DNA of 64,000 bases. Source: Paraflavitalea soli (GTDB lineage Bacteria; Bacteroidota; Bacteroidia; Chitinophagales; Chitinophagaceae). Position numbers and translations under genes: made by a program. The notes beneath the pieces were generated by a model. It saw nothing but the letters and a program-made list of their open reading frames with translations, did no database searches and was not told the DNA's origin. Shown in pieces: positions 1-64,000 of the stretch (the stretch's first letter is position 1; each line of letters starts with the position of its first letter). Location: contig NZ_CP032157.1 in NCBI RefSeq assembly GCF_003555545.1, positions 5,646,546-5,710,545 of the forward strand, read 5' to 3'.

Positions 1-404
1 CCGGTGGCTCCTGTAATGCGGCTGTTTTCCGATTCACCCAGCAGCAGGCCTGTGCTGCCGAGGTCAAGAGCCTGTCCGTTGAGGTCTACCAATCCCTGCA
101 CAAATTGTATGGTATTGCTTACCCGAATCGGTTGCTGCAATACAACACTGCGACCGTCGCTTTTATTAAGGTGCAGAGAATAAAACTGTACGGACGCCGT
201 ACCATCAATATTGTTGTTGACCACGCCGGCTAAATAAACGGTGCTATTGCCTGTTGTCAGAATGCCGTGATTGATCAGGTCTGCATCACTAAGTGTGAGC
301 TGTACATTGCCGGAAAGTTGTACCTGTGCTCCCGGTCCAATATACACCTGAGCCAGCATGGCCTGTGATGCTATCAGTAGAAATCCCAAAAACAGCATAC
401 GCAT
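1..404 (-). CDS. Secreted surface protein, N-terminal part (runs off window)
   Basis: The reading frame is open from an ATG at 404 to the window edge, about 134 codons, and has no stop. It opens with a typical signal peptide (MRMLFLGFLLIASQAMLAQ, likely cut after AMLA) and continues with a beta-rich, Asn/Gly/Thr-rich stretch (phrases such as ILTTGNSTVYLAG and SGNVQLTLSDADLINHG). This is usual for large Bacteroidota exported proteins that carry a C-terminal sorting domain, but the C-terminus is outside the window. A second ATG at 398 is possible. The gene is divergent from the kinase gene at 647. The function is unknown; the call rests on the signal peptide and composition only. Confidence 0.7.
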   Translation of the reverse strand, partial: MRMLFLGFLLIASQAMLAQVYIGPGAQVQLSGNVQLTLSDADLINHGILTTGNSTVYLAGVVNNNIDGTASVQFYSLHLNKSDGRSVVLQQPIRVSNTIQFVQGLVDLNGQALDLGSTGLLLGESENSRITGAT

Positions 405-646
405 ACAAAGAAAATTTTGCTAACAACAGCAAATTAGAAATTGCACGCATCTATTGCCGGTACATTCGCTTAACGCTTTCGTTGGCTGAAATAAAGCAGG
501 ATTACGGCACCCAATGGTGTTGAGGTGTAATAGTGGTTTTCTATCGCGAATACCTGATTTTAGTCTATATCACTCATTTGAGGGGTATGTCGGTTGCAGC
601 GTATGCTCTAATTTGGGGTTGCTACATCCCATGAACGCAGCATTCC

Positions 647-1780
647 ATGAACTCATTTTTATACAATGAATTTATTTTCTCGCCTCGCTATCGTATCTGG
701 CGACATGTATTGTATTGGTCATTTCACATTGCCTTATGGGCGGCCTTCTGGGTGGTGATGGATGCGCCAGGTTCTTATGGGCGACATGTACTTAATATGG
801 CTATGTGGATACCAGCGTTTATCCTGTTCAGCTATCCACTGGTGTACATTGCCATTCCTTACCTGTTGCTGCAAGGTAAAGTAATGCAGTTCTTCCTGCT
901 GGTGATGGCATGGGGCGCAGCAGGCCTTTATATAGATTCCGAATACAGAAGTTATGTATTGATCCCCTTGCAGGAAGCCATGGGATTAACCAATATTCTT
1001 CCCCGTGGGCCGCTGGCCTTTTGTTACCTGTGTATGACTACCTCGGCCGCCAGCCCGATGATCATTCGTTTTTTTAAACTGTGGACACTCAAACAAAATG
1101 ACTGGATATACGCACAACAGGAGAAGATAACAGCAGAGCTACAATTGCTCAAAGCCCAGGTACATCCACACTTCCTGTTCAATACCCTGAACAATATTTA
1201 TTCTTATTCGCTGGAAAACTCGCCCAAGACACCTGGCCTGATCTTAAAACTTTCCTCCTTACTCACCTATATGCTGTACGACTGCAGCAGCCATGAGGTG
1301 TGGCTGGAAAAAGAGATCGGGATCATGAAGAATTACATCGACCTGGAAAAAGAACGGTACGGCAACAAAATTGAAATATCCTGGAACGTAGAAGGTGACA
1401 TAAAGGGACAACTCATTGCCCCTTTACTGATGCTTCCCTTCCTGGAGAATGCTTTCAAACATGGTACATCAGAACAGACAGAAAAGCCCTCGCTACATGT
1501 AGACATCGCTATTAAACACCATAAGCTGCATTGCAGGATCAGTAACAGTAAGAACGAATATATGGCAAAAGGGCCTTGCGGGATCGGCATTAGCAATGTG
1601 CGGCAACGCCTCGCATTCATTTACCCCGGCTTACATGAATTGAGTATTTATGATGAGGGAGATTTCTTTATCGTTTCGATGATGGTACGGCTAACCGGCT
1701 ACATCGCAGATTATGTGACTTCACCGGGAGCGCAGGCTGTTGCCCGAACAGTTCCCGTATCAATACCCGGCGCCAATTGA
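647..1780 (+). CDS. LytS/YehU-type sensor histidine kinase (first of tandem pair)
   Basis: Predicted inner-membrane sensor kinase of 377 residues. About four hydrophobic helices fill residues 20-150. They are followed by the His_kinase (PF06580) region with AQVHPHFLFN, whose likely phosphoacceptor is His175. A HATPase part follows with LPFLENAFKHG and a glycine motif GIGISNVRQRL. The ATG at 647 gives the same N-terminal phrase (NSFLYNEFIFSPRYRIW) as the next gene, which supports this start. It lies 36 bp before a paralogous kinase and upstream of a LytTR regulator, so the three probably form one signalling operon. The stimulus cannot be told from the sequence. Confidence 0.9.
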   Translation: MNSFLYNEFIFSPRYRIWRHVLYWSFHIALWAAFWVVMDAPGSYGRHVLNMAMWIPAFILFSYPLVYIAIPYLLLQGKVMQFFLLVMAWGAAGLYIDSEYRSYVLIPLQEAMGLTNILPRGPLAFCYLCMTTSAASPMIIRFFKLWTLKQNDWIYAQQEKITAELQLLKAQVHPHFLFNTLNNIYSYSLENSPKTPGLILKLSSLLTYMLYDCSSHEVWLEKEIGIMKNYIDLEKERYGNKIEISWNVEGDIKGQLIAPLLMLPFLENAFKHGTSEQTEKPSLHVDIAIKHHKLHCRISNSKNEYMAKGPCGIGISNVRQRLAFIYPGLHELSIYDEGDFFIVSMMVRLTGYIADYVTSPGAQAVARTVPVSIPGAN

Positions 1781-1816
1781 GATCGATAAAGCCTCCGTAC
1801 CAAACCTGATCAACAC

Positions 1817-2932
1817 ATGAAAAAGATAAACTCTTTTTTATACAATGAATTCATTTTTTCGCCCCGGTACCGGATTTGGCGGCATATCATCTATTGGATT
1901 TTTCATACTATCATTTGGGCACTATTCTGGTTCATTATGGGAGCGCCTGATTCGTTTGGCAGCAACCTGTTCAACATGTTCTTATGGATACCCGTGTTTA
2001 TGCTTTTTAGCTACCCGCTGGTATATGTCGCTATTCCCCAATTGCTGCTCAAAAAAAGGGTATGGCAGTTTTTCCTGCTCATTTTGGCCTGGGGAGTAAT
2101 TGGCATATATATCAACACCGGATTCAGAAATTATCTGTATGTACCACTACAACGGGCCATGGGTTTTGATTTTGTGCCGGCAACGGGTCCCCAGTCGCAC
2201 AGTTACCTGAGCATGACCACCTCCGCTGCCAGTATAATGACCATCAAGTTTTTCAAATTGTGGATGATCAAGCAACGCGCCTGGATGCAGGCTCAACAGG
2301 AAAAGATAACCGCCGAATTACAATTGCTGAAAGCGCAGGTGCATCCTCATTTCCTGATCAATACGCTGAATAATATCTATACTTTTTCATTGGAAAGATC
2401 ACCCAAGACACCGGAAATGTTACTAAAATTGTCTTCTTTACTCAGCTACATGCTGTACGATTGCAGAAGTGAGAAAGTATGGATTGAGAAGGAGATCGGG
2501 GTCATGAAGAATTATATTGACCTGGAAAATGAGCGGTATGGCAATAAAATAGAGATATCCTGGAGTGTGGAAGGCGATACCAGGCAACAGTCCATAGCCC
2601 CTTTACTCATGCTGCCCTTCCTGGAAAATGCTTTCAAACATTGTGCCGCTGAGGAAATAGAAAAACCATGGCTGGGGGTAGACCTTTCGGTAGTACAGCA
2701 TACCCTGCGCTGCAAGATCGCCAACAGCAAGAGTGAATATGTCTCTTTCCAGGAAGAAGGTGCTGGTATCATGAACGTAAAGAAGCGCCTCGCATTTATT
2801 TACCCCCTGCACCACGAGCTAAAAATAAACGACGAAGGAAATTTCTTTGTTGTTTCCATGTTGATCAAGCTGGAGGCTAACCTGCCCGCTTATATTGTGC
2901 CTTCTCCCCTCACCCAAATGGTACCAGTATGA
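1817..2932 (+). CDS. LytS/YehU-type sensor histidine kinase (second of tandem pair)
   Basis: A 371-residue paralogue of the upstream kinase with the same layout: about four membrane helices, a PF06580 box at residues 170-190 (AQVHPHFLINTLNN, likely His178) and a HATPase part (LPFLENAFKHC, GAGIMNVKKRL). The normally conserved FLFN is FLIN here, and the ATPase N-box reads FKHC instead of FKHG. Both are mild departures from the family and from its twin. The stop codon overlaps the ATG of the LytTR gene by 4 bp, so translation is coupled. The pair looks like a local gene duplication, perhaps forming heterodimers, which is an inference. Confidence 0.9.
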   Translation: MKKINSFLYNEFIFSPRYRIWRHIIYWIFHTIIWALFWFIMGAPDSFGSNLFNMFLWIPVFMLFSYPLVYVAIPQLLLKKRVWQFFLLILAWGVIGIYINTGFRNYLYVPLQRAMGFDFVPATGPQSHSYLSMTTSAASIMTIKFFKLWMIKQRAWMQAQQEKITAELQLLKAQVHPHFLINTLNNIYTFSLERSPKTPEMLLKLSSLLSYMLYDCRSEKVWIEKEIGVMKNYIDLENERYGNKIEISWSVEGDTRQQSIAPLLMLPFLENAFKHCAAEEIEKPWLGVDLSVVQHTLRCKIANSKSEYVSFQEEGAGIMNVKKRLAFIYPLHHELKINDEGNFFVVSMLIKLEANLPAYIVPSPLTQMVPV

Positions 2933-3639
2933 AATTACGCTGCCTGTTAATAGACGATGAGCCGCCAGCATTAAAAGTACTGACCAGGTATATTGCCGAC
3001 ATAGATGGCCTTGAAATTGCCGGTCAGTGCAGCAATGCCATTGAGGCTCTCGGCATCTTGCATCAAAAAAGGGTAGATGTGATCTTCCTGGATATTAAAA
3101 TGCCCCGCATTCTGGGGACAGATTTCCTAAAAAATCTTTCCCATCCACCCAAGGTCATATTTGTTACGGCCTATCGGGAATATGCGGTGGAGGGGTTTGA
3201 GCTGGATGCTGTTGATTACCTGATAAAACCTGTAGCGTTTGACCGCTTCTTTAAAGCTATCACGAAACTCAATCGCTTAATGGGGCAGGAAACAGTGACG
3301 CCAGATATCAATGAAATGCCCAACCCTTCTCCCTTTGTATACCTGAAAGTGGATAAGGATATGAAAAAGGTATTCGTTAATGACATTACCTATATAGAAA
3401 GCTGGAAGGACTATGTAAAAGTCTTCCAGTGCGACGGCAGGTTCCTGATGGTCAAGCAATCAATAACTGCCATGGAAAATCTCCTATCTGAGCATAAGTT
3501 CATGCGGGTGCATCGCTCCTACATGGTATCGGTGAACAAGATATCAGGTTACAATGGCATTTCTGTACACCTGGGCAAACAGGAAATTCCCATTGGCCGG
3601 CTGTATAAACAGGTAGCGATGGAGAAACTACTACAGTAA
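2929..3639 (+). CDS. LytTR-family response regulator
   Basis: DNA-binding regulator of 236 residues. The receiver domain (residues 3-120) has the acidic pair in LLIDDEPPA, phosphoacceptor Asp55 in FLDIKMP, and the conserved Thr and Lys (VTAYREYA, LIKPV). A LytTR DNA-binding domain follows at about 135-236, with the family phrases DITYIESWKDYVKV and FMRVHRSYMVS. It overlaps the second kinase gene by 4 bp and is its obvious partner; the first kinase may feed it too. No terminator is evident in the 31 bp before the convergent WYL gene. Confidence 0.93.
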   Translation: MKLRCLLIDDEPPALKVLTRYIADIDGLEIAGQCSNAIEALGILHQKRVDVIFLDIKMPRILGTDFLKNLSHPPKVIFVTAYREYAVEGFELDAVDYLIKPVAFDRFFKAITKLNRLMGQETVTPDINEMPNPSPFVYLKVDKDMKKVFVNDITYIESWKDYVKVFQCDGRFLMVKQSITAMENLLSEHKFMRVHRSYMVSVNKISGYNGISVHLGKQEIPIGRLYKQVAMEKLLQ

Positions 3640-3670
3640 TAATCCCTGATTTCCAGGAAAGCAACCTCCC

Positions 3671-4681
3671 TTAAGTATAACTCTTAGCTGCGGCGTCCAA
3701 CCGCTGCCTGATCTTTGATGCCAGTATACGGGGCGCCAACACTTTCATAGACTCTCCAAACCCCAGGATCTCTCTTTCCAGTTCAAAATTCAGCACTACA
3801 TCAATGCGGATGACAATACCATTTTCATCTTCTTTAATCAGCTTTTGGGAATGGTGTATAGGCTTAGTAAGTACATAGGGGGCATTGTATTTATCAATGA
3901 ACAGCACCACCTTATTGGCCCGGTCCTTTTCAGTTTTGGTAACCCCAATAAGATCATCAAAGTATTGGTCAAAATCTACGCCTTCATGCTCAATGAACTT
4001 TTCTTTGCTTAATTCCTGGAATTCTATAATCCTGTCCAATGCCATTGTAGACAACAGGTTCCCTTTTTTACCTTTGGCAATCAGGAACCAGCGGTTGCGG
4101 TATTCTTTCAGCAAATAGGGAAAACAAATAAGCTGTTGTGATTTTGTGGCCTTAAAAGATTTGTATTCTACCAGCAAAGCCTTCTTCTGCAGGATGGCCT
4201 GGTACAGCGGATTAATATGTTCCAGTCCTTTCAGCAGCCTGTTGTTTTCAAACTGGATGCAATTGCGGCCCTGATGAGTTGTCCGGTACAGGTTGTTTTC
4301 CAACCGGGCAATCATATCGCTCATTTCTTCAAAGTATGTAAAGCCATTAAACTGCTTTAGGATACCTACAATCTCTTTCATCTTTTCTACGTCAGCCTGG
4401 TTCACCGGAGCATTGGTAATACTGTAATCCGGCTCACCGTATGTATAAAATTTCTTATCGGTAACAACAATTGGTGCATTGTAACCTAACTTATCGCTGC
4501 GCATTACCTGGATATCTGCCTGTATGGTTCTCTTGCTTACGCCTGATGTAATACCCTCTAATTGATAAAGGACATCTGCCACTTTTTCAATTAAATCTTC
4601 CAGGCACCATTTACGGTACCTGTTTCGCAGGCAGTCGTCAATGGTTTTGTAGCGGATAAGGGCTAATTTATTTATAGACAT
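3671..4681 (-). CDS. WYL-domain transcriptional regulator
   Basis: A 336-residue regulator with an N-terminal winged-helix region (residues 1-70, including GVSKRTIQADIQVMR) and a WYL ligand-binding domain around 150-230. The family triplet appears as WFL in RNRWFLIAKG, and a WCX-like C-terminal part follows. The ATG at 4681 (MSINKLALIRYKTID) is preferred over 4729 because it matches the usual family N-terminus. Characterised WYL proteins (for example DriD, PafBC) respond to nucleic acids or nucleotides. It is divergent from a tRNA-like RNA and the RING/TerD gene, and two TACGCA-N7-TGCGTA palindromes lie in the shared upstream region. That makes it the likely local regulator (inference). Confidence 0.88.
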   Translation of the reverse strand: MSINKLALIRYKTIDDCLRNRYRKWCLEDLIEKVADVLYQLEGITSGVSKRTIQADIQVMRSDKLGYNAPIVVTDKKFYTYGEPDYSITNAPVNQADVEKMKEIVGILKQFNGFTYFEEMSDMIARLENNLYRTTHQGRNCIQFENNRLLKGLEHINPLYQAILQKKALLVEYKSFKATKSQQLICFPYLLKEYRNRWFLIAKGKKGNLLSTMALDRIIEFQELSKEKFIEHEGVDFDQYFDDLIGVTKTEKDRANKVVLFIDKYNAPYVLTKPIHHSQKLIKEDENGIVIRIDVVLNFELEREILGFGESMKVLAPRILASKIRQRLDAAAKSYT

Positions 4682-4722
4682 GGCAATATTTCTAGGGGCA
4701 AAAATAATTCCTTGATTAATGC

Positions 4723-4741
4723 TACGCAATAGACTTGCGTA
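4723..4741. promoter_or_regulatory. Palindromic operator candidate, proximal to the WYL gene
   Basis: Perfect inverted repeat TACGCA-N7-TGCGTA, extended here to 8-bp arms (CTACGCAA/TTGCGTAG). It sits 41 bp upstream of the WYL start codon. The same half-sites and the same spacer length recur at 4836-4854, as expected for a dimeric regulator. Binding by the adjacent WYL protein is inference. Confidence 0.65.
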
Positions 4742-4797
4742 GTAAGTAATTTTTTCGGGGCCAAAAAGCTTATTTTTAGTGCTAATAGCCTCAGAAG

Positions 4798-4805
4798 CAA
4801 ATATA
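4798..4805 (-). promoter_or_regulatory. Possible -7 box for the WYL gene
   Basis: On the minus strand this reads TATATTTG, matching TAnnTTTG. No TTTG lies at the usual distance, so support is weak. If used, it gives a leader of roughly 110 nt containing the proximal palindrome, which would place that operator downstream of the start site. Confidence 0.35.
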
Positions 4806-4835
4806 TAAAAGCATCTCCAAATAAATATTTTCTCC

Positions 4836-4854
4836 TACGCAATTGTGCTGCGTA
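4836..4854. promoter_or_regulatory. Palindromic operator candidate, proximal to the tRNA-like RNA
   Basis: Second copy of TACGCA-N7-TGCGTA, 113 bp from the first and 96 bp before the tRNA-like RNA. The spacer sequences differ but both half-sites are identical, so selection on the half-sites is likely. It is placed to control transcription toward the RNA and the RING/TerD gene. Confidence 0.65.
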
Positions 4855-4949
4855 CCAGTGTGTGCATATTTGCTGTATCAAAAACGGGTCAAGAATTAAG
4901 TTACTTCAAAACCAAGGATGCACTTATTCAATTACCGTTTTTGTTCTTT

Positions 4950-5146
4950 GAAGCAGTAGCTCAGCTGGTAGAGCAACGTAAAGTATTAAAATTATCAGGG
5001 GTCAATTCAAACATACTTCAATTGGTAATGCCGCTTCGGCGGCAGACTGGTTCGAACCCAGGCGCTTGAAGATTATCCCGGTCAATTAAGCCTTACGTCA
5101 ATGACTGTTAATCCGTGGGTCGTTGGTTCGAATCCAACCTGCTTCA
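4950..5146 (+). ncRNA. Interrupted tRNA(Asn)-like RNA with a 124-nt insert
   Basis: Joining 4950-4978 to 5103-5146 gives a complete 73-nt cloverleaf. The 7-bp acceptor stem is GAAGCAG/CTGCTTC, positions 8-9 are TA, the D stem is GCTC/GAGC with loop AGCTGGTA, and the 5-bp anticodon stem is ACGGA/TCCGT. The anticodon loop CTGTTAA carries GTT, the variable loop is GGGTC, and the T stem GTTGG/CCAAC holds loop TTCGAAT. The insert (4979-5102) separates canonical positions 29 and 30. The discriminator is A, whereas bacterial tRNA(Asn) normally has G, so charging by AsnRS is doubtful. No CCA is encoded. ACGTAA (4976-4981) can instead pair with TTACGT (5093-5098), closing the insert as its own arm at the expense of the anticodon stem. 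The RNA ends 72 bp before the RING/TerD gene. It is too short for a group I intron and has no obvious bulge-helix-bulge. A tRNA mimic or sensor RNA is the best guess. Confidence 0.75.
5016..5071 (+). ncRNA. Nested mini tRNA-like element inside the insert
   Basis: Within the insert, CTTCAA (5016-5021) pairs with TTGAAG (5066-5071). Enclosed in order are a D-loop-like single strand with TTGGTAA, a 6-bp hairpin TGCCGC/GCGGCA capped by a cUUCGg tetraloop (5029-5044), and a T arm CTGG-TTCGAAC-CCAG (5047-5061). It therefore has acceptor-like and T-arm features but no anticodon arm. It resembles a reduced tRNA mimic in the general style of YrlA RNAs, although no Ro60/Rsr gene is present nearby. The octamer GGTCAATT occurs just before, just after and downstream of it (5000, 5080, 5156). 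Confidence 0.6.
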
Positions 5147-5218
5147 CAAAACTATGGTCAATTATTGCTTACTTCAATTTGCTGAAGCAATAAAATTACC
5201 AGGTATAAACCAAGAATC

Positions 5219-7450
5219 ATGAGCCAATTATTAAGCGTTAGCCTTCGTCAAAAAGCAGTATTTATTCCTGAAAGAGCAGCTATTAACGAGCGTGTTCAGC
5301 TTACAGAAGCAACAGGGTCACTGGTAGCAAACCTGTCCAAATTAGGTTTCGGGGTGTCAGAGCCTTTATTAAAAGCATTGAACAATAGCACTCCTTCCTT
5401 TCAGCTTACTGTACTGGATACTTTGCGTGAGGTGACGGGAGTTAATAAAAACTGGGCCCCGCTGGTAAAAGGTTGGAATGTACCTACCGGAGAAACAGTA
5501 GCAGATCATTTTATTACCTTCTTTGCTAATATCTTCAAGGTGGGCGGCACCGTGTTACCATGTGGACATACTATCCCCGCCAATACCTTCCCTTTGCACC
5601 GGTATAATGGCTGTCCTTTCTGCGGAACTCCTTTTGAGTTCGGGGCAATAGAAAACTACAAACAGGGAAGTGAACAAAAAATACTGGAATTATGGACACT
5701 ACAGGATGCAACGGCTTTTTTGAGTGACTTGCTAACTTCCAAAACAGCGTTGGATGCTACACAAATGGATAGCCTCCATAAATTGCTTGGCGAATTGCCT
5801 ATGCCTGATGTGAAGGTCGGAATAAAGGAAACATTAATGGCAGTGATAGACGTGTTCATCGACCAGAACCAGCCGGAAAAAGCGCAGGTTTTGTTTACAT
5901 CTCCCACTGATATTATGCGCTATCTATGGTACAAGCACACTGGGTTTTTGCAGATAATTGAACCAAGGACTATTATCAGTCGTAGTTCCAAAAACAGCAG
6001 GCATATTTTACCACTGTTAGATAAGAGTGCAAAGGCCTTGCTGGATACCAAAACGGTTTTAAAACTGAAATACACAAGGAAGGATTGCATGATGGTGGCT
6101 GATTGGCTGAACAATATGGACCTGGATGCAGCTAAAATGTGTGAAATGATGCACCCAAAGCGTAGCATGTGGGTTCGTTTTATCAGGGCATTAAGATTGG
6201 CAGAATATAGTAAGCGTGCAGGTTTTGAAAAGCTACGCACTTTACTTCACCTGTTTTATAAGGAAGAATACAAGGTGTGGCAGGGAGCTGTAAACCATTA
6301 CCGTCTTCGCTATTATGTCGATGAAACATTTGATTTATTGCAGCAGCGGCCCGGTCTGTTTGCCCGCTCCCTGTTTGCCAATATGTTGTGGTTTGGCAGC
6401 AAACCTACTATTGCCGCTTTTGCTGAAATAATAGACAAAGTACCTGCACGCCTGGTGTTTACGCTAAGCATGTATGCCGAAAATTATTTCGATAAAACCA
6501 ATAACCGCGTAGTAAAGCCATTGGGAGGAGTAAATAAAAACATTCCTGCCAATCCATTATTATCCCTGTATAACGATGAGCAACTGGAAGGAATGAAAGC
6601 AGCTGTGGAAAACTTATGTTTATTGTCAGTCAGGAAACGCTTCGCAGCTATCAAAAGCACTGGCAAAACCATGTATATAGACCCGATGCTCTTTAAGATA
6701 CCTGTTTCCATTGGTGACAGAAGTGACAACATACAGGATCTTCCTGCGGCATTGATGGGAACACGCTTTCAGGTAGCAGGAGACACGGTAAGGCTGTTCA
6801 TGCAATGGGGCGTGGGCCTCCCTGCTCAGCATTTGGACATGGACCTGAGCTGTCTTATTACCTACGAAGGGCGAACAGAACGTTGCTCGTTCAGTTCCCT
6901 GGTAGCCACTGGTTGTAAACATAGTGGGGATATCAGGAGCATTCCCGATCAAATTGGTACTGCCGAATACATCGAGTTGGACACTACTGTATTGAAAAAA
7001 GCAGGAGCAAAATTTGTAACCTTTACTTGCAACGCCTATAGCAACGGAAGCCTTACACCCAACCTGGTAGTTGGCTGGATGAATAGTAAGTACCCAATGA
7101 CGATTTCCGAAAGAACAGGGGTTGCTTATGATCCATCCTGTGTACAACACCAGGTCAGGATAGTCAATAGCCTTGGCAAAGGCCTGGTATTTGGCGTATT
7201 GGACGTAGCGCAGCATGAAATAATCTGGCTGGAAATGCAGTTTTCAGGGCAGCTTGCTCAAAACCTGAATACCGGAAATATAGGAGCCATCCTGAAGAAA
7301 CTGGATAGCAAATTGACTATTGGGCATTTATTGCGTATCAAAGCAGAAGCCCAGCAGCTGGAAATACTGGAAAATAGCGAGGCAGATGAAGTGTACACAA
7401 CAGCCTGGGCGCAGAATACCGCAGCCGTCACAAAGCTGCTGGTGGATTAA
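5219..7450 (+). CDS. RING-like zinc-binding and TerD-like domain protein
   Basis: A 743-residue cytosolic protein with no signal peptide or membrane helix. Residues 115-135 hold a compact treble-clef/RING-like metal site (PCGHTIP then YNGCPFCGTPF), with likely ligands Cys115, His117, Cys132 and Cys135. Residues about 150-500 are helical with no motif I recognise. Residues about 510-670 resemble a TerD domain: WGVGLPAQHLDMDLSCLI carries the acidic D-x-D-L calcium-type motif, and KHSGDIRSIP and IELDTTVL fit the fold. From memory it fits the group named MXAN_6230/SCO0854 family RING domain protein; I could not check this. It follows the interrupted tRNA-like RNA by 72 bp with no terminator between them, so RNA and mRNA may share a transcript. 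A hairpin, ATTGCTT (5164-5170) with AAGCAAT (5185-5191), lies just before the start. TerD proteins belong to stress and conflict systems; a role in RNA damage response is inference. Confidence 0.8.
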   Translation: MSQLLSVSLRQKAVFIPERAAINERVQLTEATGSLVANLSKLGFGVSEPLLKALNNSTPSFQLTVLDTLREVTGVNKNWAPLVKGWNVPTGETVADHFITFFANIFKVGGTVLPCGHTIPANTFPLHRYNGCPFCGTPFEFGAIENYKQGSEQKILELWTLQDATAFLSDLLTSKTALDATQMDSLHKLLGELPMPDVKVGIKETLMAVIDVFIDQNQPEKAQVLFTSPTDIMRYLWYKHTGFLQIIEPRTIISRSSKNSRHILPLLDKSAKALLDTKTVLKLKYTRKDCMMVADWLNNMDLDAAKMCEMMHPKRSMWVRFIRALRLAEYSKRAGFEKLRTLLHLFYKEEYKVWQGAVNHYRLRYYVDETFDLLQQRPGLFARSLFANMLWFGSKPTIAAFAEIIDKVPARLVFTLSMYAENYFDKTNNRVVKPLGGVNKNIPANPLLSLYNDEQLEGMKAAVENLCLLSVRKRFAAIKSTGKTMYIDPMLFKIPVSIGDRSDNIQDLPAALMGTRFQVAGDTVRLFMQWGVGLPAQHLDMDLSCLITYEGRTERCSFSSLVATGCKHSGDIRSIPDQIGTAEYIELDTTVLKKAGAKFVTFTCNAYSNGSLTPNLVVGWMNSKYPMTISERTGVAYDPSCVQHQVRIVNSLGKGLVFGVLDVAQHEIIWLEMQFSGQLAQNLNTGNIGAILKKLDSKLTIGHLLRIKAEAQQLEILENSEADEVYTTAWAQNTAAVTKLLVD

Positions 7451-7457
7451 CAAATAC

Positions 7458-7486
7458 AGCACCCTGAATTTTATCAGGGTGCTTTT
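7458..7486 (+). terminator. Rho-independent terminator after the RING/TerD gene
   Basis: A 10-bp perfect hairpin, AGCACCCTGA (7458-7467) and TCAGGGTGCT (7474-7483), with a 6-nt loop and a short T run. It begins 8 bp after the stop codon and lies before the S24/S26-like gene, so that gene would be expressed by read-through or separately. Confidence 0.8.
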
Positions 7487-7504
7487 CAATGTAAGTAAAA
7501 CGAA

Positions 7505-7828
7505 ATGAACAAATATTTACGGCTAAAAGATGAATTATCATTAGCCGGTACAGGAAAAATGAAGGCATTTGGCAATTCTATGTTGCCGGTATTAAAAGAC
7601 GGAAGCCTGTTGACTTTTGAAAAAGCAGATAACTATGAGATCGGGGATATTGTATTTTGCAAAGTAAAAGGCAGGTATATTGATGCCCATAAAATAATAA
7701 AAAAGGATACCACCAAGGGATTCCTGATTGCCAACAACCACGGCTTTGAAAATGGGTGGACAAAGATCATTTATGGCAAGGTTGTTCTTGCAGAATGGCA
7801 GGGAAGGGTCATTTATAAAACGGAATGA
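7505..7828 (+). CDS. S24/S26 peptidase-like protein, cytosolic
   Basis: A small protein of 107 residues with the core of the LexA/signal-peptidase fold. It has a G-N-S-M-L-P box (nucleophile Ser25), the NYEIGDIVF strand, and DAHKII, where His62 or Lys63 could be the general base. An IANNHGFENGW loop resembles the substrate-side segment of S26 enzymes. There is no membrane helix and no N-terminal HTH, so it is neither a normal signal peptidase nor a full phage repressor. It may act as a stand-alone protease or self-cleaving domain. It is same-strand with, and 54 bp after, the RING/TerD gene but beyond a terminator hairpin. Partnership with that gene is inferred from proximity. Confidence 0.7.
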   Translation: MNKYLRLKDELSLAGTGKMKAFGNSMLPVLKDGSLLTFEKADNYEIGDIVFCKVKGRYIDAHKIIKKDTTKGFLIANNHGFENGWTKIIYGKVVLAEWQGRVIYKTE

Positions 7829-7861
7829 GGTGCGGGTTAGTGGATGCTACAACCTGCTCTA

Positions 7862-8260
7862 TTACTTGATCTGCGTATTCTGATCATGAACAAGTCGCCA
7901 GCCCTGGGCTGAGTTCTTAAAGATCAGCACGAGGTATTCGTTGTCCTGGAACTTAATATTACCTGTTGAATCTTTCTGGCTAAACTTATACTTAATTAAA
8001 GCGTATCCAAGCGAGTCGGATTTTTCTGTCCTCACGATATTCCCTTCCTATTCCCAGTTCTTTTGGCTGAACCAGTTTTTATGAAACTTCATGAATAACC
8101 TATTATCAAAACCGCATTCGGATACTGTACGATCCAGACAAACTAAGGGGTATTTGCGGCGGGGTTTCTTCCAATATTCTTTGATCATCCCCTATATGAC
8201 ATAATATGCCTCTTTTAGCCGTTCATAAACCTGCCATCCCGTAATCAGGCCTTTTTTCTA
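7862..8260 (-). pseudogene. Decayed gene, NTF2-like C-terminus, three in-frame TAG codons
   Basis: One minus-strand frame reads as plausible protein for 132 codons down to a TAA at 7864-7862. It is broken by amber codons at 8260-8258, 8194-8192 and 8050-8048; no TGA or TAA interrupts it. The end (NSAQGWRLVHDQNT) resembles the closing strand of SnoaL/DUF4440-type NTF2-fold domains. Middle text includes KEYWKKPRRKYPLV and MKFHKNWFSQKNW. The absence of other stops and of frameshifts suggests recent decay by point mutation. Programmed amber read-through is possible but unsupported. Confidence 0.5.
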
Positions 8261-8285
8261 CCTTGGTGTTCTAAATGATAGCTTT

Positions 8286-8582
8286 ATGGACTTCCAACTC
8301 GTAACCGGTGGTCCTGATACAATGGACCACCTGGTCTTTACCACCACGTTCACACACAACAAGTTTTTCTACAAAGCGGCACTGGCAGAAACCATTACCT
8401 GGGAAGGATTGCGAACGGGCACCTACGATGTACTGCTTCAATCGGGCAAGGGCACACAACGCTTTACGCTCATAAAAGACGGAGACCATTGGAGAGCCGG
8501 CGGGGAAGTAGAACAGATTGGTGTACTTGAGCAGGAGATAGCTGATCTGCTGGGCACAACCATCAACGAGGTGCGCAAGTGA
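8286..8582 (+). CDS. Hypothetical small protein
   Basis: A 98-residue soluble protein that I do not recognise. It has no signal peptide, Cys pair or known motif. A mixed beta/alpha pattern (FFYKAALAETITWEGL, GTYDVLLQSGKG) ends in a short helix (VLEQEIADLLG). Codon use looks like that of neighbouring genes. The sequence TAGCTTTA just before the ATG is one base off the -7 box, which would make the mRNA leaderless. It lies isolated among decayed DNA, so it may be a genuine orphan or itself a remnant. Confidence 0.5.
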   Translation: MDFQLVTGGPDTMDHLVFTTTFTHNKFFYKAALAETITWEGLRTGTYDVLLQSGKGTQRFTLIKDGDHWRAGGEVEQIGVLEQEIADLLGTTINEVRK

Positions 8583-9233
8583 GCAGCTGAGGGTTTTACC
8601 TCAATGGTGACTCGATAGTACCTCTCTTCCTCCTCTTTGGTTCCTCATTGCTTTCCCGGGCTCCGGGGAGGCAAAGAGGAGGCATTGAGGAGAATCTGAG
8701 GAAGCAATGAGGACAATGATCGAATTTTCTGTTATTCATCCCAGAACATTCGTCGTTCGTCCCTTATTTTCCCTCGGGCCGTCCCCAATGGCCAGGTGTT
8801 TTCGAGGAGAAAAAGCTGTTCGTCCCAAGACATATGTCGTTTGTCCCAGGTTTCCGGGGAGGCCGGACCATTTTTGAAAAAGCTGGGCTGAAACTGATAT
8901 AGATTTGCTGTATCGATCACTGCCAAAGGAGTTTCGCCTGGGAGAGAGCAATGAACGGCATAATTATTGGGTTTTGTACATTTCGCTCGTAATTATTTTG
9001 GTTTTTGCCTATATTTAGAACTGTGGGGAATACGACGGTATGCGATCCAATCCAGCAGCCGTTGACTGTACTCCCAGGTTAGTACCGATTAAGGATAATA
9101 ACTAGTATTGCTTAAAATCTCTCTCTGAAGAAACGCGAAGTGTTACCGCCCTGCCGGTAGCAAAGGGGCAATCTTACCCTCAAAAGACCGAAAATAAATT
9201 TATCATTTAACCTTCCTGTTAAACAACCCTTCT
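8583..9233. other. Gene-free stretch with degenerate repeats
   Basis: No credible gene was seen on either strand. From 8630 to 8720 runs of CCTC and GAGG form weak inverted matches. From 8740 to 8850 there is an imperfect 24-nt direct repeat, listed separately. Beyond about 8960 the DNA is AT-rich and probably carries the promoter of the glycosidase gene, but no clean TAnnTTTG box was found. Confidence 0.5.
8740..8847. repeat. Imperfect 24-nt direct repeat pair
   Basis: Units at 8740-8763 and 8824-8847 share the frame CCCA..ACAT.TGTCGTT.GTCCC or its near match, with five differences over 24 nt. A truncated third piece (TTCGTCCCAAGA) leads into the second copy. They are not coding and no flanking duplication marks them as an insertion sequence. 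Confidence 0.5.
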
Positions 9234-11693
9234 ATGAGCTTAAGAGAATTAAAGCAAGCGCTTGTTTTGGTATTGTTCACCGTTTGCCCGGGATTATTGA
9301 TTGCTCAGTTTGATGAGCAATTGATGCGTGACATTCGCAATACAGGTTACATACACAGTCCCTTGCCACTGGATTACAGCAAGTCTTTTGAATCATTTGG
9401 ATTAACCAAAAAAGTATTGGCTTCGGATATGTTGTGCGACATGGAAACACTGGATAAATGGTCGCACAAAGGATTTGGAGGTATGTACCTTACAAATGAA
9501 AGAAGCAAATCAGGTAAAAACAGTTTGCGGCTGGTTGGACAAACTACCAATCCGACATTTCTGGACTGGGGTATCGGGCTCGGTACTTCCATGGCCAGTT
9601 ATGATGTAGGCGGCGTCAATTGGGAAAAATACAATCGCATTCATTTCTACATCTATCCGCATTGCGAAGGCGCCCGCAGCATCTACCTCAATTTATACCT
9701 TGAAAATGATGGTAAGATAAAGGTCCCGGATAAATACGAACGGGAAGGCATTCATGAAATTAACCTGATCAACGGTCAATGGAATGAATGTTTTGTTGAG
9801 ATGCCGGAGCTGCCGCGTGATAAAATAACCAAATTGTCCTTTGCTATAGAAATATTCGGCAAAGAACGCACCATGGGCGATTCGTTGAAATTTGATATTG
9901 ATGCGGTGTCACTGCAAACCATCGAAAACCCTGAAATAGCCAGTGGCTGGGTACCGGCATCCAACCGCATTATACATTCCACCACCGGCTATGGTGTTGA
10001 AAGTGAAAAGACAGCCATTGTGCAGGTGAAAAATAACAAGGGAAAGTTTCAACTGATCGATAAAAGCAGCAATAAGGTGGTGTATGAAGGAAAGATCAAC
10101 ACAAAAAAAACAGCCATCGGGAATTTTGAGACCATTGATTTCAGTGCGTTCAAAAAAGAGGGGCAGTATTTTATTCGCGCCGGCGATGTTGCCAGCAAGC
10201 CCTTTTACATCAACAAAAATATTTGGGATAATTCTGCGTGGCGTATGCTGAATTATATATTTAATGAACGTTGCGGTTATCCTATTCCCGGTAAGCACGG
10301 GGCCTGCCACACTGATCTCAATGCTACTTTTGAAGGAAAACTTTTCCCTTTCAATGGAGGCTGGCACGATGCTGCCGACATGTCGCAGCAGGTCTTGCAA
10401 TCCGGCGAAATTATTTATGGCCTGCTGGAGGAGGCCAACCGGGCTAAGAAGAAAGGCAATAGCCCCTTATTTATTAGGTTACAGGAGGAAGCAGAATGGG
10501 GTATTGACTGTATATTGAAAGCGAGACTGGGTAATGGCTACCGTGCACAAACCTGGGGTACCAATCTATGGACGGATGGATTTATCGGTACAAAGGATGA
10601 TTCTTCAAGGCGCAGGCAGGTACGTATTCACAACCGTGCTTTTGAGAACTTTATGTTTGCCGGTATAGAGGCCTATGCCTCCATGAGTCTGGAGAATGAC
10701 CCCATGCTGAAAGAATTCCTGCGCAAGGCAGCCATTGAGGATTATGCTTTTGCCCGTAAGCGTTTTGATAGCCTGGGCTTTAATGACCTGAGCAGCATTG
10801 GCGGCGGGGGTGATCATGCAGCCATGGCTTCCAATAGCCAGTATTCGGCCAACATTTCCTTTGCGGCCAGCTTATTGTACAAATTAACCAGGGATAAGTC
10901 ATATGCAGCGGAAGCGGCAAAAGCCATTCAGTACACATTACAATGTCAGCGTACTGAACCACTGAATGACAAAAACAAACTACGTGGCTTTTTTTATCGC
11001 GACCTGAATAAAAGATCCATTGTTCATTATACCCATCAGTCACGCGACCATTCCTATATGCAGGCATTAACAGCCCTTTGCGAAACCCAACCGGATAACC
11101 CGGATTACAAAAAATGGGAAGCCGCTATCAGGATGTATGGTGATTATCTTAAAACCATTATGCAGTATGTGCAGCCGTACGGTTTGGTGCCCAGCGGCGT
11201 TTATCATGTGGATGAGGTAAAGGACTCGGTCAATTTTTATAAAGTGCAGGTAGGCATTTACAAAGGCGCTGCCAGTGATTATAAAGAACAGTTGGAGCAT
11301 GGCTTTAAACTGGATGAGGAGCATTACCTGCGTGTTTTTCCCGTATGGTTCTCTTTTAAAGGAAACGCAGCGGTACAACTGTCCACCGGCAAGGCGGCGG
11401 CCCTTGCAGGAAGGTTTTTGCACGACAAAAAGCTGATGGATATTGCAGAACAGCAATTATTCTGGATAGTGGGTAAAAATCCTTTCGGACAATCTATCAT
11501 TTGGGGGGAAGGAAGCAACTATCCTCAATTGTATACGGCATTGCCCGGTGAAACCGTGGGTGGCATCCCTGTAGGTATGCAATCAAGATTTAATGAAGAC
11601 ACCCCCTACTGGCCGCAGTTTAATACCGCCACCTATAAAGAATTGTGGGTAGGGCCGGCAGCCAAATGGTTTTCGCTGATTGCTGAGTTCTGA
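9234..11693 (+). CDS. Glycoside hydrolase family 9 enzyme, exported
   Basis: An 819-residue exported beta-glycanase. A signal peptide (LVLVLFTVCPGLLIAQ) is followed by a carbohydrate-binding-like beta domain (residues 30-235), an Ig-like CelD_N domain (240-325) and the GH9 (alpha/alpha)6 catalytic domain (330-815). The GH9 box GGWHDAADMSQ carries both Asp residues that activate water. The C-terminal ATYKELWVGPAAKW contains the likely general-acid Glu. A late NPFGQSIIWG segment is also typical. Substrates in the family include cellulose, mixed glucans and chito-oligosaccharides, so specificity is open. It stands alone, with no SusC/SusD pair in the window, and is convergent with the beta-lactamase gene. 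Confidence 0.9.
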   Translation: MSLRELKQALVLVLFTVCPGLLIAQFDEQLMRDIRNTGYIHSPLPLDYSKSFESFGLTKKVLASDMLCDMETLDKWSHKGFGGMYLTNERSKSGKNSLRLVGQTTNPTFLDWGIGLGTSMASYDVGGVNWEKYNRIHFYIYPHCEGARSIYLNLYLENDGKIKVPDKYEREGIHEINLINGQWNECFVEMPELPRDKITKLSFAIEIFGKERTMGDSLKFDIDAVSLQTIENPEIASGWVPASNRIIHSTTGYGVESEKTAIVQVKNNKGKFQLIDKSSNKVVYEGKINTKKTAIGNFETIDFSAFKKEGQYFIRAGDVASKPFYINKNIWDNSAWRMLNYIFNERCGYPIPGKHGACHTDLNATFEGKLFPFNGGWHDAADMSQQVLQSGEIIYGLLEEANRAKKKGNSPLFIRLQEEAEWGIDCILKARLGNGYRAQTWGTNLWTDGFIGTKDDSSRRRQVRIHNRAFENFMFAGIEAYASMSLENDPMLKEFLRKAAIEDYAFARKRFDSLGFNDLSSIGGGGDHAAMASNSQYSANISFAASLLYKLTRDKSYAAEAAKAIQYTLQCQRTEPLNDKNKLRGFFYRDLNKRSIVHYTHQSRDHSYMQALTALCETQPDNPDYKKWEAAIRMYGDYLKTIMQYVQPYGLVPSGVYHVDEVKDSVNFYKVQVGIYKGAASDYKEQLEHGFKLDEEHYLRVFPVWFSFKGNAAVQLSTGKAAALAGRFLHDKKLMDIAEQQLFWIVGKNPFGQSIIWGEGSNYPQLYTALPGETVGGIPVGMQSRFNEDTPYWPQFNTATYKELWVGPAAKWFSLIAEF

Positions 11694-11712
11694 TAAGACG
11701 ATGCTGACCCTT

Positions 11713-12471
11713 TTATTGAGCCTTGAATAAGTTAATGGTATACTCAAGTAATTTGTTGTCTCCATATGCACCATGTCCCGGAACAACGATTTTCACATTG
11801 GGGTATTCCTTTTTCACTTTTTCAACGGTGCCTGACCAATCGGCCACATTAGCATCGCCTAAATAGCCTTTGCTGGCACCTGATTCTTTTATTAAACAAC
11901 CGCCAAATAGGATGTTTTCACCCGGGAAATAACCGACTACATTATCTTTTGTATGACCTTCTCCGAAAAACTTTGCAATAATATGTTCATTGCCCACTTT
12001 TAAAATGAGTGAGTCTTTGAAACTGTTTTGGGGAACAACAAAATTCTTCTCTTTTGCAAATTCAATCGTTCTGAAATAAGCATAAGAAGGGATATTGTTG
12101 TTATGGAATGCTTTTAGTCCACCCAGGCAATCGTCGTGGAAATGGGTTGGAATAATGGCGTTTATCTTACAATGTAGCTTTTCTTTGATCCATTTGATTA
12201 ACGCTGCAGCACTGGTATCGTTGGTTGGTGTATCAAAAACAATTACTTCCTTACTATTTCTGACGATGAGGCCGTTACAGGGAACGTTGCCAAAATCATT
12301 GGTTTGTAAGAATGAGGTATGTTGAAAAGAGTTTTCGGTAATTTGGGTTACAATCAACGCTTTGGATTTGTAAACCACTTTGGGCTTGAATATCTGTCTT
12401 TTTTGAGCACTACCATGTAAACAGGTAAGAGAGACTACAATGATCAACAGCGTTTTTATAATGGTTTTCAT
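11713..12471 (-). CDS. Subclass B1 metallo-beta-lactamase
   Basis: A 252-residue exported enzyme of the metallo-beta-lactamase fold with a signal peptide (LLIIVVSLTCLHGSAQ). All B1 zinc ligands are visible: HFHDDCLGG gives His116, His118 and Asp120 (BBL numbering), GEGHTKDN gives His196, FGGCLIKES gives Cys221 with the substrate-binding Lys224 three residues on, and VPGHGAYG gives His263. The Zn2 Cys ligand separates B1 from B2/B3 and from glyoxalase-type members. Chromosomal B1 enzymes are common in environmental Bacteroidota. No regulator or mobile element adjoins it, so it looks intrinsic. Actual hydrolysis of beta-lactams is not shown by sequence alone. Confidence 0.87.
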   Translation of the reverse strand: MKTIIKTLLIIVVSLTCLHGSAQKRQIFKPKVVYKSKALIVTQITENSFQHTSFLQTNDFGNVPCNGLIVRNSKEVIVFDTPTNDTSAAALIKWIKEKLHCKINAIIPTHFHDDCLGGLKAFHNNNIPSYAYFRTIEFAKEKNFVVPQNSFKDSLILKVGNEHIIAKFFGEGHTKDNVVGYFPGENILFGGCLIKESGASKGYLGDANVADWSGTVEKVKKEYPNVKIVVPGHGAYGDNKLLEYTINLFKAQ

Positions 12472-12550
12472 TATTGCTCTTTTTTGAATTTTTGTTATTG
12501 GAAGGTCATCGGCGCTAGGCCCACATGGTCTTCCGAATATCCCCCAAAAG

Positions 12551-12576
12551 CAAAACCCGCTGTATTACAGCGGGCT
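12551..12576 (-). terminator. Terminator downstream of tRNA-Arg
   Basis: On the minus strand CCCGCTG and CAGCGGG form a 7-bp stem with a 5-nt loop, followed by TTTT, 13 nt after the tRNA end. A classic intrinsic terminator. Confidence 0.8.
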
Positions 12577-12588
12577 TATCATGAGTTG

Positions 12589-12660
12589 TGGTCCCGCCAA
12601 GAATCGAACTTGGATCTAGAGTTTAGGAAACTCCTATTCTATCCATTGAACTACGGGACC
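12589..12660 (-). tRNA. tRNA-Arg (anticodon CCT)
   Basis: A 72-nt cloverleaf on the minus strand. Acceptor GGTCCCG/CGGGACC has discriminator A. The D arm has loop AATGGATA, anticodon loop TTCCTAA carries CCT for AGG codons, and T stem CCAAG/CTTGG holds TTCGATT. CCA is not encoded. It stands alone between the beta-lactamase and TPR genes, with its own terminator. Confidence 0.95.
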
Positions 12661-12711
12661 AGGAATTAAAAACAGGCTTTAAGAAGCAGCTGTCTTCAGA
12701 TTTCCGGGCGG

Positions 12712-12719
12712 CAAAAATA
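12712..12719 (-). promoter_or_regulatory. -7 box for tRNA-Arg
   Basis: Minus-strand TATTTTTG matches TAnnTTTG, about 52 nt before the tRNA 5' end. No well-spaced TTTG was seen upstream. Confidence 0.45.
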
Positions 12720-12861
12720 AGAAAACAAAGCATTGTATTCGTAGTAGCCCCGAAAAAAGGACAAATTGCTCAAAAACAGGGTGTAAGAGGCCTCTTTTTC
12801 ACCTTTCTTCCCTACCAATACGCATCATTACAAATTTACTGGGCTGCACACGAATTCCACC

Positions 12862-12869
12862 TATCTTTG
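12862..12869 (+). promoter_or_regulatory. -7 box for the TPR gene
   Basis: TATCTTTG lies 24 nt before the ATG at 12894. It overlaps a possible in-frame TTG at 12867, which therefore cannot be the start. Confidence 0.55.
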
Positions 12870-12893
12870 CTTCCCCTAAAAAAAAGTACGTAT

Positions 12894-13544
12894 ATGAAGA
12901 TTTATACCTGGCTTATCCGTTACCGCCTTTACCTGGGTTTGGCTCTGGTGGTACTGGGTATCGTGGCGAATATTTACAGCAGCTTCTGGCCTGCTTTTCC
13001 GCTTTATTTTATCGGCCTCATCCTGATTGTAGGTCACTTTTTCATTGGCCCCCTGCGACTGATCCAGGAATACATGGAAAATGGTGACATGGAAGGCGCC
13101 GAAGGCGTACTCAATTCAGTTAAATTCCCCAACCTGCTTTATAAACCCATCCGCTCCGCTTACTATACCTTCAAAGGTCAGCTGGCGATGATGAAACAGG
13201 ATTTCGACGGCGCCGAAAGCAACATGAAAAAAGGGCTTTCACTGGGCACCCCCATGAAAGAAGTAAAAGGCGCCAACCTCCTGCAAATGGGAATGATCTC
13301 CCTGCAAAAAGGCAATTTCAAACAAGGGGAACAATACATCCGCCAGGCCATCCGCGAAGGATTACCCGATAAGGAAAATGAAGCCGCCGCCTACCTGCAG
13401 ATGTGCAATATCATGATGAACAAAAGGGAATTTCGTGCCGCTAAAGAATTCTTCCGCAAGACAAAAGCACTGAAACCTACCAGCCCTGAAATTGTAAAAC
13501 AGGTAAAAGAAATAGAGAAATACATCTCCCGCATACCGGGATAA
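12894..13544 (+). CDS. Membrane-anchored TPR-repeat protein
   Basis: A 216-residue protein with two closely spaced membrane helices at the N-terminus (residues 8-55, around GLALVVLGIVANIYSS and YFIGLILIVGHFF). About four tetratricopeptide-like helix pairs follow, for example in KGQLAMMKQDFDGAESNMKK and QMGMISLQKGNFKQGEQYI. The start at 12894 is set by the promoter box just upstream. TPR arrays mediate protein contacts; the partner is unknown and no operon partner is evident. Confidence 0.8.
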   Translation: MKIYTWLIRYRLYLGLALVVLGIVANIYSSFWPAFPLYFIGLILIVGHFFIGPLRLIQEYMENGDMEGAEGVLNSVKFPNLLYKPIRSAYYTFKGQLAMMKQDFDGAESNMKKGLSLGTPMKEVKGANLLQMGMISLQKGNFKQGEQYIRQAIREGLPDKENEAAAYLQMCNIMMNKREFRAAKEFFRKTKALKPTSPEIVKQVKEIEKYISRIPG

Positions 13545-13637
13545 GCGGGACTAAAATATTTCAAAAGTTATAGAGCTCTTATAGAGGCCATCGTCCATAT
13601 ATACTCAAGGGATTCTTGAGGGGAAGTAGTAGGCTTA

Positions 13638-14105
13638 CTATGGGTACTTCCCAAACAGCCCCTCAATCGTCTTAAACCGGAAAGCAAATATCTGTTGGAG
13701 CTTCTTTTCTACCAGCCGGCCGGCCACCAAATCGCCCAGCCAACGGCCAGGTATCTTATAATGCACAATGTCTGTCATTTCTACCCCTCCCGGCACTTCT
13801 TTGAAATGGTGTTGATGATGCCATAAGCTATAAGGCCCATACCGCTGCTCATCCGCAAAGTACCTGCCCGGCTCCACATGCGTGATCTCCGTCATCCAAT
13901 ACCATTCAATACCCCATAGCGGTTTGATCTTGTATTCAATGATCTGCCCCGGGTAAATGCTCTCACCATGTAGGGTGGAAGTAACCCTGAAATGAACATC
14001 CGGTGGTGTGATCGCTTGTAAATTAACCGGACTGGAGAAGAATGCCCAGGCTTCCTGCAGGGATACAGGAATACACTGAACCGCTTTGAAAGAGTGCACA
14101 CTCAT
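13638..14105 (-). CDS. SRPBCC-fold ligand-binding protein
   Basis: A 155-residue cytosolic protein of the START/Bet v1-like superfamily. It has the usual opening strand and helix (CIPVSLQEAWAFFSSPVNLQAITP), central strands (IEYKIKPLWGIEWYWMTEI, HHFKEVPGGVEMTDIVHY) and a long C-terminal helix (FAFRFKTIEGLF). Members bind hydrophobic ligands or modify polyketides and lipids; no ligand can be assigned. It is same-strand with and 37 bp from the REC-Hpt gene, possibly co-transcribed. Confidence 0.75.
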   Translation of the reverse strand: MSVHSFKAVQCIPVSLQEAWAFFSSPVNLQAITPPDVHFRVTSTLHGESIYPGQIIEYKIKPLWGIEWYWMTEITHVEPGRYFADEQRYGPYSLWHHQHHFKEVPGGVEMTDIVHYKIPGRWLGDLVAGRLVEKKLQQIFAFRFKTIEGLFGKYP

Positions 14106-14142
14106 AAAATACTATCCTAAACAGGCATCATACCGTTTGGTT

Positions 14143-14952
14143 TTACAAAGAGAAATCTTTTTTTACCTGCACGGCACAGGATTGCAGGATAGACTCTACC
14201 AGGTTTACCTGTGCTGGTAATTGTTCTGTACCTTCTCCTTTTTTACCATTTTGCTCAATTTGCCGTATCGTATCCTTTAGGGTACTGATGCCCATGGAAT
14301 CAATGGTGGATTTCAACTTATGCGCCAGCTTTCCTACCTGCGCCCAGTTTTGCAGGGTTGTTTCCTTTTGCATTTCCTGCAATGTCAAAGGCATCGTATC
14401 GAGGAAGAGCTGCAACATGCGTTTCACAAAGCTTTCATCACCACCAGCAATGCCGTACACCAGGGAGAGGTTGTACAACTTATCAGCGTCGTCAGTTTTG
14501 GATGGCAGGATGTGCTGCCGTTGATCCTGGTCAGTAGTGATCATGTTCGTTAGGTTGGTTAAGTTGTCTGTTATGATGCGGTGGAGATGGGGTTCATTAA
14601 TAGGCTTGGGCAGATAGTCATTCATGCCGGCAGCCAGAAAACGTTCCCTGTCTCCTTTCAGGGCATTGGCTGTTAGCGCTACAATGGGTATGCTGGCTTT
14701 GAGGGGATCAGTTAGCAGGCGTATCTGCTGCGTAGCTTCCAGGCCATCCATTTCCGGCATATGTATATCCATCAGCACAAGGTCATAGTGATTTTGTTGC
14801 ACCAGCACCAATGCCTCCCGGCCATTACCCGCTATATCTACTTCAAAGCCCCATGATTCTATCATATGACGAGCCAGGTGTTGGTTCATCTCCACATCTT
14901 CGGCCACCAGTATCCGCCGTTTCTCCCCGTCATGGTTGTTGGGTGCTGTCAT
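14143..14952 (-). CDS. Receiver-Hpt phosphorelay protein
   Basis: A 269-residue cytosolic phosphorelay protein. The receiver domain (residues 12-130) has phosphoacceptor Asp62 in VLMDIHMPEMDG and the switch residues in VALTANALKGD and YLPKPI. The Hpt domain (about 165-265) has its phosphorylatable His in GKLAHKLKSTIDSMG. This combination normally sits at the end of a hybrid kinase; here it is free-standing. It starts 8 bp after the sigma-54 regulator gene, so the two are co-transcribed and probably exchange phosphate. No hybrid kinase is in the window. Confidence 0.88.
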   Translation of the reverse strand: MTAPNNHDGEKRRILVAEDVEMNQHLARHMIESWGFEVDIAGNGREALVLVQQNHYDLVLMDIHMPEMDGLEATQQIRLLTDPLKASIPIVALTANALKGDRERFLAAGMNDYLPKPINEPHLHRIITDNLTNLTNMITTDQDQRQHILPSKTDDADKLYNLSLVYGIAGGDESFVKRMLQLFLDTMPLTLQEMQKETTLQNWAQVGKLAHKLKSTIDSMGISTLKDTIRQIEQNGKKGEGTEQLPAQVNLVESILQSCAVQVKKDFSL

Positions 14953-14960
14953 GCTGCCGG

Positions 14961-16322
14961 TTATTTGGTACTCAATTCACCGGCCTGTATCATACGGTAA
15001 ATAGTAGACTTCCCAATATCAAGTTTCTTAGCTACCAGCAATACGTCCTTGTCGTATTTGTCCAGGTAATGTTGAATAATATGGATCTCAAAATCCTTCA
15101 GGGTCCTTTCCTTGCTCAACAGGTCGTTGACGGTAGCGGCTGTATTGATCGTAATATGCTCGGGCAGCACGGTCTCTGCATCGGCCATTACAGCCGCCAG
15201 TTCCATCACCGATTTCAGTTCACGTACATTACCCGGGAAGGTATATTGTAATAATTTCTGTTGCGCTTCCTGCGATAGGGTTTTCTTCTCAATGCCATTG
15301 TCCTTACAAAAAAGGTCAATAAAGCTCCTTGCCAGCAGGATGATATCATTGCCCCGCTCGCGTAATGCAGGCAGTTGCAGGGGCAACCCGATCAGGCGGT
15401 AATAAAGGTCTTCACGGAATGTTTTCTGTTGTACCTCTTCCAGCAGGTTACGGTGGGTGGCCACTATTATACGGGCATTCACCGCCACGGTCTCATTGCC
15501 GCCAATGCGGGTGATCTCCCTTTCCTGTAATACCCTCAGTAGTTTTGCCTGCAGGCTGATGTCCATTTCGCCAATCTCATCCAGGAACAGGGTACCGCTA
15601 TTGGCTTCTTCAAACTTGCCAATGCGACGGGTAACGGCGCCGGTAAAAGCTCCTTTTTCATGACCAAACAGTTCGCTTTCGATCAACTCTTTGGGAATGG
15701 CTGCCACATTCACGGCTACAAAGGGTTTCTTTTGCCGCTCAGAATTATAATGGATGGCTTTGGCCACCATTTCTTTACCCGTACCGGTTTCACCGGAAAT
15801 GGATACCGTGATATTGGTTTTGCAGGCCTTTTCAATAAGGCCATACACTTTCTCCATCACTTCGCTCTTACCGATCAGGAATTTGGAGTAATCGTATTTC
15901 TTACCCACCTGCTCTTTCAGTTGCTCTACCTCCTGCCGCAGGCCCACAATTTCTTTGAGGTGCAGCAAGCTATTCCACAGCCTGTCCTTTACATCATCGT
16001 CTTTTACAATGTAGTCGAATGCACCGTTTTTCAGTAGGCTGATGGCTGTACCCACATCCTCTTGTCCGGAGATGATAATCACCTGAATATCAGGGTTGAC
16101 CTCCCGTATTTTCTTCAATACGGCACTTCCATCCATATCGGGCATGGAGTAGTCGAGCGTAACCACATCGGGCCGCTCGTGAAGCTGGTCAAAAAAGGCA
16201 GTAGAGCTTTCGAAGCGTTTAACTTCATAATCCGGGTTGAGAGACAGGTAATGTTCGAGCATGGAACCATACCAAACATCATCTTCCAGGACGAAAATCC
16301 TGAGGGCATGCTGATTTTTCAT
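14961..16322 (-). CDS. NtrC-type sigma-54-dependent response regulator
   Basis: A 453-residue activator. It has a receiver domain with Asp57 (LDYSMPDMDG), an AAA+ domain at about 140-375 with Walker A GETGTGKE, the sigma-54 contact loop GAFTGA and Walker B LFLDEIGEMD, and a Fis-type HTH at the end (LLVAKKLDIGKSTIYRMI). It binds enhancer sites and drives RpoN promoters when phosphorylated. The sensor is not encoded here. The adjacent REC-Hpt gene 8 bp downstream suggests control by a multistep relay. Confidence 0.93.
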   Translation of the reverse strand: MKNQHALRIFVLEDDVWYGSMLEHYLSLNPDYEVKRFESSTAFFDQLHERPDVVTLDYSMPDMDGSAVLKKIREVNPDIQVIIISGQEDVGTAISLLKNGAFDYIVKDDDVKDRLWNSLLHLKEIVGLRQEVEQLKEQVGKKYDYSKFLIGKSEVMEKVYGLIEKACKTNITVSISGETGTGKEMVAKAIHYNSERQKKPFVAVNVAAIPKELIESELFGHEKGAFTGAVTRRIGKFEEANSGTLFLDEIGEMDISLQAKLLRVLQEREITRIGGNETVAVNARIIVATHRNLLEEVQQKTFREDLYYRLIGLPLQLPALRERGNDIILLARSFIDLFCKDNGIEKKTLSQEAQQKLLQYTFPGNVRELKSVMELAAVMADAETVLPEHITINTAATVNDLLSKERTLKDFEIHIIQHYLDKYDKDVLLVAKKLDIGKSTIYRMIQAGELSTK

Positions 16323-16490
16323 TGTAAAGGACTAAATATTACTATATAAACGTATGAACCACAAAAAAGTATTCCCAAAATGAAGATTTTTTCCGCAAAT
16401 GAGAAAAGTCAAGTCTCCAGGATAGGTTTTTATTGCCAAATGAGTAGGTAATTCACCTTAAAAAGGGCCAGGTGCATGTTACCGGCTACT

Positions 16491-16498
16491 TATCTTTG
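16491..16498 (+). promoter_or_regulatory. -7 box abutting the start of the nuclease gene
   Basis: TATCTTTG lies 3 nt before the ATG at 16502. The transcript would start at or next to the start codon, that is, leaderless. It argues against upstream in-frame starts such as 16472. Confidence 0.55.
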
Positions 16499-16501
16499 GT
16501 G

Positions 16502-18379
16502 ATGCTCAGCCAGCACCCCACCTTATCAGATATGGAACGGATAGGCTTGTTTACCAGGCTCATTGACAGCTTTCCCAAGGGCCACCCGCTCAAGCGCTAC
16601 CGTGGCGATATATACCATGAGGCAGATCGTTTTCACCTTGTTTTTGGGGTTATGAAGCGGCAGGGGTGGACCTCAGTTCTCATCAACCAACAGATCGACG
16701 AGCACCTGGCCAGCCTGGAAGGTCCGATTCCGGTTACAGTAACCGAATGGACGGATAAGTTGCGGGCAGCTGTTCATGAATTTGATAACTACCAGGTATT
16801 GCTGGGCCAGCTCAACCGCCAGGATATATATGATCAGCCGGAGGCGCCCGATAGCAATGGGCACCCGTTTAATTTGCTGGAAGATCCGTTGATAGAAAAG
16901 ATCATCCTGCTATTGAATTACCTGGCTGCCGGGCAGGATATTCCTAATAGCGGTGATGAAATGTTGTTTGAGCTATTGCATGGAGCATGGTTCAACATCC
17001 CTCCCCAGGAGATCATCAACCTGGTGATTGAAGTGGCCGACCGCCAGTATACGGAATACATTACCTCACTACGCCGGCTTTTACAGGAAAAGGTGACGGC
17101 GCCTCCAAAGAACCTGTTTACCCCTGCCGTTCCTGAAGGGTTGAAACGCGCTTCCGGCGCTATTGAAAAACTGATTGGCCTGGCGGCTGGTACGCCCCTG
17201 CCCTTGTTGCTGGAGCAGTTGCTCCAGGAAACGGGGATCAGGGATTTTATCAGCCAAAGCCCCGATAAAGAAATACTGGAGCAACGGGTGAACAGGTTCA
17301 CGGCATACATAACTGAAGAAGCATGCCGCAACCCCGCCATGGACCTGCCATTGCTGGTGAAGCTACTCTCGCTGATGAGCAGATCGGCCAGGGCATGGTC
17401 ATCAATAGAGATCCATCACCCCGCCAATGCCTTGCAGGCACTCGCCCCGCTTTATCAGCCTGCAGCAGCTCCTGCCTTTACCAGGACGGGCGGAGTGGCC
17501 TTCTCGCCCGTGACAATAGCCACACCAACAGGGCCACAGATAGCCCGGCTGGAAGTAGCCCTGGAGAATAAGCTATTGCAGCGCTTTGCGATGAGTGCTA
17601 CCACGCTTAACAATTTCCTCCGGTGCCCGCTGGAATTTTATTACACTATTCTTATCCGTATTCCTTTCCCAAGAAATGAAGCCACAGAATTTGGGTCAGC
17701 CGTTCACTGGGCCCTGGAAATGCTGTTTCGTAAAATGCAATCCAACCAGGAAGTCTTTCCTCCCAAAGAAGTGTTTATAAAAGAATTTGAAGGATATATG
17801 CGGCGACGCCGCGCCAGTTTCACCCCCGAGCAGTTCAACCGCCGGCTAGCGTACGGTCAGGAAGTGTTAAGCCATTATTATGATGAGTACATTCATACCT
17901 GGAGCACGATCGTAACAGTAGAAAGGAATTTCCGGAATGTAATGGTGCAAGGTGTTCCGCTCAAAGGCAAAATAGACAAACTGGAATTTGATGGACGGTC
18001 GGCCAACCTGGTAGATTATAAAACAGGTGATCCCGACAAATCCAGGGCAAGGCTCGCGCCACCTGGTGAAGTCATTCCCAATGGAGGGGATTACTGGCGG
18101 CAGGCTGTATTTTATAAGATCCTTGTAGATAATTACCCGCAAAAGGAGTGGAAAGTAACGAGTGCGGAGTTTGATTTCATTGAGCCCGATAAAAACGGGC
18201 ATTATCATAAGGTAAAGTTATTTATTACGCCGGAAGAGGTAAACCTGGTAACCCGGCAGATCATTACAGCGTGGCAACGCATTCAGCAGCGTGCGTTTTA
18301 TACAGGCTGTGGCAAGCCGGATTGCCATTGGTGCCATTTTGTTAAAACCTATGAGCTGGCCCAGACCCCACATGAATAA
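16502..18379 (+). CDS. PD-(D/E)XK Fe-S nuclease, remnant of a helicase-nuclease
   Basis: A 625-residue protein. The C-terminal third is an AddB/RecB-type nuclease: GSAVHWALEM supplies the motif His, GKIDKLEF and LVDYKTGD the active-site Asp and Lys. Four cysteines, one in NNFLRCPLEFYY and three in CGKPDCHWCHF (C-x4-C-x2-C), match the AddB/AdnB Fe-S cluster. The first 300 residues look like pieces of a UvrD-type helicase. A domain-1B-like helical stretch (TLSDMERIGLFTRLI) is joined to a domain-2-like stretch (LEDPLIEKIILLLNYL), but Walker A and B and the other helicase motifs are absent. Bacteroidota relatives of this kind are usually about 1000 residues. It is therefore an internally deleted or specialised derivative with an intact nuclease, and its promoter box suggests it is still transcribed. 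Confidence 0.72.
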   Translation: MLSQHPTLSDMERIGLFTRLIDSFPKGHPLKRYRGDIYHEADRFHLVFGVMKRQGWTSVLINQQIDEHLASLEGPIPVTVTEWTDKLRAAVHEFDNYQVLLGQLNRQDIYDQPEAPDSNGHPFNLLEDPLIEKIILLLNYLAAGQDIPNSGDEMLFELLHGAWFNIPPQEIINLVIEVADRQYTEYITSLRRLLQEKVTAPPKNLFTPAVPEGLKRASGAIEKLIGLAAGTPLPLLLEQLLQETGIRDFISQSPDKEILEQRVNRFTAYITEEACRNPAMDLPLLVKLLSLMSRSARAWSSIEIHHPANALQALAPLYQPAAAPAFTRTGGVAFSPVTIATPTGPQIARLEVALENKLLQRFAMSATTLNNFLRCPLEFYYTILIRIPFPRNEATEFGSAVHWALEMLFRKMQSNQEVFPPKEVFIKEFEGYMRRRRASFTPEQFNRRLAYGQEVLSHYYDEYIHTWSTIVTVERNFRNVMVQGVPLKGKIDKLEFDGRSANLVDYKTGDPDKSRARLAPPGEVIPNGGDYWRQAVFYKILVDNYPQKEWKVTSAEFDFIEPDKNGHYHKVKLFITPEEVNLVTRQIITAWQRIQQRAFYTGCGKPDCHWCHFVKTYELAQTPHE

Positions 18380-18394
18380 TCCACGCAAACAAGC

Positions 18395-18402
18395 TATGTT
18401 TG
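18395..18402 (+). promoter_or_regulatory. -7 box for the Ig-like lipoprotein gene
   Basis: TATGTTTG lies 27 nt before the ATG at 18430. It supports that start and rules out the in-frame start at 18400, which overlaps the box. Confidence 0.5.
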
Positions 18403-18429
18403 CAGCTTATTGAAAGTTGTATATATCCC

Positions 18430-19866
18430 ATGAAGCAGGTATTATCTATTCTCTTCTTAATTATAGTTATTGCTCAATTCCAGGTATTCACTGTTGGCTG
18501 CGCCAATATCATTCCACCCATGGGCGGGCCTAAGGATTCATTGCCCCCTTTATTGATGAGGGCCACTCCCCACGACTCAACCAGGGACTTTACCGGCAAG
18601 AAGATCGTATTTGAATTTGATGAGTTCATTGCACAACCAGATAACCTGCAGGAAAACCTGCTGGTATCTCCTGTTCCCAAGTCTACTCCCATTGTTACCA
18701 GTAAACTTAGAACGCTAACGGTAGCCATCAAGGATACGCTGGAAGAGAATACAACTTATTCTATCAATTTTGGTAATGCTATTAAAGACATCAATGAAGG
18801 AAATATACTGAAAGACTTTACCTATGTTTTCAGCACCGGTTCGACCATTGACTCTTTAACAGTATCGGGGAAAGTGATCATCGCAGAAACAGGTAAAACG
18901 GACTCCACGCTGATAGCAGTACTCCACCGGAATACAGATGATTCGGCAGTTATCAAAGAGCGCCCAAGGTATGTGGCAAAAACCGACAGGGAGGGTCATT
19001 TTATCTTCCGCAACCTGCCGCCTGCCACTTATGCCTTGTATGTCTTCAAGGATGAAGGCGGCCAACGGAAATACATGAACAAGGGCCAGCTGTTTGCCTT
19101 CTCCGATTCGCTGGTCAATACAACAGACAATAAGACTTTTACCTTATACGCTTATACGGAGAAGGAGGAAGAGAAGAAAGATAACAAATCGAAGTCTCCG
19201 ACACCTGCGATTAACCGGCCTTCGGCTACCAAAGGGGGCGCTGTAGTGCAGGACAAAAGGTTAAAGATCGAAACCAACCTGGCCAACCAGGAACTGGACC
19301 TGCTGGGCAATCTGGAGATCAGTTTTAAGACAGCTCCTTTAAAATTCTTTGACTCCTCCAAAGTACAGTTCACCAACGAAAAGTATGAACCGATAACAGC
19401 TTACCGGTTTACTTTGGATACCAGCAAACAGAAACTCACCCTCGAACACAAATGGGAGGCCAATACGGCCTATAACCTCATCGTAGATAAAGAATTTGCG
19501 GAGGATACGCTGGGCCATAAACTACTGAGGTCGGATACCCTGCAGTTCCGTACGAAAAAAGAAAGCGAGTATGGGCTGGTGCGTCTTCGCTTTCTCAATC
19601 TTGATCTCTCCAAAAACCCGGTATTACAGTTCGTACAGGCCGACCAGGTAAAATACAGTCATGTATTCACGGACCGCAATTTCAGTGCGAAACTCTTTGT
19701 ACCGGGAGAATACGACCTGCGTATTTTATATGATGCCAACAAAAACGGCGTTTGGGATCCCGGAGAATTCTTCGGTAAGCATATCCAGCCGGAAAGGGTG
19801 TTGCCGGTACCCCGCAAACTGACCATTAAGGCCAACTGGGATAATGAGATAGATATTACGCTTTAG
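18430..19866 (+). CDS. Ig-like domain lipoprotein
   Basis: A 478-residue outer-membrane or surface lipoprotein. The signal peptide ends in a lipobox-like FTVGC. A Big_5-type Ig domain follows (residues 25-130, with the family phrase NIIPPMGGPKDSLPP and NTTYSINFGNAIKDINEGN). Next come a transthyretin-like segment (GHFIFRNLPPATYALYVFKD), a Lys/Glu-rich linker near 250, a second Ig-like domain and a closing beta domain (ENGVWDPG-type region, then IDITL at the end). Such proteins are widespread in Bacteroidota and uncharacterised. A heptad array begins right at its stop codon. Confidence 0.8.
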   Translation: MKQVLSILFLIIVIAQFQVFTVGCANIIPPMGGPKDSLPPLLMRATPHDSTRDFTGKKIVFEFDEFIAQPDNLQENLLVSPVPKSTPIVTSKLRTLTVAIKDTLEENTTYSINFGNAIKDINEGNILKDFTYVFSTGSTIDSLTVSGKVIIAETGKTDSTLIAVLHRNTDDSAVIKERPRYVAKTDREGHFIFRNLPPATYALYVFKDEGGQRKYMNKGQLFAFSDSLVNTTDNKTFTLYAYTEKEEEKKDNKSKSPTPAINRPSATKGGAVVQDKRLKIETNLANQELDLLGNLEISFKTAPLKFFDSSKVQFTNEKYEPITAYRFTLDTSKQKLTLEHKWEANTAYNLIVDKEFAEDTLGHKLLRSDTLQFRTKKESEYGLVRLRFLNLDLSKNPVLQFVQADQVKYSHVFTDRNFSAKLFVPGEYDLRILYDANKNGVWDPGEFFGKHIQPERVLPVPRKLTIKANWDNEIDITL

Positions 19867-20026
19867 TTTTGTGTTTCGGGTTTGAAGTTTTTGGTTCTTT
19901 AGTTCAAAGAACTTAAAAAAGCGAAGCAGTTTTTGATGGCAAACTAAGGCTCGGCCTGTCACTTTTCTTTCAGAAAAACGTAGCGCGGAGCAACCCTAAA
20001 CACGCAACCCCAAACGCGAAACACGT
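19866..20026. repeat. Two 7-nt-period arrays between lipoprotein gene and recR
   Basis: Five head-to-tail heptamers at 19866-19900 (GTTTTGT, GTTTCGG, GTTTGAA, GTTTTTG, GTTCTTT) start at the last base of the stop codon. A second set at 19992-20026 (AACCCTA, AACACGC, AACCCCA, AACGCGA, AACACGT) runs into the recR promoter box. GTTT in the first set and AAC in the second are roughly reverse-complementary, so the two could pair. Confidence 0.6.
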
Positions 20027-20033
20027 ATCTTTG
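20026..20033 (+). promoter_or_regulatory. -7 box abutting recR
   Basis: TATCTTTG ends 4 nt before the recR ATG, predicting a leaderless mRNA. Confidence 0.6.
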
Positions 20034-20037
20034 CAGC

Positions 20038-20658
20038 ATGCAATTCTCTTCTGCGTTACTGGAAAATGCCGTGAATGAATTTGCCAAACTTCCGGGTATT
20101 GGCAAGAAGACGGCGCTGAGGCTGGTGCTGCATCTTTTGAAGCAGGAACCGGAAAAAGTTGGGCTTTTTGGGGAGGCTATTATCAAAATGCGCCGGGAGA
20201 TCAGGTTTTGCCAGCGCTGTTACAATGTGGCGGATGCAGATATCTGCTCGATCTGTTCCAATTCGATGCGCCGGCAGGAATTGGTGTGTGTAGTAGAAAA
20301 CATCCGGGATGTAATCGCCATTGAAAGTACCCAGCAGTTCAGCGGCACCTATCATATCCTGGGGGGCATCATATCCCCGCTGGACGGCATTGGCCCGGAT
20401 CAGCTTCATATTGAGGCCCTTATACAGCGTGTACAGAAAGAAAAGATAGAAGAGATCATTTTTGCCCTCAATCCCAATATACAGGGAGATACTACCATCT
20501 ATTATATACAGAAAAAATTGCAATCATACCCGGTACGGGTTACCACCATTGCCCGTGGTATCGCTTTTGGCGGCGAACTGGAGTATGCCGATGAAATGAC
20601 ACTGGCCCGGTCCATTACCAACCGCCTGCCCGTGGAAAGCTATGTTTCCAACCGGTAA
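20038..20658 (+). CDS. recR: Recombination mediator RecR
   Basis: Full-length RecR (206 residues), which with RecO/RecF loads RecA on gapped DNA. An N-terminal helix-hairpin-helix (LPGIGKKTALRLVLHLL) is followed by a C4 zinc finger (CQRCYNVADADICSIC), a Toprim domain beginning at LVCVVENIRDV, and a Walker-B-like C-terminal region (TTIARGIAFGGELEYAD). Length and order are standard. It has its own promoter box and a hairpin terminator. Confidence 0.97.
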   Translation: MQFSSALLENAVNEFAKLPGIGKKTALRLVLHLLKQEPEKVGLFGEAIIKMRREIRFCQRCYNVADADICSICSNSMRRQELVCVVENIRDVIAIESTQQFSGTYHILGGIISPLDGIGPDQLHIEALIQRVQKEKIEEIIFALNPNIQGDTTIYYIQKKLQSYPVRVTTIARGIAFGGELEYADEMTLARSITNRLPVESYVSNR

Positions 20659-20682
20659 CAGGCTCTCTTTCAGCCCTGTTTT
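20658..20682 (+). terminator. Hairpin after recR
   Basis: ACAGGCT and AGCCCTGT form a stem with one bulged C and a 7-nt loop, followed by TTT. It overlaps the stop codon and touches the -33 element of the next promoter. Confidence 0.55.
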
Positions 20683-20710
20683 GATATTAATAGAACATGA
20701 CGTAACTTTG
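20680..20710 (+). promoter_or_regulatory. Promoter of the metH leader
   Basis: TTTG (20680-20683), 19-nt spacer, TAACTTTG (20703-20710): an exact Bacteroidota consensus. The start site would be near 20715, giving a leader of about 250 nt before metH. Confidence 0.75.
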
Positions 20711-20735
20711 CGGTCTGATCGCAGGCGGATTTGTT

Positions 20736-20872
20736 TATTGTTCGGCCTGTAGCTCCATCAGGGAGCACACTTCCACACAGTATCCGGAAGTGCTAAAACG
20801 GAACTAATAAACGCCAGGAAAACCTTCATACCATTTTCCCAACGTTTATGATGTTCTGATCACCGAACAGTA
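20736..20872 (+). ncRNA. Four-helix structured leader upstream of metH (riboswitch candidate)
   Basis: Closing helix TATTGTTCGG (20736-20745) pairs with CCGAACAGTA (20863-20872) over 10 bp with one G-U. Inside lie hairpin GCTCC/GGAGC (20752-20766), hairpin CACTTCC/GGAAGTG (20768-20792) and a long arm GAACTAATAAACG (20801-20813) with 20843-20856, capped by GGAAAA/TTTTCC. Together they form a four-way junction with joining strand CTAAAACG. CAGGC (20722-20726) can also pair with GCCTG (20883-20887). A later hairpin CTGCCA/TGGCAG (20918-20949) reaches to 19 nt before the ATG and could be the expression platform. It lacks the cobalamin box and the SAM-I and SAH cores that I know. GTGCTAAAAC only faintly recalls SAM-binding cores. 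Confidence 0.6.
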
Positions 20873-20968
20873 TTCACCCACTGCCTGTCAATCTAATGCA
20901 CTTATGCAATCACCGTTCTGCCAATAACCATTATCAGGGGCTATGGCAGGGAAATTAAATTTACGCAT

Positions 20969-21979
20969 ATGGACATCAGGAAAGAATTGGAAAAACGCAT
21001 ATTGATCATCGATGGGGCCATGGGCACCATGATCCAGCGTTATAAGCTGGAAGAAGCAGATTACCGGGGCGAACGTTTTAAAGACTGGCACCTGGATGTA
21101 AAAGGCAACAATGACCTGTTGTGTATTACACAGCCTCAAATTATAGAAGAGATCCATAGTCAATACCTGGCAGCCGGAGCAGATATCATTGAAACGAATA
21201 CCTTCTCCAGCACCACTATTGCCATGGCCGATTATGAGATGCAGGAGCTGGCGTATGAAATGAATGTGGCCGCTGGCCGGTGCGCCCGCCGTGCAGCGGA
21301 TAAGTACACGCAACTGGACCCTTCCAAACCCCGGTTTGTAGCCGGCGCTATTGGCCCGCTCAATAAAACATTGAGCCTCTCGCCCGACGTTAATAATCCT
21401 GGTTTCAGGGCGCTCACTTTTGATGAGGCCATGACAGCCTATTATGAGCAGGTGAAAGGGCTGGTAGAAGGCGGCGTGGACATTATCCTGATCGAAACGA
21501 TCTTTGATACCTTGAACGCCAAAGCGGCCATCTATGCCACCAAGAAGTTCTTCCAGGATACGCAAAAGCCTGAGCTGCCGATCATGATCAGTGGCACTAT
21601 CACGGATGCCTCTGGCCGTACGCTGAGCGGACAAACCCTGGAAGCCTTTTATACCTCGGTATTCCATGCCAAGCCGCTGAGCATTGGTTTGAACTGTGCG
21701 TTGGGAGCTGCTGAAATGCGCCCGCATATTGAAGAGTTGAGCCAGATTGCGGCCTGTTATACATCTGCCTATCCCAATGCGGGTTTGCCCAATGCCATGG
21801 GAGAATATGATGAGCAGCCGGAAGAAACTGCCCACTTCATTGAAGAATGGGCCCAACAGGGCTTTGTGAACATTGTAGGTGGCTGCTGCGGCACCACGCC
21901 CGATCACATCAGGCATATTGCAGACCATATGAAGAAACTTGCCCCCAGGAGATTACCGATACTGGAAGCGGCATTATAA
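20969..21979 (+). CDS. metH: Methionine synthase, homocysteine-binding module (split MetH)
   Basis: A 336-residue homocysteine S-methyltransferase barrel equivalent to the first module of cobalamin-dependent MetH. It opens with [13 protein letters not shown]. The zinc ligands appear as Cys in IGLNCALGA and the Cys pair in [11 protein letters not shown]. It ends where single-chain MetH would continue into the folate module, and that module is encoded by the next gene 15 bp on. Splitting of MetH here is known in several Bacteroidota groups. Transcription passes through the structured leader, so methionine-cycle control by that RNA is plausible. Confidence 0.93.
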
Positions 21980-21994
21980 TCACAAAAAACAGCT

Positions 21995-24685
21995 ATGTCC
22001 GAACAAATTATTATAAAGCCTTACTTACGGCTGTCTGGCCTGGAGCCACTGGTGGTGCGCCCGGAGACGAACTTTGTAAACGTGGGTGAACGTACCAACG
22101 TAACGGGCTCCAAGAAGTTTGCCCGCCTGGTCAGAGAAAATAAATATGAAGAGGCGCTCAGCGTGGCCCGCCAGCAGGTAGAAAGCGGCGCCCAGGTACT
22201 GGACGTAAACATGGATGATGCCTTATTGGATGGTGTGAAAGCCATGACCACCTTCCTCAACCTGGTACAAAGTGAGCCGGATATTGCCAAGATCCCCATT
22301 ATGATCGACAGCTCGAAGTTCGAGATCATTGAAGCAGGATTGAAATGCGTACAGGGTAAATGTATTGTAAACTCTATTTCCATGAAGGAAGGGGTTGACA
22401 AGTTTATCCGCGAGGCACGTATCTGTAAGCTCTTTGGTGCTGCGGTGGTAGTAATGGCTTTTGATGAACAAGGACAGGCTGATACTTTACAACGCCGGGT
22501 AGATATCTGCACGCAGGCTTACAAGATACTGACAGAAGAAGTTGGTTTTACTCCACAGGATATCATATTTGACCCCAACATCTTTGCGGTAGCTACAGGC
22601 ATTGAAGAACACAATAACTATGCTATTGATTTCATCGAAGCTTGTAAGATCATCAAGCAAAGGATGCCCCTGGCCAAAATAAGCGGGGGTGTAAGTAATA
22701 TTTCGTTCTCGTTCCGGGGTAATGACCACGTGCGGGAAGCGATGCACAGTGTATTCCTGTTCTATGCCATCAAAGCTGGTATGGATATGGGTATCGTGAA
22801 TGCCGGGCAGCTGGTGGTCTATGATCAGATAGAACCACAACTGCGGGATCTGTGTGAAGACGTGATCCTTAACCGCCGCGCTGACGCTACAGACCGCCTG
22901 ATCGCTTTTGCCGAAACGGTGAAGGCCAAGGGCAAGGTAGAAGTGAAAGACGAAGCCTGGCGCAATGGTACGGTGCAGGAACGGCTGACGCATGCGCTGG
23001 TAAATGGTATTACGGATTATATTGAACTGGATACAGAAGAAGCGCGTCAACAATATGCCCGCCCGCTGGAAGTGATCGAAGGACCGTTGATGGATGGGAT
23101 GAATGTAGTGGGTGACCTGTTTGGTAGCGGAAAGATGTTCCTGCCACAGGTGGTAAAGAGTGCGCGGGTGATGAAGAAGAGTGTGGCTGTATTGACACCC
23201 TTTATTGAAGAAGAAAAAAGAAACAATCCCCTGGCCCAACAGGGAGGGGCTGCGCGCATCCTGCTGGCTACGGTAAAGGGTGATGTGCACGATATTGGAA
23301 AAAACATTGTAGGCGTGGTACTAGGTTGTAATGGCTATGATATTATTGACCTGGGTGTGATGGTACCCGCCGATAAGATATTGGAAACGGCGCAGAAGGA
23401 AAATGTAGACATTATTGGCTTGAGTGGCCTGATCACGCCTTCCCTGGATGAAATGGTACACGTAGCCAAAGAGATGAAACGCCGCAATATGAAGCAACCT
23501 TTGCTCATTGGCGGCGCTACGACCTCCCGGATGCATACAGCTGTGAAAATAGCCCCGGAATATGATCTGGGCGTAGTACACGTATTGGATGCTTCGCGCA
23601 GTGTAACGGTAGCCGGCTCGCTGTTGAGCAATGAACAAAAGCCTGACTTCCTGGGTAAGATCAGCAAAGAATACACGAAACTGAAGGAAGACTTTGGCAA
23701 CAAGAAATCAGCCAAGCAATACCTGACCTTTGAGCAGGCGCAAAAGAATAAGGTAAAGATCGACTGGTCGACCTTTACACCTGTTAAGCCCACTTTCACC
23801 GGCACCAAGGTATTTGAAACATACGACCTGGGAGAGATCGCTGAATATATCGACTGGGGTCCCTTTTTCATTGCCTGGGAATTACATGGCAAATTTCCCC
23901 AGATATTGAAAGATGAGAAGGTAGGAAAAGAAGCCACCAAGCTGTACGAAGATGCCAAAGAACTGCTGGCAAAGATCATCAAAGAAAAATGGCTTACGCC
24001 CCGTGGTGTGATCGGTTTCTGGCCTGCACAGGCTACTGCCGATGATACGGTGGAAGTATACAGTGAAAAAGGAACGGTACAACTGGATTTCCTGCGCCAG
24101 CAGGTGAAGAAAGCGGCCGATCAACCCAATATCAGCCTGGCCGACTTTATAAAGCCCGCCAATGGCGTAGCTACTCCGGCTGATTATATAGGTGCCTTTA
24201 CGGTTACCATGCAAGGTATTGAACCGCATGTGGAAGCTTTTGCCAAAAACATGGATGATTACAATAAGATCATGCTGCAGGTACTGGCCGACCGGTTGGT
24301 GGAAGCTTTTGCAGAATTGCTCCACGAACGCGTACGGAAAGAATTCTGGGGTTATGCTACCGACGAGCATTTAACAAATGAACAGCTGATCAGTGAGCAG
24401 TATTCAGGTATCCGCCCGGCACCGGGTTATCCTGCCTGCCCTGACCACACAGAAAAATACAAACTGTTTGATATGCTGGGCGGCAAAGAAACCACCGGCA
24501 TCACACTTACTGAATCGCTGGCCATGTATCCGGCTTCTTCTGTAAGCGGCTGGTATTTTGCTCATCCAGACAGCAAGTATTTCGGTATTGGCAAGATCGA
24601 AAAAGACCAGTTTGAGGACTATGCCAAACGCAAAGGCATGTCTTTGGATGAAGCCGAGCGTTGGCTGAGACCGGTATTGGAGTAG
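21995..24685 (+). CDS. metH: Methionine synthase, folate/B12/activation modules (split MetH)
   Basis: An 896-residue remainder of MetH. The pterin-binding barrel (residues 20-290) includes [14 protein letters not shown] and [15 protein letters not shown]12-binding cap and Rossmann domain follow at about 340-590, where [19 protein letters not shown] supplies the cobalt-ligating His in DxHxxG. The SAM-dependent reactivation domain ends the chain, with [15 protein letters not shown] and [19 protein letters not shown]. It transfers methyl from methyltetrahydrofolate via cobalamin to homocysteine held by the preceding gene product. The unit ends in a strong terminator. Confidence 0.95.
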
Positions 24686-24710
24686 TTATATTATATCACA
24701 GTGATGACAT

Positions 24711-24750
24711 AAAAAAGCTGCCGGACCTATCAAGTCCGGCAGCTTTTTTT
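24711..24750. terminator. Bidirectional terminator after metH
   Basis: GCTGCCGGAC (24717-24726) and GTCCGGCAGC (24734-24743) form a perfect 10-bp stem with a 7-nt loop. It is flanked by six A and seven T, so it works for metH and for the convergent gene at 24769. Confidence 0.92.
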
Positions 24751-24768
24751 ATTAGACTAGTAATATTG

Positions 24769-25236
24769 TTATCTCCGGTCTCTGTTCTCCATCCAGGTCT
24801 GTACCTCTCTTGCATTCTTCAATGCGCCGACCATTAGGACGATGGCTATTACTTTCAGCACGATACCTCGTATGATGCTGCTGGGTTCCAGGATAGCAGA
24901 TAAAAGAATAAGGGCCGAGTAAATAGTAAGCGCCGTAACAATGGCGGTAAAAGGCTTCTTCTTTGTCCACAGGGCCAGCACGGCAAATACAGCAGCGAAA
25001 AACACATAGATACCAATCGTGATCCAGTTCTCCGGTTCAGGCAGGTTGGTAACAGTGAAGAGGGCTACCAATTGAAGGGCTGCAATAACAAACAGTAAAA
25101 TACGGGCTTTGCGGATAGGCTTATCATAACCTTCCATGGAATCGTCATATATCTCATCCAACAGGTTTTCCTGTTGTGGTGCTGATTCCGGTACAGATCC
25201 GGGTGCTTTCTCGGGTTGTTGGGGTAGTTGTTCCAT
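24769..25236 (-). CDS. Four-helix membrane protein of unknown function
   Basis: A 155-residue protein. About 40 acidic and Pro/Gln-rich cytosolic residues precede four predicted membrane helices (ILLFVIAALQLVALFTV, IGIYVFFAAVFAVLAL, IVTALTIYSALILLSAI, VLKVIAIVLMVGAL) and a charged tail. The start at 25236 (MEQLPQQPEKA) gives a clean hydrophilic N-terminus; an upstream ATG at 25275 would add 13 residues. No family could be named. It is convergent with metH. Confidence 0.65.
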   Translation of the reverse strand: MEQLPQQPEKAPGSVPESAPQQENLLDEIYDDSMEGYDKPIRKARILLFVIAALQLVALFTVTNLPEPENWITIGIYVFFAAVFAVLALWTKKKPFTAIVTALTIYSALILLSAILEPSSIIRGIVLKVIAIVLMVGALKNAREVQTWMENRDRR

Positions 25237-25306
25237 TGTTGCCAGATTAGGTAGTACAATATATATTCTTTTCATCTCATCGACAATAGAACAACCCTTC
25301 CCGCTC

Positions 25307-26212
25307 CTATTTTAATTTACCGGCCGCCTGCATCTTCAACGTCAGGTCTTTCAATTCTACTACTTCAAACTCAGGAGAGGCCTGGAAGCAATGTTTGATA
25401 ATGGGAATATGACCATTGCCAAAGAGTACCAGTATGCGATCTGCGGAGCCGGGTTGTGTTTGCTGGATCTTATTAAAGATGCGCAGGTTGCGGTCGTACC
25501 AGCCCAATGCCTGAATATCCGGCCCCATATTGTTGATGGTGTTGAATCCTGCAGTCATGTAATGGCCATGCATACGGCGCAGGGTGTGCGGATCGGCCAT
25601 GAGGAGGAAATTCTCGAGCATGGTAAGGCTTAGCTCTACAGAATCGGAAGCATCATACAAGCGCTTGTACCTTTTATTAAAGTAGCTGTCACGGTTAGCA
25701 TTGACCGGTGTGTCGCTGTTCCACATGCTGTCAATGAACTTGTATTTCTTATAATTTTCATTGGCAAAACCATAGGCATCCACTGCATACACTTTGGGAA
25801 GGTTCAGCTCTTTGGCCAGGCGAAAAGCGATCTGGTCGGTTTCATCCCTGTCCAAGGTATATTTCCCTTCCAGGTAAGCATTGTACAATGAATCCATCCG
25901 GCGTTGGCTGCGCGACTCTACATAAATACGGGTAGGCTTAAAGGAGGCTACCACATCCACGAGTTGCCTGATCTCTTTTTGCCGCCTTGGAGATAATACA
26001 TCCATCATTTTAGACGAATCGGTCTTATGACCATCGAGGTTAGGATAGTCAAAATGGAATGTCCCCAGCAACAAGGCTTTGGTGGGAGGGTTGGCCGGAT
26101 CAAGGAGTATGTTATCGGGGTTCAGCTGATCCAGTTTTTTCCAGTTGACGGTTTGAGCAAAAGTGCTGGTTGCACAAACAACAAGGAAGAATAGTGCGTG
26201 TAAAAGCTTCAT
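25307..26212 (-). CDS. TraB/DUF5694-like exported protein
   Basis: A 301-residue protein with a signal peptide (LLHALFFLVVCATSTFAQ). The mature part has the TraB/GumN-like signature: an early ALLLGTFHFDYPNLDGH, a Glu in IYVESRSQRRM, and a late VLFGNGHIPIIKH. This matches what I know as DUF5694. The conserved His and Glu suggest a metal-dependent hydrolase, but no activity is established for the group. The ATG at 26212 is chosen because it directly begins the signal peptide; the frame is open to 26254. Confidence 0.75.
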   Translation of the reverse strand: MKLLHALFFLVVCATSTFAQTVNWKKLDQLNPDNILLDPANPPTKALLLGTFHFDYPNLDGHKTDSSKMMDVLSPRRQKEIRQLVDVVASFKPTRIYVESRSQRRMDSLYNAYLEGKYTLDRDETDQIAFRLAKELNLPKVYAVDAYGFANENYKKYKFIDSMWNSDTPVNANRDSYFNKRYKRLYDASDSVELSLTMLENFLLMADPHTLRRMHGHYMTAGFNTINNMGPDIQALGWYDRNLRIFNKIQQTQPGSADRILVLFGNGHIPIIKHCFQASPEFEVVELKDLTLKMQAAGKLK

Positions 26213-26378
26213 GGCGATTATTTTCAACAAAGTAAATTCGTGGGTATCATCCATTCCTTTTTGATCTGCTAACCAGGGGGTTCTGTCTGCAAGTCCCCCT
26301 ATTTATACCTCCTGGGAATTGGAAGATGAAAAGCCGGAGTTGGCAGATAAAAGGCAGGGATAATAGCCGCAACTGCCC

Positions 26379-26386
26379 TAGATTTG
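26379..26386 (+). promoter_or_regulatory. -7 box abutting the second LytS-like gene
   Basis: TAGATTTG ends 3 nt before the ATG at 26390, again predicting a leaderless mRNA. It covers an in-frame TTG at 26384, which is therefore not the start. Confidence 0.55.
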
Positions 26387-26389
26387 GCT

Positions 26390-27415
26390 ATGCGCAAACA
26401 TTTATTCCGGATCTTTTTGCTTTTGCTGTCGTTTGAGGTCATTGAGGAGTTGGGTAGCAATATCCCGAAGTTGATCCGTAATCAGCCGGCCTTTACTTCG
26501 TGGCAGGATCGCAATGACTTATTGTTGAGGTTATCTGGCTTTATTATTTTATTGCTGTATCCTGTGGTATCGTATATAATTTTCCGGAAGAACTTCCACA
26601 AGAACAAGAAGCTCGCCTTTCTGTATTGGGCCATTGGTATTACGCTTATTATTACCTTACGTTATACTATAGAACAATTGTTTTTTCCTGCGCACTTTGG
26701 TTTCCGGAATTATCCGTCGAATGTTTCCTGGCTTTATTATTTTGCTGACAATCTTTTCTTTGCCTTCCTCTATTCTGCCTTTGGTGGTGTATACTTTTTC
26801 ATACAAAATGAACAGGAATACCGTATGCGGGAATCGCAGCTACAGCTGGTAAACAAACAAACGGAATTGTCGTTCCTGCGTTCACAGATCAATCCGCATT
26901 TCCTGTTTAATAGTCTCAACAATATCTATTCGCTCGTTTATCACCACAGCGACCAATCGCTTACGGCCATTGCCAAGCTTTCAGACCTGCTGCGGTATAT
27001 GTTGTATGATTCGAATGAAAAGGTACCGCTGCAAAAAGAACTGGATTATATTGAAAAGTATATGGAGTTGCAGCAGATGCGGTTTGACCATCCCTTGCCG
27101 GTAAAACTGGAGTTGACGGGCAACCCAGGTAAGGCCAGCATCCCGCCGCTGTTGCTGATCCCTTTCGTGGAAAATGCTTTCAAACATGGGGATACCAAAA
27201 ACGGCAACGAGATAAGGATGAAGCTGCATGCGGATGAAGCACTGATCCGCTTCGGCATCAACAATGTAGTGGGCAATCATCAAAAGGATACGAGCGGCGG
27301 CATTGGGCTGGAAAATGTACAGCGCAGGCTGGAGTTGTTGTATCCCGGGCGGCACTCGCTGCATATAAAGAAAACAAAAGATATATTTGAAGTAGAACTG
27401 GAGATCAGGAAATGA
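26390..27415 (+). CDS. LytS/YehU-type sensor histidine kinase
   Basis: A 341-residue inner-membrane kinase with about four helices in residues 5-145. The PF06580 box SQINPHFLFNSLNN has His170, and the ATPase part has IPFVENAFKHGD and GGIGLENVQRRL. It is similar in layout to the kinases at 647 and 1817 but clearly more distant. Its TGA overlaps the ATG of the LytTR gene by 4 bp, giving a conventional two-gene system. Confidence 0.92.
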   Translation: MRKHLFRIFLLLLSFEVIEELGSNIPKLIRNQPAFTSWQDRNDLLLRLSGFIILLLYPVVSYIIFRKNFHKNKKLAFLYWAIGITLIITLRYTIEQLFFPAHFGFRNYPSNVSWLYYFADNLFFAFLYSAFGGVYFFIQNEQEYRMRESQLQLVNKQTELSFLRSQINPHFLFNSLNNIYSLVYHHSDQSLTAIAKLSDLLRYMLYDSNEKVPLQKELDYIEKYMELQQMRFDHPLPVKLELTGNPGKASIPPLLLIPFVENAFKHGDTKNGNEIRMKLHADEALIRFGINNVVGNHQKDTSGGIGLENVQRRLELLYPGRHSLHIKKTKDIFEVELEIRK

Positions 27416-28149
27416 CAACTGTAAAAACGATATCGTGTGTAGTAGTGGATGATGAACCACTGGCGCTAAAGCTGATGGCAGACTATGTGCAAAAAACACC
27501 TTTTCTGGCATTGAAGGAACAAACGAGCAACCCGATGAGGGCTATCGAACTGGTGCAGCAAGGCGGGGTAGATCTCTTGTTCCTCGATATACAGATGCCG
27601 GAATTGACGGGGCTGCAGCTGATGAAGATCATTGGGCATAAGTGCAAAGTGATCCTCACCACGGCCTACGCAGATTATGCATTGGACGGTTATGAGTTTG
27701 ATGTGATCGACTACCTGCTGAAGCCGGTAACCTTCGACCGTTTCCTGGTAGCTGCGCATAAGGCCAGGGAAAGATTGTCTGCTACAGAACCAGTGATGGT
27801 GATACAGGCCCCGGCAGCAACTACTGCGGTTCCTGCCAGCTATATTTTCGTGAAGACGGAATACAAGATCCAAAAGATAGATCTCGCTACTATCCTATAC
27901 ATGGAAGGGTTGCGTGATTATGTAGCCATTTATACTACTGCGGGTAAAATACTCACTTTACAAAGCATGAAGAGCTTCCAGGAACAGTTGCCGGAGAGTA
28001 ACTTCATGCGGGTGCACAAATCCTACCTCATAGCACTGGATAAGATCCAGTTCATCGAGCGCAACCGCATCGTTATTGCGGATAACTATATCCCGGTCGG
28101 GGATACTTACCAGGAGGTGTTTCAGCAACGATTGAACATGAAGGGGTGA
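27412..28149 (+). CDS. LytTR-family response regulator
   Basis: A 245-residue regulator. The receiver domain has Asp59 in LFLDIQMPELTG, followed by ILTTAYADYALDGY and YLLKPVTF. The LytTR domain at about 140-245 has DLATILYMEGLRDYVAIY and FMRVHKSYLIA. It is translationally coupled to the kinase before it. The targets are unknown. Confidence 0.93.
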   Translation: MTTVKTISCVVVDDEPLALKLMADYVQKTPFLALKEQTSNPMRAIELVQQGGVDLLFLDIQMPELTGLQLMKIIGHKCKVILTTAYADYALDGYEFDVIDYLLKPVTFDRFLVAAHKARERLSATEPVMVIQAPAATTAVPASYIFVKTEYKIQKIDLATILYMEGLRDYVAIYTTAGKILTLQSMKSFQEQLPESNFMRVHKSYLIALDKIQFIERNRIVIADNYIPVGDTYQEVFQQRLNMKG

Positions 28150-28152
28150 GTA

Positions 28153-28902
28153 TTATTTCTTCTCAAACAGCCACCACCGGCGTTTGCCGGGTTTTACCTC
28201 GTAATTCTTTTGAATGTAGGTATGGATATGCTGCATGGCTTCCTCTACGCTATCGGTCAGTAAGACAAGGTTGAGGTCTTCGCGGGCAATGGTGCCCTCT
28301 TCGGCCATGAATTGGATATAATCCCATAATTCCTTGTGGTATTCTTTGCCATAGAGCACGATGGGGAATTGGGTTATGGTCTTTGTTTGCACCAGGGTGA
28401 GGGTCTCAAAAAACTCATCGAGGGTGCCAAATCCGCCGGGCATGATGATAAAAGCGTAAGAATATTTTACCAGGATCACTTTGCGCACAAAGAAGTGCTC
28501 AAAAGTGATAGACTTATGGACCCAGGGATTGGGTTTCTGCTCAAAAGGCAAACGGATATTACACCCTATGGAGATGCCATCCTTCTCAAAGGCTCCCCGG
28601 TTGGCTGCCTCCATTATACCGGGTCCGCCGCCGGTCATGGTGGTGAAGCCCATTTCGGCGATCCGGCTGCCGAATTCCCTTGCTTTTTCATAGTAGGGAT
28701 GGTCTTCCCGGAAGCGGGCAGACCCGAATACGGTGATGCAGGGCCCCAGGAAGTGCAGGTTGCGAAATCCCTTGATAAACTGGGTAAATACTTTCCAGGC
28801 AAAGGATAGCTCATAGGTACGGGGCTTGGGGCCATCGAGGTACACATGCTCTTTGGGTGGAATGATTGGCTTAATACTGGTCTTAACTGATGCTGCTTCC
28901 AT
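28153..28902 (-). CDS. LOG-family Rossmann protein (TIGR00730 group)
   Basis: A 249-residue cytosolic protein with the two LOG signatures, GGGPGIMEAANRGA and MPGGFGTLDEFFE. Characterised members release free cytokinin-like bases from nucleoside monophosphates; the bacterial role is probably nucleotide salvage or hydrolysis. The start at 28902 (MEAASVKTS) is preferred over 28947. The latter overlaps the divergent xth start, and a TACATTTG box on this strand (28925-28932) sits 22 nt before 28902. Confidence 0.85.
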   Translation of the reverse strand: MEAASVKTSIKPIIPPKEHVYLDGPKPRTYELSFAWKVFTQFIKGFRNLHFLGPCITVFGSARFREDHPYYEKAREFGSRIAEMGFTTMTGGGPGIMEAANRGAFEKDGISIGCNIRLPFEQKPNPWVHKSITFEHFFVRKVILVKYSYAFIIMPGGFGTLDEFFETLTLVQTKTITQFPIVLYGKEYHKELWDYIQFMAEEGTIAREDLNLVLLTDSVEEAMQHIHTYIQKNYEVKPGKRRWWLFEKK

Positions 28903-28924
28903 ATCAAAACTGTAAATTGCTGGC

Positions 28925-28932
28925 CAAATGTA
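28925..28932 (-). promoter_or_regulatory. -7 box for the LOG-family gene
   Basis: Minus-strand TACATTTG matches TAnnTTTG and fixes the downstream start codon at 28902. Confidence 0.5.
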
Positions 28933-28945
28933 AAAATAAATACTC

Positions 28946-29710
28946 ATGCGTATCCTCAGCTATAATGTTAATGGCATTCGTGCGGCCATGAATAAGGGGC
29001 TTATCGACTGGCTGAAAACAGATCCCGCCGATATTATCTGCCTCCAGGAAACGAAAGCGCACAAGGATAATGTAGACCATAAGCAATTCACCGACCTGAA
29101 TTATTATGATTACTGGTTCAGCGCCCAGAAGAAAGGATACAGTGGCGTGGCTGTATTCACCAAGATAAAACCTGACAATGTAGTGTATGGTACGGGGCAC
29201 CAGGTAAGTGATGATGAGGGAAGGGTGATCCAACTGGATTTTGGCGATATCCGATTGATCAACGCTTATTTCCCATCTGGTACATCGGGCGATGAGCGGC
29301 AGACATATAAGTACCAATGGCTGGATGAGATGTATGTCTATCTGGAAGAGCTCAGGAAAAAGCATCCGAAGCTGATCCTTTGCGGGGATTATAATATTGC
29401 GCACAAAGAAATAGATATCCATGATCCCAAAGGCAATAAGAAGTCTTCTGGTTTCCTGCCGGAAGAACGTGCCTGGATGGATAAGTTTATCAATAGCGGC
29501 TGGGTAGATATGTTTCGAGAAGTGCATCCTGAGCCGCACCGCTACAGTTGGTGGAGCCAGCGTTTTCCCTCTGTACGGCTGCAGAATAAGGGCTGGCGTA
29601 TTGATTATATCAATGCTACTGAACCTTTGCGTGAACGTTTAAAAGGCGCGGACATTTATCATGATGTAAAGCACAGTGATCATTGTCCGATATACGTTGA
29701 ATTAAAATAA
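28946..29710 (+). CDS. xth: Exodeoxyribonuclease III
   Basis: A 254-residue AP endonuclease / 3'-5' exonuclease of base excision repair. It starts with RILSYNVNGIRAA (catalytic Asn) and has the metal Glu in ICLQETKA, the catalytic GDYNIAHKEID, and the closing KHSDHCPIYVEL with the Asp-His pair. Length and motif order are normal. It is followed 12 bp later by a DUF4286 gene, probably in one transcript. Confidence 0.95.
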   Translation: MRILSYNVNGIRAAMNKGLIDWLKTDPADIICLQETKAHKDNVDHKQFTDLNYYDYWFSAQKKGYSGVAVFTKIKPDNVVYGTGHQVSDDEGRVIQLDFGDIRLINAYFPSGTSGDERQTYKYQWLDEMYVYLEELRKKHPKLILCGDYNIAHKEIDIHDPKGNKKSSGFLPEERAWMDKFINSGWVDMFREVHPEPHRYSWWSQRFPSVRLQNKGWRIDYINATEPLRERLKGADIYHDVKHSDHCPIYVELK

Positions 29711-29722
29711 TAAGGGAGCAGG

Positions 29723-30028
29723 ATGTTTATATACAATGTTACTACTTATGTTCACTGGAGTATTCATGAAGCATGGGTACAATGGATGCGTGCGGAACGA
29801 TTACCGGCCATTATAGCCACGGGATGTTTCGACAGGTTTCAAATGGTGCGTGTGCTGGAAACAGATGAAACGGAAGGTCCGACGTATGCGGTGCAGTATT
29901 TTTCCCATAGTAAAGACGACTATTTACGGTATATAGAAAACTATGAACCGCGTTTGCGGGAGGAAGGCCGCAGCAAATGGGGAGAATATAGTATCTCATT
30001 TAGCAGCCTGATGGAGGTTGTGCACTGA
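29723..30028 (+). CDS. DUF4286 family protein
   Basis: A 101-residue soluble protein of a Bacteroidota family with ferredoxin-like fold predicted. Family phrases are MFIYNVTTYVHWSIHEAWVQ, IIATGCFDRFQMVRV and YAVQYFSH. The function is unknown. It lies just behind xth. Confidence 0.8.
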   Translation: MFIYNVTTYVHWSIHEAWVQWMRAERLPAIIATGCFDRFQMVRVLETDETEGPTYAVQYFSHSKDDYLRYIENYEPRLREEGRSKWGEYSISFSSLMEVVH

Positions 30029-30195
30029 GTGTGGATAATATTTTTTTAATTACCCTAAGTGGTAAATTATTGTATATTCCCCGCAAACCCTGTACTGTAC
30101 AGCATTTCAGCCCACACAGCGTGAAACACAGGCTGGCGCTGCATTTCACAATGAAGCATGAAAAATGTGTGCATCACCAAAACCGGTTACATGAC

Positions 30196-30224
30196 CTATA
30201 ATCCTTGCCCCAAGCGGATTATAG
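30196..30224. promoter_or_regulatory. 9-bp perfect inverted repeat upstream of the HU gene
   Basis: CTATAATCC (30196-30204) and GGATTATAG (30216-30224) are separated by 11 nt. They lie 36 nt upstream of the -33 element of the HU promoter. No T run follows, so it is more likely a regulator site or an end of transcription from the DUF4286 gene than an intrinsic terminator. The surrounding gap (30029-30318) shows no gene. Confidence 0.45.
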
Positions 30225-30259
30225 CTATTTAGCAAATGTTAATTTTAGCAGATAAAAAT

Positions 30260-30289
30260 TTTGTTTCATTGACAAAACGTCTAAATTTG
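30260..30289 (+). promoter_or_regulatory. Promoter of the HU gene
   Basis: TTTG (30260-30263), 18-nt spacer, TAAATTTG (30282-30289). The expected start is near 30294, giving a leader of about 25 nt. Confidence 0.65.
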
Positions 30290-30318
30290 TCCTGCTTAAA
30301 TTTTTAAAACATTACACT

Positions 30319-30588
30319 ATGAACAAAGCTGAGTTAATCGCAAAGATTGCAGATGACGCTGGTATTACTAAGACACAGGCAAATGCCACTTTGGATTCTT
30401 TTGTAGAAGCAGTTACAAAGACCCTGAAAGGTGGTGGTAAAGTAACCTTAGTTGGTTTCGGTACCTTCTCTGTTTCTAAAAGAGCTGCCCGTAACGGCCG
30501 CAACCCTCAAACCGGCGCTGTTATCAAGATCAAAGCGAAAAAAGTTGCCAGGTTCAAGGCAGGTAAAGAATTGCAAGCCAAATTATAA
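30319..30588 (+). CDS. hup: HU-family DNA-binding protein
   Basis: An 89-residue nucleoid protein with the complete HU/IHF fold: an N-terminal MNKAELIAKIADDAGITKTQ, the central GGKVTLVGFGTF, and the DNA-binding arm with RNGRNPQTG (conserved Pro). It has a strong promoter and terminator of its own, as expected for an abundant protein. Confidence 0.95.
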   Translation: MNKAELIAKIADDAGITKTQANATLDSFVEAVTKTLKGGGKVTLVGFGTFSVSKRAARNGRNPQTGAVIKIKAKKVARFKAGKELQAKL

Positions 30589-30608
30589 TTGCTGCATCCA
30601 CTGCATGG

Positions 30609-30663
30609 AAAGCTCCGATACAACGCTCATTGAGTATGGGCAAAGGGTACCGGAGCTTTTTTT
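30609..30663 (+). terminator. Terminator after the HU gene
   Basis: AAAGCTCCG (30609-30617) and CGGAGCTTT (30651-30659) pair over 9 bp across a 33-nt loop and run into seven T in total. A long loop, but a clear stem and tail. Confidence 0.65.
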
Positions 30664-30720
30664 ACGCCCTGGCGTGAAAGGGGCTTACAAGGCGGTCACC
30701 CGATACATTTAATAATGGGT

Positions 30721-30751
30721 TTTGTTTGACCTGCGCGAAGTAGTATTTTTG
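30721..30751 (+). promoter_or_regulatory. Promoter of the THX gene
   Basis: TTTG (30721-30724), 19-nt spacer, TATTTTTG (30744-30751); the leader would be about 28 nt. Confidence 0.65.
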
Positions 30752-30784
30752 CACTCTATTTTATTCAATTAAAAGCATTGTAAC

Positions 30785-30898
30785 ATGGGCAGAGGTGATA
30801 AAAAAACCAAAAAGGGAAAAACTTTCAAGGGTTCTTTTGGCAAAAGCAGGCCAGCAAGAGCTACTAAGAAAGCTGCTCCCAAGAAAGAAGGTAAATAG
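30785..30898 (+). CDS. 30S ribosomal protein THX
   Basis: A 37-codon gene coding for a very basic peptide (MGRGDKKTKKGKTFKGSFGK, then SRPARATKKAAPKK). The start MGRGDKKTKKGK and the FKGSFGKSRP core are those of ribosomal small-subunit protein bTHX, which binds the head of the 30S subunit. It has its own consensus promoter and a terminator-like hairpin downstream. Confidence 0.9.
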   Translation: MGRGDKKTKKGKTFKGSFGKSRPARATKKAAPKKEGK

Positions 30899-30977
30899 TT
30901 GATATGTTGATGGGTTAATAAGTTGGGACGCAATCCGTTTTGGCTTATCAACCTTTCAACTCTTCAGCTTTCCTGAT

Positions 30978-31003
30978 AGCCCTCAGCGGGGCTTTTTCTT
31001 TTT
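30978..31003 (+). terminator. Terminator after the THX gene
   Basis: AGCCC and GGGCT form a short stem followed by TTTTTCTTTTT, about 80 nt after the stop. The sequence between contains a TTGATG/GTTAATAAGTTG run of near-periodic AT-rich words. Confidence 0.6.
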
Positions 31004-31021
31004 ATAAGGGGTATGGCCCGT

Positions 31022-31663
31022 CTAGGGCGCCAGGCGCTCCATAATCCAGCTTCCCTGCTGGCTGAGGGTGTAATACAACCGATCGTGTAAACGGCTGGGA
31101 CGGCCCTGCCAGAACTCGATACGCAGGGGTTTTACGCGGTAACCGCCCCAATGTGGCGGGCGGGTAATGGGTTTGGACCGAAATATTTCCCTGAAGTTGA
31201 GATCTTGCTCATCGAGCCATTCACGGCTTTTAATTACCTGGCTTTGGGGGGATGCCCAGGCGCCGATACGGCTTCCTTCGGGGCGACTGTTGTAATATTG
31301 ATCGCTTTCTTCTTCGCTTATTCTTTCCACCTGGCCGCTGACGCGTACCTGGCGCTCGAGTTCCTTCCAAAAGAATACGAGAGTAGCATAGGGATTCTCT
31401 GCCAGTTGGCGCCCTTTGGCGCTGCCATAATTGGTGAAAAACACAAAACCTTGTTTATCGTATTCTTTCAGCAGAACAATGCGGGCATCCGGGATACCAT
31501 CGGTGGAGGCGGTTGCCAAAGTCATAGCATTTACTTCGTCTATCTCTGCTGCAATGGCTTCCTTCCACCATTGGCTAAACTGATCAACGGGATGTTTTTG
31601 GGCCTGCTCTTCTGTGAGGTCTTTGAGTTTGTAATCCTTCCGGATATCTGCAATGGATGACAT
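31022..31663 (-). CDS. pdxH: Pyridoxamine 5'-phosphate oxidase
   Basis: A 213-residue FMN enzyme making pyridoxal phosphate. Visible are the FMN/PLP-binding DARIVLLKEYDKQGFVFFTN, SAKGRQLAENPYA, the YNSRPEGSRIGAWASPQSQV segment and the C-terminal WGGYRVKPLRIEFWQGRPSRLHDR, all diagnostic. The start at 31663 (MSSIADIRKDY) is chosen over 31687 because a TAATTTTG box at 31692-31685 would put the transcript start between them. Confidence 0.94.
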   Translation of the reverse strand: MSSIADIRKDYKLKDLTEEQAQKHPVDQFSQWWKEAIAAEIDEVNAMTLATASTDGIPDARIVLLKEYDKQGFVFFTNYGSAKGRQLAENPYATLVFFWKELERQVRVSGQVERISEEESDQYYNSRPEGSRIGAWASPQSQVIKSREWLDEQDLNFREIFRSKPITRPPHWGGYRVKPLRIEFWQGRPSRLHDRLYYTLSQQGSWIMERLAP

Positions 31664-31684
31664 AGCTATGCTGTGATTAGGAGG

Positions 31685-31692
31685 CAAAATTA
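31685..31692 (-). promoter_or_regulatory. -7 box for pdxH
   Basis: Minus-strand TAATTTTG, 21 nt before the ATG at 31663. Upstream (31698-31785) lie near-periodic GGTTGAAA/GTTAACCTA words of the intergenic repeat type. Confidence 0.5.
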
Positions 31693-31775
31693 GTTGAAAA
31701 GGTAACAGGTTGGAAGGTTGACGGGTTGAAAGTTGATAGGGCGCTGGCTTGTTAACCTATTAACTTATCGACTAA

Positions 31776-32801
31776 TTAACCCTTCTCTTTATCTTTTTCG
31801 CTGGACAGGCGGGTGAGGAGGGTCTCAATTTCAGCAATGCGCTTTAATTGGATCTCCAGCTTTTTATTGTGCTCGGCTACCTGCTGGAGGTCGGTATTCA
31901 GCTCTTCGAGGTAACTTACTTTCTTCAATAGTTGCTGGCGCTGGAAGTTGGACTCGCGGAGCTTGTCTTCGGTATCGGCCAGGAGGCGGCCCAGGCGCTG
32001 GTGTTCTTCCAGCATATTGACCTGTTTCATTTTGAGTTCATCAAACTCGCGGGTGATCTTGAAATAAGCCTGTTGCAATTCCTCGTATTCAAATCCTTTG
32101 TGCTGGGGGGAAGTAGAAGATTCGATCTTATGCAAACGGTCTTGCAGCACACCAAATTCCTCGTAAGCCTTTTCCAGGCGGCCTTTCACTTCATTGCTCA
32201 GTACCTGCTGCTGACGAACCTGTTTGAGCTCTGCTTCCTTATCCATGAGCATGCGGCGGGCCTCACGCAATTGGGTACCCAGCATTTCATTGAGCTGTTG
32301 AACCTCTGTATACTTTTGTTCTGATTCTTTCAGCATTTCTACCTGCCTGAGCAAACGGCTGATATCCTGGTTGTGGGTATACAGGTTGTCCTGTGCATTT
32401 TTCAGCTGGGACATGAAATTACCTGGCCCCTGGGCGGGTTCTTCTTTTACCTCTGATTCCTTATGTTTTGATATGGCGGCTTCCAGGCGGACTATTTCTT
32501 TTTTATAGTCTTCCACTTCCATTTCGAGCAACTCTTCTTTCTCTTTTACCTCTTCGAGTTCGCGGGTAAGCTGGTCGCGGAGGTCTACTTCTTCGTAAAA
32601 CTTGAGGCGCCATTCATCCAATCCGCCGATGGGTTCTTCTGCCAGAACAGCTGGTTCTGCGGTAACGGAAGGCATTATTTTTTTCTGGGTGAGGTAGAAG
32701 TGGAGGGCGAATCCCAGGATGAGGGATACCAACATGAACACGATGATCTCAACGAGACCAATAGATATTTTAGAAGCCAGTAAGATGTGTAATAGGTTCA
32801 T
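31776..32801 (-). CDS. Membrane-anchored coiled-coil protein
   Basis: A 341-residue protein. One N-terminal membrane helix (residues 12-38, around VEIIVFMLVSLILGFALHFYL) is followed from about residue 65 by an almost unbroken heptad coiled coil rich in Glu, Lys, Gln and Leu (for example LTRELEEVKEKEELLEMEVE and QLREARRMLMDKEAELKQ). The start at 32801 begins just before the membrane helix; the frame is open to 32942 but the extra N-terminus is not credible. It has no recognisable enzymatic domain. A scaffold or cell-envelope spacer is a guess. Confidence 0.75.
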   Translation of the reverse strand: MNLLHILLASKISIGLVEIIVFMLVSLILGFALHFYLTQKKIMPSVTAEPAVLAEEPIGGLDEWRLKFYEEVDLRDQLTRELEEVKEKEELLEMEVEDYKKEIVRLEAAISKHKESEVKEEPAQGPGNFMSQLKNAQDNLYTHNQDISRLLRQVEMLKESEQKYTEVQQLNEMLGTQLREARRMLMDKEAELKQVRQQQVLSNEVKGRLEKAYEEFGVLQDRLHKIESSTSPQHKGFEYEELQQAYFKITREFDELKMKQVNMLEEHQRLGRLLADTEDKLRESNFQRQQLLKKVSYLEELNTDLQQVAEHNKKLEIQLKRIAEIETLLTRLSSEKDKEKG

Positions 32802-32985
32802 AGCAGTTCGGAAATAATCCTTTACGCACGGGTTCTTCTGGGATACCTCAGCTTTCAATGGACTTGAACAGTGGGGGGAGAGTTGAAAAAACGCCGGGGT
32901 TAGGGACGCTTTTCCCCTGTTAAAGTACCGCGATAAAGTCACATATACAAGCCTGTGGGCCTGAATAATTTTGGCAAATTGGTTA

Positions 32986-33699
32986 TCAGGATTTTACCAG
33001 TGTTCCAACTCGTTCGCCACAGACCACTTTGCGCAGGTTTCCGGCGGTATTCATGTCAAAAACAATGATGGGGAGGTTGTTTTCCATGCAGAGTGTGAAA
33101 GCGGTCATATCCATCACACGCAGGTTTTTGGAGATGCACTCCTGGAAGGTGATGGTCTCGTATTTTTTGGCAGTGGGGTCTTTTTCGGGGTCGGCGGTAT
33201 AGATACCGTCTACGCGGGTGCCTTTCAGGATCACATCTGCTTCAATTTCAATAGCCCTGAGGGAGCCGGCGGTATCGGTGGTAAAATAGGGATTACCGGT
33301 ACCGGCGCCGAAGATGACGACACGGCCTTTTTCTACGTGGCGGATGGCGCGACGGCGGATATAGGGTTCCGCGATCTGTTCCATCTTTATAGCGCTTTGG
33401 AGACGGGTATATACGCCTACTTTTTCCAGCATGGCCTGCATGGCCATTCCGTTGATGACGGTCGCCAGCATGCCCATATAGTCGCCATGAGCGCGCTCAA
33501 TGCCTGTTTCTGCCTCATTCATGCCGCGGTAGATATTACCACCCCCAATTACAATGGCTACCTGTACGCCCAGGTCTACGATTTCTTTGATATCACGGGC
33601 ATAGTGGTCGAGTACCGCAGGGTCCATGCCGAAGCTTTTATCCCCCATCAATGATTCTCCACTCAGTTTTAACAGGATGCGTTTGTACTTGGGCAGCAT
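32986..33699 (-). CDS. pyrH: UMP kinase
   Basis: A 237-residue amino-acid-kinase-fold enzyme phosphorylating UMP. It has [46 protein letters not shown] and the C-terminal [19 protein letters not shown]. The start is set at 33699 ([14 protein letters not shown]); the upstream part of the open frame does not look coding. It lies downstream of tsf, as in many bacteria (tsf-pyrH), but is separated by 293 bp and a terminator. Confidence 0.96.
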
Positions 33700-33804
33700 G
33701 AGCAAATAATATAAAATTAACGATGAAAACTGCCTGATACGGCAATTGTTGTGCAAAGAAAAGGGATTTGTGGATGAGAAACAAGTGGCGGAAAAGCAGG
33801 AGAC

Positions 33805-33832
33805 AGAATTCAGAATACAGAATACAGAAGGG
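33805..33832. repeat. 7-nt-period array between tsf and pyrH
   Basis: Four consecutive heptamers: AGAATTC, AGAATAC, AGAATAC, AGAAGGG. The same unit type occurs at 34965, 57242 and 61172. The rest of 33700-33992 contains no gene. Confidence 0.55.
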
Positions 33833-33927
33833 AAAGGCAGGAGATTAATTTAATTTCAGTAATTAAATATTAAGAGATGAACGATTTAGCAAAGAAATTT
33901 CCAGCATTGATGGATTTGGCATGGGCA

Positions 33928-33954
33928 TAAAAAAGGGCGCTGTTGCGCCCTTTC
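33928..33954 (-). terminator. Terminator after tsf
   Basis: On the minus strand AAAGGGCGC-AACA-GCGCCCTTT forms a 9-bp stem followed by further T residues (AAAAAA on the plus strand), about 40 nt after the tsf stop. Confidence 0.85.
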
Positions 33955-33992
33955 GAATATAATATTGGTAATGAAACCTCGTGGAGAAATGA

Positions 33993-34832
33993 TTAACCTA
34001 AAGCTACCCTTTTGAATTCGGTAATTTTCAGGCCACTGTCTACACTTTTCAGGTAATCACCTACGCTTTTGCCATTGTCTTTTACAAAAGGCTGGCTGGT
34101 GAGGGTGCTTTCTTTGAAGAAAGCGTTGAGTTTGCCTTCAGCGATCTTAGCGATCATTTCGTCGGGCTTACCGGCCATTTTAGGATCATTCTTGATCTGC
34201 TCGGTAACGATGGCTCTTTCTCTTTCTACGGTAGCAGCGGGTACATTGTCAGCATCAACGGCTACGGGGTTCATGGCAGCGATCTGCATGGCCACGTCTT
34301 TACCGGCTTCAGCGGCAGGCTTGTTGAAGCCTACGAGTACACCGATACGGTTGGCGCCGTGGATATAAGAAGCTACATACTCAGCATCGATACGCTCGAG
34401 CTTGGTGATGCCGATCTTTTCGCCGATAGAAGCGAGTTTATCATTTACCAGGTCGGCAATTTTAGCACCGCCGATGGCTACAGCATTCAGTTCGTCAATG
34501 CTCTTTACGTTGGCAGCTACAGCGGCATCCATGATGGATTGTGCAAAAGCTACGAAGTCGGCATTTTTGGATACGAAGTCGGTCTCACAGGAAACGCAAA
34601 GGGTGATACCGGTTTTGTTATCGGCGGTAGTTTTAGCCAATACAACACCTTCTTTTGCTTCGCGATCGCCACGGAGAGCAGCTACTTTAGCGCCTTTTTT
34701 GCGGAGCCAGTCGATAGCAGCTTCAAAATCGCCGTTGTTTTCTGTTAAAGCTTTGCGGCAGTCCATCATACCAGCACCAGTCATCTGGCGCAGCTTGTTA
34801 ATATCAGCGGCTGTAATAGCAACAGTTGACAT
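33993..34832 (-). CDS. tsf: Translation elongation factor Ts
   Basis: A 279-residue guanine-nucleotide exchange factor for EF-Tu. It has an N-terminal UBA-like domain with VNKLRQMTGAGMMDCRKAL-type text (here DINKLRQMTGAGMMDCRKAL), the EF-Tu core contact CETDFVSKNADFVAFA, and the dimer-domain phrase MQIAAMNP. Last gene of the rplM-rpsI-rpsB-tsf cluster. Confidence 0.97.
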   Translation of the reverse strand: MSTVAITAADINKLRQMTGAGMMDCRKALTENNGDFEAAIDWLRKKGAKVAALRGDREAKEGVVLAKTTADNKTGITLCVSCETDFVSKNADFVAFAQSIMDAAVAANVKSIDELNAVAIGGAKIADLVNDKLASIGEKIGITKLERIDAEYVASYIHGANRIGVLVGFNKPAAEAGKDVAMQIAAMNPVAVDADNVPAATVERERAIVTEQIKNDPKMAGKPDEMIAKIAEGKLNAFFKESTLTSQPFVKDNGKSVGDYLKSVDSGLKITEFKRVALG

Positions 34833-34964
34833 AAGATTAATTTGAAAATTAGATAATTTGAAAATTAGGTAATGCGTCTATGCAAAATGCTTCACAAAAA
34901 CCCTGCAGCGCACGCATTTCAGTTACTAAATTATTAAACCGGAAAGGCAGATCAGTCTTCGTCC

Positions 34965-35014
34965 AGAATTCAGAATCCAGAATTCAGAATGGTAAAACTC
35001 GGAATTCTGGATTC
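34965..35014. repeat. 7-nt array and 13-bp inverted repeat between rpsB and tsf
   Basis: Heptamers AGAATTC, AGAATCC, AGAATTC, AGAATGG (34965-34992) overlap a perfect 13-bp inverted repeat, GAATCCAGAATTC (34973-34985) with 35002-35014, around a 16-nt loop. It lies in the 206-bp rpsB-tsf gap and may form an intercistronic hairpin in the mRNA. Confidence 0.6.
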
Positions 35015-35038
35015 GAAAATTAGATGTGGGCGCAGGAA

Positions 35039-35938
35039 TTATCTTCCACCACCTCTTCGTTGACCACCACCGGGTACACGGCGTTTGGCCTGGTGTCCGC
35101 CAGGACCACCGGGACCGCCCTGACCACGGGGAGCACCACCTCTACCACCACGTCCGGCTTCAGATTCAGCTTCAGCCTGGATACGTGCTGCTTTCCTTTC
35201 TTTTTCGTCGTCTGTTGATTCTTCTACTTCTTCATCTTTAGCAGCCTGACGCTCGGCGAGGCCTTCAGCGATAGCAGCAGTGATGTATTGTGTAATGATC
35301 GCAATTGACTTGGTAGCATCATCGTTGGAGGGGATTGCAAAGTCAACCTTATTGGGGTCGCAATTGGTATCCACCATACCGAAGGTGAGGATGCCGAGGC
35401 GTTTTGCTTCAGCGAGGGCGATGTGCTCATGACCGATGTCGATGATGAACAGAGCGGCTGGTACACGACCGAGTTGGGAGATACCACCGAGTACTTTGTC
35501 CATTTTATCGCGGTCGCGGCCGAGTGTGAGCTTTTCCTTTTTGGTGAGGCTCTCTGCGCTTCCGTCGCCGAGCATTTTGTCGATGTTCTGCATTTTCTTC
35601 ACGCTCTTACGAACGGTGTTGAAGTTGGTAAGCATACCACCTAACCAACGTTCTGTAACGTAGGGCATGTTGATCTTACGGGCGCATTCGGTAACGATTT
35701 CCTTGGCCTGTTTTTTAGTACCTACGAACATGATCTTTTTACCGCTACGAGCGATCTGCTTGAGGGCGGCAGCAGTTTCCTGCAGGTGTTCTGTAGTTTT
35801 ATTGAGGTCAATGATGTGAATACCTTTCTTCTCAGCGAAGATGTAAGGCAACATCTTTGGGTTCCACTTCTTCCGCAGGTGACCAAAGTGTACACCGGCT
35901 TCCAGGAGTTGCTGTTGCAATGAAGTGTTATTTTCCAT
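35039..35938 (-). CDS. rpsB: 30S ribosomal protein S2 with Gly/Arg-rich tail
   Basis: A 299-residue S2. The core (residues 1-230) is canonical: LLEAGVHFGHLRKKWNPKM, FVGTKKQAKEIV, YVTERWLGGMLTNF, IPSNDDATKSI. The last 65 or so residues are extra compared with the roughly 240-residue E. coli protein. An acidic helix (DEEVEESTDDEKERKAARIQ) is followed by an RGG-type low-complexity tail (GRGGRGGAPRGQGGPGGPGG, ending QRRGGGR). Such tails bind RNA in other proteins; the role here is unknown. Confidence 0.96.
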   Translation of the reverse strand: MENNTSLQQQLLEAGVHFGHLRKKWNPKMLPYIFAEKKGIHIIDLNKTTEHLQETAAALKQIARSGKKIMFVGTKKQAKEIVTECARKINMPYVTERWLGGMLTNFNTVRKSVKKMQNIDKMLGDGSAESLTKKEKLTLGRDRDKMDKVLGGISQLGRVPAALFIIDIGHEHIALAEAKRLGILTFGMVDTNCDPNKVDFAIPSNDDATKSIAIITQYITAAIAEGLAERQAAKDEEVEESTDDEKERKAARIQAEAESEAGRGGRGGAPRGQGGPGGPGGHQAKRRVPGGGQRRGGGR

Positions 35939-35949
35939 TTTATTTTTTC

Positions 35950-35984
35950 AGCTTTTAGCTATTAGCTGTTAGCCTTTAGCAATT
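35950..35984. repeat. 7-nt-period array between rpsI and rpsB
   Basis: Five heptamers in exact phase: AGCTTTT, AGCTATT, AGCTGTT, AGCCTTT, AGCAATT. A nearby AGCCAACAGCC/GGCAGCTTTCAGC stretch (36016-36048) continues the theme and can pair with it. Confidence 0.6.
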
Positions 35985-36054
35985 TGATTGATAGTGTTTC
36001 TTATAGAAACTGAAAGCCAACAGCCAAAGACCGGCAGCTTTCAGCTTGTATATA

Positions 36055-36444
36055 TTAACGTTTAGAGAACTGGTAGCTTCTACGGGCTTTCTTATGACCG
36101 AATTTCTTACGTTCAACAGAACGGGGGTCACGTTTCAGAACGCCTGCTGCTTTCAGTAAAGGACGGAGTTCAGCGTTGAGCTCAACCAGCGCACGGGCGA
36201 TACCCAGCTTGGCGGCTTCAGCCTGTCCTTTTACACCACCACCGGCTGCATTGATCTTTACATCAAATTTGTCGAGGGATTGAACTGTTTTTAAAGGCAG
36301 TTCAACCTGGTTTTGCAGGTATACAAGAGAAAAATATTCTTTGTAGTCTTTGTCGTTGACTGTGATCTTACCGCTTCCTTTGGAAAGGAAAATCCTTGTC
36401 ACAGCTTCTTTACGACGGCCTACTGCGTTTTTTTGCTTTTCCAT
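36055..36444 (-). CDS. rpsI: 30S ribosomal protein S9
   Basis: A 129-residue S9 with the N-terminal NAVGRRKEAVTRIFL, central GGGVKGQAEAAKLGIARAL, and the basic C-terminus (KKFGHKKARRSYQFSKR) that reaches the P-site tRNA. It follows rplM after 13 bp. Confidence 0.98.
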   Translation of the reverse strand: MEKQKNAVGRRKEAVTRIFLSKGSGKITVNDKDYKEYFSLVYLQNQVELPLKTVQSLDKFDVKINAAGGGVKGQAEAAKLGIARALVELNAELRPLLKAAGVLKRDPRSVERKKFGHKKARRSYQFSKR

Positions 36445-36457
36445 GTAATATTTACAA

Positions 36458-36901
36458 TTAGAAAGTTAATGGTTGAGGTTTCTGTGCAGCGTGCTCGTGC
36501 TTGTCGCCTACATACACAAATAATTTCTTATACATCTTGCGACCGAGGCGGTTTTTAGGCAACATGCCTTTAACTGCGCGCTCAACCACTAATTCGGGCC
36601 TGCGTTTCAGGAGGTCCTGTGCTGCTTCAGCCTTTTGGCCACCGGGATACCCTGAGAAGGTGAGGTATTCCTTGTCTTCCATTTTGTTACCGGTAAATTT
36701 TACCTTTTCGGCATTAATAACGATAACATAGTCTCCGCAATCAACATGTGGCGTATAATAGGTCTTGTTCTTACCACGAAGAACAGCAGCTATTTTAGCA
36801 CACACGCGTCCCACGGTTTGATTGGTACCGTCCACAACATACCAGTTGTGTTTAACGGTAGCCGCATTCGCATGCTTTGTAGTGAAATGTAATTTGCTCA
36901 T
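36458..36901 (-). CDS. rplM: 50S ribosomal protein L13
   Basis: A 147-residue L13 with WYVVDGTNQTVGRVCAKIA, LRGKNKTYYTPHVDCGDYV and AVKGMLPKNRLGRKMYKKL. First gene of the operon, with a consensus promoter 73 nt upstream and two small hairpins in the leader. Confidence 0.98.
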   Translation of the reverse strand: MSKLHFTTKHANAATVKHNWYVVDGTNQTVGRVCAKIAAVLRGKNKTYYTPHVDCGDYVIVINAEKVKFTGNKMEDKEYLTFSGYPGGQKAEAAQDLLKRRPELVVERAVKGMLPKNRLGRKMYKKLFVYVGDKHEHAAQKPQPLTF

Positions 36902-36926
36902 TTGTGTTTGTCTTTTAAAATGTTAA

Positions 36927-36959
36927 CCTTCTTGTGGAAGGCCACCGCCAACCCGGTGG
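36927..36959 (-). promoter_or_regulatory. rplM leader hairpins (possible r-protein autoregulation)
   Basis: In the mRNA sense CCACCG/CGGTGG (36942-36959) and CCTTC/GAAGG (36927-36941 region) form two adjacent stems within the 65-nt leader. Ribosomal protein operons are often autoregulated through such leaders. The resemblance to known L13 leaders is not established. Confidence 0.4.
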
Positions 36960-36973
36960 AATGAAATGGGGTG

Positions 36974-37005
36974 CAAAGGTATGGAGATGTAAGTCGATAA
37001 ACAAA
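36974..37005 (-). promoter_or_regulatory. Promoter of the rplM operon
   Basis: Minus strand: TTTG (37005-37002), 20-nt spacer, TACCTTTG (36981-36974). The start site is near 36969. Confidence 0.65.
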
Positions 37006-37350
37006 AAGAGTGGAATCTATTTTTCATCGCACCTCCGCAATGCATTGATTTTCAATAAATATTTTGCACAATAATTTAAGAGGTGGGCTGAAAGGTGCGT
37101 GGATAGCGGGTTTTAGAGGCAGGATTTAGGTGTATTGGGAGGTTTGGCGGGTTGGGGGAAGCGAAAAGACCCTATATAGATAAGGAGATTAATTTAATCG
37201 CCAGAGTGCGCCTTTTCTGCCATTTTATCAGTATCTTAGTAATGTACACAAAGACCAGATCTGTGAATACAATCTACCAGGAATATTCTTCTCATTTTCT
37301 CTTCCCAGCGCCCGCTGAACAGCAGTTTACGAAGAAAAACGCCTTTTCAC

Positions 37351-37465
37351 TTTACTTCAAGTTTACTTCCGGTTTACTTTAAGTTTATGTTCAGTTTACT
37401 TGAAAAAGGGCTGAACTACGGCTATACCACGGCTGGAACCTTCCTATACCCCGGCTGATCCTTTC
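37351..37465. repeat. 11-nt-period repeat array
   Basis: Five in-phase 11-mers: TTTACTTCAAG, TTTACTTCCGG, TTTACTTTAAG, TTTATGTTCAG, TTTACTTGAAA (37351-37405). They are followed by a 22-nt tandem duplication at 37422-37443 and 37444-37465 sharing CTATACC and CGGCTG, and a partial earlier copy (GGGCTGAAC at 37408). Since 22 is twice 11, the whole 115 bp keeps one period, close to a DNA helical turn. It ends 158 bp before the gene at 37624. Confidence 0.65.
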
Positions 37466-37623
37466 TTTTTTATCAGGTCCTATAGTCTTAATCATGTCCG
37501 CATGGCTGCCAAATTGTCGCTTAAATTCTTCTTTTTATTATCTTCAAGAACCGGCGGTCACCGATTTCCGTAGATGGGCTGGAGAGGTTATAAGCAGCCG
37601 GGTAACTATTAAAAACACATTGA

Positions 37624-38508
37624 ATGGCCAGGCAAATAGGGGTGATCCCCATCACGGGAACGATAGACGAACTTACTTTTTATGAAACGCCCGATGACGG
37701 GGCGCTGGTGAGGAAAAAATCGAGGGTGACGGGGGAGATGGTCAAGACAGACCCCAAATACCACCAAACGATGCTGAATGCAGCTGAGTTTAAAACAGCC
37801 ATACACAATGGCCGGTTACTGCGAAAGGCGTTGGCAAGGTTGTTATTTCCTATCGCTGACGGCAAGCTAAGCAGCCGGATGAACAAGGAGATGTTGAAAG
37901 TAATACAAAAAGATACAGTGAACCGCTTTGGAGAACGAATTGCCCATGGCAACCAGCTTTGTTTGCTGGAAGGTTTTCAGTTTAACCGGCACCTGACGTT
38001 AGCGGATACATTTTTGCCTTCGCCCGGAATCCATCCGGATGGAGAGAAAGGAGCAATCCAAATTGAGGTGCCAGGATTCACTCCTACAAAGGATATTAAA
38101 GTGCCAAAGTATGTGAAACATATTCAATTGATCAGCGGGGCGGTGGTTATAGATTTTGCGGATCAACGTTACACGCATGAGTTTTATGCCACTGAACGGA
38201 TAGTCCACAATAAGGAAGCTATTGATGAAATTCAGTTTACTTACCGGATGAATATTCCGGCAGGTTATACTATGTTCTTAGCGTTGGGGATATTGTATTA
38301 TGCGCCATTGGACAATGTACCCAAGGAAACGATCAGTAAGCGAAAACGGCGAAGGGTGAAAAAAATAGGTGGGGCAGATGACCTGGTGCCTTTTACGGGG
38401 GCTCTTTCGCTGGTAAAGGTGATAGCAGGGGAACCCAGGGAGAAGAAACGTGCATCGGACAATGACGGGTCAGCAGGTTGGGAGATGGATGGATTGGGGA
38501 TTGCGTGA
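37624..38508 (+). CDS. Uncharacterised Bacteroidota family protein (G-T-I-D-x-L-x-F-Y N-terminus)
   Basis: A 294-residue cytosolic protein with no signal or membrane helix. The opening (MARQIGVIPITGTIDELTFY) and the following Asn/Glu-Phe stretch (TMLNAAEFKTAIHNGRLLRK) match a multi-copy Bacteroidota family that I know only as hypothetical. In that family the start reads roughly GTIGGITFYKT and is followed by a conserved R-x-N-x-x-E-F. The C-terminal half is beta-rich with YRMNIPAGYTMFLALGILYY and a basic KRKRRRVKK patch. It may be phage-derived, which I cannot establish. The upstream array may regulate it. Confidence 0.55.
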   Translation: MARQIGVIPITGTIDELTFYETPDDGALVRKKSRVTGEMVKTDPKYHQTMLNAAEFKTAIHNGRLLRKALARLLFPIADGKLSSRMNKEMLKVIQKDTVNRFGERIAHGNQLCLLEGFQFNRHLTLADTFLPSPGIHPDGEKGAIQIEVPGFTPTKDIKVPKYVKHIQLISGAVVIDFADQRYTHEFYATERIVHNKEAIDEIQFTYRMNIPAGYTMFLALGILYYAPLDNVPKETISKRKRRRVKKIGGADDLVPFTGALSLVKVIAGEPREKKRASDNDGSAGWEMDGLGIA

Positions 38509-38593
38509 GGGGGAGGACACCGGAGTTCAGAATACCGTAAGATTGTTTATTCGACAAATACTTTCCTGAATGGCTCAAATTGAATACAACTTT

Positions 38594-38624
38594 TTTGTTG
38601 TGTTCAAAAAATGACTTATATTTG
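38594..38624 (+). promoter_or_regulatory. Promoter of the nucleotidyltransferase/HTH pair
   Basis: TTTG (38594-38597), 19-nt spacer, TATATTTG (38617-38624). The leader of about 105 nt includes the palindrome at 38691. Confidence 0.7.
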
Positions 38625-38690
38625 ATGAGATTCCCCATTTTTGTTATTGCTTAAAAAACCTATGTCATGAAAGGATTAACGACCTGTAAT

Positions 38691-38711
38691 TATAGCACAA
38701 GGTGTGCTATA
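38691..38711. promoter_or_regulatory. Palindromic operator candidate for the HTH protein
   Basis: TATAGCAC-N5-GTGCTATA, a perfect 8-bp inverted repeat 22 nt before the ATG at 38734. It lies in the transcribed leader of an operon ending in an XRE-type regulator, typical of autoregulated toxin-antitoxin pairs. It overlaps a possible GTG start at 38704 and argues against it. Confidence 0.6.
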
Positions 38712-38733
38712 CCACAATCAAAACTTGCTTTTT

Positions 38734-39174
38734 ATGAAGGTAGGCTTCAATACCAATGGAAATCTCCACAAGACGATCGAACTGACATTTGATGAACTTT
38801 ATGAGTACTTTGGAACTAACCCAGCCAGAAAGAAGAAAATTGATACTGCTATCCTATTTTTGAAATTATTCAGTTCCTGCGGATGCACAACCGCTTATAT
38901 CGGAGGAAGCTTTGCCAGTACTAAGGCAAGGCCGGCAGATATAGATTTATGTTTTGATCTAAGAAAAATAGATTATGGTAAATTAGAACAAGTATTTCCC
39001 GACTTTTTTGATCCCAATAAACTCGGGGCAATACGAAAGAATTTAGATTGCCATATTCTATTCTTTGATCAAGAAAGTACCTACCTATTTGATATGCTTA
39101 AAGCAGGCAGGGAAGGATTTCCCAAGGGACTGATCAAACTGAACTTAAAAGACATTGACAGTTATGATCAATAA
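38734..39174 (+). CDS. Nucleotidyltransferase-fold protein (DUF6932-like), toxin candidate
   Basis: A 146-residue protein with the minimal nucleotidyltransferase signature. YIGGSFASTKARPADIDLCF gives the G-S-x-A/F motif and the metal-binding D-x-D (DID), and NLDCHILFFD may carry the third acidic residue. N-terminal FDELYEYFG and C-terminal helical segments complete a small stand-alone domain. It overlaps by 11 bp with an XRE-HTH gene. Known related pairs (MNT/HEPN, AbiE, SanaTA types) are toxin-antitoxin or defence modules, so this is a plausible one. Which partner is toxic cannot be told from the sequence. Confidence 0.65.
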   Translation: MKVGFNTNGNLHKTIELTFDELYEYFGTNPARKKKIDTAILFLKLFSSCGCTTAYIGGSFASTKARPADIDLCFDLRKIDYGKLEQVFPDFFDPNKLGAIRKNLDCHILFFDQESTYLFDMLKAGREGFPKGLIKLNLKDIDSYDQ

Positions 39175-39631
39175 CGAGAAACAATATAAGATCTCAAAGA
39201 AGAAACTCAATGAGATTGTTACCGAAATAGAAAAGGTAAAAAAAGCGAGTGAACAGAATCCACTTAGAAATAAACTTATTCTGGCATCCTTACTAAATGT
39301 GAAGGAAGAACTAGAGGATGAGATATCAGAATATGAATCTCTCAAAAATTCCAACCAAGAGACTTTGGCGGAAAGAGTCATTTCAGAACTACCGAGTATT
39401 CTTACTGAATACAAAATAATATCAGGCATGACGCAAAAGGAATTCTCTGAAAAACTAGGACTGAAGGAACAGCAGCTACAACGATATGAAGCTGACAATT
39501 TTAAAGGTGTGAGCTTTAAAAACCTGCTTAAGTTCTTAGACTCCATCGGACTTGAGATAAAGATCAAAGAAACCCGCCTGAACAAGAGCCGTAAAAGAAC
39601 TCCCGTTAAAAAGAAGACAAATTCGCGTTAA
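39164..39631 (+). CDS. XRE-family HTH protein, antitoxin candidate
   Basis: A 155-residue protein. An N-terminal helical, charged region (residues 1-70, KKLNEIVTEIEKVKKASEQN) precedes a Cro/CI-type HTH at about 85-135 (SGMTQKEFSEKLGLKEQQLQ, then FKNLLKFLDSIGLEI). A very basic tail follows (NKSRKRTPVKKKT). The layout resembles HigA-like antitoxins with an N-terminal extension. The ATG at 39164 is used; an in-frame TTG lies at 39155. It shares one transcript with the nucleotidyltransferase and probably binds the 38691 palindrome. Confidence 0.75.
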   Translation: MINNEKQYKISKKKLNEIVTEIEKVKKASEQNPLRNKLILASLLNVKEELEDEISEYESLKNSNQETLAERVISELPSILTEYKIISGMTQKEFSEKLGLKEQQLQRYEADNFKGVSFKNLLKFLDSIGLEIKIKETRLNKSRKRTPVKKKTNSR

Positions 39632-39688
39632 CAATTTAACCTTTCCCGGCTTTTTGGAAAACTGTCACGCCTTCCTTAATATTACAGC

Positions 39689-40291
39689 ATGGCTATTTAC
39701 ATGCTTGGCAGAAATACTTTTGGCGACCCGGCAGATGCGGGTAAGCTGATGACGATCGAAGAAGCACACCAACTATTAGAGGACTGGGTACCAAATGAAC
39801 GGCTACGGCTACACATGAAGCAGGTGGCTGCTGTGATGAAAGCCTGGGCATTGGAACGGGAAGGCGCCGACGCCACCACGGCGCTGAAATGGGAGCTGGC
39901 AGGATTGCTGCACGATGCGGATTGGGAAAAGCACCCGGATGATCATTGCCGCATTATTATTGAAGAACTGGAACGCCGCCATATAGACCCGGAAGTGATC
40001 CACTGTATCGCTTCACATGGTCCCCGTTATTTTGGTGTGGAGCCGGAAAACACGATGGACAAAATGATCTATATGTTTGATGAGCTGTCGGGGTTTATTC
40101 ATGCGGCAGCGCTGATACGTCCCACGCGCTACGAAGGCATGGATGTGAAAGGTATCCAGAAGAAACTGAAGACGCTCAATTTCGCAGCGCAGGTAAACCG
40201 GGATGACATTACGGATGCGCTTTCGCGGATCGATACACCGCTGGAGGAGATCATCCAGTTTATTATCGACCATCAGAAGGATGTAGTGTAA
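39689..40291 (+). CDS. HD-domain phosphohydrolase-like protein
   Basis: A 200-residue cytosolic protein of the HD superfamily. LHMKQVAAVMKAW has the first metal His, LAGLLHDADWEKHPDDH the HD pair, and CIASHGPRYFG a further His. Most relatives act on nucleotides or are annotated only as HD hydrolases. The ATG at 39689 gives a short variable N-terminus; ATG codons at 39701 and 39749 are alternatives, the last (MTIEEAHQLLEDW) being the usual family start. Confidence 0.75.
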   Translation: MAIYMLGRNTFGDPADAGKLMTIEEAHQLLEDWVPNERLRLHMKQVAAVMKAWALEREGADATTALKWELAGLLHDADWEKHPDDHCRIIIEELERRHIDPEVIHCIASHGPRYFGVEPENTMDKMIYMFDELSGFIHAAALIRPTRYEGMDVKGIQKKLKTLNFAAQVNRDDITDALSRIDTPLEEIIQFIIDHQKDVV

Positions 40292-40329
40292 GGGAAAATC
40301 CCAAACAATAAGTTGCTCAAGCGAAAGAT

Positions 40330-41274
40330 ATGAACAGACTACTGATCGCGCTCATTATGGCCATTGTTATCGTTCTAGTACTCCCCTACCTGTATATACC
40401 TTCCAAGATACGCAAGACGATGCTGGCCATGATACCGGCCAATCAAAAAGCAGCTCAAGGATTCCTGCTGAATGACAAGCAGTGGGGAAAATGGTGGCCC
40501 GCCAGCAGCACGTCCACACGTGACAGTGTTGCGGGCACCTATTACTATAACGGGCATTCCTTCAAGGCCGGCAAAAGATACCTGTCTGGTGTAGACCTGA
40601 TCACGGACTACCATACAGACAGCCTCAAAAACGTGTGGACGATCATCCCTATAGGAAAGGACTCTGTTAAGATCCTCTGGGAATATGAACTGACAACAAG
40701 CAATAACCCCATCAAAAGAATGGGCCAGCATCGGGAATCACGCCAAATACAAATAGATATGGCGGCGATCCTGCAACAACTGGCTTCTTTCCTCAGTGAT
40801 GAGCAAAACACTTACGGCATCAAGGTAAACCAGGCTATGGTTACGGACACCTTACTGATCACGGCCAAAGCTACGCTAAACCATGATCCGGATGCTGCAA
40901 GTATATACGGATTGATCCATCAGTTGCATCAATACGCCAGCAAATCGGGGGCCACTGTCACCAATCCGCCCATGCTCAACAAAAGAAGAGTTGACAGTAC
41001 GCATACGGAAGTAATGGTGGCATTGCCCATCAATAAGGAACTAAAATCTTCAGGGGCTATTGTTTTTAAGCGTATGGTACGCGGCAACCTTCTTACAACG
41101 GAGATACAGGGCGGCCCGGGCACGGTAAACAATGCGATCCACCAGCTGGAAAATTATTTAGTGGATCACCGGTATGAGTCGCCCGCGATGCATTTTGAAT
41201 CATTGGTAACGGACAGGATACAGCAAGCAGACACCAGCAAATGGGTGACACGGATCTATTATCCGGTTTTTTGA
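40330..41274 (+). CDS. Membrane-anchored SRPBCC / GyrI-like effector-binding protein
   Basis: A 314-residue protein. One N-terminal membrane helix (LLIALIMAIVIVLVLPYLYI) is followed by a polyketide-cyclase-like (SRPBCC) region with the typical DKQWGKWWP phrase. From about residue 150 a GyrI/AraC effector-binding-like domain ends in WVTRIYYPVF. This two-domain, membrane-tethered form is common in Bacteroidota. It binds small ligands by analogy; the ligand is unknown. Confidence 0.7.
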   Translation: MNRLLIALIMAIVIVLVLPYLYIPSKIRKTMLAMIPANQKAAQGFLLNDKQWGKWWPASSTSTRDSVAGTYYYNGHSFKAGKRYLSGVDLITDYHTDSLKNVWTIIPIGKDSVKILWEYELTTSNNPIKRMGQHRESRQIQIDMAAILQQLASFLSDEQNTYGIKVNQAMVTDTLLITAKATLNHDPDAASIYGLIHQLHQYASKSGATVTNPPMLNKRRVDSTHTEVMVALPINKELKSSGAIVFKRMVRGNLLTTEIQGGPGTVNNAIHQLENYLVDHRYESPAMHFESLVTDRIQQADTSKWVTRIYYPVF

Positions 41275-41337
41275 TGTCATTGATTGGGCTGCCCCGATGT
41301 GGCAGAATACACCTTTGATATACCTTGCTACAAAGCG

Positions 41338-41361
41338 GTAGCCCCTAAAGGGGCAGGCTAC
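41338..41361. repeat. Imperfect palindrome between convergent genes
   Basis: GTAGCC (41338-41343) and GGCTAC (41356-41361) enclose CCCTAAAGGGG, forming a stable hairpin in the 105-bp gap between two converging genes. The word ACACCTTTGA occurs on either side. It could be a terminator for either strand, though no T run follows, or a REP-like element. Confidence 0.45.
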
Positions 41362-41379
41362 ACCTTTGACGAACATTTC

Positions 41380-44300
41380 TCATTGGTTGGGGAATTGCAG
41401 TACCAGGGTACTGTCGTTGTTGCGGGCGAGGACGTAGGCGGGCTGGCCGGCGATGGTGATCTTCTGAATACGACGCACCTGGCCTTTGATGACCAGGCCA
41501 TTTATACTTTCGGCAGCCATGGCGCCCTTCCCTTTGTTGACAAGTATGGTTCCCATATCAGCATCATAACGTCCCATCTGAATATTGTTGTCGTAGAAAT
41601 TGCCGCCCAGTAATATATCGGGCAGGGAATCATTGTTGGCACTGATAATAGCCGCATCACGATACTGTGTAAGCTGTGCTTGCCAGGGCATTGATTGGAG
41701 GGTGAAGTGACTATTGCCCTGATTAATGAAGATGGCATTGGAAAAGCAATCGGCAGTAAAGAGATCTGCTTTCTTTAATTTCTCCGGGGTAAAAATTTCC
41801 TCCAGGGAGGCTTTGGCAAAATCGGCCGCATAGAGGAAACGCTTTTTCAGTATAGGTATCTGGCGCTGGAGCTCATCTTTATTGGCGAAGGGAATTTCAC
41901 GCCCCTGCAGAAAGTACGTTAATACGGTTTCCTTGCGGCCATTGTCGTCAAAATCGGCGTAATACATTTTTACTGGCTCCTTTTCGGAGGCTTTCAGGCG
42001 GCTGTTGAGGCCAAGGTTGCCGGCGATTAAATCAATATCGCCATCCTGGTCAATATCGCAAGGGAGGAGAAAATTCCACCAGCCTTTCTTTTCTGTGATC
42101 CATTGGCGGGTAAATTTCCCTTTGTCGTTGATAAAGGCAGCAATGCCATTCCATTCCATGGCCAGCAACAGGTCCTGGTCGCCATCCTTGTCTATATCCA
42201 GCCACCTTGCCTGGGTTACAAATCCCGGCTGCACCAGATCGGGGGCATACTTTGCGGTAACATCTTTGAACTTGCCTGTCTTGTCATTTTCCAACAGGTA
42301 AGAGCGGGGAATATGACCATACTCGTAAGGGAAGGCCCTGCCGCCTATAAACAAGTCGACGTATCCATCCTTATTAAAATCATACGGTACTACACAGGAG
42401 ACGGTCATGAAAATACCGGTAAATGCATCTGCTTTTTTACTAAGGTGGCCTGCACCATCATTGATGTAAACCCTGGGAAGCAGAAAGTCATCGTGTCCAT
42501 AGTATTCATTGCCGCCGCTGGCTACCACGAGGTCCATCGATTTGTCGTTGTTCACATCCACCCAGCAGGCATCTACATCTTCCCAGGTGCTGTCATTGTC
42601 CAAAGCAGGTTGTACGGACTTCTTAAACTGACCACCGGATCTTTGCAGGAATAAGGCATTCTTCTTTCCTTTTGAAGCGCCCAGGAATACATCTTCCAGG
42701 CCATCGCCATTCATGTCTCCTACTGCCAGGGCTGGCCCTTCAGTAGAAACCATATGGGGTATGAGGGGCTCACGGTCGAATTCTACAAAGTGATTTTCTT
42801 CGTGGCGGTAGAGGAGGTTCACATTTTTCAGCACAGGTGAGCCGCCCTTGGAGGGGGACCCACCTGCGGTGATATCTGATGCCGGTAACCTATCGTTCCC
42901 GGATGTACGGGTAAGTATAGTATAATTAAACTTGGGCAGGTTGCCGGGGTATTGGATGGTAATGTGGCTGGTATCGGTCCAGTGAACGGGCTGAAAGGTG
43001 TTATCAGGCCATACGATGAACATGGAATCGACTTCGGTACTATCCAATCCAATATGGAGGGGCAGCTCCATGGATGACTGGAAGCCATGTGCAGGGAATT
43101 TCTCGTAAGTCCTAATGGCTCCATCAGCAAACACAATGGCTTTTGCACCTATTGCATTTACGTTATTGGCAGGCCCTTTCAATTGTATCGATAGAAAATG
43201 TCTGTTGTTCTTATCATTGGAGGTATTGCGGTATAATAATGCAGGCTCATCGATATTATTGACCACAATGTCGAGATCGCCATCATTGTCGAAGTCGGCA
43301 TATACGGCTCCATTGGAGTACGTGGGTCTTTCGTTCTGAATTTTATTGCCTTCATCCTCAAAAGCTACATTACCTGTATTGCGAAAAAATCGGTTGGGCA
43401 ATTTGATCTCCGGAAATTTGTCGATCAATGCCAGGTCTTTTTCCTGCATTTCACCGGTGCGTATTTTACGCTGGATCTCGTCATTGGAAATATAATTCAC
43501 ATAGTCAATATCATTGAGTCGTTTGGGAATGCCATTGGATACAAAAAGATCTTTCAGGCCATCGTTGTCGAAATCCATCCAGAGGGGCGCCCAGGACCAG
43601 TCGGTAGCATATACGCCTGCATATAATCCTACCTCACTAAACTGACCATTTCGCCTGTTGAGCTGAAGGGTATTGCGGGCATACTGGTAGTTGTACCCAT
43701 GTTTGACCTTGGTATAAAATATATCATACGCGTCTTCGCCCAATGATCTTTTGAGGATATAAGGATCGGATGGCAGCATGTCCATCGAGATGATCTCGGG
43801 GTAAGCATCGTTGTTGATGTCGGCCACATCCACGCCCATGGAAAACTGGCTGGTATGCATCATGCTGTTGGTAAGCTCATCGCGAAATGTGCCATCTTTC
43901 TGGTTAATGTAGAGGTAATCGTTTTCGTGAAAGTCGTTGCCGATGTAGAGATCGGGCCATCCATCGAGGTTGATATCGGATACAGCAATGCCCAGGCCGT
44001 AACCGATCACAGAGCTATTGATGCCTGACTGACGGGTGACATTGGTAAAATGGCCTTTGTCGTTGCGGAACAGGCGATCACCAGAAAGGGAATCGTAGGT
44101 ACCGGCATAGGTGTCACGTGCTGCAAAAGTGCTGTTGTACCGGAGGGAATGGTTGAGCAGGTACATGTCGAGATCGCCATCGAGGTCATAATCAAAGAAG
44201 GCAGCCTGTGTGCTGAAGCCGGAAAAGTCAAGTCCGTAGGCTTGTGCCTGTTCTTTGTATACCGGAATACCCTTATCAATGCGCTCGCAGATCAGGAGCT

Positions 44301-44754
44301 GGTTGTGGCTTTGGAGTGATTCATAATTGCCTACGCGGCAAATGTAGATATCGAGTAAACCATCGTTGTTGACATCTGCCACGGAAACGCCTGTACTCCA
44401 GGCGGTATCGTTGGGAATATGGGCCTGGGCAGTAGCATCCTTAAACTGCAGGTTGCCGGTATTGAGGTATAATTTATTGGGTTGCTGGTTAGCTGCGAAG
44501 AAGAGATCAATGAGACCATCGTTATTAAAATCACCTGCCCCTACTCCAGCGCCATTGTAGAAGTACATATACTTCAACATATTGATGCTGCTGGTTTGGG
44601 TGAGGGTATTGGAAAAGCTGAGGCCTGTGCGGGTATTATCCAGTACTTCGAAAAGCGGTTGGGTTGCCGGTTCACCGGAACGGCAGCCAGTCAGGAGCAT
44701 AACGATGCAGGAAAAGCTGGTAATGAAAGCAGTGCAGTAGTTTGTCTTGCTCAT
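41380..44754 (-). CDS. VCBS/FG-GAP repeat lipoprotein with ASPIC domain
   Basis: A 1124-residue surface lipoprotein (lipobox in MLLTGCRS). Many VCBS/FG-GAP blades carry calcium loops such as DFNNDGLIDLFF, DVNNDGLLDIYI, DYDLDGDLDMYL, DINLDGWPDLYI and DFDNDGDLDIVV. They fill residues 60-510 and 680-1090 and probably form two beta-propellers. Between them (about 520-600) is an ASPIC/UnbV-type domain (NAIGAKAIVFADG, FQSSMELPLHIGL). These proteins are common in polymer-degrading Bacteroidota and probably bind carbohydrate or partners. A 29-nt palindromic repeat is inserted in frame at 42836-42864, coding a GGSPSKGGSP segment. Confidence 0.88.
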   Translation of the reverse strand: MSKTNYCTAFITSFSCIVMLLTGCRSGEPATQPLFEVLDNTRTGLSFSNTLTQTSSINMLKYMYFYNGAGVGAGDFNNDGLIDLFFAANQQPNKLYLNTGNLQFKDATAQAHIPNDTAWSTGVSVADVNNDGLLDIYICRVGNYESLQSHNQLLICERIDKGIPVYKEQAQAYGLDFSGFSTQAAFFDYDLDGDLDMYLLNHSLRYNSTFAARDTYAGTYDSLSGDRLFRNDKGHFTNVTRQSGINSSVIGYGLGIAVSDINLDGWPDLYIGNDFHENDYLYINQKDGTFRDELTNSMMHTSQFSMGVDVADINNDAYPEIISMDMLPSDPYILKRSLGEDAYDIFYTKVKHGYNYQYARNTLQLNRRNGQFSEVGLYAGVYATDWSWAPLWMDFDNDGLKDLFVSNGIPKRLNDIDYVNYISNDEIQRKIRTGEMQEKDLALIDKFPEIKLPNRFFRNTGNVAFEDEGNKIQNERPTYSNGAVYADFDNDGDLDIVVNNIDEPALLYRNTSNDKNNRHFLSIQLKGPANNVNAIGAKAIVFADGAIRTYEKFPAHGFQSSMELPLHIGLDSTEVDSMFIVWPDNTFQPVHWTDTSHITIQYPGNLPKFNYTILTRTSGNDRLPASDITAGGSPSKGGSPVLKNVNLLYRHEENHFVEFDREPLIPHMVSTEGPALAVGDMNGDGLEDVFLGASKGKKNALFLQRSGGQFKKSVQPALDNDSTWEDVDACWVDVNNDKSMDLVVASGGNEYYGHDDFLLPRVYINDGAGHLSKKADAFTGIFMTVSCVVPYDFNKDGYVDLFIGGRAFPYEYGHIPRSYLLENDKTGKFKDVTAKYAPDLVQPGFVTQARWLDIDKDGDQDLLLAMEWNGIAAFINDKGKFTRQWITEKKGWWNFLLPCDIDQDGDIDLIAGNLGLNSRLKASEKEPVKMYYADFDDNGRKETVLTYFLQGREIPFANKDELQRQIPILKKRFLYAADFAKASLEEIFTPEKLKKADLFTADCFSNAIFINQGNSHFTLQSMPWQAQLTQYRDAAIISANNDSLPDILLGGNFYDNNIQMGRYDADMGTILVNKGKGAMAAESINGLVIKGQVRRIQKITIAGQPAYVLARNNDSTLVLQFPNQ
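42836..42864 (-). repeat. REP-like palindromic element inside the VCBS gene
   Basis: A 29-nt element, GGTGAGCCGCC to CCCACC on the plus strand, matches the intergenic copy at 44846-44874 with about four differences. In the gene it is read as G-G-S-P-S-K-G-G-S-P in the linker between the ASPIC domain and the second propeller. Confidence 0.6.
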
Positions 44755-44773
44755 AGCAGCAGAATCGTTTAAA

Positions 44774-44781
44774 CAAACATA
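44774..44781 (-). promoter_or_regulatory. -7 box for the VCBS gene
   Basis: Minus-strand TATGTTTG, 19 nt before the ATG at 44754. Confidence 0.5.
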
Positions 44782-44845
44782 GCTAAAAATGTCTGAACCG
44801 GGATTTGAAGGATTGAGAGGAGCAGGGGTAGCCGTAAAGACAAAG

Positions 44846-44874
44846 GGTGAGCCGCCTTTGGAAGGCGACCCACC
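44846..44874. repeat. REP-like palindromic element, intergenic copy
   Basis: Hairpin-forming 29-nt unit (CGCCTT-TGG-AAGGCG core, outer GGTG/CACC) between the DUF1015 and VCBS genes. Just downstream CCCTTTGAAGGCGG repeats part of it. It may also serve as a terminator for the DUF1015 gene. Confidence 0.55.
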
Positions 44875-44923
44875 CTTTGAAGGCGGTGTGGTAGCAAGCG
44901 GGGGGGCTCGCCGTGTAATATGT

Positions 44924-46153
44924 TTAAGCGATCAAGTGCGTGAGTAGGCCATCGCGGAGCTTGGGTTCGAACCAGGTGCTTTTGGGCGGCATTACATTGC
45001 CGCTATCGGCAATATCGAATAATTGCTGGATGGTAACGGGATGCAGGCTGAAGGCAACGGCCATTTCACCACTGTTCACCCTTTTTTCCAGTTCACTTAA
45101 TCCACGGATACCTCCAATAAAATCAATGCGCTTATCGGTACGCTGGTCTTTAATGCCCAGTAATTTGTCGAGTACATTGTTGGACAGGATAGAGACATCG
45201 AGTATACCTATGGGATCGGTGGTGTAAGTACCTTCTTTGGAAGTAAGCTTGTACCATTGACCTTTTAGGTACATGCCAAACTCATGCAGGTTTTCGGGAG
45301 CCAGGGGTGCTGTAATTTTTTCAACTGTAAAATCGGCGGTCAGCTTTTGCAGCAATTCGGCTTCGGTCAATCCGTTCAGGTCCTTCACTACGCGGTTATA
45401 ATCCATAATATATAACTGGTTGGAAGGAAATAAGGTAGTCAGGAAGTAATTGGCTTCGGGGGTGGCTTGCTGGCCCAGGGCCTTGCGTACTTTGGCAGCT
45501 GAAGCTGCGCGGTGGTGACCATCTGCGATATAGGTGGCGGGCACTACGGTGGCGAATATATCGGTAATGGCTTTGATGGTTTGATCGCTGTTCACAACCC
45601 ATATGGTATGACTGATGTTGTCATCGGCGGTGAAATTGTAAACGGGGTGGTGGGTAGTTTTCCAGTCTTCTATGAGCTTATCCAATTCGGCTACATTCCT
45701 GTAGGCGAGGAAAACGTTGCCGGTTTGTGCACCGGAAGTCTTGATATGGTTGATGCGATCCTGTTCTTTTTCAGGACGCGTGAATTCATGTTTCTTAATG
45801 ATGTCCTTTTCGTAATCATCCACAGAACTGGCGGCCACGAGACCTGTCTGACTACGGCCATTCATAACGAGCTGATAAATATAGTAGCAGGGCTTTTCCT
45901 CCCGAAACAGGAAACCACGTTGTATAAAAGCTGCCAGGTTCTCTTTGGCTTTATCGTATACTGCCTGTGTGTGGATGTCGGTATTTTCGGGAAGGTCTAT
46001 TTCGGACTTGGTGATATGCAGAAAGGAGTGGGCATTACCGCCTGCTTCTTCACGGGCTTCTTTGCTGTTCAATACATCGTAAGGACGGGAAGCTACCTGA
46101 CTAGCCAGTTGTGGCTGGGGACGTAATGCTTTGAATGGTTGTATGGATGCCAT
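44924..46153 (-). CDS. DUF1015 family protein
   Basis: A 409-residue cytosolic protein of the DUF1015 family: ASIQPFKALRPQPQLASQVA and RPYDVLNSKEAR at the N-terminus, a HEFTRPEKEQDRI motif, and the conserved IADGHHRAASA. The biochemical role is unproven. In many Bacteroidota it is encoded with serC and serA, suggesting a link to serine metabolism. Here it follows serC by 16 bp and no serA lies between them. The ATG at 46153 is preferred over 46189, which overlaps serC. Confidence 0.88.
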   Translation of the reverse strand: MASIQPFKALRPQPQLASQVASRPYDVLNSKEAREEAGGNAHSFLHITKSEIDLPENTDIHTQAVYDKAKENLAAFIQRGFLFREEKPCYYIYQLVMNGRSQTGLVAASSVDDYEKDIIKKHEFTRPEKEQDRINHIKTSGAQTGNVFLAYRNVAELDKLIEDWKTTHHPVYNFTADDNISHTIWVVNSDQTIKAITDIFATVVPATYIADGHHRAASAAKVRKALGQQATPEANYFLTTLFPSNQLYIMDYNRVVKDLNGLTEAELLQKLTADFTVEKITAPLAPENLHEFGMYLKGQWYKLTSKEGTYTTDPIGILDVSILSNNVLDKLLGIKDQRTDKRIDFIGGIRGLSELEKRVNSGEMAVAFSLHPVTIQQLFDIADSGNVMPPKSTWFEPKLRDGLLTHLIA

Positions 46154-46169
46154 AAAGGTTATTGTGTGT

Positions 46170-47255
46170 TTATCCTTTTCGTTGAGCAAAATCGTTCATA
46201 AGTGCGGTAAGGGCCTGTACGCCTTCCAAAGGCATGGCATTGTACAGGGAAGCGCGGAAACCACCAATGGTACGGTATCCTTTGACGCCTACCATGCCAT
46301 TTTCTTTACACAGCGCGAGGAACTCTTTTTCCAGGGCCGCATCGTCCATCACAAAAGTAACATTCATTTTACTACGGTCTTCCACAGCTGCTGTTCCTTT
46401 GAAGATGGGGAGTTTATCGATGGTACTGTACAGTAATGCTGCTTTTTGGTCATTGATCTTCTCAATAGCGGGTACACCACCCTGCTCTTTGAGCCAGCGA
46501 AGGGTAAGCATACAAACGTATACGGCAAAAACAGGCGGAGTATTGAGCATGGATCCATTCTCAATATGATTGCGGTAATCCATCATGACGGGTAGTTTAC
46601 GATCTACCTTACCCAATATATTTTTGTTAACGACTACCAGGTTTACACCAGCAGCACCTACATTTTTCTGGGCGCCTGCATAAATGAGGTCGAATTTGTT
46701 GAAATCGAGGGTGCGGCTGAGGATATCGCTGCTCATATCGGCCACGATGGGAACGCCTGTTTCATAAAACGGGTTCATGTCCTGCCACTGGGTACCATAA
46801 ATGGTATTGTTGGAGGTGATATGCAGGTATTTGGCTGTTTTGGGAACAACGAGTTGTTTGGGCAGGTAGGAGTAATTGGCTTCCTTAGAACTGCCTACGA
46901 CTTCAACATGACCAAACAGGCGGGCTTCCTTAATGGCTTTAGCGCCCCATATATCGGTGTCTGTATAAGCAGCTATCTCGTTCTCATTCAGCAGGTTCAT
47001 AGGAACCTGGAAGAACTGGGTGGACGCACCGCCATGGAGGAAGAGTACTTCGTGATCGGCATCGAGGTGCATTAGTTCCTTTACCAGGGCAATGGCTTCA
47101 TTCATAACAGCCTGGAAGGTGTCGGTACGGTGACCGAGTTCCAGTATGGAGAGGCCGGTATTGTTGAAATTGAGGATGGCCTGTGCTGCTTGTTCAAAGA
47201 CTGTGCGGGGCAGAATGCTGGGGCCTGCATTGAAGTTATAGATCGCTGATTTCAC
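46170..47255 (-). CDS. serC: Phosphoserine aminotransferase
   Basis: A 361-residue PLP enzyme converting 3-phosphohydroxypyruvate to phosphoserine. Diagnostic text is NFNAGPSILP, GGASTQFFQVPMNLL, the PLP lysine in IYAGAQKNVGAAGV, and the C-terminal VKGYRTIGGFRASLYNAMP. It is the first gene of a serC-DUF1015 operon, with TATCTTTG 35 nt upstream. Confidence 0.97.
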   Translation of the reverse strand: MKSAIYNFNAGPSILPRTVFEQAAQAILNFNNTGLSILELGHRTDTFQAVMNEAIALVKELMHLDADHEVLFLHGGASTQFFQVPMNLLNENEIAAYTDTDIWGAKAIKEARLFGHVEVVGSSKEANYSYLPKQLVVPKTAKYLHITSNNTIYGTQWQDMNPFYETGVPIVADMSSDILSRTLDFNKFDLIYAGAQKNVGAAGVNLVVVNKNILGKVDRKLPVMMDYRNHIENGSMLNTPPVFAVYVCMLTLRWLKEQGGVPAIEKINDQKAALLYSTIDKLPIFKGTAAVEDRSKMNVTFVMDDAALEKEFLALCKENGMVGVKGYRTIGGFRASLYNAMPLEGVQALTALMNDFAQRKG

Positions 47256-47289
47256 TGCTCTATTGATTTCACTGATTAAAAAAGAAGGG

Positions 47290-47297
47290 CAAAGATA
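47290..47297 (-). promoter_or_regulatory. -7 box for serC
   Basis: Minus-strand TATCTTTG giving a leader of about 28 nt. It adjoins the heptad array at 47302. Confidence 0.55.
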
Positions 47298-47301
47298 AGT
47301 T

Positions 47302-47336
47302 CGATTTCGGATTTGGGATTTAGAATTTAGGATGCT
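47302..47336. repeat. 7-nt-period array upstream of serC
   Basis: Heptamers CGATTTC, GGATTTG, GGATTTA, GAATTTA, GGATGCT run in phase just upstream of the serC -7 box, covering where the -33 element should be. Confidence 0.55.
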
Positions 47337-47435
47337 TTAGTTATAACTGCTTGATAAAATGCGCATTTGCTGGATGGAAGCCAGATTACAAGCCATTTCC
47401 CTGCTTTTTTGTAGACTTTAGGATCTATGCCGGTT

Positions 47436-48401
47436 TTAGTCGCAGTTCCGGGCGGGTGGCTGTCCTTTTTTCCATTGTTCGTTAAGGGTCTCAAATTCTT
47501 TCAGCTCCGTTTCGGAAAAGTTTTTATTAATAAGATGCTTCAGATCGGGCTGACCGGCATTTACCCAGGCTGTGTACCAATAGGAAGCTACAGCATATAC
47601 GGATTGTTTCATTCTTCTTTCTACCATGTTATTGAGCCTTTGGTTATACCTGCGGCAATAATCGCGTGCATATTGTCGAACGATAACACCGTTACGATCT
47701 TCAAAAGAAAATTTCTGATCAGGTGGAAACTCCTGGGTCAAGGTACGCTCAAATAACAGTACTGTATCGGCCGCTGCTGCACTTTCCAATACCCTGTCCC
47801 ATATAAAAGCACCCGGATCGGAGATATAGCTGGCTTTGCCCAGGAAGAAGTCCCATTCTTTATCGGCGAGCAATTCGGGGATCCTCGACTCCCAGAAGCC
47901 ATGAATGCCTTGCTGTCCGGTGTGCTGGCCATTGTGGTTGCTGCAAGCATGCAGGGGAACGTGTGCATCGCCGATATAATGGCCTATATCTGCTGAGAGT
48001 TTTAATATCCTGGCCTGGTCTTTCTCTTTGAAAGCCTGTGTGAGCCGGTGCTGCATGGTTTGTATCCACCAGGGAACAATGCCGTACTTCATGAGGCTAT
48101 CCTGTGAGTATTTTTCTACTGCTTCCTTCCATTGTCGTGGCAGGGAATCATAGGGCCAGGAACCGTAATGATCTATGTCGATGTAATGGCGGGGACCTTC
48201 GATGGTCATTGCATACCGCCGCTTGTCGGGATCGATAGCATGTTCGCTGAGAAACTGAATATGGGGCTTGTATAATACCAGCATTTCGGGTGGCAGGAGG
48301 AATACAGCCATGAAGTTGATCTTACGATGGGCATAGAAACCCCAGCAGAAGGAGTGATGGCATATGGATAGAAGAGCAGCAATGAGGATAATCTTTTTCA
48401 T
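47436..48401 (-). CDS. S1/P1-type zinc nuclease / phospholipase C-like protein
   Basis: A 321-residue exported protein. The signal peptide is predicted to cut before WGFYAHRKIN, giving an N-terminal Trp as in S1/P1 nucleases and zinc phospholipase C, where that residue binds zinc. Further ligands are visible in GPRHYIDIDHYG, in LSADIGHYIGDAHVPLHACSN and in GIHGFWES. These fit the tri-zinc site. The substrate (single-stranded nucleic acid, nucleotide or lipid) is undecided. The start at 48401 begins the signal peptide; the frame is open to 48443. Confidence 0.83.
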   Translation of the reverse strand: MKKIILIAALLSICHHSFCWGFYAHRKINFMAVFLLPPEMLVLYKPHIQFLSEHAIDPDKRRYAMTIEGPRHYIDIDHYGSWPYDSLPRQWKEAVEKYSQDSLMKYGIVPWWIQTMQHRLTQAFKEKDQARILKLSADIGHYIGDAHVPLHACSNHNGQHTGQQGIHGFWESRIPELLADKEWDFFLGKASYISDPGAFIWDRVLESAAAADTVLLFERTLTQEFPPDQKFSFEDRNGVIVRQYARDYCRRYNQRLNNMVERRMKQSVYAVASYWYTAWVNAGQPDLKHLINKNFSETELKEFETLNEQWKKGQPPARNCD

Positions 48402-48410
48402 ATGAAATTG

Positions 48411-48445
48411 GAATTTCGGCAATCGTGAATCGGCAATCGGCAATA
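48411..48445. repeat. 7-nt-period array upstream of the S1/P1-like gene
   Basis: Heptamers GAATTTC, GGCAATC, GTGAATC, GGCAATC, GGCAATA in phase, followed by CGTTCGCTTCGATAACGATTGCTTCGA with near-repeats of GCTTCGAT. Confidence 0.55.
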
Positions 48446-48547
48446 CGTTCGCTTCGATAACGATTGCTTCGATGGCGTTTTCCTGCTGGCTTCGATTTGA
48501 AGCAGCTCGCAGTTTTATTGAACTGCATGGTCCGGGCTGGTGGTTAG

Positions 48548-49189
48548 TTAGTTTTTTACCTCATGGTCATCTTCGATATGGGTGACGCCGCCGGAGATCG
48601 CGAATTTCATGGCGTCGGTAGAACTTATATCGGTTAATAAGCGTACTCGATCGCGTTTTACAAAATACAGGCGACCGGTAAAGGCATATGACTGGGGTAC
48701 ATAAACAGCCATATATTCCTGTAGTCCAAATTCATTGAGTTCTTCCTGGGTGATAAACCCAATTTGCCATACATCTACTGATTCCACACTAACGAGCACG
48801 GCTTTGTCGAACTTGCGTTTATTGCCGGCAAAGGCCTCAAAGAAATCTTTGATGGTACTGTATATGAGTTTAATACCGGGCGTACGTTCGAGTATTTTAT
48901 CAAACAGGTCGACCAGGCGGCTAACAATAAAGGAGGAAGAGATATAGCCCACCAAAATTACAATGAGGATTACCAGTCCAAATCCCAAACCGGGAATTTT
49001 ATTGGGTTGGCCCTGGCTGTCGGTGCCTATCCAATAGGGAAATACGGTTTGTATAAGGCTGGGCAAAATGCCATCCACAAAATTAAATAAGGCAGTTACG
49101 GCATATATAGTAATGGCTATGGGCGCCAGGATAATAAGCCCCTGCAAAAAATATTGAAAAAACTTTTTCAATACCTGCTTAGTCTTCAT
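48548..49189 (-). CDS. DUF502 membrane protein
   Basis: A 213-residue inner-membrane protein with two membrane segments (FLQGLIILAPIAITIYAV, then GFGLVILIVILVGYISSSF) and a soluble C-terminal domain. Family phrases are ERTPGIKLIYSTIKDFFEAF and YMAVYVPQSYAFTGRLYFV. The function is unknown. A TAATTTTG box lies 21 nt upstream. Confidence 0.85.
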   Translation of the reverse strand: MKTKQVLKKFFQYFLQGLIILAPIAITIYAVTALFNFVDGILPSLIQTVFPYWIGTDSQGQPNKIPGLGFGLVILIVILVGYISSSFIVSRLVDLFDKILERTPGIKLIYSTIKDFFEAFAGNKRKFDKAVLVSVESVDVWQIGFITQEELNEFGLQEYMAVYVPQSYAFTGRLYFVKRDRVRLLTDISSTDAMKFAISGGVTHIEDDHEVKN

Positions 49190-49209
49190 GTTGCAACAAT
49201 GATTTACGG

Positions 49210-49217
49210 CAAAATTA
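49210..49217 (-). promoter_or_regulatory. -7 box for the DUF502 gene
   Basis: Minus-strand TAATTTTG, 21 nt before the ATG. Confidence 0.5.
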
Positions 49218-49390
49218 CAGGTGTGGGAGCAGCCTGCCTGATATTATTTTTAATAGTCTTTTTTTCTTAACATTCACGGTGTTATACAACGTTGGGCAGG
49301 TGGCGAATGTCCTGCTCAGGCCGGCGTTTCACTGCTTCAACGAACAATTGTTTGCTTAACTATTTAGTGCCAGTGGCAAAAAAAAGGGAT

Positions 49391-49427
49391 GGAAACTTTC
49401 GTAACGAAAAAAGTTTCCCTAGTTTTA
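49391..49427 (+). promoter_or_regulatory. Nested palindromic operator and promoter of the efflux operon
   Basis: Outer arms GGAAACTTT (49391-49399) and AAAGTTTCC (49410-49418) enclose an inner palindrome TTTCGT-A-ACGAAA (49397-49409). A near-consensus -7 box TAGTTTTA (49420-49427) follows, 11 nt before the TetR ATG. The operator therefore covers the -33 to -7 interval, as expected for autorepression by the TetR-type protein. Confidence 0.65.
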
Positions 49428-49438
49428 CGCCCTGAATT

Positions 49439-50098
49439 ATGATACCAGAACCAAATACGAAAATCCGGATCCGCCAGAAGGCAGATGAGCTATTTACCAA
49501 ATACGGGATCCGGAGTGTAAGCATGGATGACATTGCCAATGCGTTGGGAATGAGCAAGAAGACGATCTATCAGTATTTCGTAGACAAAGATGAGCTGGTA
49601 GAGGCGGTATTGGAAGCAGATATCCATCAAATGCAAACGGATTGTGTGGCTATTGCGGTTGATGCACGCAATGCGATCGATGAAGTGTTTCTTTCTATCG
49701 ACCGGGTGCTGGAGCAGTTCCGGAATATGAACCCGATGTTGATCTATGACCTGGAGAAGTTTCACGTACGTGGCTTCCAGAAGTTCATGGAGCATAAGAA
49801 TAAGTTCTTATTACAGGTTATCCGCAAAAATATGGAACGGGGCCTAGCAGAAGGCTTATACCGTGATGATCTGAATGTGGAGGTGCTGGCGAAGTTCCGC
49901 CTGGAATCGATGATGCTGGCCTTCAATATTGACCTCTATCCCCCCTCTAAATATAGCCTGGCCGATGTATCGAAAGAGCTCATCGAGCATTTTGTATTTG
50001 GCCTCGCCTCTCAAAAAGGATATAAGCTGATCGTAAAATATAAAGAAGAACGTTTAAAACAAGCAAAACATGAGACCTTATCAGGTAAGACGAAGTAA
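49439..50098 (+). CDS. TetR/AcrR-family regulator of the efflux operon
   Basis: A 219-residue repressor with an N-terminal HTH (YGIRSVSMDDIANALGMSKK, then TIYQYFVDKDELVEAVL). The helical ligand domain ends in a Lys-rich tail (YKEERLKQAKHETLSGKTK). It is the first gene of the operon and overlaps the TolC gene by 29 bp, so its own promoter drives the pump. Likely autorepression through the palindrome at 49391; the inducer is unknown. Confidence 0.9.
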   Translation: MIPEPNTKIRIRQKADELFTKYGIRSVSMDDIANALGMSKKTIYQYFVDKDELVEAVLEADIHQMQTDCVAIAVDARNAIDEVFLSIDRVLEQFRNMNPMLIYDLEKFHVRGFQKFMEHKNKFLLQVIRKNMERGLAEGLYRDDLNVEVLAKFRLESMMLAFNIDLYPPSKYSLADVSKELIEHFVFGLASQKGYKLIVKYKEERLKQAKHETLSGKTK

Positions 50099-51422
50099 AA
50101 GCCTACTGCTACTGTTCCTGACGGGCCTGGCTGTTCATTATTCGACAGCGCAGGAGACGCAACACGCATTTTCTGCACGGCAAGCCGTTGACTATGCCCT
50201 GAAGAACAGCAGCCGGGTGAAAAATGCATTGACAGATATTAAAATACAGTTACAAACGAACCGGGAAGTAACATCGGCTGCGCTGCCAAAGCTTGATGGT
50301 TTTGTTTCAGGTACGAATTACATGGACATTCCTACGCAATTGATACCCGGTGAATTCTTTCAACAACCGGGTACATATATACCTGTACAGTTTGGCACAC
50401 GGTACAATGTGTTGTATGGTGTGGAACTGAAACAACTACTTTTTGACGGGCAGGTGTTTGTTGGCCTGCAGGCGCGCGATGCTTCTATTGAATATGCCAA
50501 CCTGAATGTGGCGGTAACGACGGAGGTGATCAAGGCCAATGTTTATAAGATCTATTATCAGCTGGTAGTAGGTAAAAAACAGATCGAGGTCTTTGATATT
50601 AATATTGCACGGACGGAAAAGCTTTTACATGATACGCGTGAATTGTTTAAAAACGGTTTCCAGGAAAAGCTGGACATGGACAAGGTATCGGTAAACCTAT
50701 CGAACCTCCGGACCGAGAAGCTAAAAATAGAGAACCGGTTAAAGACAGGCAATGTAGCGCTGAAGTACCTGATGGGCATGCCCATCAAGGAAAACCTGAT
50801 CTTGACAGATACGGTGAATGAAGCGGTCATCAAAGAAGACCTGCTGAGCCCTGACAGCCTTCAATTTGAAAACAGGAAGGAGTACCAGCTGCTGAAATCT
50901 CTTGAAAAGCTAAATACTTACAATATTAAACGGTACAGAATGAGCTATCTGCCAACGGTTTCATTGACCGGCGGCTATAGTCAGAATGCACAGCGGAACA
51001 AGTTTAACTTTTTTAAAAGTGGTGAGCCCTGGTTTAAATCCACGTCTATCGGCGTGCGGATCGATGTGCCGATCTTTGACGGTTTTGCCAAGGATTCGCG
51101 TATCAAGTCGGCCCGGTTAGAACTGGAAAAGACGCAAACCAATATCGCTGACCTGAAGAACAATATAGCGAGTGAGATTGATACGGCCCGTATCAGTTTG
51201 CAGAATGCGCTGGTTACGATGGACGCTCAAAAAACGAACATGGAGCTGGCGGAACAGGTATACAATCAAACGAAGTTGAAGTATGAGCAGGGTCTGGGTT
51301 CAAACCTTGAAGTGACGAATGCAGAAGCGGACCTTAAAACGGCACAGAACAACTATTTCTCTTCGCTATATGACGCAGTAGTAGCCAAAATAGAATACCT
51401 GCGGGCAACGGGACGATTATAA
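50070..51422 (+). CDS. TolC-family outer membrane efflux protein
   Basis: A 450-residue outer-membrane channel. A signal peptide (LLLLFLTGLAVHYSTAQ) is followed by two outer-membrane-factor repeats with long coiled helices (SARQAVDYALKNSSRVKNAL; LEVTNAEADLKTAQNNYFSS), the second copy near residue 320. The start at 50070 lies inside the TetR gene, so translation is coupled. Exit duct of the tripartite pump encoded by the operon. Confidence 0.92.
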   Translation: MRPYQVRRSKSLLLLFLTGLAVHYSTAQETQHAFSARQAVDYALKNSSRVKNALTDIKIQLQTNREVTSAALPKLDGFVSGTNYMDIPTQLIPGEFFQQPGTYIPVQFGTRYNVLYGVELKQLLFDGQVFVGLQARDASIEYANLNVAVTTEVIKANVYKIYYQLVVGKKQIEVFDINIARTEKLLHDTRELFKNGFQEKLDMDKVSVNLSNLRTEKLKIENRLKTGNVALKYLMGMPIKENLILTDTVNEAVIKEDLLSPDSLQFENRKEYQLLKSLEKLNTYNIKRYRMSYLPTVSLTGGYSQNAQRNKFNFFKSGEPWFKSTSIGVRIDVPIFDGFAKDSRIKSARLELEKTQTNIADLKNNIASEIDTARISLQNALVTMDAQKTNMELAEQVYNQTKLKYEQGLGSNLEVTNAEADLKTAQNNYFSSLYDAVVAKIEYLRATGRL

Positions 51423-51464
51423 TTTAACCATTACAACCTAATTAATAGCATTAAAAAACGAATC

Positions 51465-52640
51465 ATGAAAACGATGTATAGATTAAGCGCTTTGGCCCTG
51501 GTATTGGTGCTGGCTGCCTGCGGCGCATCGTCTGGCGATAATAAAAACCTGGCGGAGAAAAAAAAGGAGCTGGAAGGGTTGAAGAAAGAGCAGAAGGAGC
51601 TGAACGTTAAGATCGATTCACTGGAAGCATTGATCTCCAGGCTTGATACTTCTGCCGTGAAGGAAGAGAAGACGAAACTGGTAACACTGAGCCCATTGAA
51701 GCCGGGCAACTTTGTTCATTACATTGACCTGAAGGGAAGTATTGATGCGCAAAATATTGCGTATGTGACCCCACGTGGAGCGGGGGGCCAGGTAAAGGCT
51801 ATTTATGTGAAGCAAGGGGACAATGTACGCAAAGGGCAATTGGTGATGAAACTGGATGATCCGTTGACGCAACAACAGATTGAACAGCAAAGGATAGCGC
51901 TCAACCTGGCACAAACCACGTACGAGCGCCGTAAGAATCTTTGGGATCAAAAGATCGGTACTGAGATAGAGTTGCTGAACGCGAAGGCAAATGTTGAAAG
52001 TATCCAAAAACAAATAGCGCTGTTGACAGAGCAACAAGACCTGTCGAATGTATTTGCTGAAATAAGCGGCGTAGCTGACCAGGTAAATATCAAGGTGGGT
52101 GAGTTTTTCAGTGTTCAATCGGCGACTGACCCTAACAGGCCTGCTATCCGGATCGTGAATACGAATGACCTGAAGATAGTAACGCAGGTTCCTGAAAATT
52201 ACCTGGGCCGGGTAGGTGTGGGCAGTAATTTACTGGTGACGTTGCCTGAGCTGGCGAACGATACCATACGGGCACGTGTTGGTGTAGCGGGCAAGGTCAT
52301 TGATCCGAATACACGTTCTTTCTATGTAGAAGCAAAAATACCAGCCGGCAAGCAACTTCGTCCCAACCAATTGGCGATGGTGCGCATACAGGATTATGCC
52401 TCTCCCAATGCTATGACGATACCGGTAGCCACTATTCAAAGTGATGAAAAAGGCAAGTTCGTGATGGTAGGTGTGCAGGAAAACAACAAGCTGGTGGCCA
52501 GGAAAAAAGCCATCGTTATTGGTGAAGCATACGGTGATAAACTGGAAGTAAAAAGTGGGTTACAACCCGGTGATCAGTTGATCACAGAAGGATTCCAGGG
52601 ATTGTATGACGGGCAATATCTCACCACGGAAGTTAAATAG
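51465..52640 (+). CDS. RND efflux periplasmic adaptor (MFP)
   Basis: A 391-residue lipoprotein (lipobox in LVLAACGASS). A short N-terminal coiled coil (EKKKELEGLKKEQKELNVKI) precedes the HlyD/AcrA lipoyl halves (IYVKQGDNVRKGQLVMKLDD), an alpha hairpin, a beta-barrel (VNTNDLKIVTQVPENYLG) and a membrane-proximal domain ending LQPGDQLITEGFQGL. It bridges the permease and the TolC-like channel. 42 bp separate it from the channel gene. Confidence 0.93.
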   Translation: MKTMYRLSALALVLVLAACGASSGDNKNLAEKKKELEGLKKEQKELNVKIDSLEALISRLDTSAVKEEKTKLVTLSPLKPGNFVHYIDLKGSIDAQNIAYVTPRGAGGQVKAIYVKQGDNVRKGQLVMKLDDPLTQQQIEQQRIALNLAQTTYERRKNLWDQKIGTEIELLNAKANVESIQKQIALLTEQQDLSNVFAEISGVADQVNIKVGEFFSVQSATDPNRPAIRIVNTNDLKIVTQVPENYLGRVGVGSNLLVTLPELANDTIRARVGVAGKVIDPNTRSFYVEAKIPAGKQLRPNQLAMVRIQDYASPNAMTIPVATIQSDEKGKFVMVGVQENNKLVARKKAIVIGEAYGDKLEVKSGLQPGDQLITEGFQGLYDGQYLTTEVK

Positions 52641-52693
52641 AGAACAGGTTAGAAAGACGGCCAAGACGATTCAACAATTCTTAAATCAATCTT

Positions 52694-55600
52694 ATGAGTG
52701 TTCTGGAAAATATAACGGGGAAGTTTAAAAATTTCGGACCAACTACCTGGAGTATTAAAAACAAGACTTCGATCTACCTGCTGATGCTGATCGTGAGCGG
52801 GATCGGATTATTCCAGTTTGTTACGCTGCCCAAAGAGCAGTTTCCCGATATTGTGATCCCCACGATTTATGTTCAAACGATCTATGTAGGTAACTCGCCT
52901 AAAGATATTGAGAACCTGGTGACGCAGCCTATTGAAAAGCAGATCAAAGGGATCACTGGCGCCAAGATCAATAAAGTAACAAGCACTTCGGTACAGGATT
53001 ATTCGGCGATCACGGTAGAATTTGGCACGGATGTAAAAACGGATATAGCGCTGCAAAAAGTAAAGGATGCGGTGGATAAGGCGAAGCCGGATCTGCCTAC
53101 AGACCTTACTGAAGAACCATCAACGATGGAGGTAAGTTTTTCGGACCAGCCGATCATGTATGTGAATGTGAGTGGTAATTATGATGTGGTAAAGCTGAAG
53201 GAGTATGCGGATGACCTGCAAGACAGGTTGGAGGAGTTATCACAGATCAACCGGGTAGACCTGGTAGGCGCTCCTGAGCGGGAGTTCCAGATCAATGTAG
53301 ACAATTACCGTATGCAAAGTGCAGGGGTGACATTTGACGATATTGCGAATGCGGTATCGCGTGAAAACATGGACATATCGGGCGGTATGCTGGATGTGGG
53401 TGAAACAAAAAGGAACCTGCAATTAAAGGGTCAGTTTAAAACGGCTTTTGATATTGAGAAGGTGATCATCCGGAATACGAAGGGAGCGGCTATTTACCTC
53501 AAAGACATTGCCTCGATCAAAGATACTATTAAGGACAAAGAGAGTTATGCGCGGCTGAACGGAAAGAATGTGATCACGCTGAATATCATCAAACGTGCGG
53601 GCGAGAACCTGATCGAAACTTCGGATGACATCAAGAAGGTGGTAGACGAGATGAAGGCGGATCAGTTTCCCAAAGACCTGAATGTAGTGATCACAGGGGA
53701 CCTGAGCAAGGCTACACGTACCTCCTTTAATGAGTTGGTGAATACGATTGTGATCGGTTTCTTGCTGGTACTGGTCATCCTGATGTTCTTTATGGGTGTC
53801 ACAAATGCGTTCTTCGTGGCCTTGTCTGTGCCACTGAGTATGTTTGTTGCCTTCATCTTCTTACCGGCAGCTGACCTGATCGTGGGATCGCATGTAACGT
53901 TGAACTTTATCGTGCTATTTGCGCTGCTGTTTGGACTGGGGATTATTGTGGATGATGCGATCGTAGTGATCGAGAATACGCACCGGATCTTTGTGCAGTC
54001 GCAAGGCAAGATCAATACGGAGCGATCGGCCATGATGGCAGCCGGAGAGGTATTTATACCAGTATTAGCCGGTACCTTAACGACGCTGGCGCCCTTCGTG
54101 CCGCTGCTTTTCTGGCCGGGCATTATTGGTAAGTTTATGATCTACCTGCCTACGATGCTGATCTTTACGTTGACAGCCTCTTTGATCGTGGCTTTCATCA
54201 TGAACCCTGTATTTGCGGTAGACTTCATGAACCATCCGGAAGGGGATCATAAAAAGTCGAGGCTGGACATTTTCCGGAAACCATTTTTATGGATCGCCCT
54301 GGGGGTAGGCATCGTGCTGGATATCTCGGGCTTTACCTTCCTTGGCAATCTTTTGATCTTTATTGTACTGTTGATCCTGCTGAACCATTTTGTATTGGAC
54401 CGGCTGATCCATGGTTTCCAAAACCGTGCGTTGCCCTGGATCATGGGACATTATGAAACTTTGCTGAGGTGGGCATTGAATGGATGGAAACCGGTATGGT
54501 TGTTATTGGCCACTTTCGGATTGCTGATCTTTTCGTTTATGTTCTTTGGGGCACGGAATGTGCCGGTGGTGTTTTTTCCCACTGGTGACCCGAACCAGAT
54601 CTATGTATACCTGAAGTTGCCGGTAGGTACGGATGTGGATTATACGGACTCCGTGGCCAAGACATTGGAAAAGCGCGTATATAAAGTGCTGGACATGGAA
54701 AATGGTAAAGAGAACCCGGTGGTGGAGAGTGTGATCACGAATATTGCAGTGGGCGCCAGCGATCCCATGAGTGGAGACCGGAGCACCAGGCCTGAACTGG
54801 GACGTATACAGGTATCTTTTGTAGAATTTGAAAAGCGGCATGGAAAAGCGACGGCGCCTTACCTGGATGAGATCCGGAAGGTGGTAAAAGGCATTCCGGG
54901 CGCTGAGTTGTCGGTTAACCAGGAGCAGGGCGGCCCTCCTACTGAGCCACCTATCAATATTGAAATAGCGAGCGAGAATTTTGATGACCTGATCAAAACA
55001 GGGGTAGCCTTGAAAAACTACCTGGATTCGATCCAGACACCTGGTGTGGAAGAATTGAAAATGGATATTGACCTTACGAATCCTGAGATTACGCTCACGG
55101 TTGACCGGGAAAGGGCCATGATGGAAGGGGTTTCTTCGGCGCAAATAGGTATGTCTATCAGGACTGCTGTCTTTGGCCGGGAAGTATCCAAAATAAAAGA
55201 TGGAGAGGATGAGTATAAGATCCAATTGCGGAATGAACAGCTTCAGCGCAAAAGCCTGGGTGACCTGATGAACATGAATATTACGTTCCAGGACATGGCA
55301 TCTGGCGGCAAGCTGAAACATGTGCCGATCAGCTCGCTGGTAAAACTGGATTATACGAGTACTTTGGGAAGTGTAAAACGCAAGAATCAGAAGCGAATGA
55401 TCACACTGACCTCGAATGTGCTATTGACGCAAGGCTACACGCCTACAGCCGTGAATGAAGAATTGAAAGGGCATATTGCTGACTTCAAGAAGCGGCCACC
55501 CAGTGTAACGATACGGCAAACGGGTGAAGGAGAACAACAGGCTGAGACGGGCGCCTTCCTAGGAAAAGCACTTGTGATTGCACTGTTCCTGATATTGCTG

Positions 55601-56278
55601 ATCCTGGTGATCCAGTTCAACTCGATCAGTAAGTCGGTGATCATTTTAACGGAGATCATATTCAGTGTAATTGGCGTACTGTTTGGGTTTGGTATTACAC
55701 GTATGGAGGTATCGGTGGTGATGACGGGTATTGGTATTGTGGGGCTGGCGGGTATTGTGGTAAAGAACGGTATCCTGGTGATCGAATTTGCGGATGAGTT
55801 ACGCTCACGCGGTGTAAAAACGCGTGAGGCGGTCATCCAGGCGGGCAAAACGCGGATCATTCCTGTGTTGCTGACTGCTGTGGCTGCGATCCTTGGTCTG
55901 ATACCGCTGGCGATTGGATTCAATATTGATTTCGTTAAGATGTTCAGTGAGCTGAATCCAAATATCTTCTTTGGTGGAGACAATGCGGTGTTCTGGAAAC
56001 CATTGTCCTGGACGATCATCTTTGGTCTTGCCTTTGCCTTCTTTATGACGCTGGTAATTGTGCCGAGTATGTACCTGATCGCAGAAAGGCTGAAGCGGCC
56101 TATGCGGCGGATGTATGGTGGCAAGTGGATCTCGTTCCTGGGCATTCCGCCGCTCACCTTTGTATTTATGCCGCTGATGCTGATCACGATGATCGTACAT
56201 CGCTTTGACAAGGCCAGGCGCCGTCGGAAGCTCTCTGATAAACGTGTAAATGAAGCATTTATAGGCAGCTGGTTCTAA
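52694..56278 (+). CDS. RND efflux permease (HAE1/AcrB type)
   Basis: A 1194-residue proton-driven inner-membrane transporter. It has the N-terminal helix before FVTLPKEQFPDIVIP, porter domains, and the proton-relay acidic pair in LGIIVDDAIVVIENTHRIF. A second membrane half contains VMTGIGIVGLAGIVVKNG. It is longer than AcrB (about 1050) because of an extra segment around residues 510-590, with two more hydrophobic stretches (FLWIALGVGIVLDISGFTF, LLIFIVLLILLNHFVL) between the two halves. This insertion is seen in other Bacteroidota members. The substrate range is unknown. Confidence 0.93.
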   Translation: MSVLENITGKFKNFGPTTWSIKNKTSIYLLMLIVSGIGLFQFVTLPKEQFPDIVIPTIYVQTIYVGNSPKDIENLVTQPIEKQIKGITGAKINKVTSTSVQDYSAITVEFGTDVKTDIALQKVKDAVDKAKPDLPTDLTEEPSTMEVSFSDQPIMYVNVSGNYDVVKLKEYADDLQDRLEELSQINRVDLVGAPEREFQINVDNYRMQSAGVTFDDIANAVSRENMDISGGMLDVGETKRNLQLKGQFKTAFDIEKVIIRNTKGAAIYLKDIASIKDTIKDKESYARLNGKNVITLNIIKRAGENLIETSDDIKKVVDEMKADQFPKDLNVVITGDLSKATRTSFNELVNTIVIGFLLVLVILMFFMGVTNAFFVALSVPLSMFVAFIFLPAADLIVGSHVTLNFIVLFALLFGLGIIVDDAIVVIENTHRIFVQSQGKINTERSAMMAAGEVFIPVLAGTLTTLAPFVPLLFWPGIIGKFMIYLPTMLIFTLTASLIVAFIMNPVFAVDFMNHPEGDHKKSRLDIFRKPFLWIALGVGIVLDISGFTFLGNLLIFIVLLILLNHFVLDRLIHGFQNRALPWIMGHYETLLRWALNGWKPVWLLLATFGLLIFSFMFFGARNVPVVFFPTGDPNQIYVYLKLPVGTDVDYTDSVAKTLEKRVYKVLDMENGKENPVVESVITNIAVGASDPMSGDRSTRPELGRIQVSFVEFEKRHGKATAPYLDEIRKVVKGIPGAELSVNQEQGGPPTEPPINIEIASENFDDLIKTGVALKNYLDSIQTPGVEELKMDIDLTNPEITLTVDRERAMMEGVSSAQIGMSIRTAVFGREVSKIKDGEDEYKIQLRNEQLQRKSLGDLMNMNITFQDMASGGKLKHVPISSLVKLDYTSTLGSVKRKNQKRMITLTSNVLLTQGYTPTAVNEELKGHIADFKKRPPSVTIRQTGEGEQQAETGAFLGKALVIALFLILLILVIQFNSISKSVIILTEIIFSVIGVLFGFGITRMEVSVVMTGIGIVGLAGIVVKNGILVIEFADELRSRGVKTREAVIQAGKTRIIPVLLTAVAAILGLIPLAIGFNIDFVKMFSELNPNIFFGGDNAVFWKPLSWTIIFGLAFAFFMTLVIVPSMYLIAERLKRPMRRMYGGKWISFLGIPPLTFVFMPLMLITMIVHRFDKARRRRKLSDKRVNEAFIGSWF

Positions 56279-56303
56279 CTATAAACTGTTTGCATTATAC
56301 CAG

Positions 56304-56338
56304 GAGGGTTTAGCGAAAATGGCTAAACCCTCTTTTTT
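56304..56338 (+). terminator. Terminator of the efflux operon
   Basis: GAGGGTTTAGC (56304-56314) and GCTAAACCCTC (56322-56332) form a perfect 11-bp stem with a 7-nt loop and six T, 26 nt after the permease stop. Confidence 0.93.
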
Positions 56339-56437
56339 ATTGCAAGGCTTGTAATATTTCGCAGTTTTTACTACTTATTATGTACCAGGTAAATGAGCCT
56401 GTTCACTTAATTTTGAAATAAATAATTGACTATTAAT

Positions 56438-57232
56438 ATGAAAACGAATCACGAAATAGATTATCGCATTTATGGTGAAGAGATGCAGTATGTGGAAGTG
56501 GAACTGGACCCCAATGAAACGGCGGTAGCTGAAAGCGGCGCCTTTATGATGATGGATGATGGTATCCAGATGCAAACGATGTTTGGCGATGGTTCGCAAC
56601 CGCAGCAAGGGCTGTTGGGCAAACTGATGTCGGCAGGTAAACGCATCCTTACGGGTGAAAGTTTATTTATGACAGCCTTTACGAATGTGGGCCAGGGCAA
56701 AAAGCGTGTAAGCTTTGCCTCGCCTTATCCCGGTAAGATCATTCCATTGGACCTGTCGAAATATGATGGCAAGATCGTAGCGCAAAAGGACTCTTTCCTG
56801 TGTGCAGCCAAAGGTGTTTCGATCGGCATTGAATTGCAGCGGAAACTGGGTACTGGTTTATTTGGCGGAGAAGGTTTCATCATGCAAAAGCTGGAGGGTG
56901 ATGGAATGGCTTTTGTACATGCTGGTGGCCACGTATTTGAAAAGACCTTGCAGCCTGGTGAGTTTTTACGGATCGATACGGGTTGTCTTGTAGCGTATAC
57001 CAGAAACATCAATTATGATATCCAGTTTGTAGGTGGTATTAAGAATACCATCTTCGGTGGAGAAGGATTGTTCTTCGCCACGCTGCGTGGACCTGGTAAG
57101 GTATGGATCCAAACGCTACCCATCAGTCGCCTGGCAGGCCGAATTCTGGCTTATGGTACTTATAAGCGCAAAGAAGAAGGCAGTATCTTAGGGGGGTTGG
57201 GGAATATGCTGGATGGGGATGGCTGGAAGTAG
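56438..57232 (+). CDS. TIGR00266/AIM24 family protein
   Basis: A 264-residue protein of the AIM24 family, a double beta-barrel fold with unknown biochemical role. Family text: YVEVELDPNETAVAESGAFM, then SLFMTAFTNVGQGKKRVSFA, KDSFLCAAKGVSIGIELQ and a C-terminal Gly-rich tail (GSILGGLGNMLDGDGWK). The ATG at 56438 is used; an in-frame TTG at 56426 is less likely. It lies alone between terminators. Confidence 0.87.
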   Translation: MKTNHEIDYRIYGEEMQYVEVELDPNETAVAESGAFMMMDDGIQMQTMFGDGSQPQQGLLGKLMSAGKRILTGESLFMTAFTNVGQGKKRVSFASPYPGKIIPLDLSKYDGKIVAQKDSFLCAAKGVSIGIELQRKLGTGLFGGEGFIMQKLEGDGMAFVHAGGHVFEKTLQPGEFLRIDTGCLVAYTRNINYDIQFVGGIKNTIFGGEGLFFATLRGPGKVWIQTLPISRLAGRILAYGTYKRKEEGSILGGLGNMLDGDGWK

Positions 57233-57241
57233 GAGGAAGCA

Positions 57242-57269
57242 AGAATATAGAATCCAGCATTTAGAAGTT
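57242..57269. repeat. 7-nt-period array after the AIM24-like gene
   Basis: Heptamers AGAATAT, AGAATCC, AGCATTT, AGAAGTT, starting 10 bp after the stop codon. Same unit family as at 33805, 34965 and 61172. Confidence 0.5.
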
Positions 57270-57299
57270 GTTGATATTTGGACTCGTTGATTAACATTA

Positions 57300-57338
57300 A
57301 AAGCCCGTTTTGCACCTTCGCAAAACGGGCTTTCTTTA
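57300..57338. terminator. Bidirectional terminator between convergent genes
   Basis: AAAGCCCGTTTTGC and GCAAAACGGGCTTT form a 14-bp perfect stem with loop ACCTTC. T-rich tails are present on the right and A-rich sequence on the left, so it serves both strands. Confidence 0.9.
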
Positions 57339-57354
57339 TGAGGTAATAAGTTTC

Positions 57355-58719
57355 TTAATATTTGTTCCGGATGCTGGTGATGAAGGCTTCCACACTACGT
57401 CTTACAGCTACGGCATTGCCATTGTGGTTGTTGACGAGCACAGAGAAAATGACGAGTTTATTTTTATGGGTATACAGGTAACCGCTTAAGGCCACGACGC
57501 CCGACAAGGTACCGGTTTTAGCATAAATATACCCGCTGTCTTTTTTATAGAAGCTGCCGAGGGTGCCGGTACCTCCTGTAGGGAAAATGTTTTTCAGGCG
57601 ATCCATCCCAAACTGCTCCCGCATTTTATTGAGAATGGCCACAAATGTCTGTGGAGTGAACAGGTTGTACCGGCTTAATCCGCTGCCATCCACCCAACGG
57701 GGCACCTGTGGCAGGTCGGCCAGGTCGGTCTTTAATAGGGTATCGATAATCAGCCGGTCGCTCATGAGTCCAAGTTTCTGGTTGCTCACCATGAGGAGGG
57801 ATTGTTCTGCATAGAAATTATCGCTGCGATACATCATGGGCCGCAGCAAGGAATCGGTAGGCTGGGAATGTATGGCCCGGGGCTGCTGACTGCGGATCAT
57901 TGGCTGCAGGTTGCGGGTTGATCTCCAGGCTTTGTAGTTCACTTCTTTGTGGAGAGTATCAGGCAATAGTTCGAGGGCAGATTGAATACCATGGGTGACA
58001 AAAGGTACTTCCTGTTCTTTCTTTTTCTCGGTGCTCTGGGAAATATGAAAAACATTCTCGGCCTGATCGCGCTCTACATAGAAACTCTTTCTGGCGGTGT
58101 CACCATCAAAGCGCACTTTCCAGTCTACCTCGGGAATGGAATAAACGGAAGGGCTGGGGGCAAAGAGAGGGTCTTCATTTTGCACGCCCTGTGCTGCTTC
58201 CTGTACCCAGCGGATGGTATTGCCAAATACGGGGAGGGCGCTGCGTTCGGCCATATAGCTTTCATTGTAATCGCTCCATCCCCATCCTGAGCCCAGGGAC
58301 CTGTCTTTCCAGTTCTGGTCTGTGATGTAGACATTTTTGGTAGTCTTTTGGAGGAACTCTATTACAGGTTGTTTTTTGAATTCGGGATGTAACAGGGTGG
58401 GATCGCCGGCAGGCAAGAGGAAAACAGCGGTATCATTTTCCAGGTAATGCATGCCTGTGAGGCTATCGCCCAGGTATTTTAAGGCAGCGAAACATGTAAC
58501 AATCTTGGTATTGGATGCAGGCACAAAGTATTTATCGCCCTGGTAATTGTACAGGTACTTGTTGTCGGTAACATCAAAAAGGCTGATACCGATATGCGCC
58601 CTGCTGATGGAAGGATCTTGCAGGATAGATTGATGTACTTGTTTATTAATAGCTTTCTGCGGAGAACAGGCCGCAAAAACCAGCACTGACAAGAGAAAAT
58701 ACCCGGTTCTTTTTTTCAT
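57355..58719 (-). CDS. dacB: D-alanyl-D-alanine carboxypeptidase/endopeptidase (PBP4 type)
   Basis: A 454-residue exported peptidoglycan hydrolase with the start of a lipoprotein-like signal (FLLSVLVFAACSP). The three penicillin-binding motifs are present: SxxK in PASNTKIVTCF, SxN in YRSDNFYAEQ, and KTG in YAKTGTLSGVVALSG. Shorter insert domains than in E. coli DacB are normal for this phylum. It trims D-Ala or cleaves cross-links in the periplasm. Monocistronic. Confidence 0.92.
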   Translation of the reverse strand: MKKRTGYFLLSVLVFAACSPQKAINKQVHQSILQDPSISRAHIGISLFDVTDNKYLYNYQGDKYFVPASNTKIVTCFAALKYLGDSLTGMHYLENDTAVFLLPAGDPTLLHPEFKKQPVIEFLQKTTKNVYITDQNWKDRSLGSGWGWSDYNESYMAERSALPVFGNTIRWVQEAAQGVQNEDPLFAPSPSVYSIPEVDWKVRFDGDTARKSFYVERDQAENVFHISQSTEKKKEQEVPFVTHGIQSALELLPDTLHKEVNYKAWRSTRNLQPMIRSQQPRAIHSQPTDSLLRPMMYRSDNFYAEQSLLMVSNQKLGLMSDRLIIDTLLKTDLADLPQVPRWVDGSGLSRYNLFTPQTFVAILNKMREQFGMDRLKNIFPTGGTGTLGSFYKKDSGYIYAKTGTLSGVVALSGYLYTHKNKLVIFSVLVNNHNGNAVAVRRSVEAFITSIRNKY

Positions 58720-58835
58720 AGCTCAATATACACCAATGTGTGAATCCCACAAGGCAGGACAGGTTGGCGCCACTATGAAATGCAGGAATGGATCTTTTCC
58801 ATAAAGTGCTGTACAATAATTGAGGGATTTACAAC

Positions 58836-59972
58836 TTATTCTCTTTCCTGTGCCCGCAGCCATCTTTCAGGTATTTCATTGCGGCCGGCCAATAAATAAT
58901 CCTTATAGGAGCAAGGGATGAATTTTTTATCGGGCAACTGCATCCACCAGCGACCTGTTTTTTTGCTTTGGAGGAATACGGACTCTATTTCGGCAAAGGC
59001 CATGTGGAACTCATTGAAGGAGTCTTTTTCCTCTACCTGCGCTTCACGTTTACCCCGGCTGCGGCCATCTACGAGGTACCACAGCATGTGGCTGATCTGT
59101 TTGGCGGTGAGTGCTTCTTTGTCTTTAGAAGGCAGATAGCCATATATGCCGATGGTGCTGATATTTGTGCTCATGCCTGCATACCGCATGAGAACGCATG
59201 CATCTTCCCCATTTAATCCATTTGGAGTGATGGTATTGGCAGGCGCGAAAGCATTGGCAATGGCGGAAATGTCAAAGCTCAGGAGCTGGCTGTTGCGAAT
59301 AACGGGCTCCATTTCCTCAATTTGTTCCTTGACCATTCCTACACGGAAACAATCAAAGCGCAGCTTATCCATGGTTTCAAGCATATGGGGATGTACATAA
59401 TAGCTCTGGAAACCGATATGGTTATAATGACGGATAAAGTTGGGCTCGCCGGTGAGCATTTCCATGAGGAAGTTCTGATCGCGCTGCAGGGAATCCATGG
59501 AAAGGTCTATAAGGGCATCGATGCATACGGCATCAATGACCCTTTTTTGATCGGCGTACATGCCATATTGGGCCAGGGTAAGATCATGCGAGCCACCGAG
59601 TATGACCACCATTTTACCGGCAGCGGTCAGTTCGGCCAGTACCGTTTTGAGTGCGGCATAGGTATCTTTTAGGGAAGCTCCCTTTTTAATGTTACCGATA
59701 TCGGCAATTGAAACGTCCTGGTGCCAGTAAAAGAGCTGGTAAAATTCGGCGCGGATCGCGTCGGAAGCCAGTTGCCGGGATGGAGGTATTCCGGCACCTC
59801 TGGTTTCGCCACAACCTACCAATACGATATCTACCCCGGTCAGATCGGGCATTTCCTCTTCATATACCTGAAGGATCTTACCCATCTGCCCATCTTTATA
59901 TGATTCATCCTGCGCCAGTACTGCCCTGTTTACAGGCTCGAGGAAATCAACGATATTAAACATATCCGACAT
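58836..59972 (-). CDS. Arginase-fold protein, annotated formimidoylglutamase-like, metal ligands altered
   Basis: A 378-residue ureohydrolase-fold protein. The first ligand region reads VILGGSHDLT (His kept). The second is CIDALIDLS, where active enzymes have I-D-A-H-x-D (His replaced by Leu). The third is LSFDISAIANAFAP instead of S-F-D-x-D-x-x-D-P. The binuclear manganese site is therefore incomplete, and the protein is probably not a hydrolase of the classical kind. Bacteroidota have a family with this feature that is usually annotated formimidoylglutamase. The start at 59972 (MSDMFNIVDFLEPVN) fits the family; TATCTTGC on this strand ends 4 nt upstream. Confidence 0.75.
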   Translation of the reverse strand: MSDMFNIVDFLEPVNRAVLAQDESYKDGQMGKILQVYEEEMPDLTGVDIVLVGCGETRGAGIPPSRQLASDAIRAEFYQLFYWHQDVSIADIGNIKKGASLKDTYAALKTVLAELTAAGKMVVILGGSHDLTLAQYGMYADQKRVIDAVCIDALIDLSMDSLQRDQNFLMEMLTGEPNFIRHYNHIGFQSYYVHPHMLETMDKLRFDCFRVGMVKEQIEEMEPVIRNSQLLSFDISAIANAFAPANTITPNGLNGEDACVLMRYAGMSTNISTIGIYGYLPSKDKEALTAKQISHMLWYLVDGRSRGKREAQVEEKDSFNEFHMAFAEIESVFLQSKKTGRWWMQLPDKKFIPCSYKDYLLAGRNEIPERWLRAQERE

Positions 59973-59983
59973 GGGCGCAAGAT

Positions 59984-60118
59984 AGTCCGAAAGTCGGAAA
60001 AGTCCGAAAGTCGGCATGGTGAAGCAGCCAAAAGCCGGCAAGTGCGGAGGTCAGCATGACCGGAATCCCGTCCTATTCCGGACTTTACCAAGTTCCGGAC
60101 TTTTCGGTCTTCCTTCAT
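59984..60118. repeat. AGTCCGA/AAGTCGG repeats between arginase-like gene and pheS
   Basis: Heptamers AGTCCGA-AAGTCGG occur twice (59984-59997 and 60001-60014). Reverse-complementary CCGGACTTT and CCGGACTTTTCGG occur at 60077-60090 and 60094-60108, so the two sides can pair into a long hairpin. It lies in a divergent promoter region. Confidence 0.5.
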
Positions 60119-60126
60119 TATCTTTG
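60119..60126 (+). promoter_or_regulatory. -7 box abutting pheS
   Basis: TATCTTTG ends 5 nt before the ATG at 60132, predicting a leaderless or nearly leaderless mRNA. Confidence 0.6.
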
Positions 60127-60131
60127 CCAGT

Positions 60132-61166
60132 ATGGAACAACTGTTACAACAGATAGCCACTTACAAGCAGGAGATTGAGAAATTGGCTAATGACGGGACG
60201 GAAGCACTGGAGGCTTACCGTATTAAGTTTCTTGGCACAAAAGGGATTGTGAAGAACCTCTTTACGGAAATGAAAAATGTGGCGGCAGATAAGAGAAAGG
60301 AGTTTGGCCTGGTATTGAATGATTTCAAGCAACTGGCGGAGAGCAAATACGAAACCTGGAAGCAAACGCTGGAAAGCAATTCGTCTGCTGCTGCGGCATC
60401 CACCATTGACGTAACGCTTCCCGGCGACCCTTTACCGTTGGGCACACGCCATCCTATTAACCTGTTCCTGAACCATGTGATCAGCATATTTCAGCGGCTT
60501 GGATTTTCTGTAGCGGAAGGACCGGAAATTGAGGACGACTGGCACAATTTCACGGCACTGAACCTGCCGGAGCATCACCCCGCACGGGATATGCAGGATA
60601 CTTTTTACATTCAGCAAAAGCCTGATGTGCTTTTGCGTACACATACCAGCAATACGCAGATACGGGCTATGGAACAAAATCCATTGCCTATCCGGATCAT
60701 CTGTCCGGGACGGGTATACCGTAATGAAACGGTGAGCGCCCGCAGCCACTGTTTTTTCCACCAGATCGAAGGGTTGTATATTGACGAAAATGTGTCTTTT
60801 GCAGATCTGAAGCAGACCTTGTACTTCTTTGTACAGGAGATGTACGGTAAGGATATCAAGGTACGTTTCCGTCCCAGTTACTTCCCTTTTACTGAACCAA
60901 GTGCAGAAATGGATATACAATGCCAAATTTGTGGGGGCGAAGGCTGTGCGGTATGTAAACGTACGGGCTGGCTGGAGATCCTGGGTTGTGGAATGGTGCA
61001 TCCCAAGGTGCTGGAAAATTGCAAGATCGACTCCAATAAATACACAGGATTTGCCTTTGGTATGGGCATTGAGCGTCCTGCATTACTGAAATATGGCATT
61101 AATGATATCCGGTTGTTCAGTGAGAATGATGTGCGGTTTCTCCGACAATTCACGAGTGCGATATAA
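60132..61166 (+). CDS. pheS: Phenylalanyl-tRNA synthetase alpha subunit
   Basis: A 344-residue class II catalytic subunit. An N-terminal coiled coil is followed by the aminoacylation core, with RTHTSNTQIRAMEQ, IICPGRVYRNETVSARSHCF (motif 2) and the closing GMGIERPALLKYGINDIR (motif 3). PheT is not adjacent, as is usual in this phylum. Confidence 0.97.
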   Translation: MEQLLQQIATYKQEIEKLANDGTEALEAYRIKFLGTKGIVKNLFTEMKNVAADKRKEFGLVLNDFKQLAESKYETWKQTLESNSSAAAASTIDVTLPGDPLPLGTRHPINLFLNHVISIFQRLGFSVAEGPEIEDDWHNFTALNLPEHHPARDMQDTFYIQQKPDVLLRTHTSNTQIRAMEQNPLPIRIICPGRVYRNETVSARSHCFFHQIEGLYIDENVSFADLKQTLYFFVQEMYGKDIKVRFRPSYFPFTEPSAEMDIQCQICGGEGCAVCKRTGWLEILGCGMVHPKVLENCKIDSNKYTGFAFGMGIERPALLKYGINDIRLFSENDVRFLRQFTSAI

Positions 61167-61171
61167 AGGCA

Positions 61172-61206
61172 AGAATTCAGAATACAGAATTTAGAATACA
61201 GAATTG
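61172..61206. repeat. 7-nt-period array between pheS and the dehydrogenase gene
   Basis: Five heptamers in exact phase: AGAATTC, AGAATAC, AGAATTT, AGAATAC, AGAATTG, beginning 6 bp after the pheS stop. The clearest array of this type in the window. Confidence 0.65.
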
Positions 61207-61281
61207 CTACCGCGCTTTAGGGCGACTGATCTGTTGGTAGCGCCGTTCAGACGGATAGAAAATCCAATAAATCAAATACTC

Positions 61282-62136
61282 TTGGGTCAGACAATTCAGA
61301 CTGTGTGTGTTTGCGGTGCGGGTACCATGGGTAGTGGTATTTCACAAATAGCCGCACAAAAGGGATTTCATACGATCCTGTATGATGTGAATAAAGGCTT
61401 GATCGAAAAGGCGGAGGCAGTCCTGGAAGCCAGCTTGCAGCAGTTGCTGGTGAAAAATAAGATAACGGCCATAGAAAAAGCGGATACGCTTAGCCGCCTG
61501 CGTTTTACGCATGATATTAATGATTGCCTGGCAGATATTGTCATCGAAGCCATTGTAGAAAAAGCCTCTATCAAAACGGCGCTCTTCAATCAACTTGCGG
61601 AACTAAACCACAGTGACGTAATTTTTGCCACCAATACTTCTTCGCTGGCAGTTACAGATATTGCCCGGCAGGTAATGCGCCCGGAGCGTGTTGCCGGTAT
61701 GCATTTCTTCAACCCTGCCCCTGTTATGAAACTGGTAGAGGTAGTAAGCACCCCCTATAGTAATGAGCATACGATACAAACGATCATAGAGCTGGCCAGG
61801 CAACTGGGCAAAACCCCTGTACTGTGTAAGGACTCACCGGGATTTATTGTGAATCACGTGGCGCGGCCTTATTATCTCGAGGCGCTAAAGCTGGTGGAGC
61901 AGGGCATTGGTGACTATGAAACGATTGATACTTTACTGGAAGCGACGGGATTTAAAATGGGTCCGTTCCGGCTGATGGACCTTATTGGTAATGATGTGAA
62001 TTATGCAGTAAGCTGTTCAGTATATGAACAGTTGGGAAGCCCGAAGCGCTTACGCCCCTCCTGGCTGCAAAAAGAACGGGTAGACAAGCAGGAATTGGGC
62101 AGGAAAACTAAAAAAGGGTATTATGGATATGAGTAA
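61282..62136 (+). CDS. 3-hydroxyacyl-CoA dehydrogenase
   Basis: A 284-residue NAD enzyme oxidising 3-hydroxyacyl-CoA in beta-oxidation or related butyrate-type pathways. The Rossmann motif is VCVCGAGTMGSGI. Catalytic Ser, His, Glu and Asn regions are seen in FATNTSSLAVTDIA, AGMHFFNPAPVMKLVEVV and the C-terminal KMGPFRLMDLIGNDVN. No ATG lies near the expected start. The best candidates are TTG at 61282 (six residues before the first strand) or even ATT at 61294; the frame is open back to 61204, but the extra sequence is repeat DNA. It overlaps the following epimerase gene. Confidence 0.87.
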   Translation: MGQTIQTVCVCGAGTMGSGISQIAAQKGFHTILYDVNKGLIEKAEAVLEASLQQLLVKNKITAIEKADTLSRLRFTHDINDCLADIVIEAIVEKASIKTALFNQLAELNHSDVIFATNTSSLAVTDIARQVMRPERVAGMHFFNPAPVMKLVEVVSTPYSNEHTIQTIIELARQLGKTPVLCKDSPGFIVNHVARPYYLEALKLVEQGIGDYETIDTLLEATGFKMGPFRLMDLIGNDVNYAVSCSVYEQLGSPKRLRPSWLQKERVDKQELGRKTKKGYYGYE

Positions 62137-63133
62137 GCCAACTAAAATACTCATAACGGGGGGTACAGGTTTTCTGGGAGCCTATATCATCCAGGAGCTG
62201 ATACAACAAGGATATGGGGTGCGTGCCCTGCGCCGTAGCCATAAACTTCCTTTTTTTATTTCCGCAGGTACATTGGACCAGGTGGAATGGGTGGATGGGG
62301 ATATCCTGGACATTGTATCGCTGGAAGAAGCCATGGAGGGTGTTGATGGGGTGATCCACTCGGCAGCCAAGGTTTCTTTTGATCCCAAAGAGAAAAGAGA
62401 GTTGTTTAATATCAATATAGACGGGACGGCTAATATGGTGAATATGGCGCTGGAGAAAAAGATACAGCGCTTTGTGCACATCAGTTCTGTGGCGGCCTTG
62501 GGCAGAACAGCCAACGGAGACCGGGTAACGGAAGAAAAGAAGTGGCAGCACAGCAAACTCAATACGCAGTATGCTATCAGTAAGTACCATGCCGAACGGG
62601 AAGTGTGGCGAGGTATGGGGGAAGGCCTGGATGTGGTAGTACTCAACCCCAGTACGATACTGGGGTATGGAGACTGGAATACCTCCAGCTGCGCTATATT
62701 TAAAAACAGCTTCAGGGAATTTCCCTGGTATACCAACGGGGTGAATGGTTTTGTGGATGTGAACGATGTAGCCAGGGCTGCGGTACTGTTGTTGAAGAGT
62801 GGTATAAGCGCCGAGCGTTTCATTGTAAATGGTGAGAACTGGTCGTTCCGTCAGTTGCTCAATACCATCGCAGAAGGTTTTCACAAAAAGCTACCCAGCC
62901 GGGAAGCCACCCCTTTCTTAGGAGAGGTGGCCTGGCGGCTGGAGAAAGTTAAGTCAATGTTTTCCGGCAAAAAGCCCTTGCTTACGCAGCAAAGCGCCCG
63001 TGTTGCCCAAACTAAAACTTACTTTGAGCACGATAAATTATTACGGGCATTGCCTGGCTTTTCCTTTACCTCACTGGCTCAGAGCATTACAAAAGCATGC
63101 GACCATTACCTGCAGCATCCACAGGCTTTATAA
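62129..63133 (+). CDS. NAD-dependent epimerase/dehydratase family protein
   Basis: A 334-residue extended short-chain dehydrogenase. It has N-terminal ILITGGTGFLGAYI, Ser in HISSVAALG and the catalytic Tyr/Lys pair in YAISKYHAER. It looks like the 3-beta-HSD or dihydroflavonol-reductase branch rather than sugar epimerases (VDGVIHSAAKVSF, GFVDVNDVARAA). The substrate is unknown. The ATG at 62129 (MSKPTK) or 62123 lies inside the end of the dehydrogenase gene, so the two are translationally coupled and may act on related acyl or hydroxy substrates. Confidence 0.85.
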   Translation: MSKPTKILITGGTGFLGAYIIQELIQQGYGVRALRRSHKLPFFISAGTLDQVEWVDGDILDIVSLEEAMEGVDGVIHSAAKVSFDPKEKRELFNINIDGTANMVNMALEKKIQRFVHISSVAALGRTANGDRVTEEKKWQHSKLNTQYAISKYHAEREVWRGMGEGLDVVVLNPSTILGYGDWNTSSCAIFKNSFREFPWYTNGVNGFVDVNDVARAAVLLLKSGISAERFIVNGENWSFRQLLNTIAEGFHKKLPSREATPFLGEVAWRLEKVKSMFSGKKPLLTQQSARVAQTKTYFEHDKLLRALPGFSFTSLAQSITKACDHYLQHPQAL

Positions 63134-63205
63134 CTGGCAAAGTAGTTGCAACAGTATACTTGCCCGGCTCTAAAATCGTTAATAAATAGTACCAATAGTT
63201 CCCAC

Positions 63206-64000
63206 ATGAAGAAGACCATTGCCGCTCTTTTTTTAACAATTATTTGTACAGTTGCCCTTGCGCAGCAAAAGGATTTTGTAGTGCTTGGAAAGGTAATTGA
63301 CTCTATTTCCCGGCAGCCATTGACTGGCGCATCAGCCTTTTGCCAGAATACCACGCACGGCACGATCACCAACTCAGAGGGTTTATTCTTTATGCGCCTG
63401 CCAAACGGCGGGTATGATCTGGTTATTTCTTATACGGGTTATAACAAGAGTGTGTTACGCATTAGCAGTAACCAAACGATGGCAGATACGCTGGTCTTTG
63501 AGCTGGTAAAGGAAGACAAAACGATGACTGAAGTGGCGGTAGTGGCAAGTAATGAGGTGCCCGACGGGCTTGCCAAATATGGTTCCTTTTTCACGGATCA
63601 GTTTATAGGCACCACGCCCAATTCGAGCCAGTGTATTATCCGTAATCCCGAAGCCCTGCGCTTCTTCTATACCAAAAAGCGGAACCGCCTGAAGGTAACA
63701 GCCAAAGAAGACCTTCTCATCACCAATTATGCCCTGGGTTATACGATCCGTTATCAACTTGACTCTTTCAGTTATGATTACAATACCAATATCAGCCAAT
63801 ATACTGGCTATCCCTTCTTCCAGGAAATAGACAGTACCGCCTCAGCAGTGGAAGCATGGAAGAAAAACCGGGCCAGAACCTACCTGGGTTCCCGGCTCCA
63901 TTTTATGCGTTCACTCTATGATAGTACGGCCATTGAAGAAGGGTTTATTGTAGAAAAACTGGAGGAGGATCCTGCAAGCGTTAAAGGGACAATTATTCAT
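63206..64000 (+). CDS. Carboxypeptidase-regulatory-domain protein, N-terminal part (runs off window)
   Basis: 265 codons to the window end, no stop. A signal peptide (IAALFLTIICTVALAQ) is followed by a CarboxypepD_reg-like beta domain (residues 22-105: VLGKVIDSISRQPLTGASAF, GTITNSEGLFFM, YDLVISYTGYN). A further region then contains SSQCIIRNPEALRFFYTKKR. This resembles DUF5686-type Bacteroidota surface proteins rather than a SusC transporter, but the C-terminus needed to decide is missing. It follows the epimerase by 72 bp and is probably separate. Confidence 0.75.
   Translation, partial: MKKTIAALFLTIICTVALAQQKDFVVLGKVIDSISRQPLTGASAFCQNTTHGTITNSEGLFFMRLPNGGYDLVISYTGYNKSVLRISSNQTMADTLVFELVKEDKTMTEVAVVASNEVPDGLAKYGSFFTDQFIGTTPNSSQCIIRNPEALRFFYTKKRNRLKVTAKEDLLITNYALGYTIRYQLDSFSYDYNTNISQYTGYPFFQEIDSTASAVEAWKKNRARTYLGSRLHFMRSLYDSTAIEEGFIVEKLEEDPASVKGTIIH

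Follow-up and report, generated by a model that had tools for sequence, protein, structure and literature searches.

The DNA window analysed here, a stretch of 64,000 nucleotides from the genome of Paraflavitalea soli, carries a WYL-type regulator gene and, divergent from it, a gene coding for a 743-amino acid protein, hereafter the RING/TerD protein. The stretch between the two genes is without convincing genes, and its positions 4883-5202 form an array in which one RNA module is repeated. The features of the locus are given below, where R1 denotes a covariance model built from 45 hairpins, none of them taken from the 64-kb window, and where the E-values refer to that window.

3671-4684 (- strand): WYL/WCX transcription regulator gene, divergent from the RNA array (Pfam WYL 38.2 bits, WCX 42.1 bits, both over cut-off)
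4723-4741 (both strands): operator-like palindrome 1, on the side of the wyl gene, TACGCAAn6TGCGTA with 0 mismatches
4836-4854 (no strand assigned): operator-like palindrome 2, on the side of the RNA array, with the half-sites of palindrome 1
4865-4872 (+ strand): promoter element CATATTTG, about 10 nt 5' of unit 1, which we take to be -7-like from the Bacteroidota promoter consensus
4883-4938 (+ strand): Y-like RNA unit 1, a hairpin module (R1 40.6 bits, E 2.9e-8)
4950-5146 (+ strand): tRNA-like unit with the permuted module as insert (read from the sequence, with strict search and strand control)
4996-5079 (+ strand): Y-like unit nested in the tRNA-like insert (R1 24.9 bits, E 3.6e-4)
5152-5202 (+ strand): Y-like RNA unit directly before the RING/TerD gene (R1 50.6 bits, E 7.4e-11)
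5219-7450 (+ strand): gene for the 743-amino acid RING-finger, helical-repeat and TerD-like protein (NF041916, AlphaFold2, Foldseek)
7505-7828 (+ strand): S24/S26-like peptidase gene (Pfam Peptidase_S24)

The locus was compared with homologous ones. These number 79, namely 78 fetched loci and the P. soli window, whose own copy is L001; two of the 80 fetched homologues, L077 and L081, had no upstream DNA and were left out, and Flavobacterium loci are over-represented among the 79. Neighbouring genes were counted as BLAST clusters with representatives named by Pfam. A WYL homologue occurs in 38 of the 79 loci, each time upstream and on the minus strand, and in P. soli the WYL regulator proposed by an initial annotation of this DNA was borne out by both of its Pfam domains. 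The same annotation had described two identical palindromes; both sites are present and have common half-sites, but their spacers differ, which makes them near-identical only. A search of the window returned four matches (the two sites on both strands), where 0.07 would be expected by chance on average, and at 0 mismatches TACGCAAn6TGCGTA is found genome-wide solely at these two positions. The pattern TRCGCAn7TGCGYA has four matches in the P. soli genome and none with a reversed-pattern control: two at this locus, one before the RlaP gene, about 100-200 nt 5' of it (L144 1501-2479, G000:C1:6207485), and one (G000:1237633) which sits in coding DNA and was taken as chance. Among the homologous loci, 44 of 76 have a loose form of this palindrome no more than about 160 nt 5' of their first module, against a background of 171 matches in 1.01 Mb, all of it locus sequence. 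The P. soli regulator resembles the WYL-domain regulators of defence and RNA systems in its WYL and WCX domains, its divergent gene and its palindromic sites, here candidate operators; it differs from them in apparently belonging to an RNA-repair-type locus and not to a CRISPR locus.

The repeated module, which the initial annotation had missed in all three of its copies (4883-4938, 4996-5079 and 5152-5202), was first recognised by reading the DNA upstream of homologous genes. It consists of a helix P1, an internal loop and an 8-bp covarying helix P2 followed by UUACUUC. Strand A (aGGUCAA-N7-UUACUUC) and strand B (N7'-nAUUAyCu) pair to give P1 (AGGU/ACCU), the small internal loop and the 8 bp of P2, and the module takes two forms, either a free hairpin or a circularly permuted version built into the anticodon arm of a tRNA-like structure, as at 4950-5146. 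The module was found at all 79 loci, at 77 by pattern and at L072 and L076 by R1 (E 0.0047 and 2.4e-9, respectively), with one to seven units per locus. The pattern search gave 242 copies in 77 of the 79 loci, 175 hairpins and 67 circularly permuted ones, with 112 different P2 sequences; no more than one P2 pair could be missing in these copies, and among the permuted assignments with loops longer than 30 nt some may take the wrong strand B. As this search demanded pairing, a test without such selection was run. A B motif lay 32-90 nt 3' of 146 of the 244 exact A strands (98 had none in range), and 134 of these 146 strand pairs make 7 or 8 of the 8 P2 pairs, compared with about 15% for shuffled partners. 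Covariation counts from alignment A3, for which 45 of 50 candidate hairpins were taken, are biased upward, since all of its hairpins were picked for perfect P2 pairing.

Over the 8.44 Mb of the P. soli genome R1 gave three matches, all at this array (E up to 10; 150 of 2765 first-look candidates scored). The nested unit, which bears a UUCG-type hairpin and a T-arm mimic (5047-5061), has an E-value of 0.047 at this scale. Almost every A-strand copy of the Bacteroidota loci is located 5' of the gene and on its strand, a count for which L003-L005 were taken in gene-reversed orientation; an array seemingly downstream of the gene in L003-L005 was discarded, these three loci being stored gene-reversed. 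In L080 units are also present downstream of the RING/TerD gene.

The interrupted tRNA-like RNA of the initial annotation holds up at 4950-5146 and recurs: a strict search returned 72 such elements in 59 of the 79 loci and none in the other 20, which include a same-genus genome (G003, locus L002). In P. soli the acceptor stem (4950-4956/5139-5145) is paired at 7 of 7 positions, the D arm spans 4959-4974 and the T arm 5122-5138, and the split anticodon arm (4976-4978/5103-5116) was aligned by hand, with ACG|GA pairing to TCCGT. The insert is the permuted module, with strand B at 4982-4996 and strand A at 5080-5099, and its P2/P1 hairpin extends the anticodon arm; by hand count 6 of the 8 P2 positions are paired in this copy. 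Once the insert is removed, a complete, Asn GUU-like anticodon arm is left, and an intact tRNA-Asn(GTT) is present elsewhere in the genome. Neither ARAGORN nor Rfam reported the element at 4950-5146, probably because 147 nt separate its D arm from its T arm; the Rfam tRNA model reports homologues with shorter inserts in six of eight Bacteroidota loci scanned (L010, L012, L016, L047, L060 and L075), and no element in L022 or L053. Folded alone, 4950-5160 is mildly more stable than its shuffles (z -1.96; 9 of 200 shuffles equalled or exceeded its stability) and its minimum-energy fold differs from the full cloverleaf, so the case is built on comparison.

This comparison gave a clear result. Under a rule slightly different from that of the 72-element search, 76 tRNA-like elements were counted in the 115,802 nt that precede the 79 genes; the opposite strand of the same DNA had none, nor did other flanking strands totalling 1,434,556 nt. 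Their recurrence upstream of these genes is not chance. Positions 27-43 and 28-42, on which the elements were not selected, pair in 69 and 67 of the 72 elements (shuffle means 34 and 36), and pairing of 29-41, in 34 of 72, is at chance level (shuffle mean 32), from which it follows that the insert usually starts after position 28. At the assumed position of the anticodon loop, read with a variable loop of 5 nt, CTTTTAA or CTTCTAA is found in 31 of the 72 elements; the other 41 are diverse and most of them are without any CT/TTnnnAA loop there. Many of the Flavobacterium elements (L015-L046, L051, L063, L079) retain CTTTTAA or CTTCTAA, with Lys UUU or Arg UCU at the anticodon position, and others do not.

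The large protein is a distant member of the MXAN_6230/SCO0854 superfamily and not a Ro60 protein. Its alignment to the family model NF041916 is nearly full-length (E 1.5e-34), with a score of 119.3 bits under a curated cut-off of 600. The AlphaFold2 model (pLDDT 85.2) comprises an N-terminal part with a RING-type finger, a helical repeat and a TerD-like beta domain. The finger is weak in the P. soli protein itself (21.5 bits, cut-off 27), and Prok-RING_4 is matched at E<=0.01 by 52 of the 53 members of alignment A1, which holds 52 homologues and the P. soli protein and leaves out 28 of the 80 homologues, mostly from Flavobacterium; residues C115, C132 and C135 of the finger, in the N-terminal part, are invariant. 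The top Foldseek match for the full model is 2qng (probability 1.0, E 0.005), a structure which we take to be TerD-like. Thus, of the RING/TerD protein announced by the initial annotation, the finger stands on its relatives and the TerD-like end is a prediction from the Foldseek match to 2qng and from relatives annotated TerD; Pfam TerD itself has no match in the protein. The helical part modelled alone reached a pLDDT of 91.6, and its comparison with the PDB by fold gave nothing informative among the 50 matches listed of 665.

A disguised Ro60 was also considered for this protein and was rejected: hhalign against 17 TROVE proteins gave a probability of 0.1, Pfam TROVE has no match, and Ro60 is absent from the 50 matches listed of 1354 obtained by Foldseek from the PDB at E<=10 with the full model, as it is from the 50 listed of 665 for the helical domain. 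A search of PDB sequences returned three weak matches, all unrelated, and in a viral fold library a phage TROVE protein was weakly matched at rank 12 (E 0.011, TM about 0.2-0.3). Among the papers listed in a literature search none contains the names MXAN_6230 or SCO0854, so that no description of an RNA partner of this family came to light there. As for the S24/S26-like protein that the initial annotation counted as part of the module, the gene exists at 7505-7828 but lies near the RING/TerD gene in 3 of the 79 loci (L003-L005 taken in gene-reversed orientation); it was therefore rejected as a part of the system and is probably just a neighbour. Further along, the window has a GH9 glycosyl hydrolase with a CelD N-terminal Ig-like domain at 9234-11693 and, on the minus strand at 11713-12471, an ORF whose HFHDD motif by eye resembles that of a hydrolase of the metallo-beta-lactamase fold.

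The distribution of the RING/TerD gene is patchy, with 5 of 99 near relatives carrying one. In the phylum, the family was matched at E<=0.001 in 13 of 296 genomes, by full-length genes in eight and by the TerD-like part alone in five. R1 marks all eight genomes with full-length genes, each with matches adjoining the gene, and the module is thus linked to the family in every gene-bearing genome tested. Two of the 288 other genomes are also marked (G302 and G356); they were set aside as gene-free carriers, the orthologous matches lying inside a coding ORF. For the initial annotation, homologues consistently lacking both the RNA and the WYL gene would have refuted its reading. The reading withstood this check in part, with the module at all 79 loci, the strict tRNA-like element at 59 and the WYL gene at 38.

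RtcB is encoded nearby in 25 of the 79 loci and RlaP, a nucleotidyltransferase described in PMC6514570 as belonging to several counter-RNase repair systems, in 10. At least one of WYL, RtcB and RlaP is found in 44 loci and none of the three in 35, for 15 of which the sequence is under 13 kb. In P. soli, RtcB and RlaP are encoded elsewhere in the genome and not beside the 743-amino acid gene. Beside the Variovorax relative, rtcR belongs to a divergent gene cluster and lies three small genes away, and in phage Weasels2 RtcB lies about 3 kb from the RING/TerD copy. The family is thus linked to RNA-repair genes in part of the genomes, and the genomic context favours a putative RNA-repair role for the locus.

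The Y RNAs known in bacteria come from Ro60 systems. Of the 296 genomes of the phylum, 23 contain Ro60 (TROVE) genes, and none was found in the P. soli genome. At 14 of 20 TROVE loci the gene is followed downstream by arrays of P2-UACUUCG units, many of which include T-arms and pieces of tRNA, in the same P2-UACUUC-T-arm design as at the RING/TerD loci. L129 and L130 have the motifs upstream of the gene, and L112, L119, L127 and L128 have none by this motif, although L112 nonetheless matches the Rfam YrlA model (RF02553). That model matches 12 of 13 TROVE loci scanned, all below the gathering score (E 2e-5 to 0.47), and because it sees the Bacteroidota Ro60 arrays of L111-L126 at this level only, they are probably under-annotated. 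It has no match at the RING/TerD loci scanned, and Rfam with a permissive threshold gave nothing meaningful on the P. soli array. Of the 20 Ro60 genes, 13 have a loose form of the P. soli palindrome about 30-80 nt ahead of their start. In another region of the P. soli genome (L148 3400-7460, G000:C1 about 6576900-6580960), ten tRNA genes directly upstream of genes for an AAA ATPase and RtcB are partly interleaved with Ro60-type Y-like units, GTGTCGTAgac-N-TTACTTCG.

The YrlA alignment runs in the order P1, P2, anticodon-like stem, T arm, closed acceptor stem, D arm, stem, P2' and P1', and the RING-locus tRNA-like element in the order acceptor, D arm, stem, P2', P1', loop, P1, P2, stem, T arm and acceptor; read from sequence, the two orders are circular permutations of one another. 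A scan of the Ro60 arrays with R1 gave no match, and the relation to Y RNAs is therefore one of architecture, homology being unproven. The module has the two helices split by an internal loop that characterise the basal stem of Y RNAs, and its tRNA-like form adds a domain with acceptor, D and T arms at the 59 loci (72 elements); the TROVE-domain protein of a Ro60/Y RNA RNP is absent from the P. soli locus. As described in PMC8394870 and PMC7790460, Ro60/Rsr-YrlA systems likewise have a basal stem with internal loop and a tRNA-like domain with D, T and acceptor arms, and the rsr-yrlBA-rtcBA operon likewise sets several RNAs beside one protein gene with linkage to RtcB. The RING/TerD loci differ from them by the lack of a TROVE protein, by a P1/internal-loop consensus of GGUCAA/AUUACC, by a tRNA-like element in natural order with open acceptor ends and by WYL in place of RtcR. 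In the Salmonella RNA-repair operon, damaged tRNAs are the switch, according to PMC7790460.

Relatives of the protein extend beyond the phylum, and all five distant ones examined (Streptomyces, Variovorax, Vibrio and phages Weasels2 and RcXuper) match NF041916. Under a strict rule, which asks for perfect P1 and P2 together with UUACUUC, AUACUUC, CUACUUC or UUCCUUC, ten units were found at six of nine distant-gene loci (L105, L107, L110, L166, L167 and L168) and none at L104, L109 and L165; the reverse strands of all nine gave one unit. The motif list was compiled after reading L104-L110, and among the previously unread loci L165-L168 three of four have units under the rule. Units in L104, L105, L109 and L110 had been chosen by eye, and the strict rule recovers neither those of L104 nor those of L109. 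With R1, Weasels2 was matched at E 1.3e-4 and 4.6e-3, Vibrio at E 0.21 and phage LpeD weakly at E 0.021, with no match at seven other distant loci tested alongside LpeD. The third Weasels2 unit contains a YrlA-like permuted tRNA (E 0.0018), and both in this Rhodococcus phage and in the Vibrio relative units lie downstream of the gene. Three scans of viral contigs returned no relative besides Weasels2 itself. RING-TerD homologues are present in many phages (Weasels2, RcXuper, RpAliso, XacN1, SCTP-2, LpeD and Campylobacter phages), several of these genes sit amid tRNA genes, and the next annotated gene after the LpeD homologue codes for a PemK mRNA interferase.

Several explanations can be weighed for the array. 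It could be a 5' UTR regulator, T-box- or riboswitch-like, that senses the state of tRNA in cis without any trans-acting RNP; the last P. soli unit stops 16 nt before the start codon, and the position of nearly all Bacteroidota A-strand copies, upstream and on the strand of the gene, is in keeping with such a leader. We nevertheless regard it as unlikely in view of the units found downstream of the gene in L080, Weasels2 and the Vibrio relative, of the related arrays downstream of the gene in 14 of 20 Ro60 loci and of a unit number that ranges from 1 to 7. The insert could instead be an intron whose splicing, with RtcB for instance, would give a working tRNA that serves as a gauge of repair. 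Against this stand the 20 loci without a tRNA-like element, the 41 of 72 elements lacking the CTTTTAA and CTTCTAA loops, so that no conserved anticodon loop is seen, the intact tRNA-Asn(GTT) of P. soli and the fact that the insert is a module which also stands alone elsewhere in the array; they make the idea quite improbable, even with the Asn GUU-like arm restored on removal of the insert, the 31 elements that have one of the two loops and RtcB near 25 of 79 loci.

That a dispersed repeat or a tRNA-derived mobile element sits here by accident is suggested by the multicopy array and its tRNA-like parts. It is hardly credible for a module which covaries, for which R1 finds no other site in the genome (150 of 2765 first-look candidates scored) and which stays with the protein across the phylum and, judged by its architecture, in other phyla and phages as well.

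The reading we prefer, and consider probable, is that the locus is a Y-RNA-like RNP system in which the RING/helical/TerD-like protein would take the place of Ro60, within an RNA-repair regulon under WYL control, protein binding and expression of the array being predicted. The initial annotation had proposed bait, sensor or guide for the RNA, in a suggested response to tRNA damage or an anticodon nuclease; a Y-RNA-like role suits the RNA better than that of a guide. In this Y-RNA-like system, the WYL protein would respond to an RNA-damage signal, bind the palindromes and control its own gene, the array with the RING/TerD gene, and the distant RlaP gene. The array may be transcribed and then processed to individual RNAs, with tRNA-maturing enzymes cutting out the tRNA-like one. 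The stem formed by P1, the bulge, P2 and UUACUUC would be the docking site of the RING/TerD protein, by analogy with Rsr, which docks on the YrlA basal stem, and the tRNA-like domain could recruit, or compete for, enzymes acting on damaged tRNA. The complex may thereby sort damaged RNA or present it to RtcB or RlaP.

On a wider scale, it seems rather likely that the RING-TerD superfamily constitutes a second, Ro60-independent class of Y-RNA partners, with its own arrays, across several phyla and phages. The Bacteroidota form would be a circularly permuted YrlA re-opened to the natural tRNA order, and since a WYL-type operator is common to both, the Ro60 arrays and the RING-TerD array would belong to one RNA-damage regulon. 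Among the matches listed in a search of literature titles and abstract openings, no link of RING-TerD proteins to Y-like RNAs was found, and an earlier mention is possible. If our reading is true, an unrelated protein family that has Y-like arrays and a circularly permuted tRNA mimic and is linked to RtcB, RlaP and rtcR would make it possible to separate the role of the RNA from that of Ro60, RING-TerD proteins would gain an RNA partner, and the question of tRNA damage would become testable in harmless soil bacteria.
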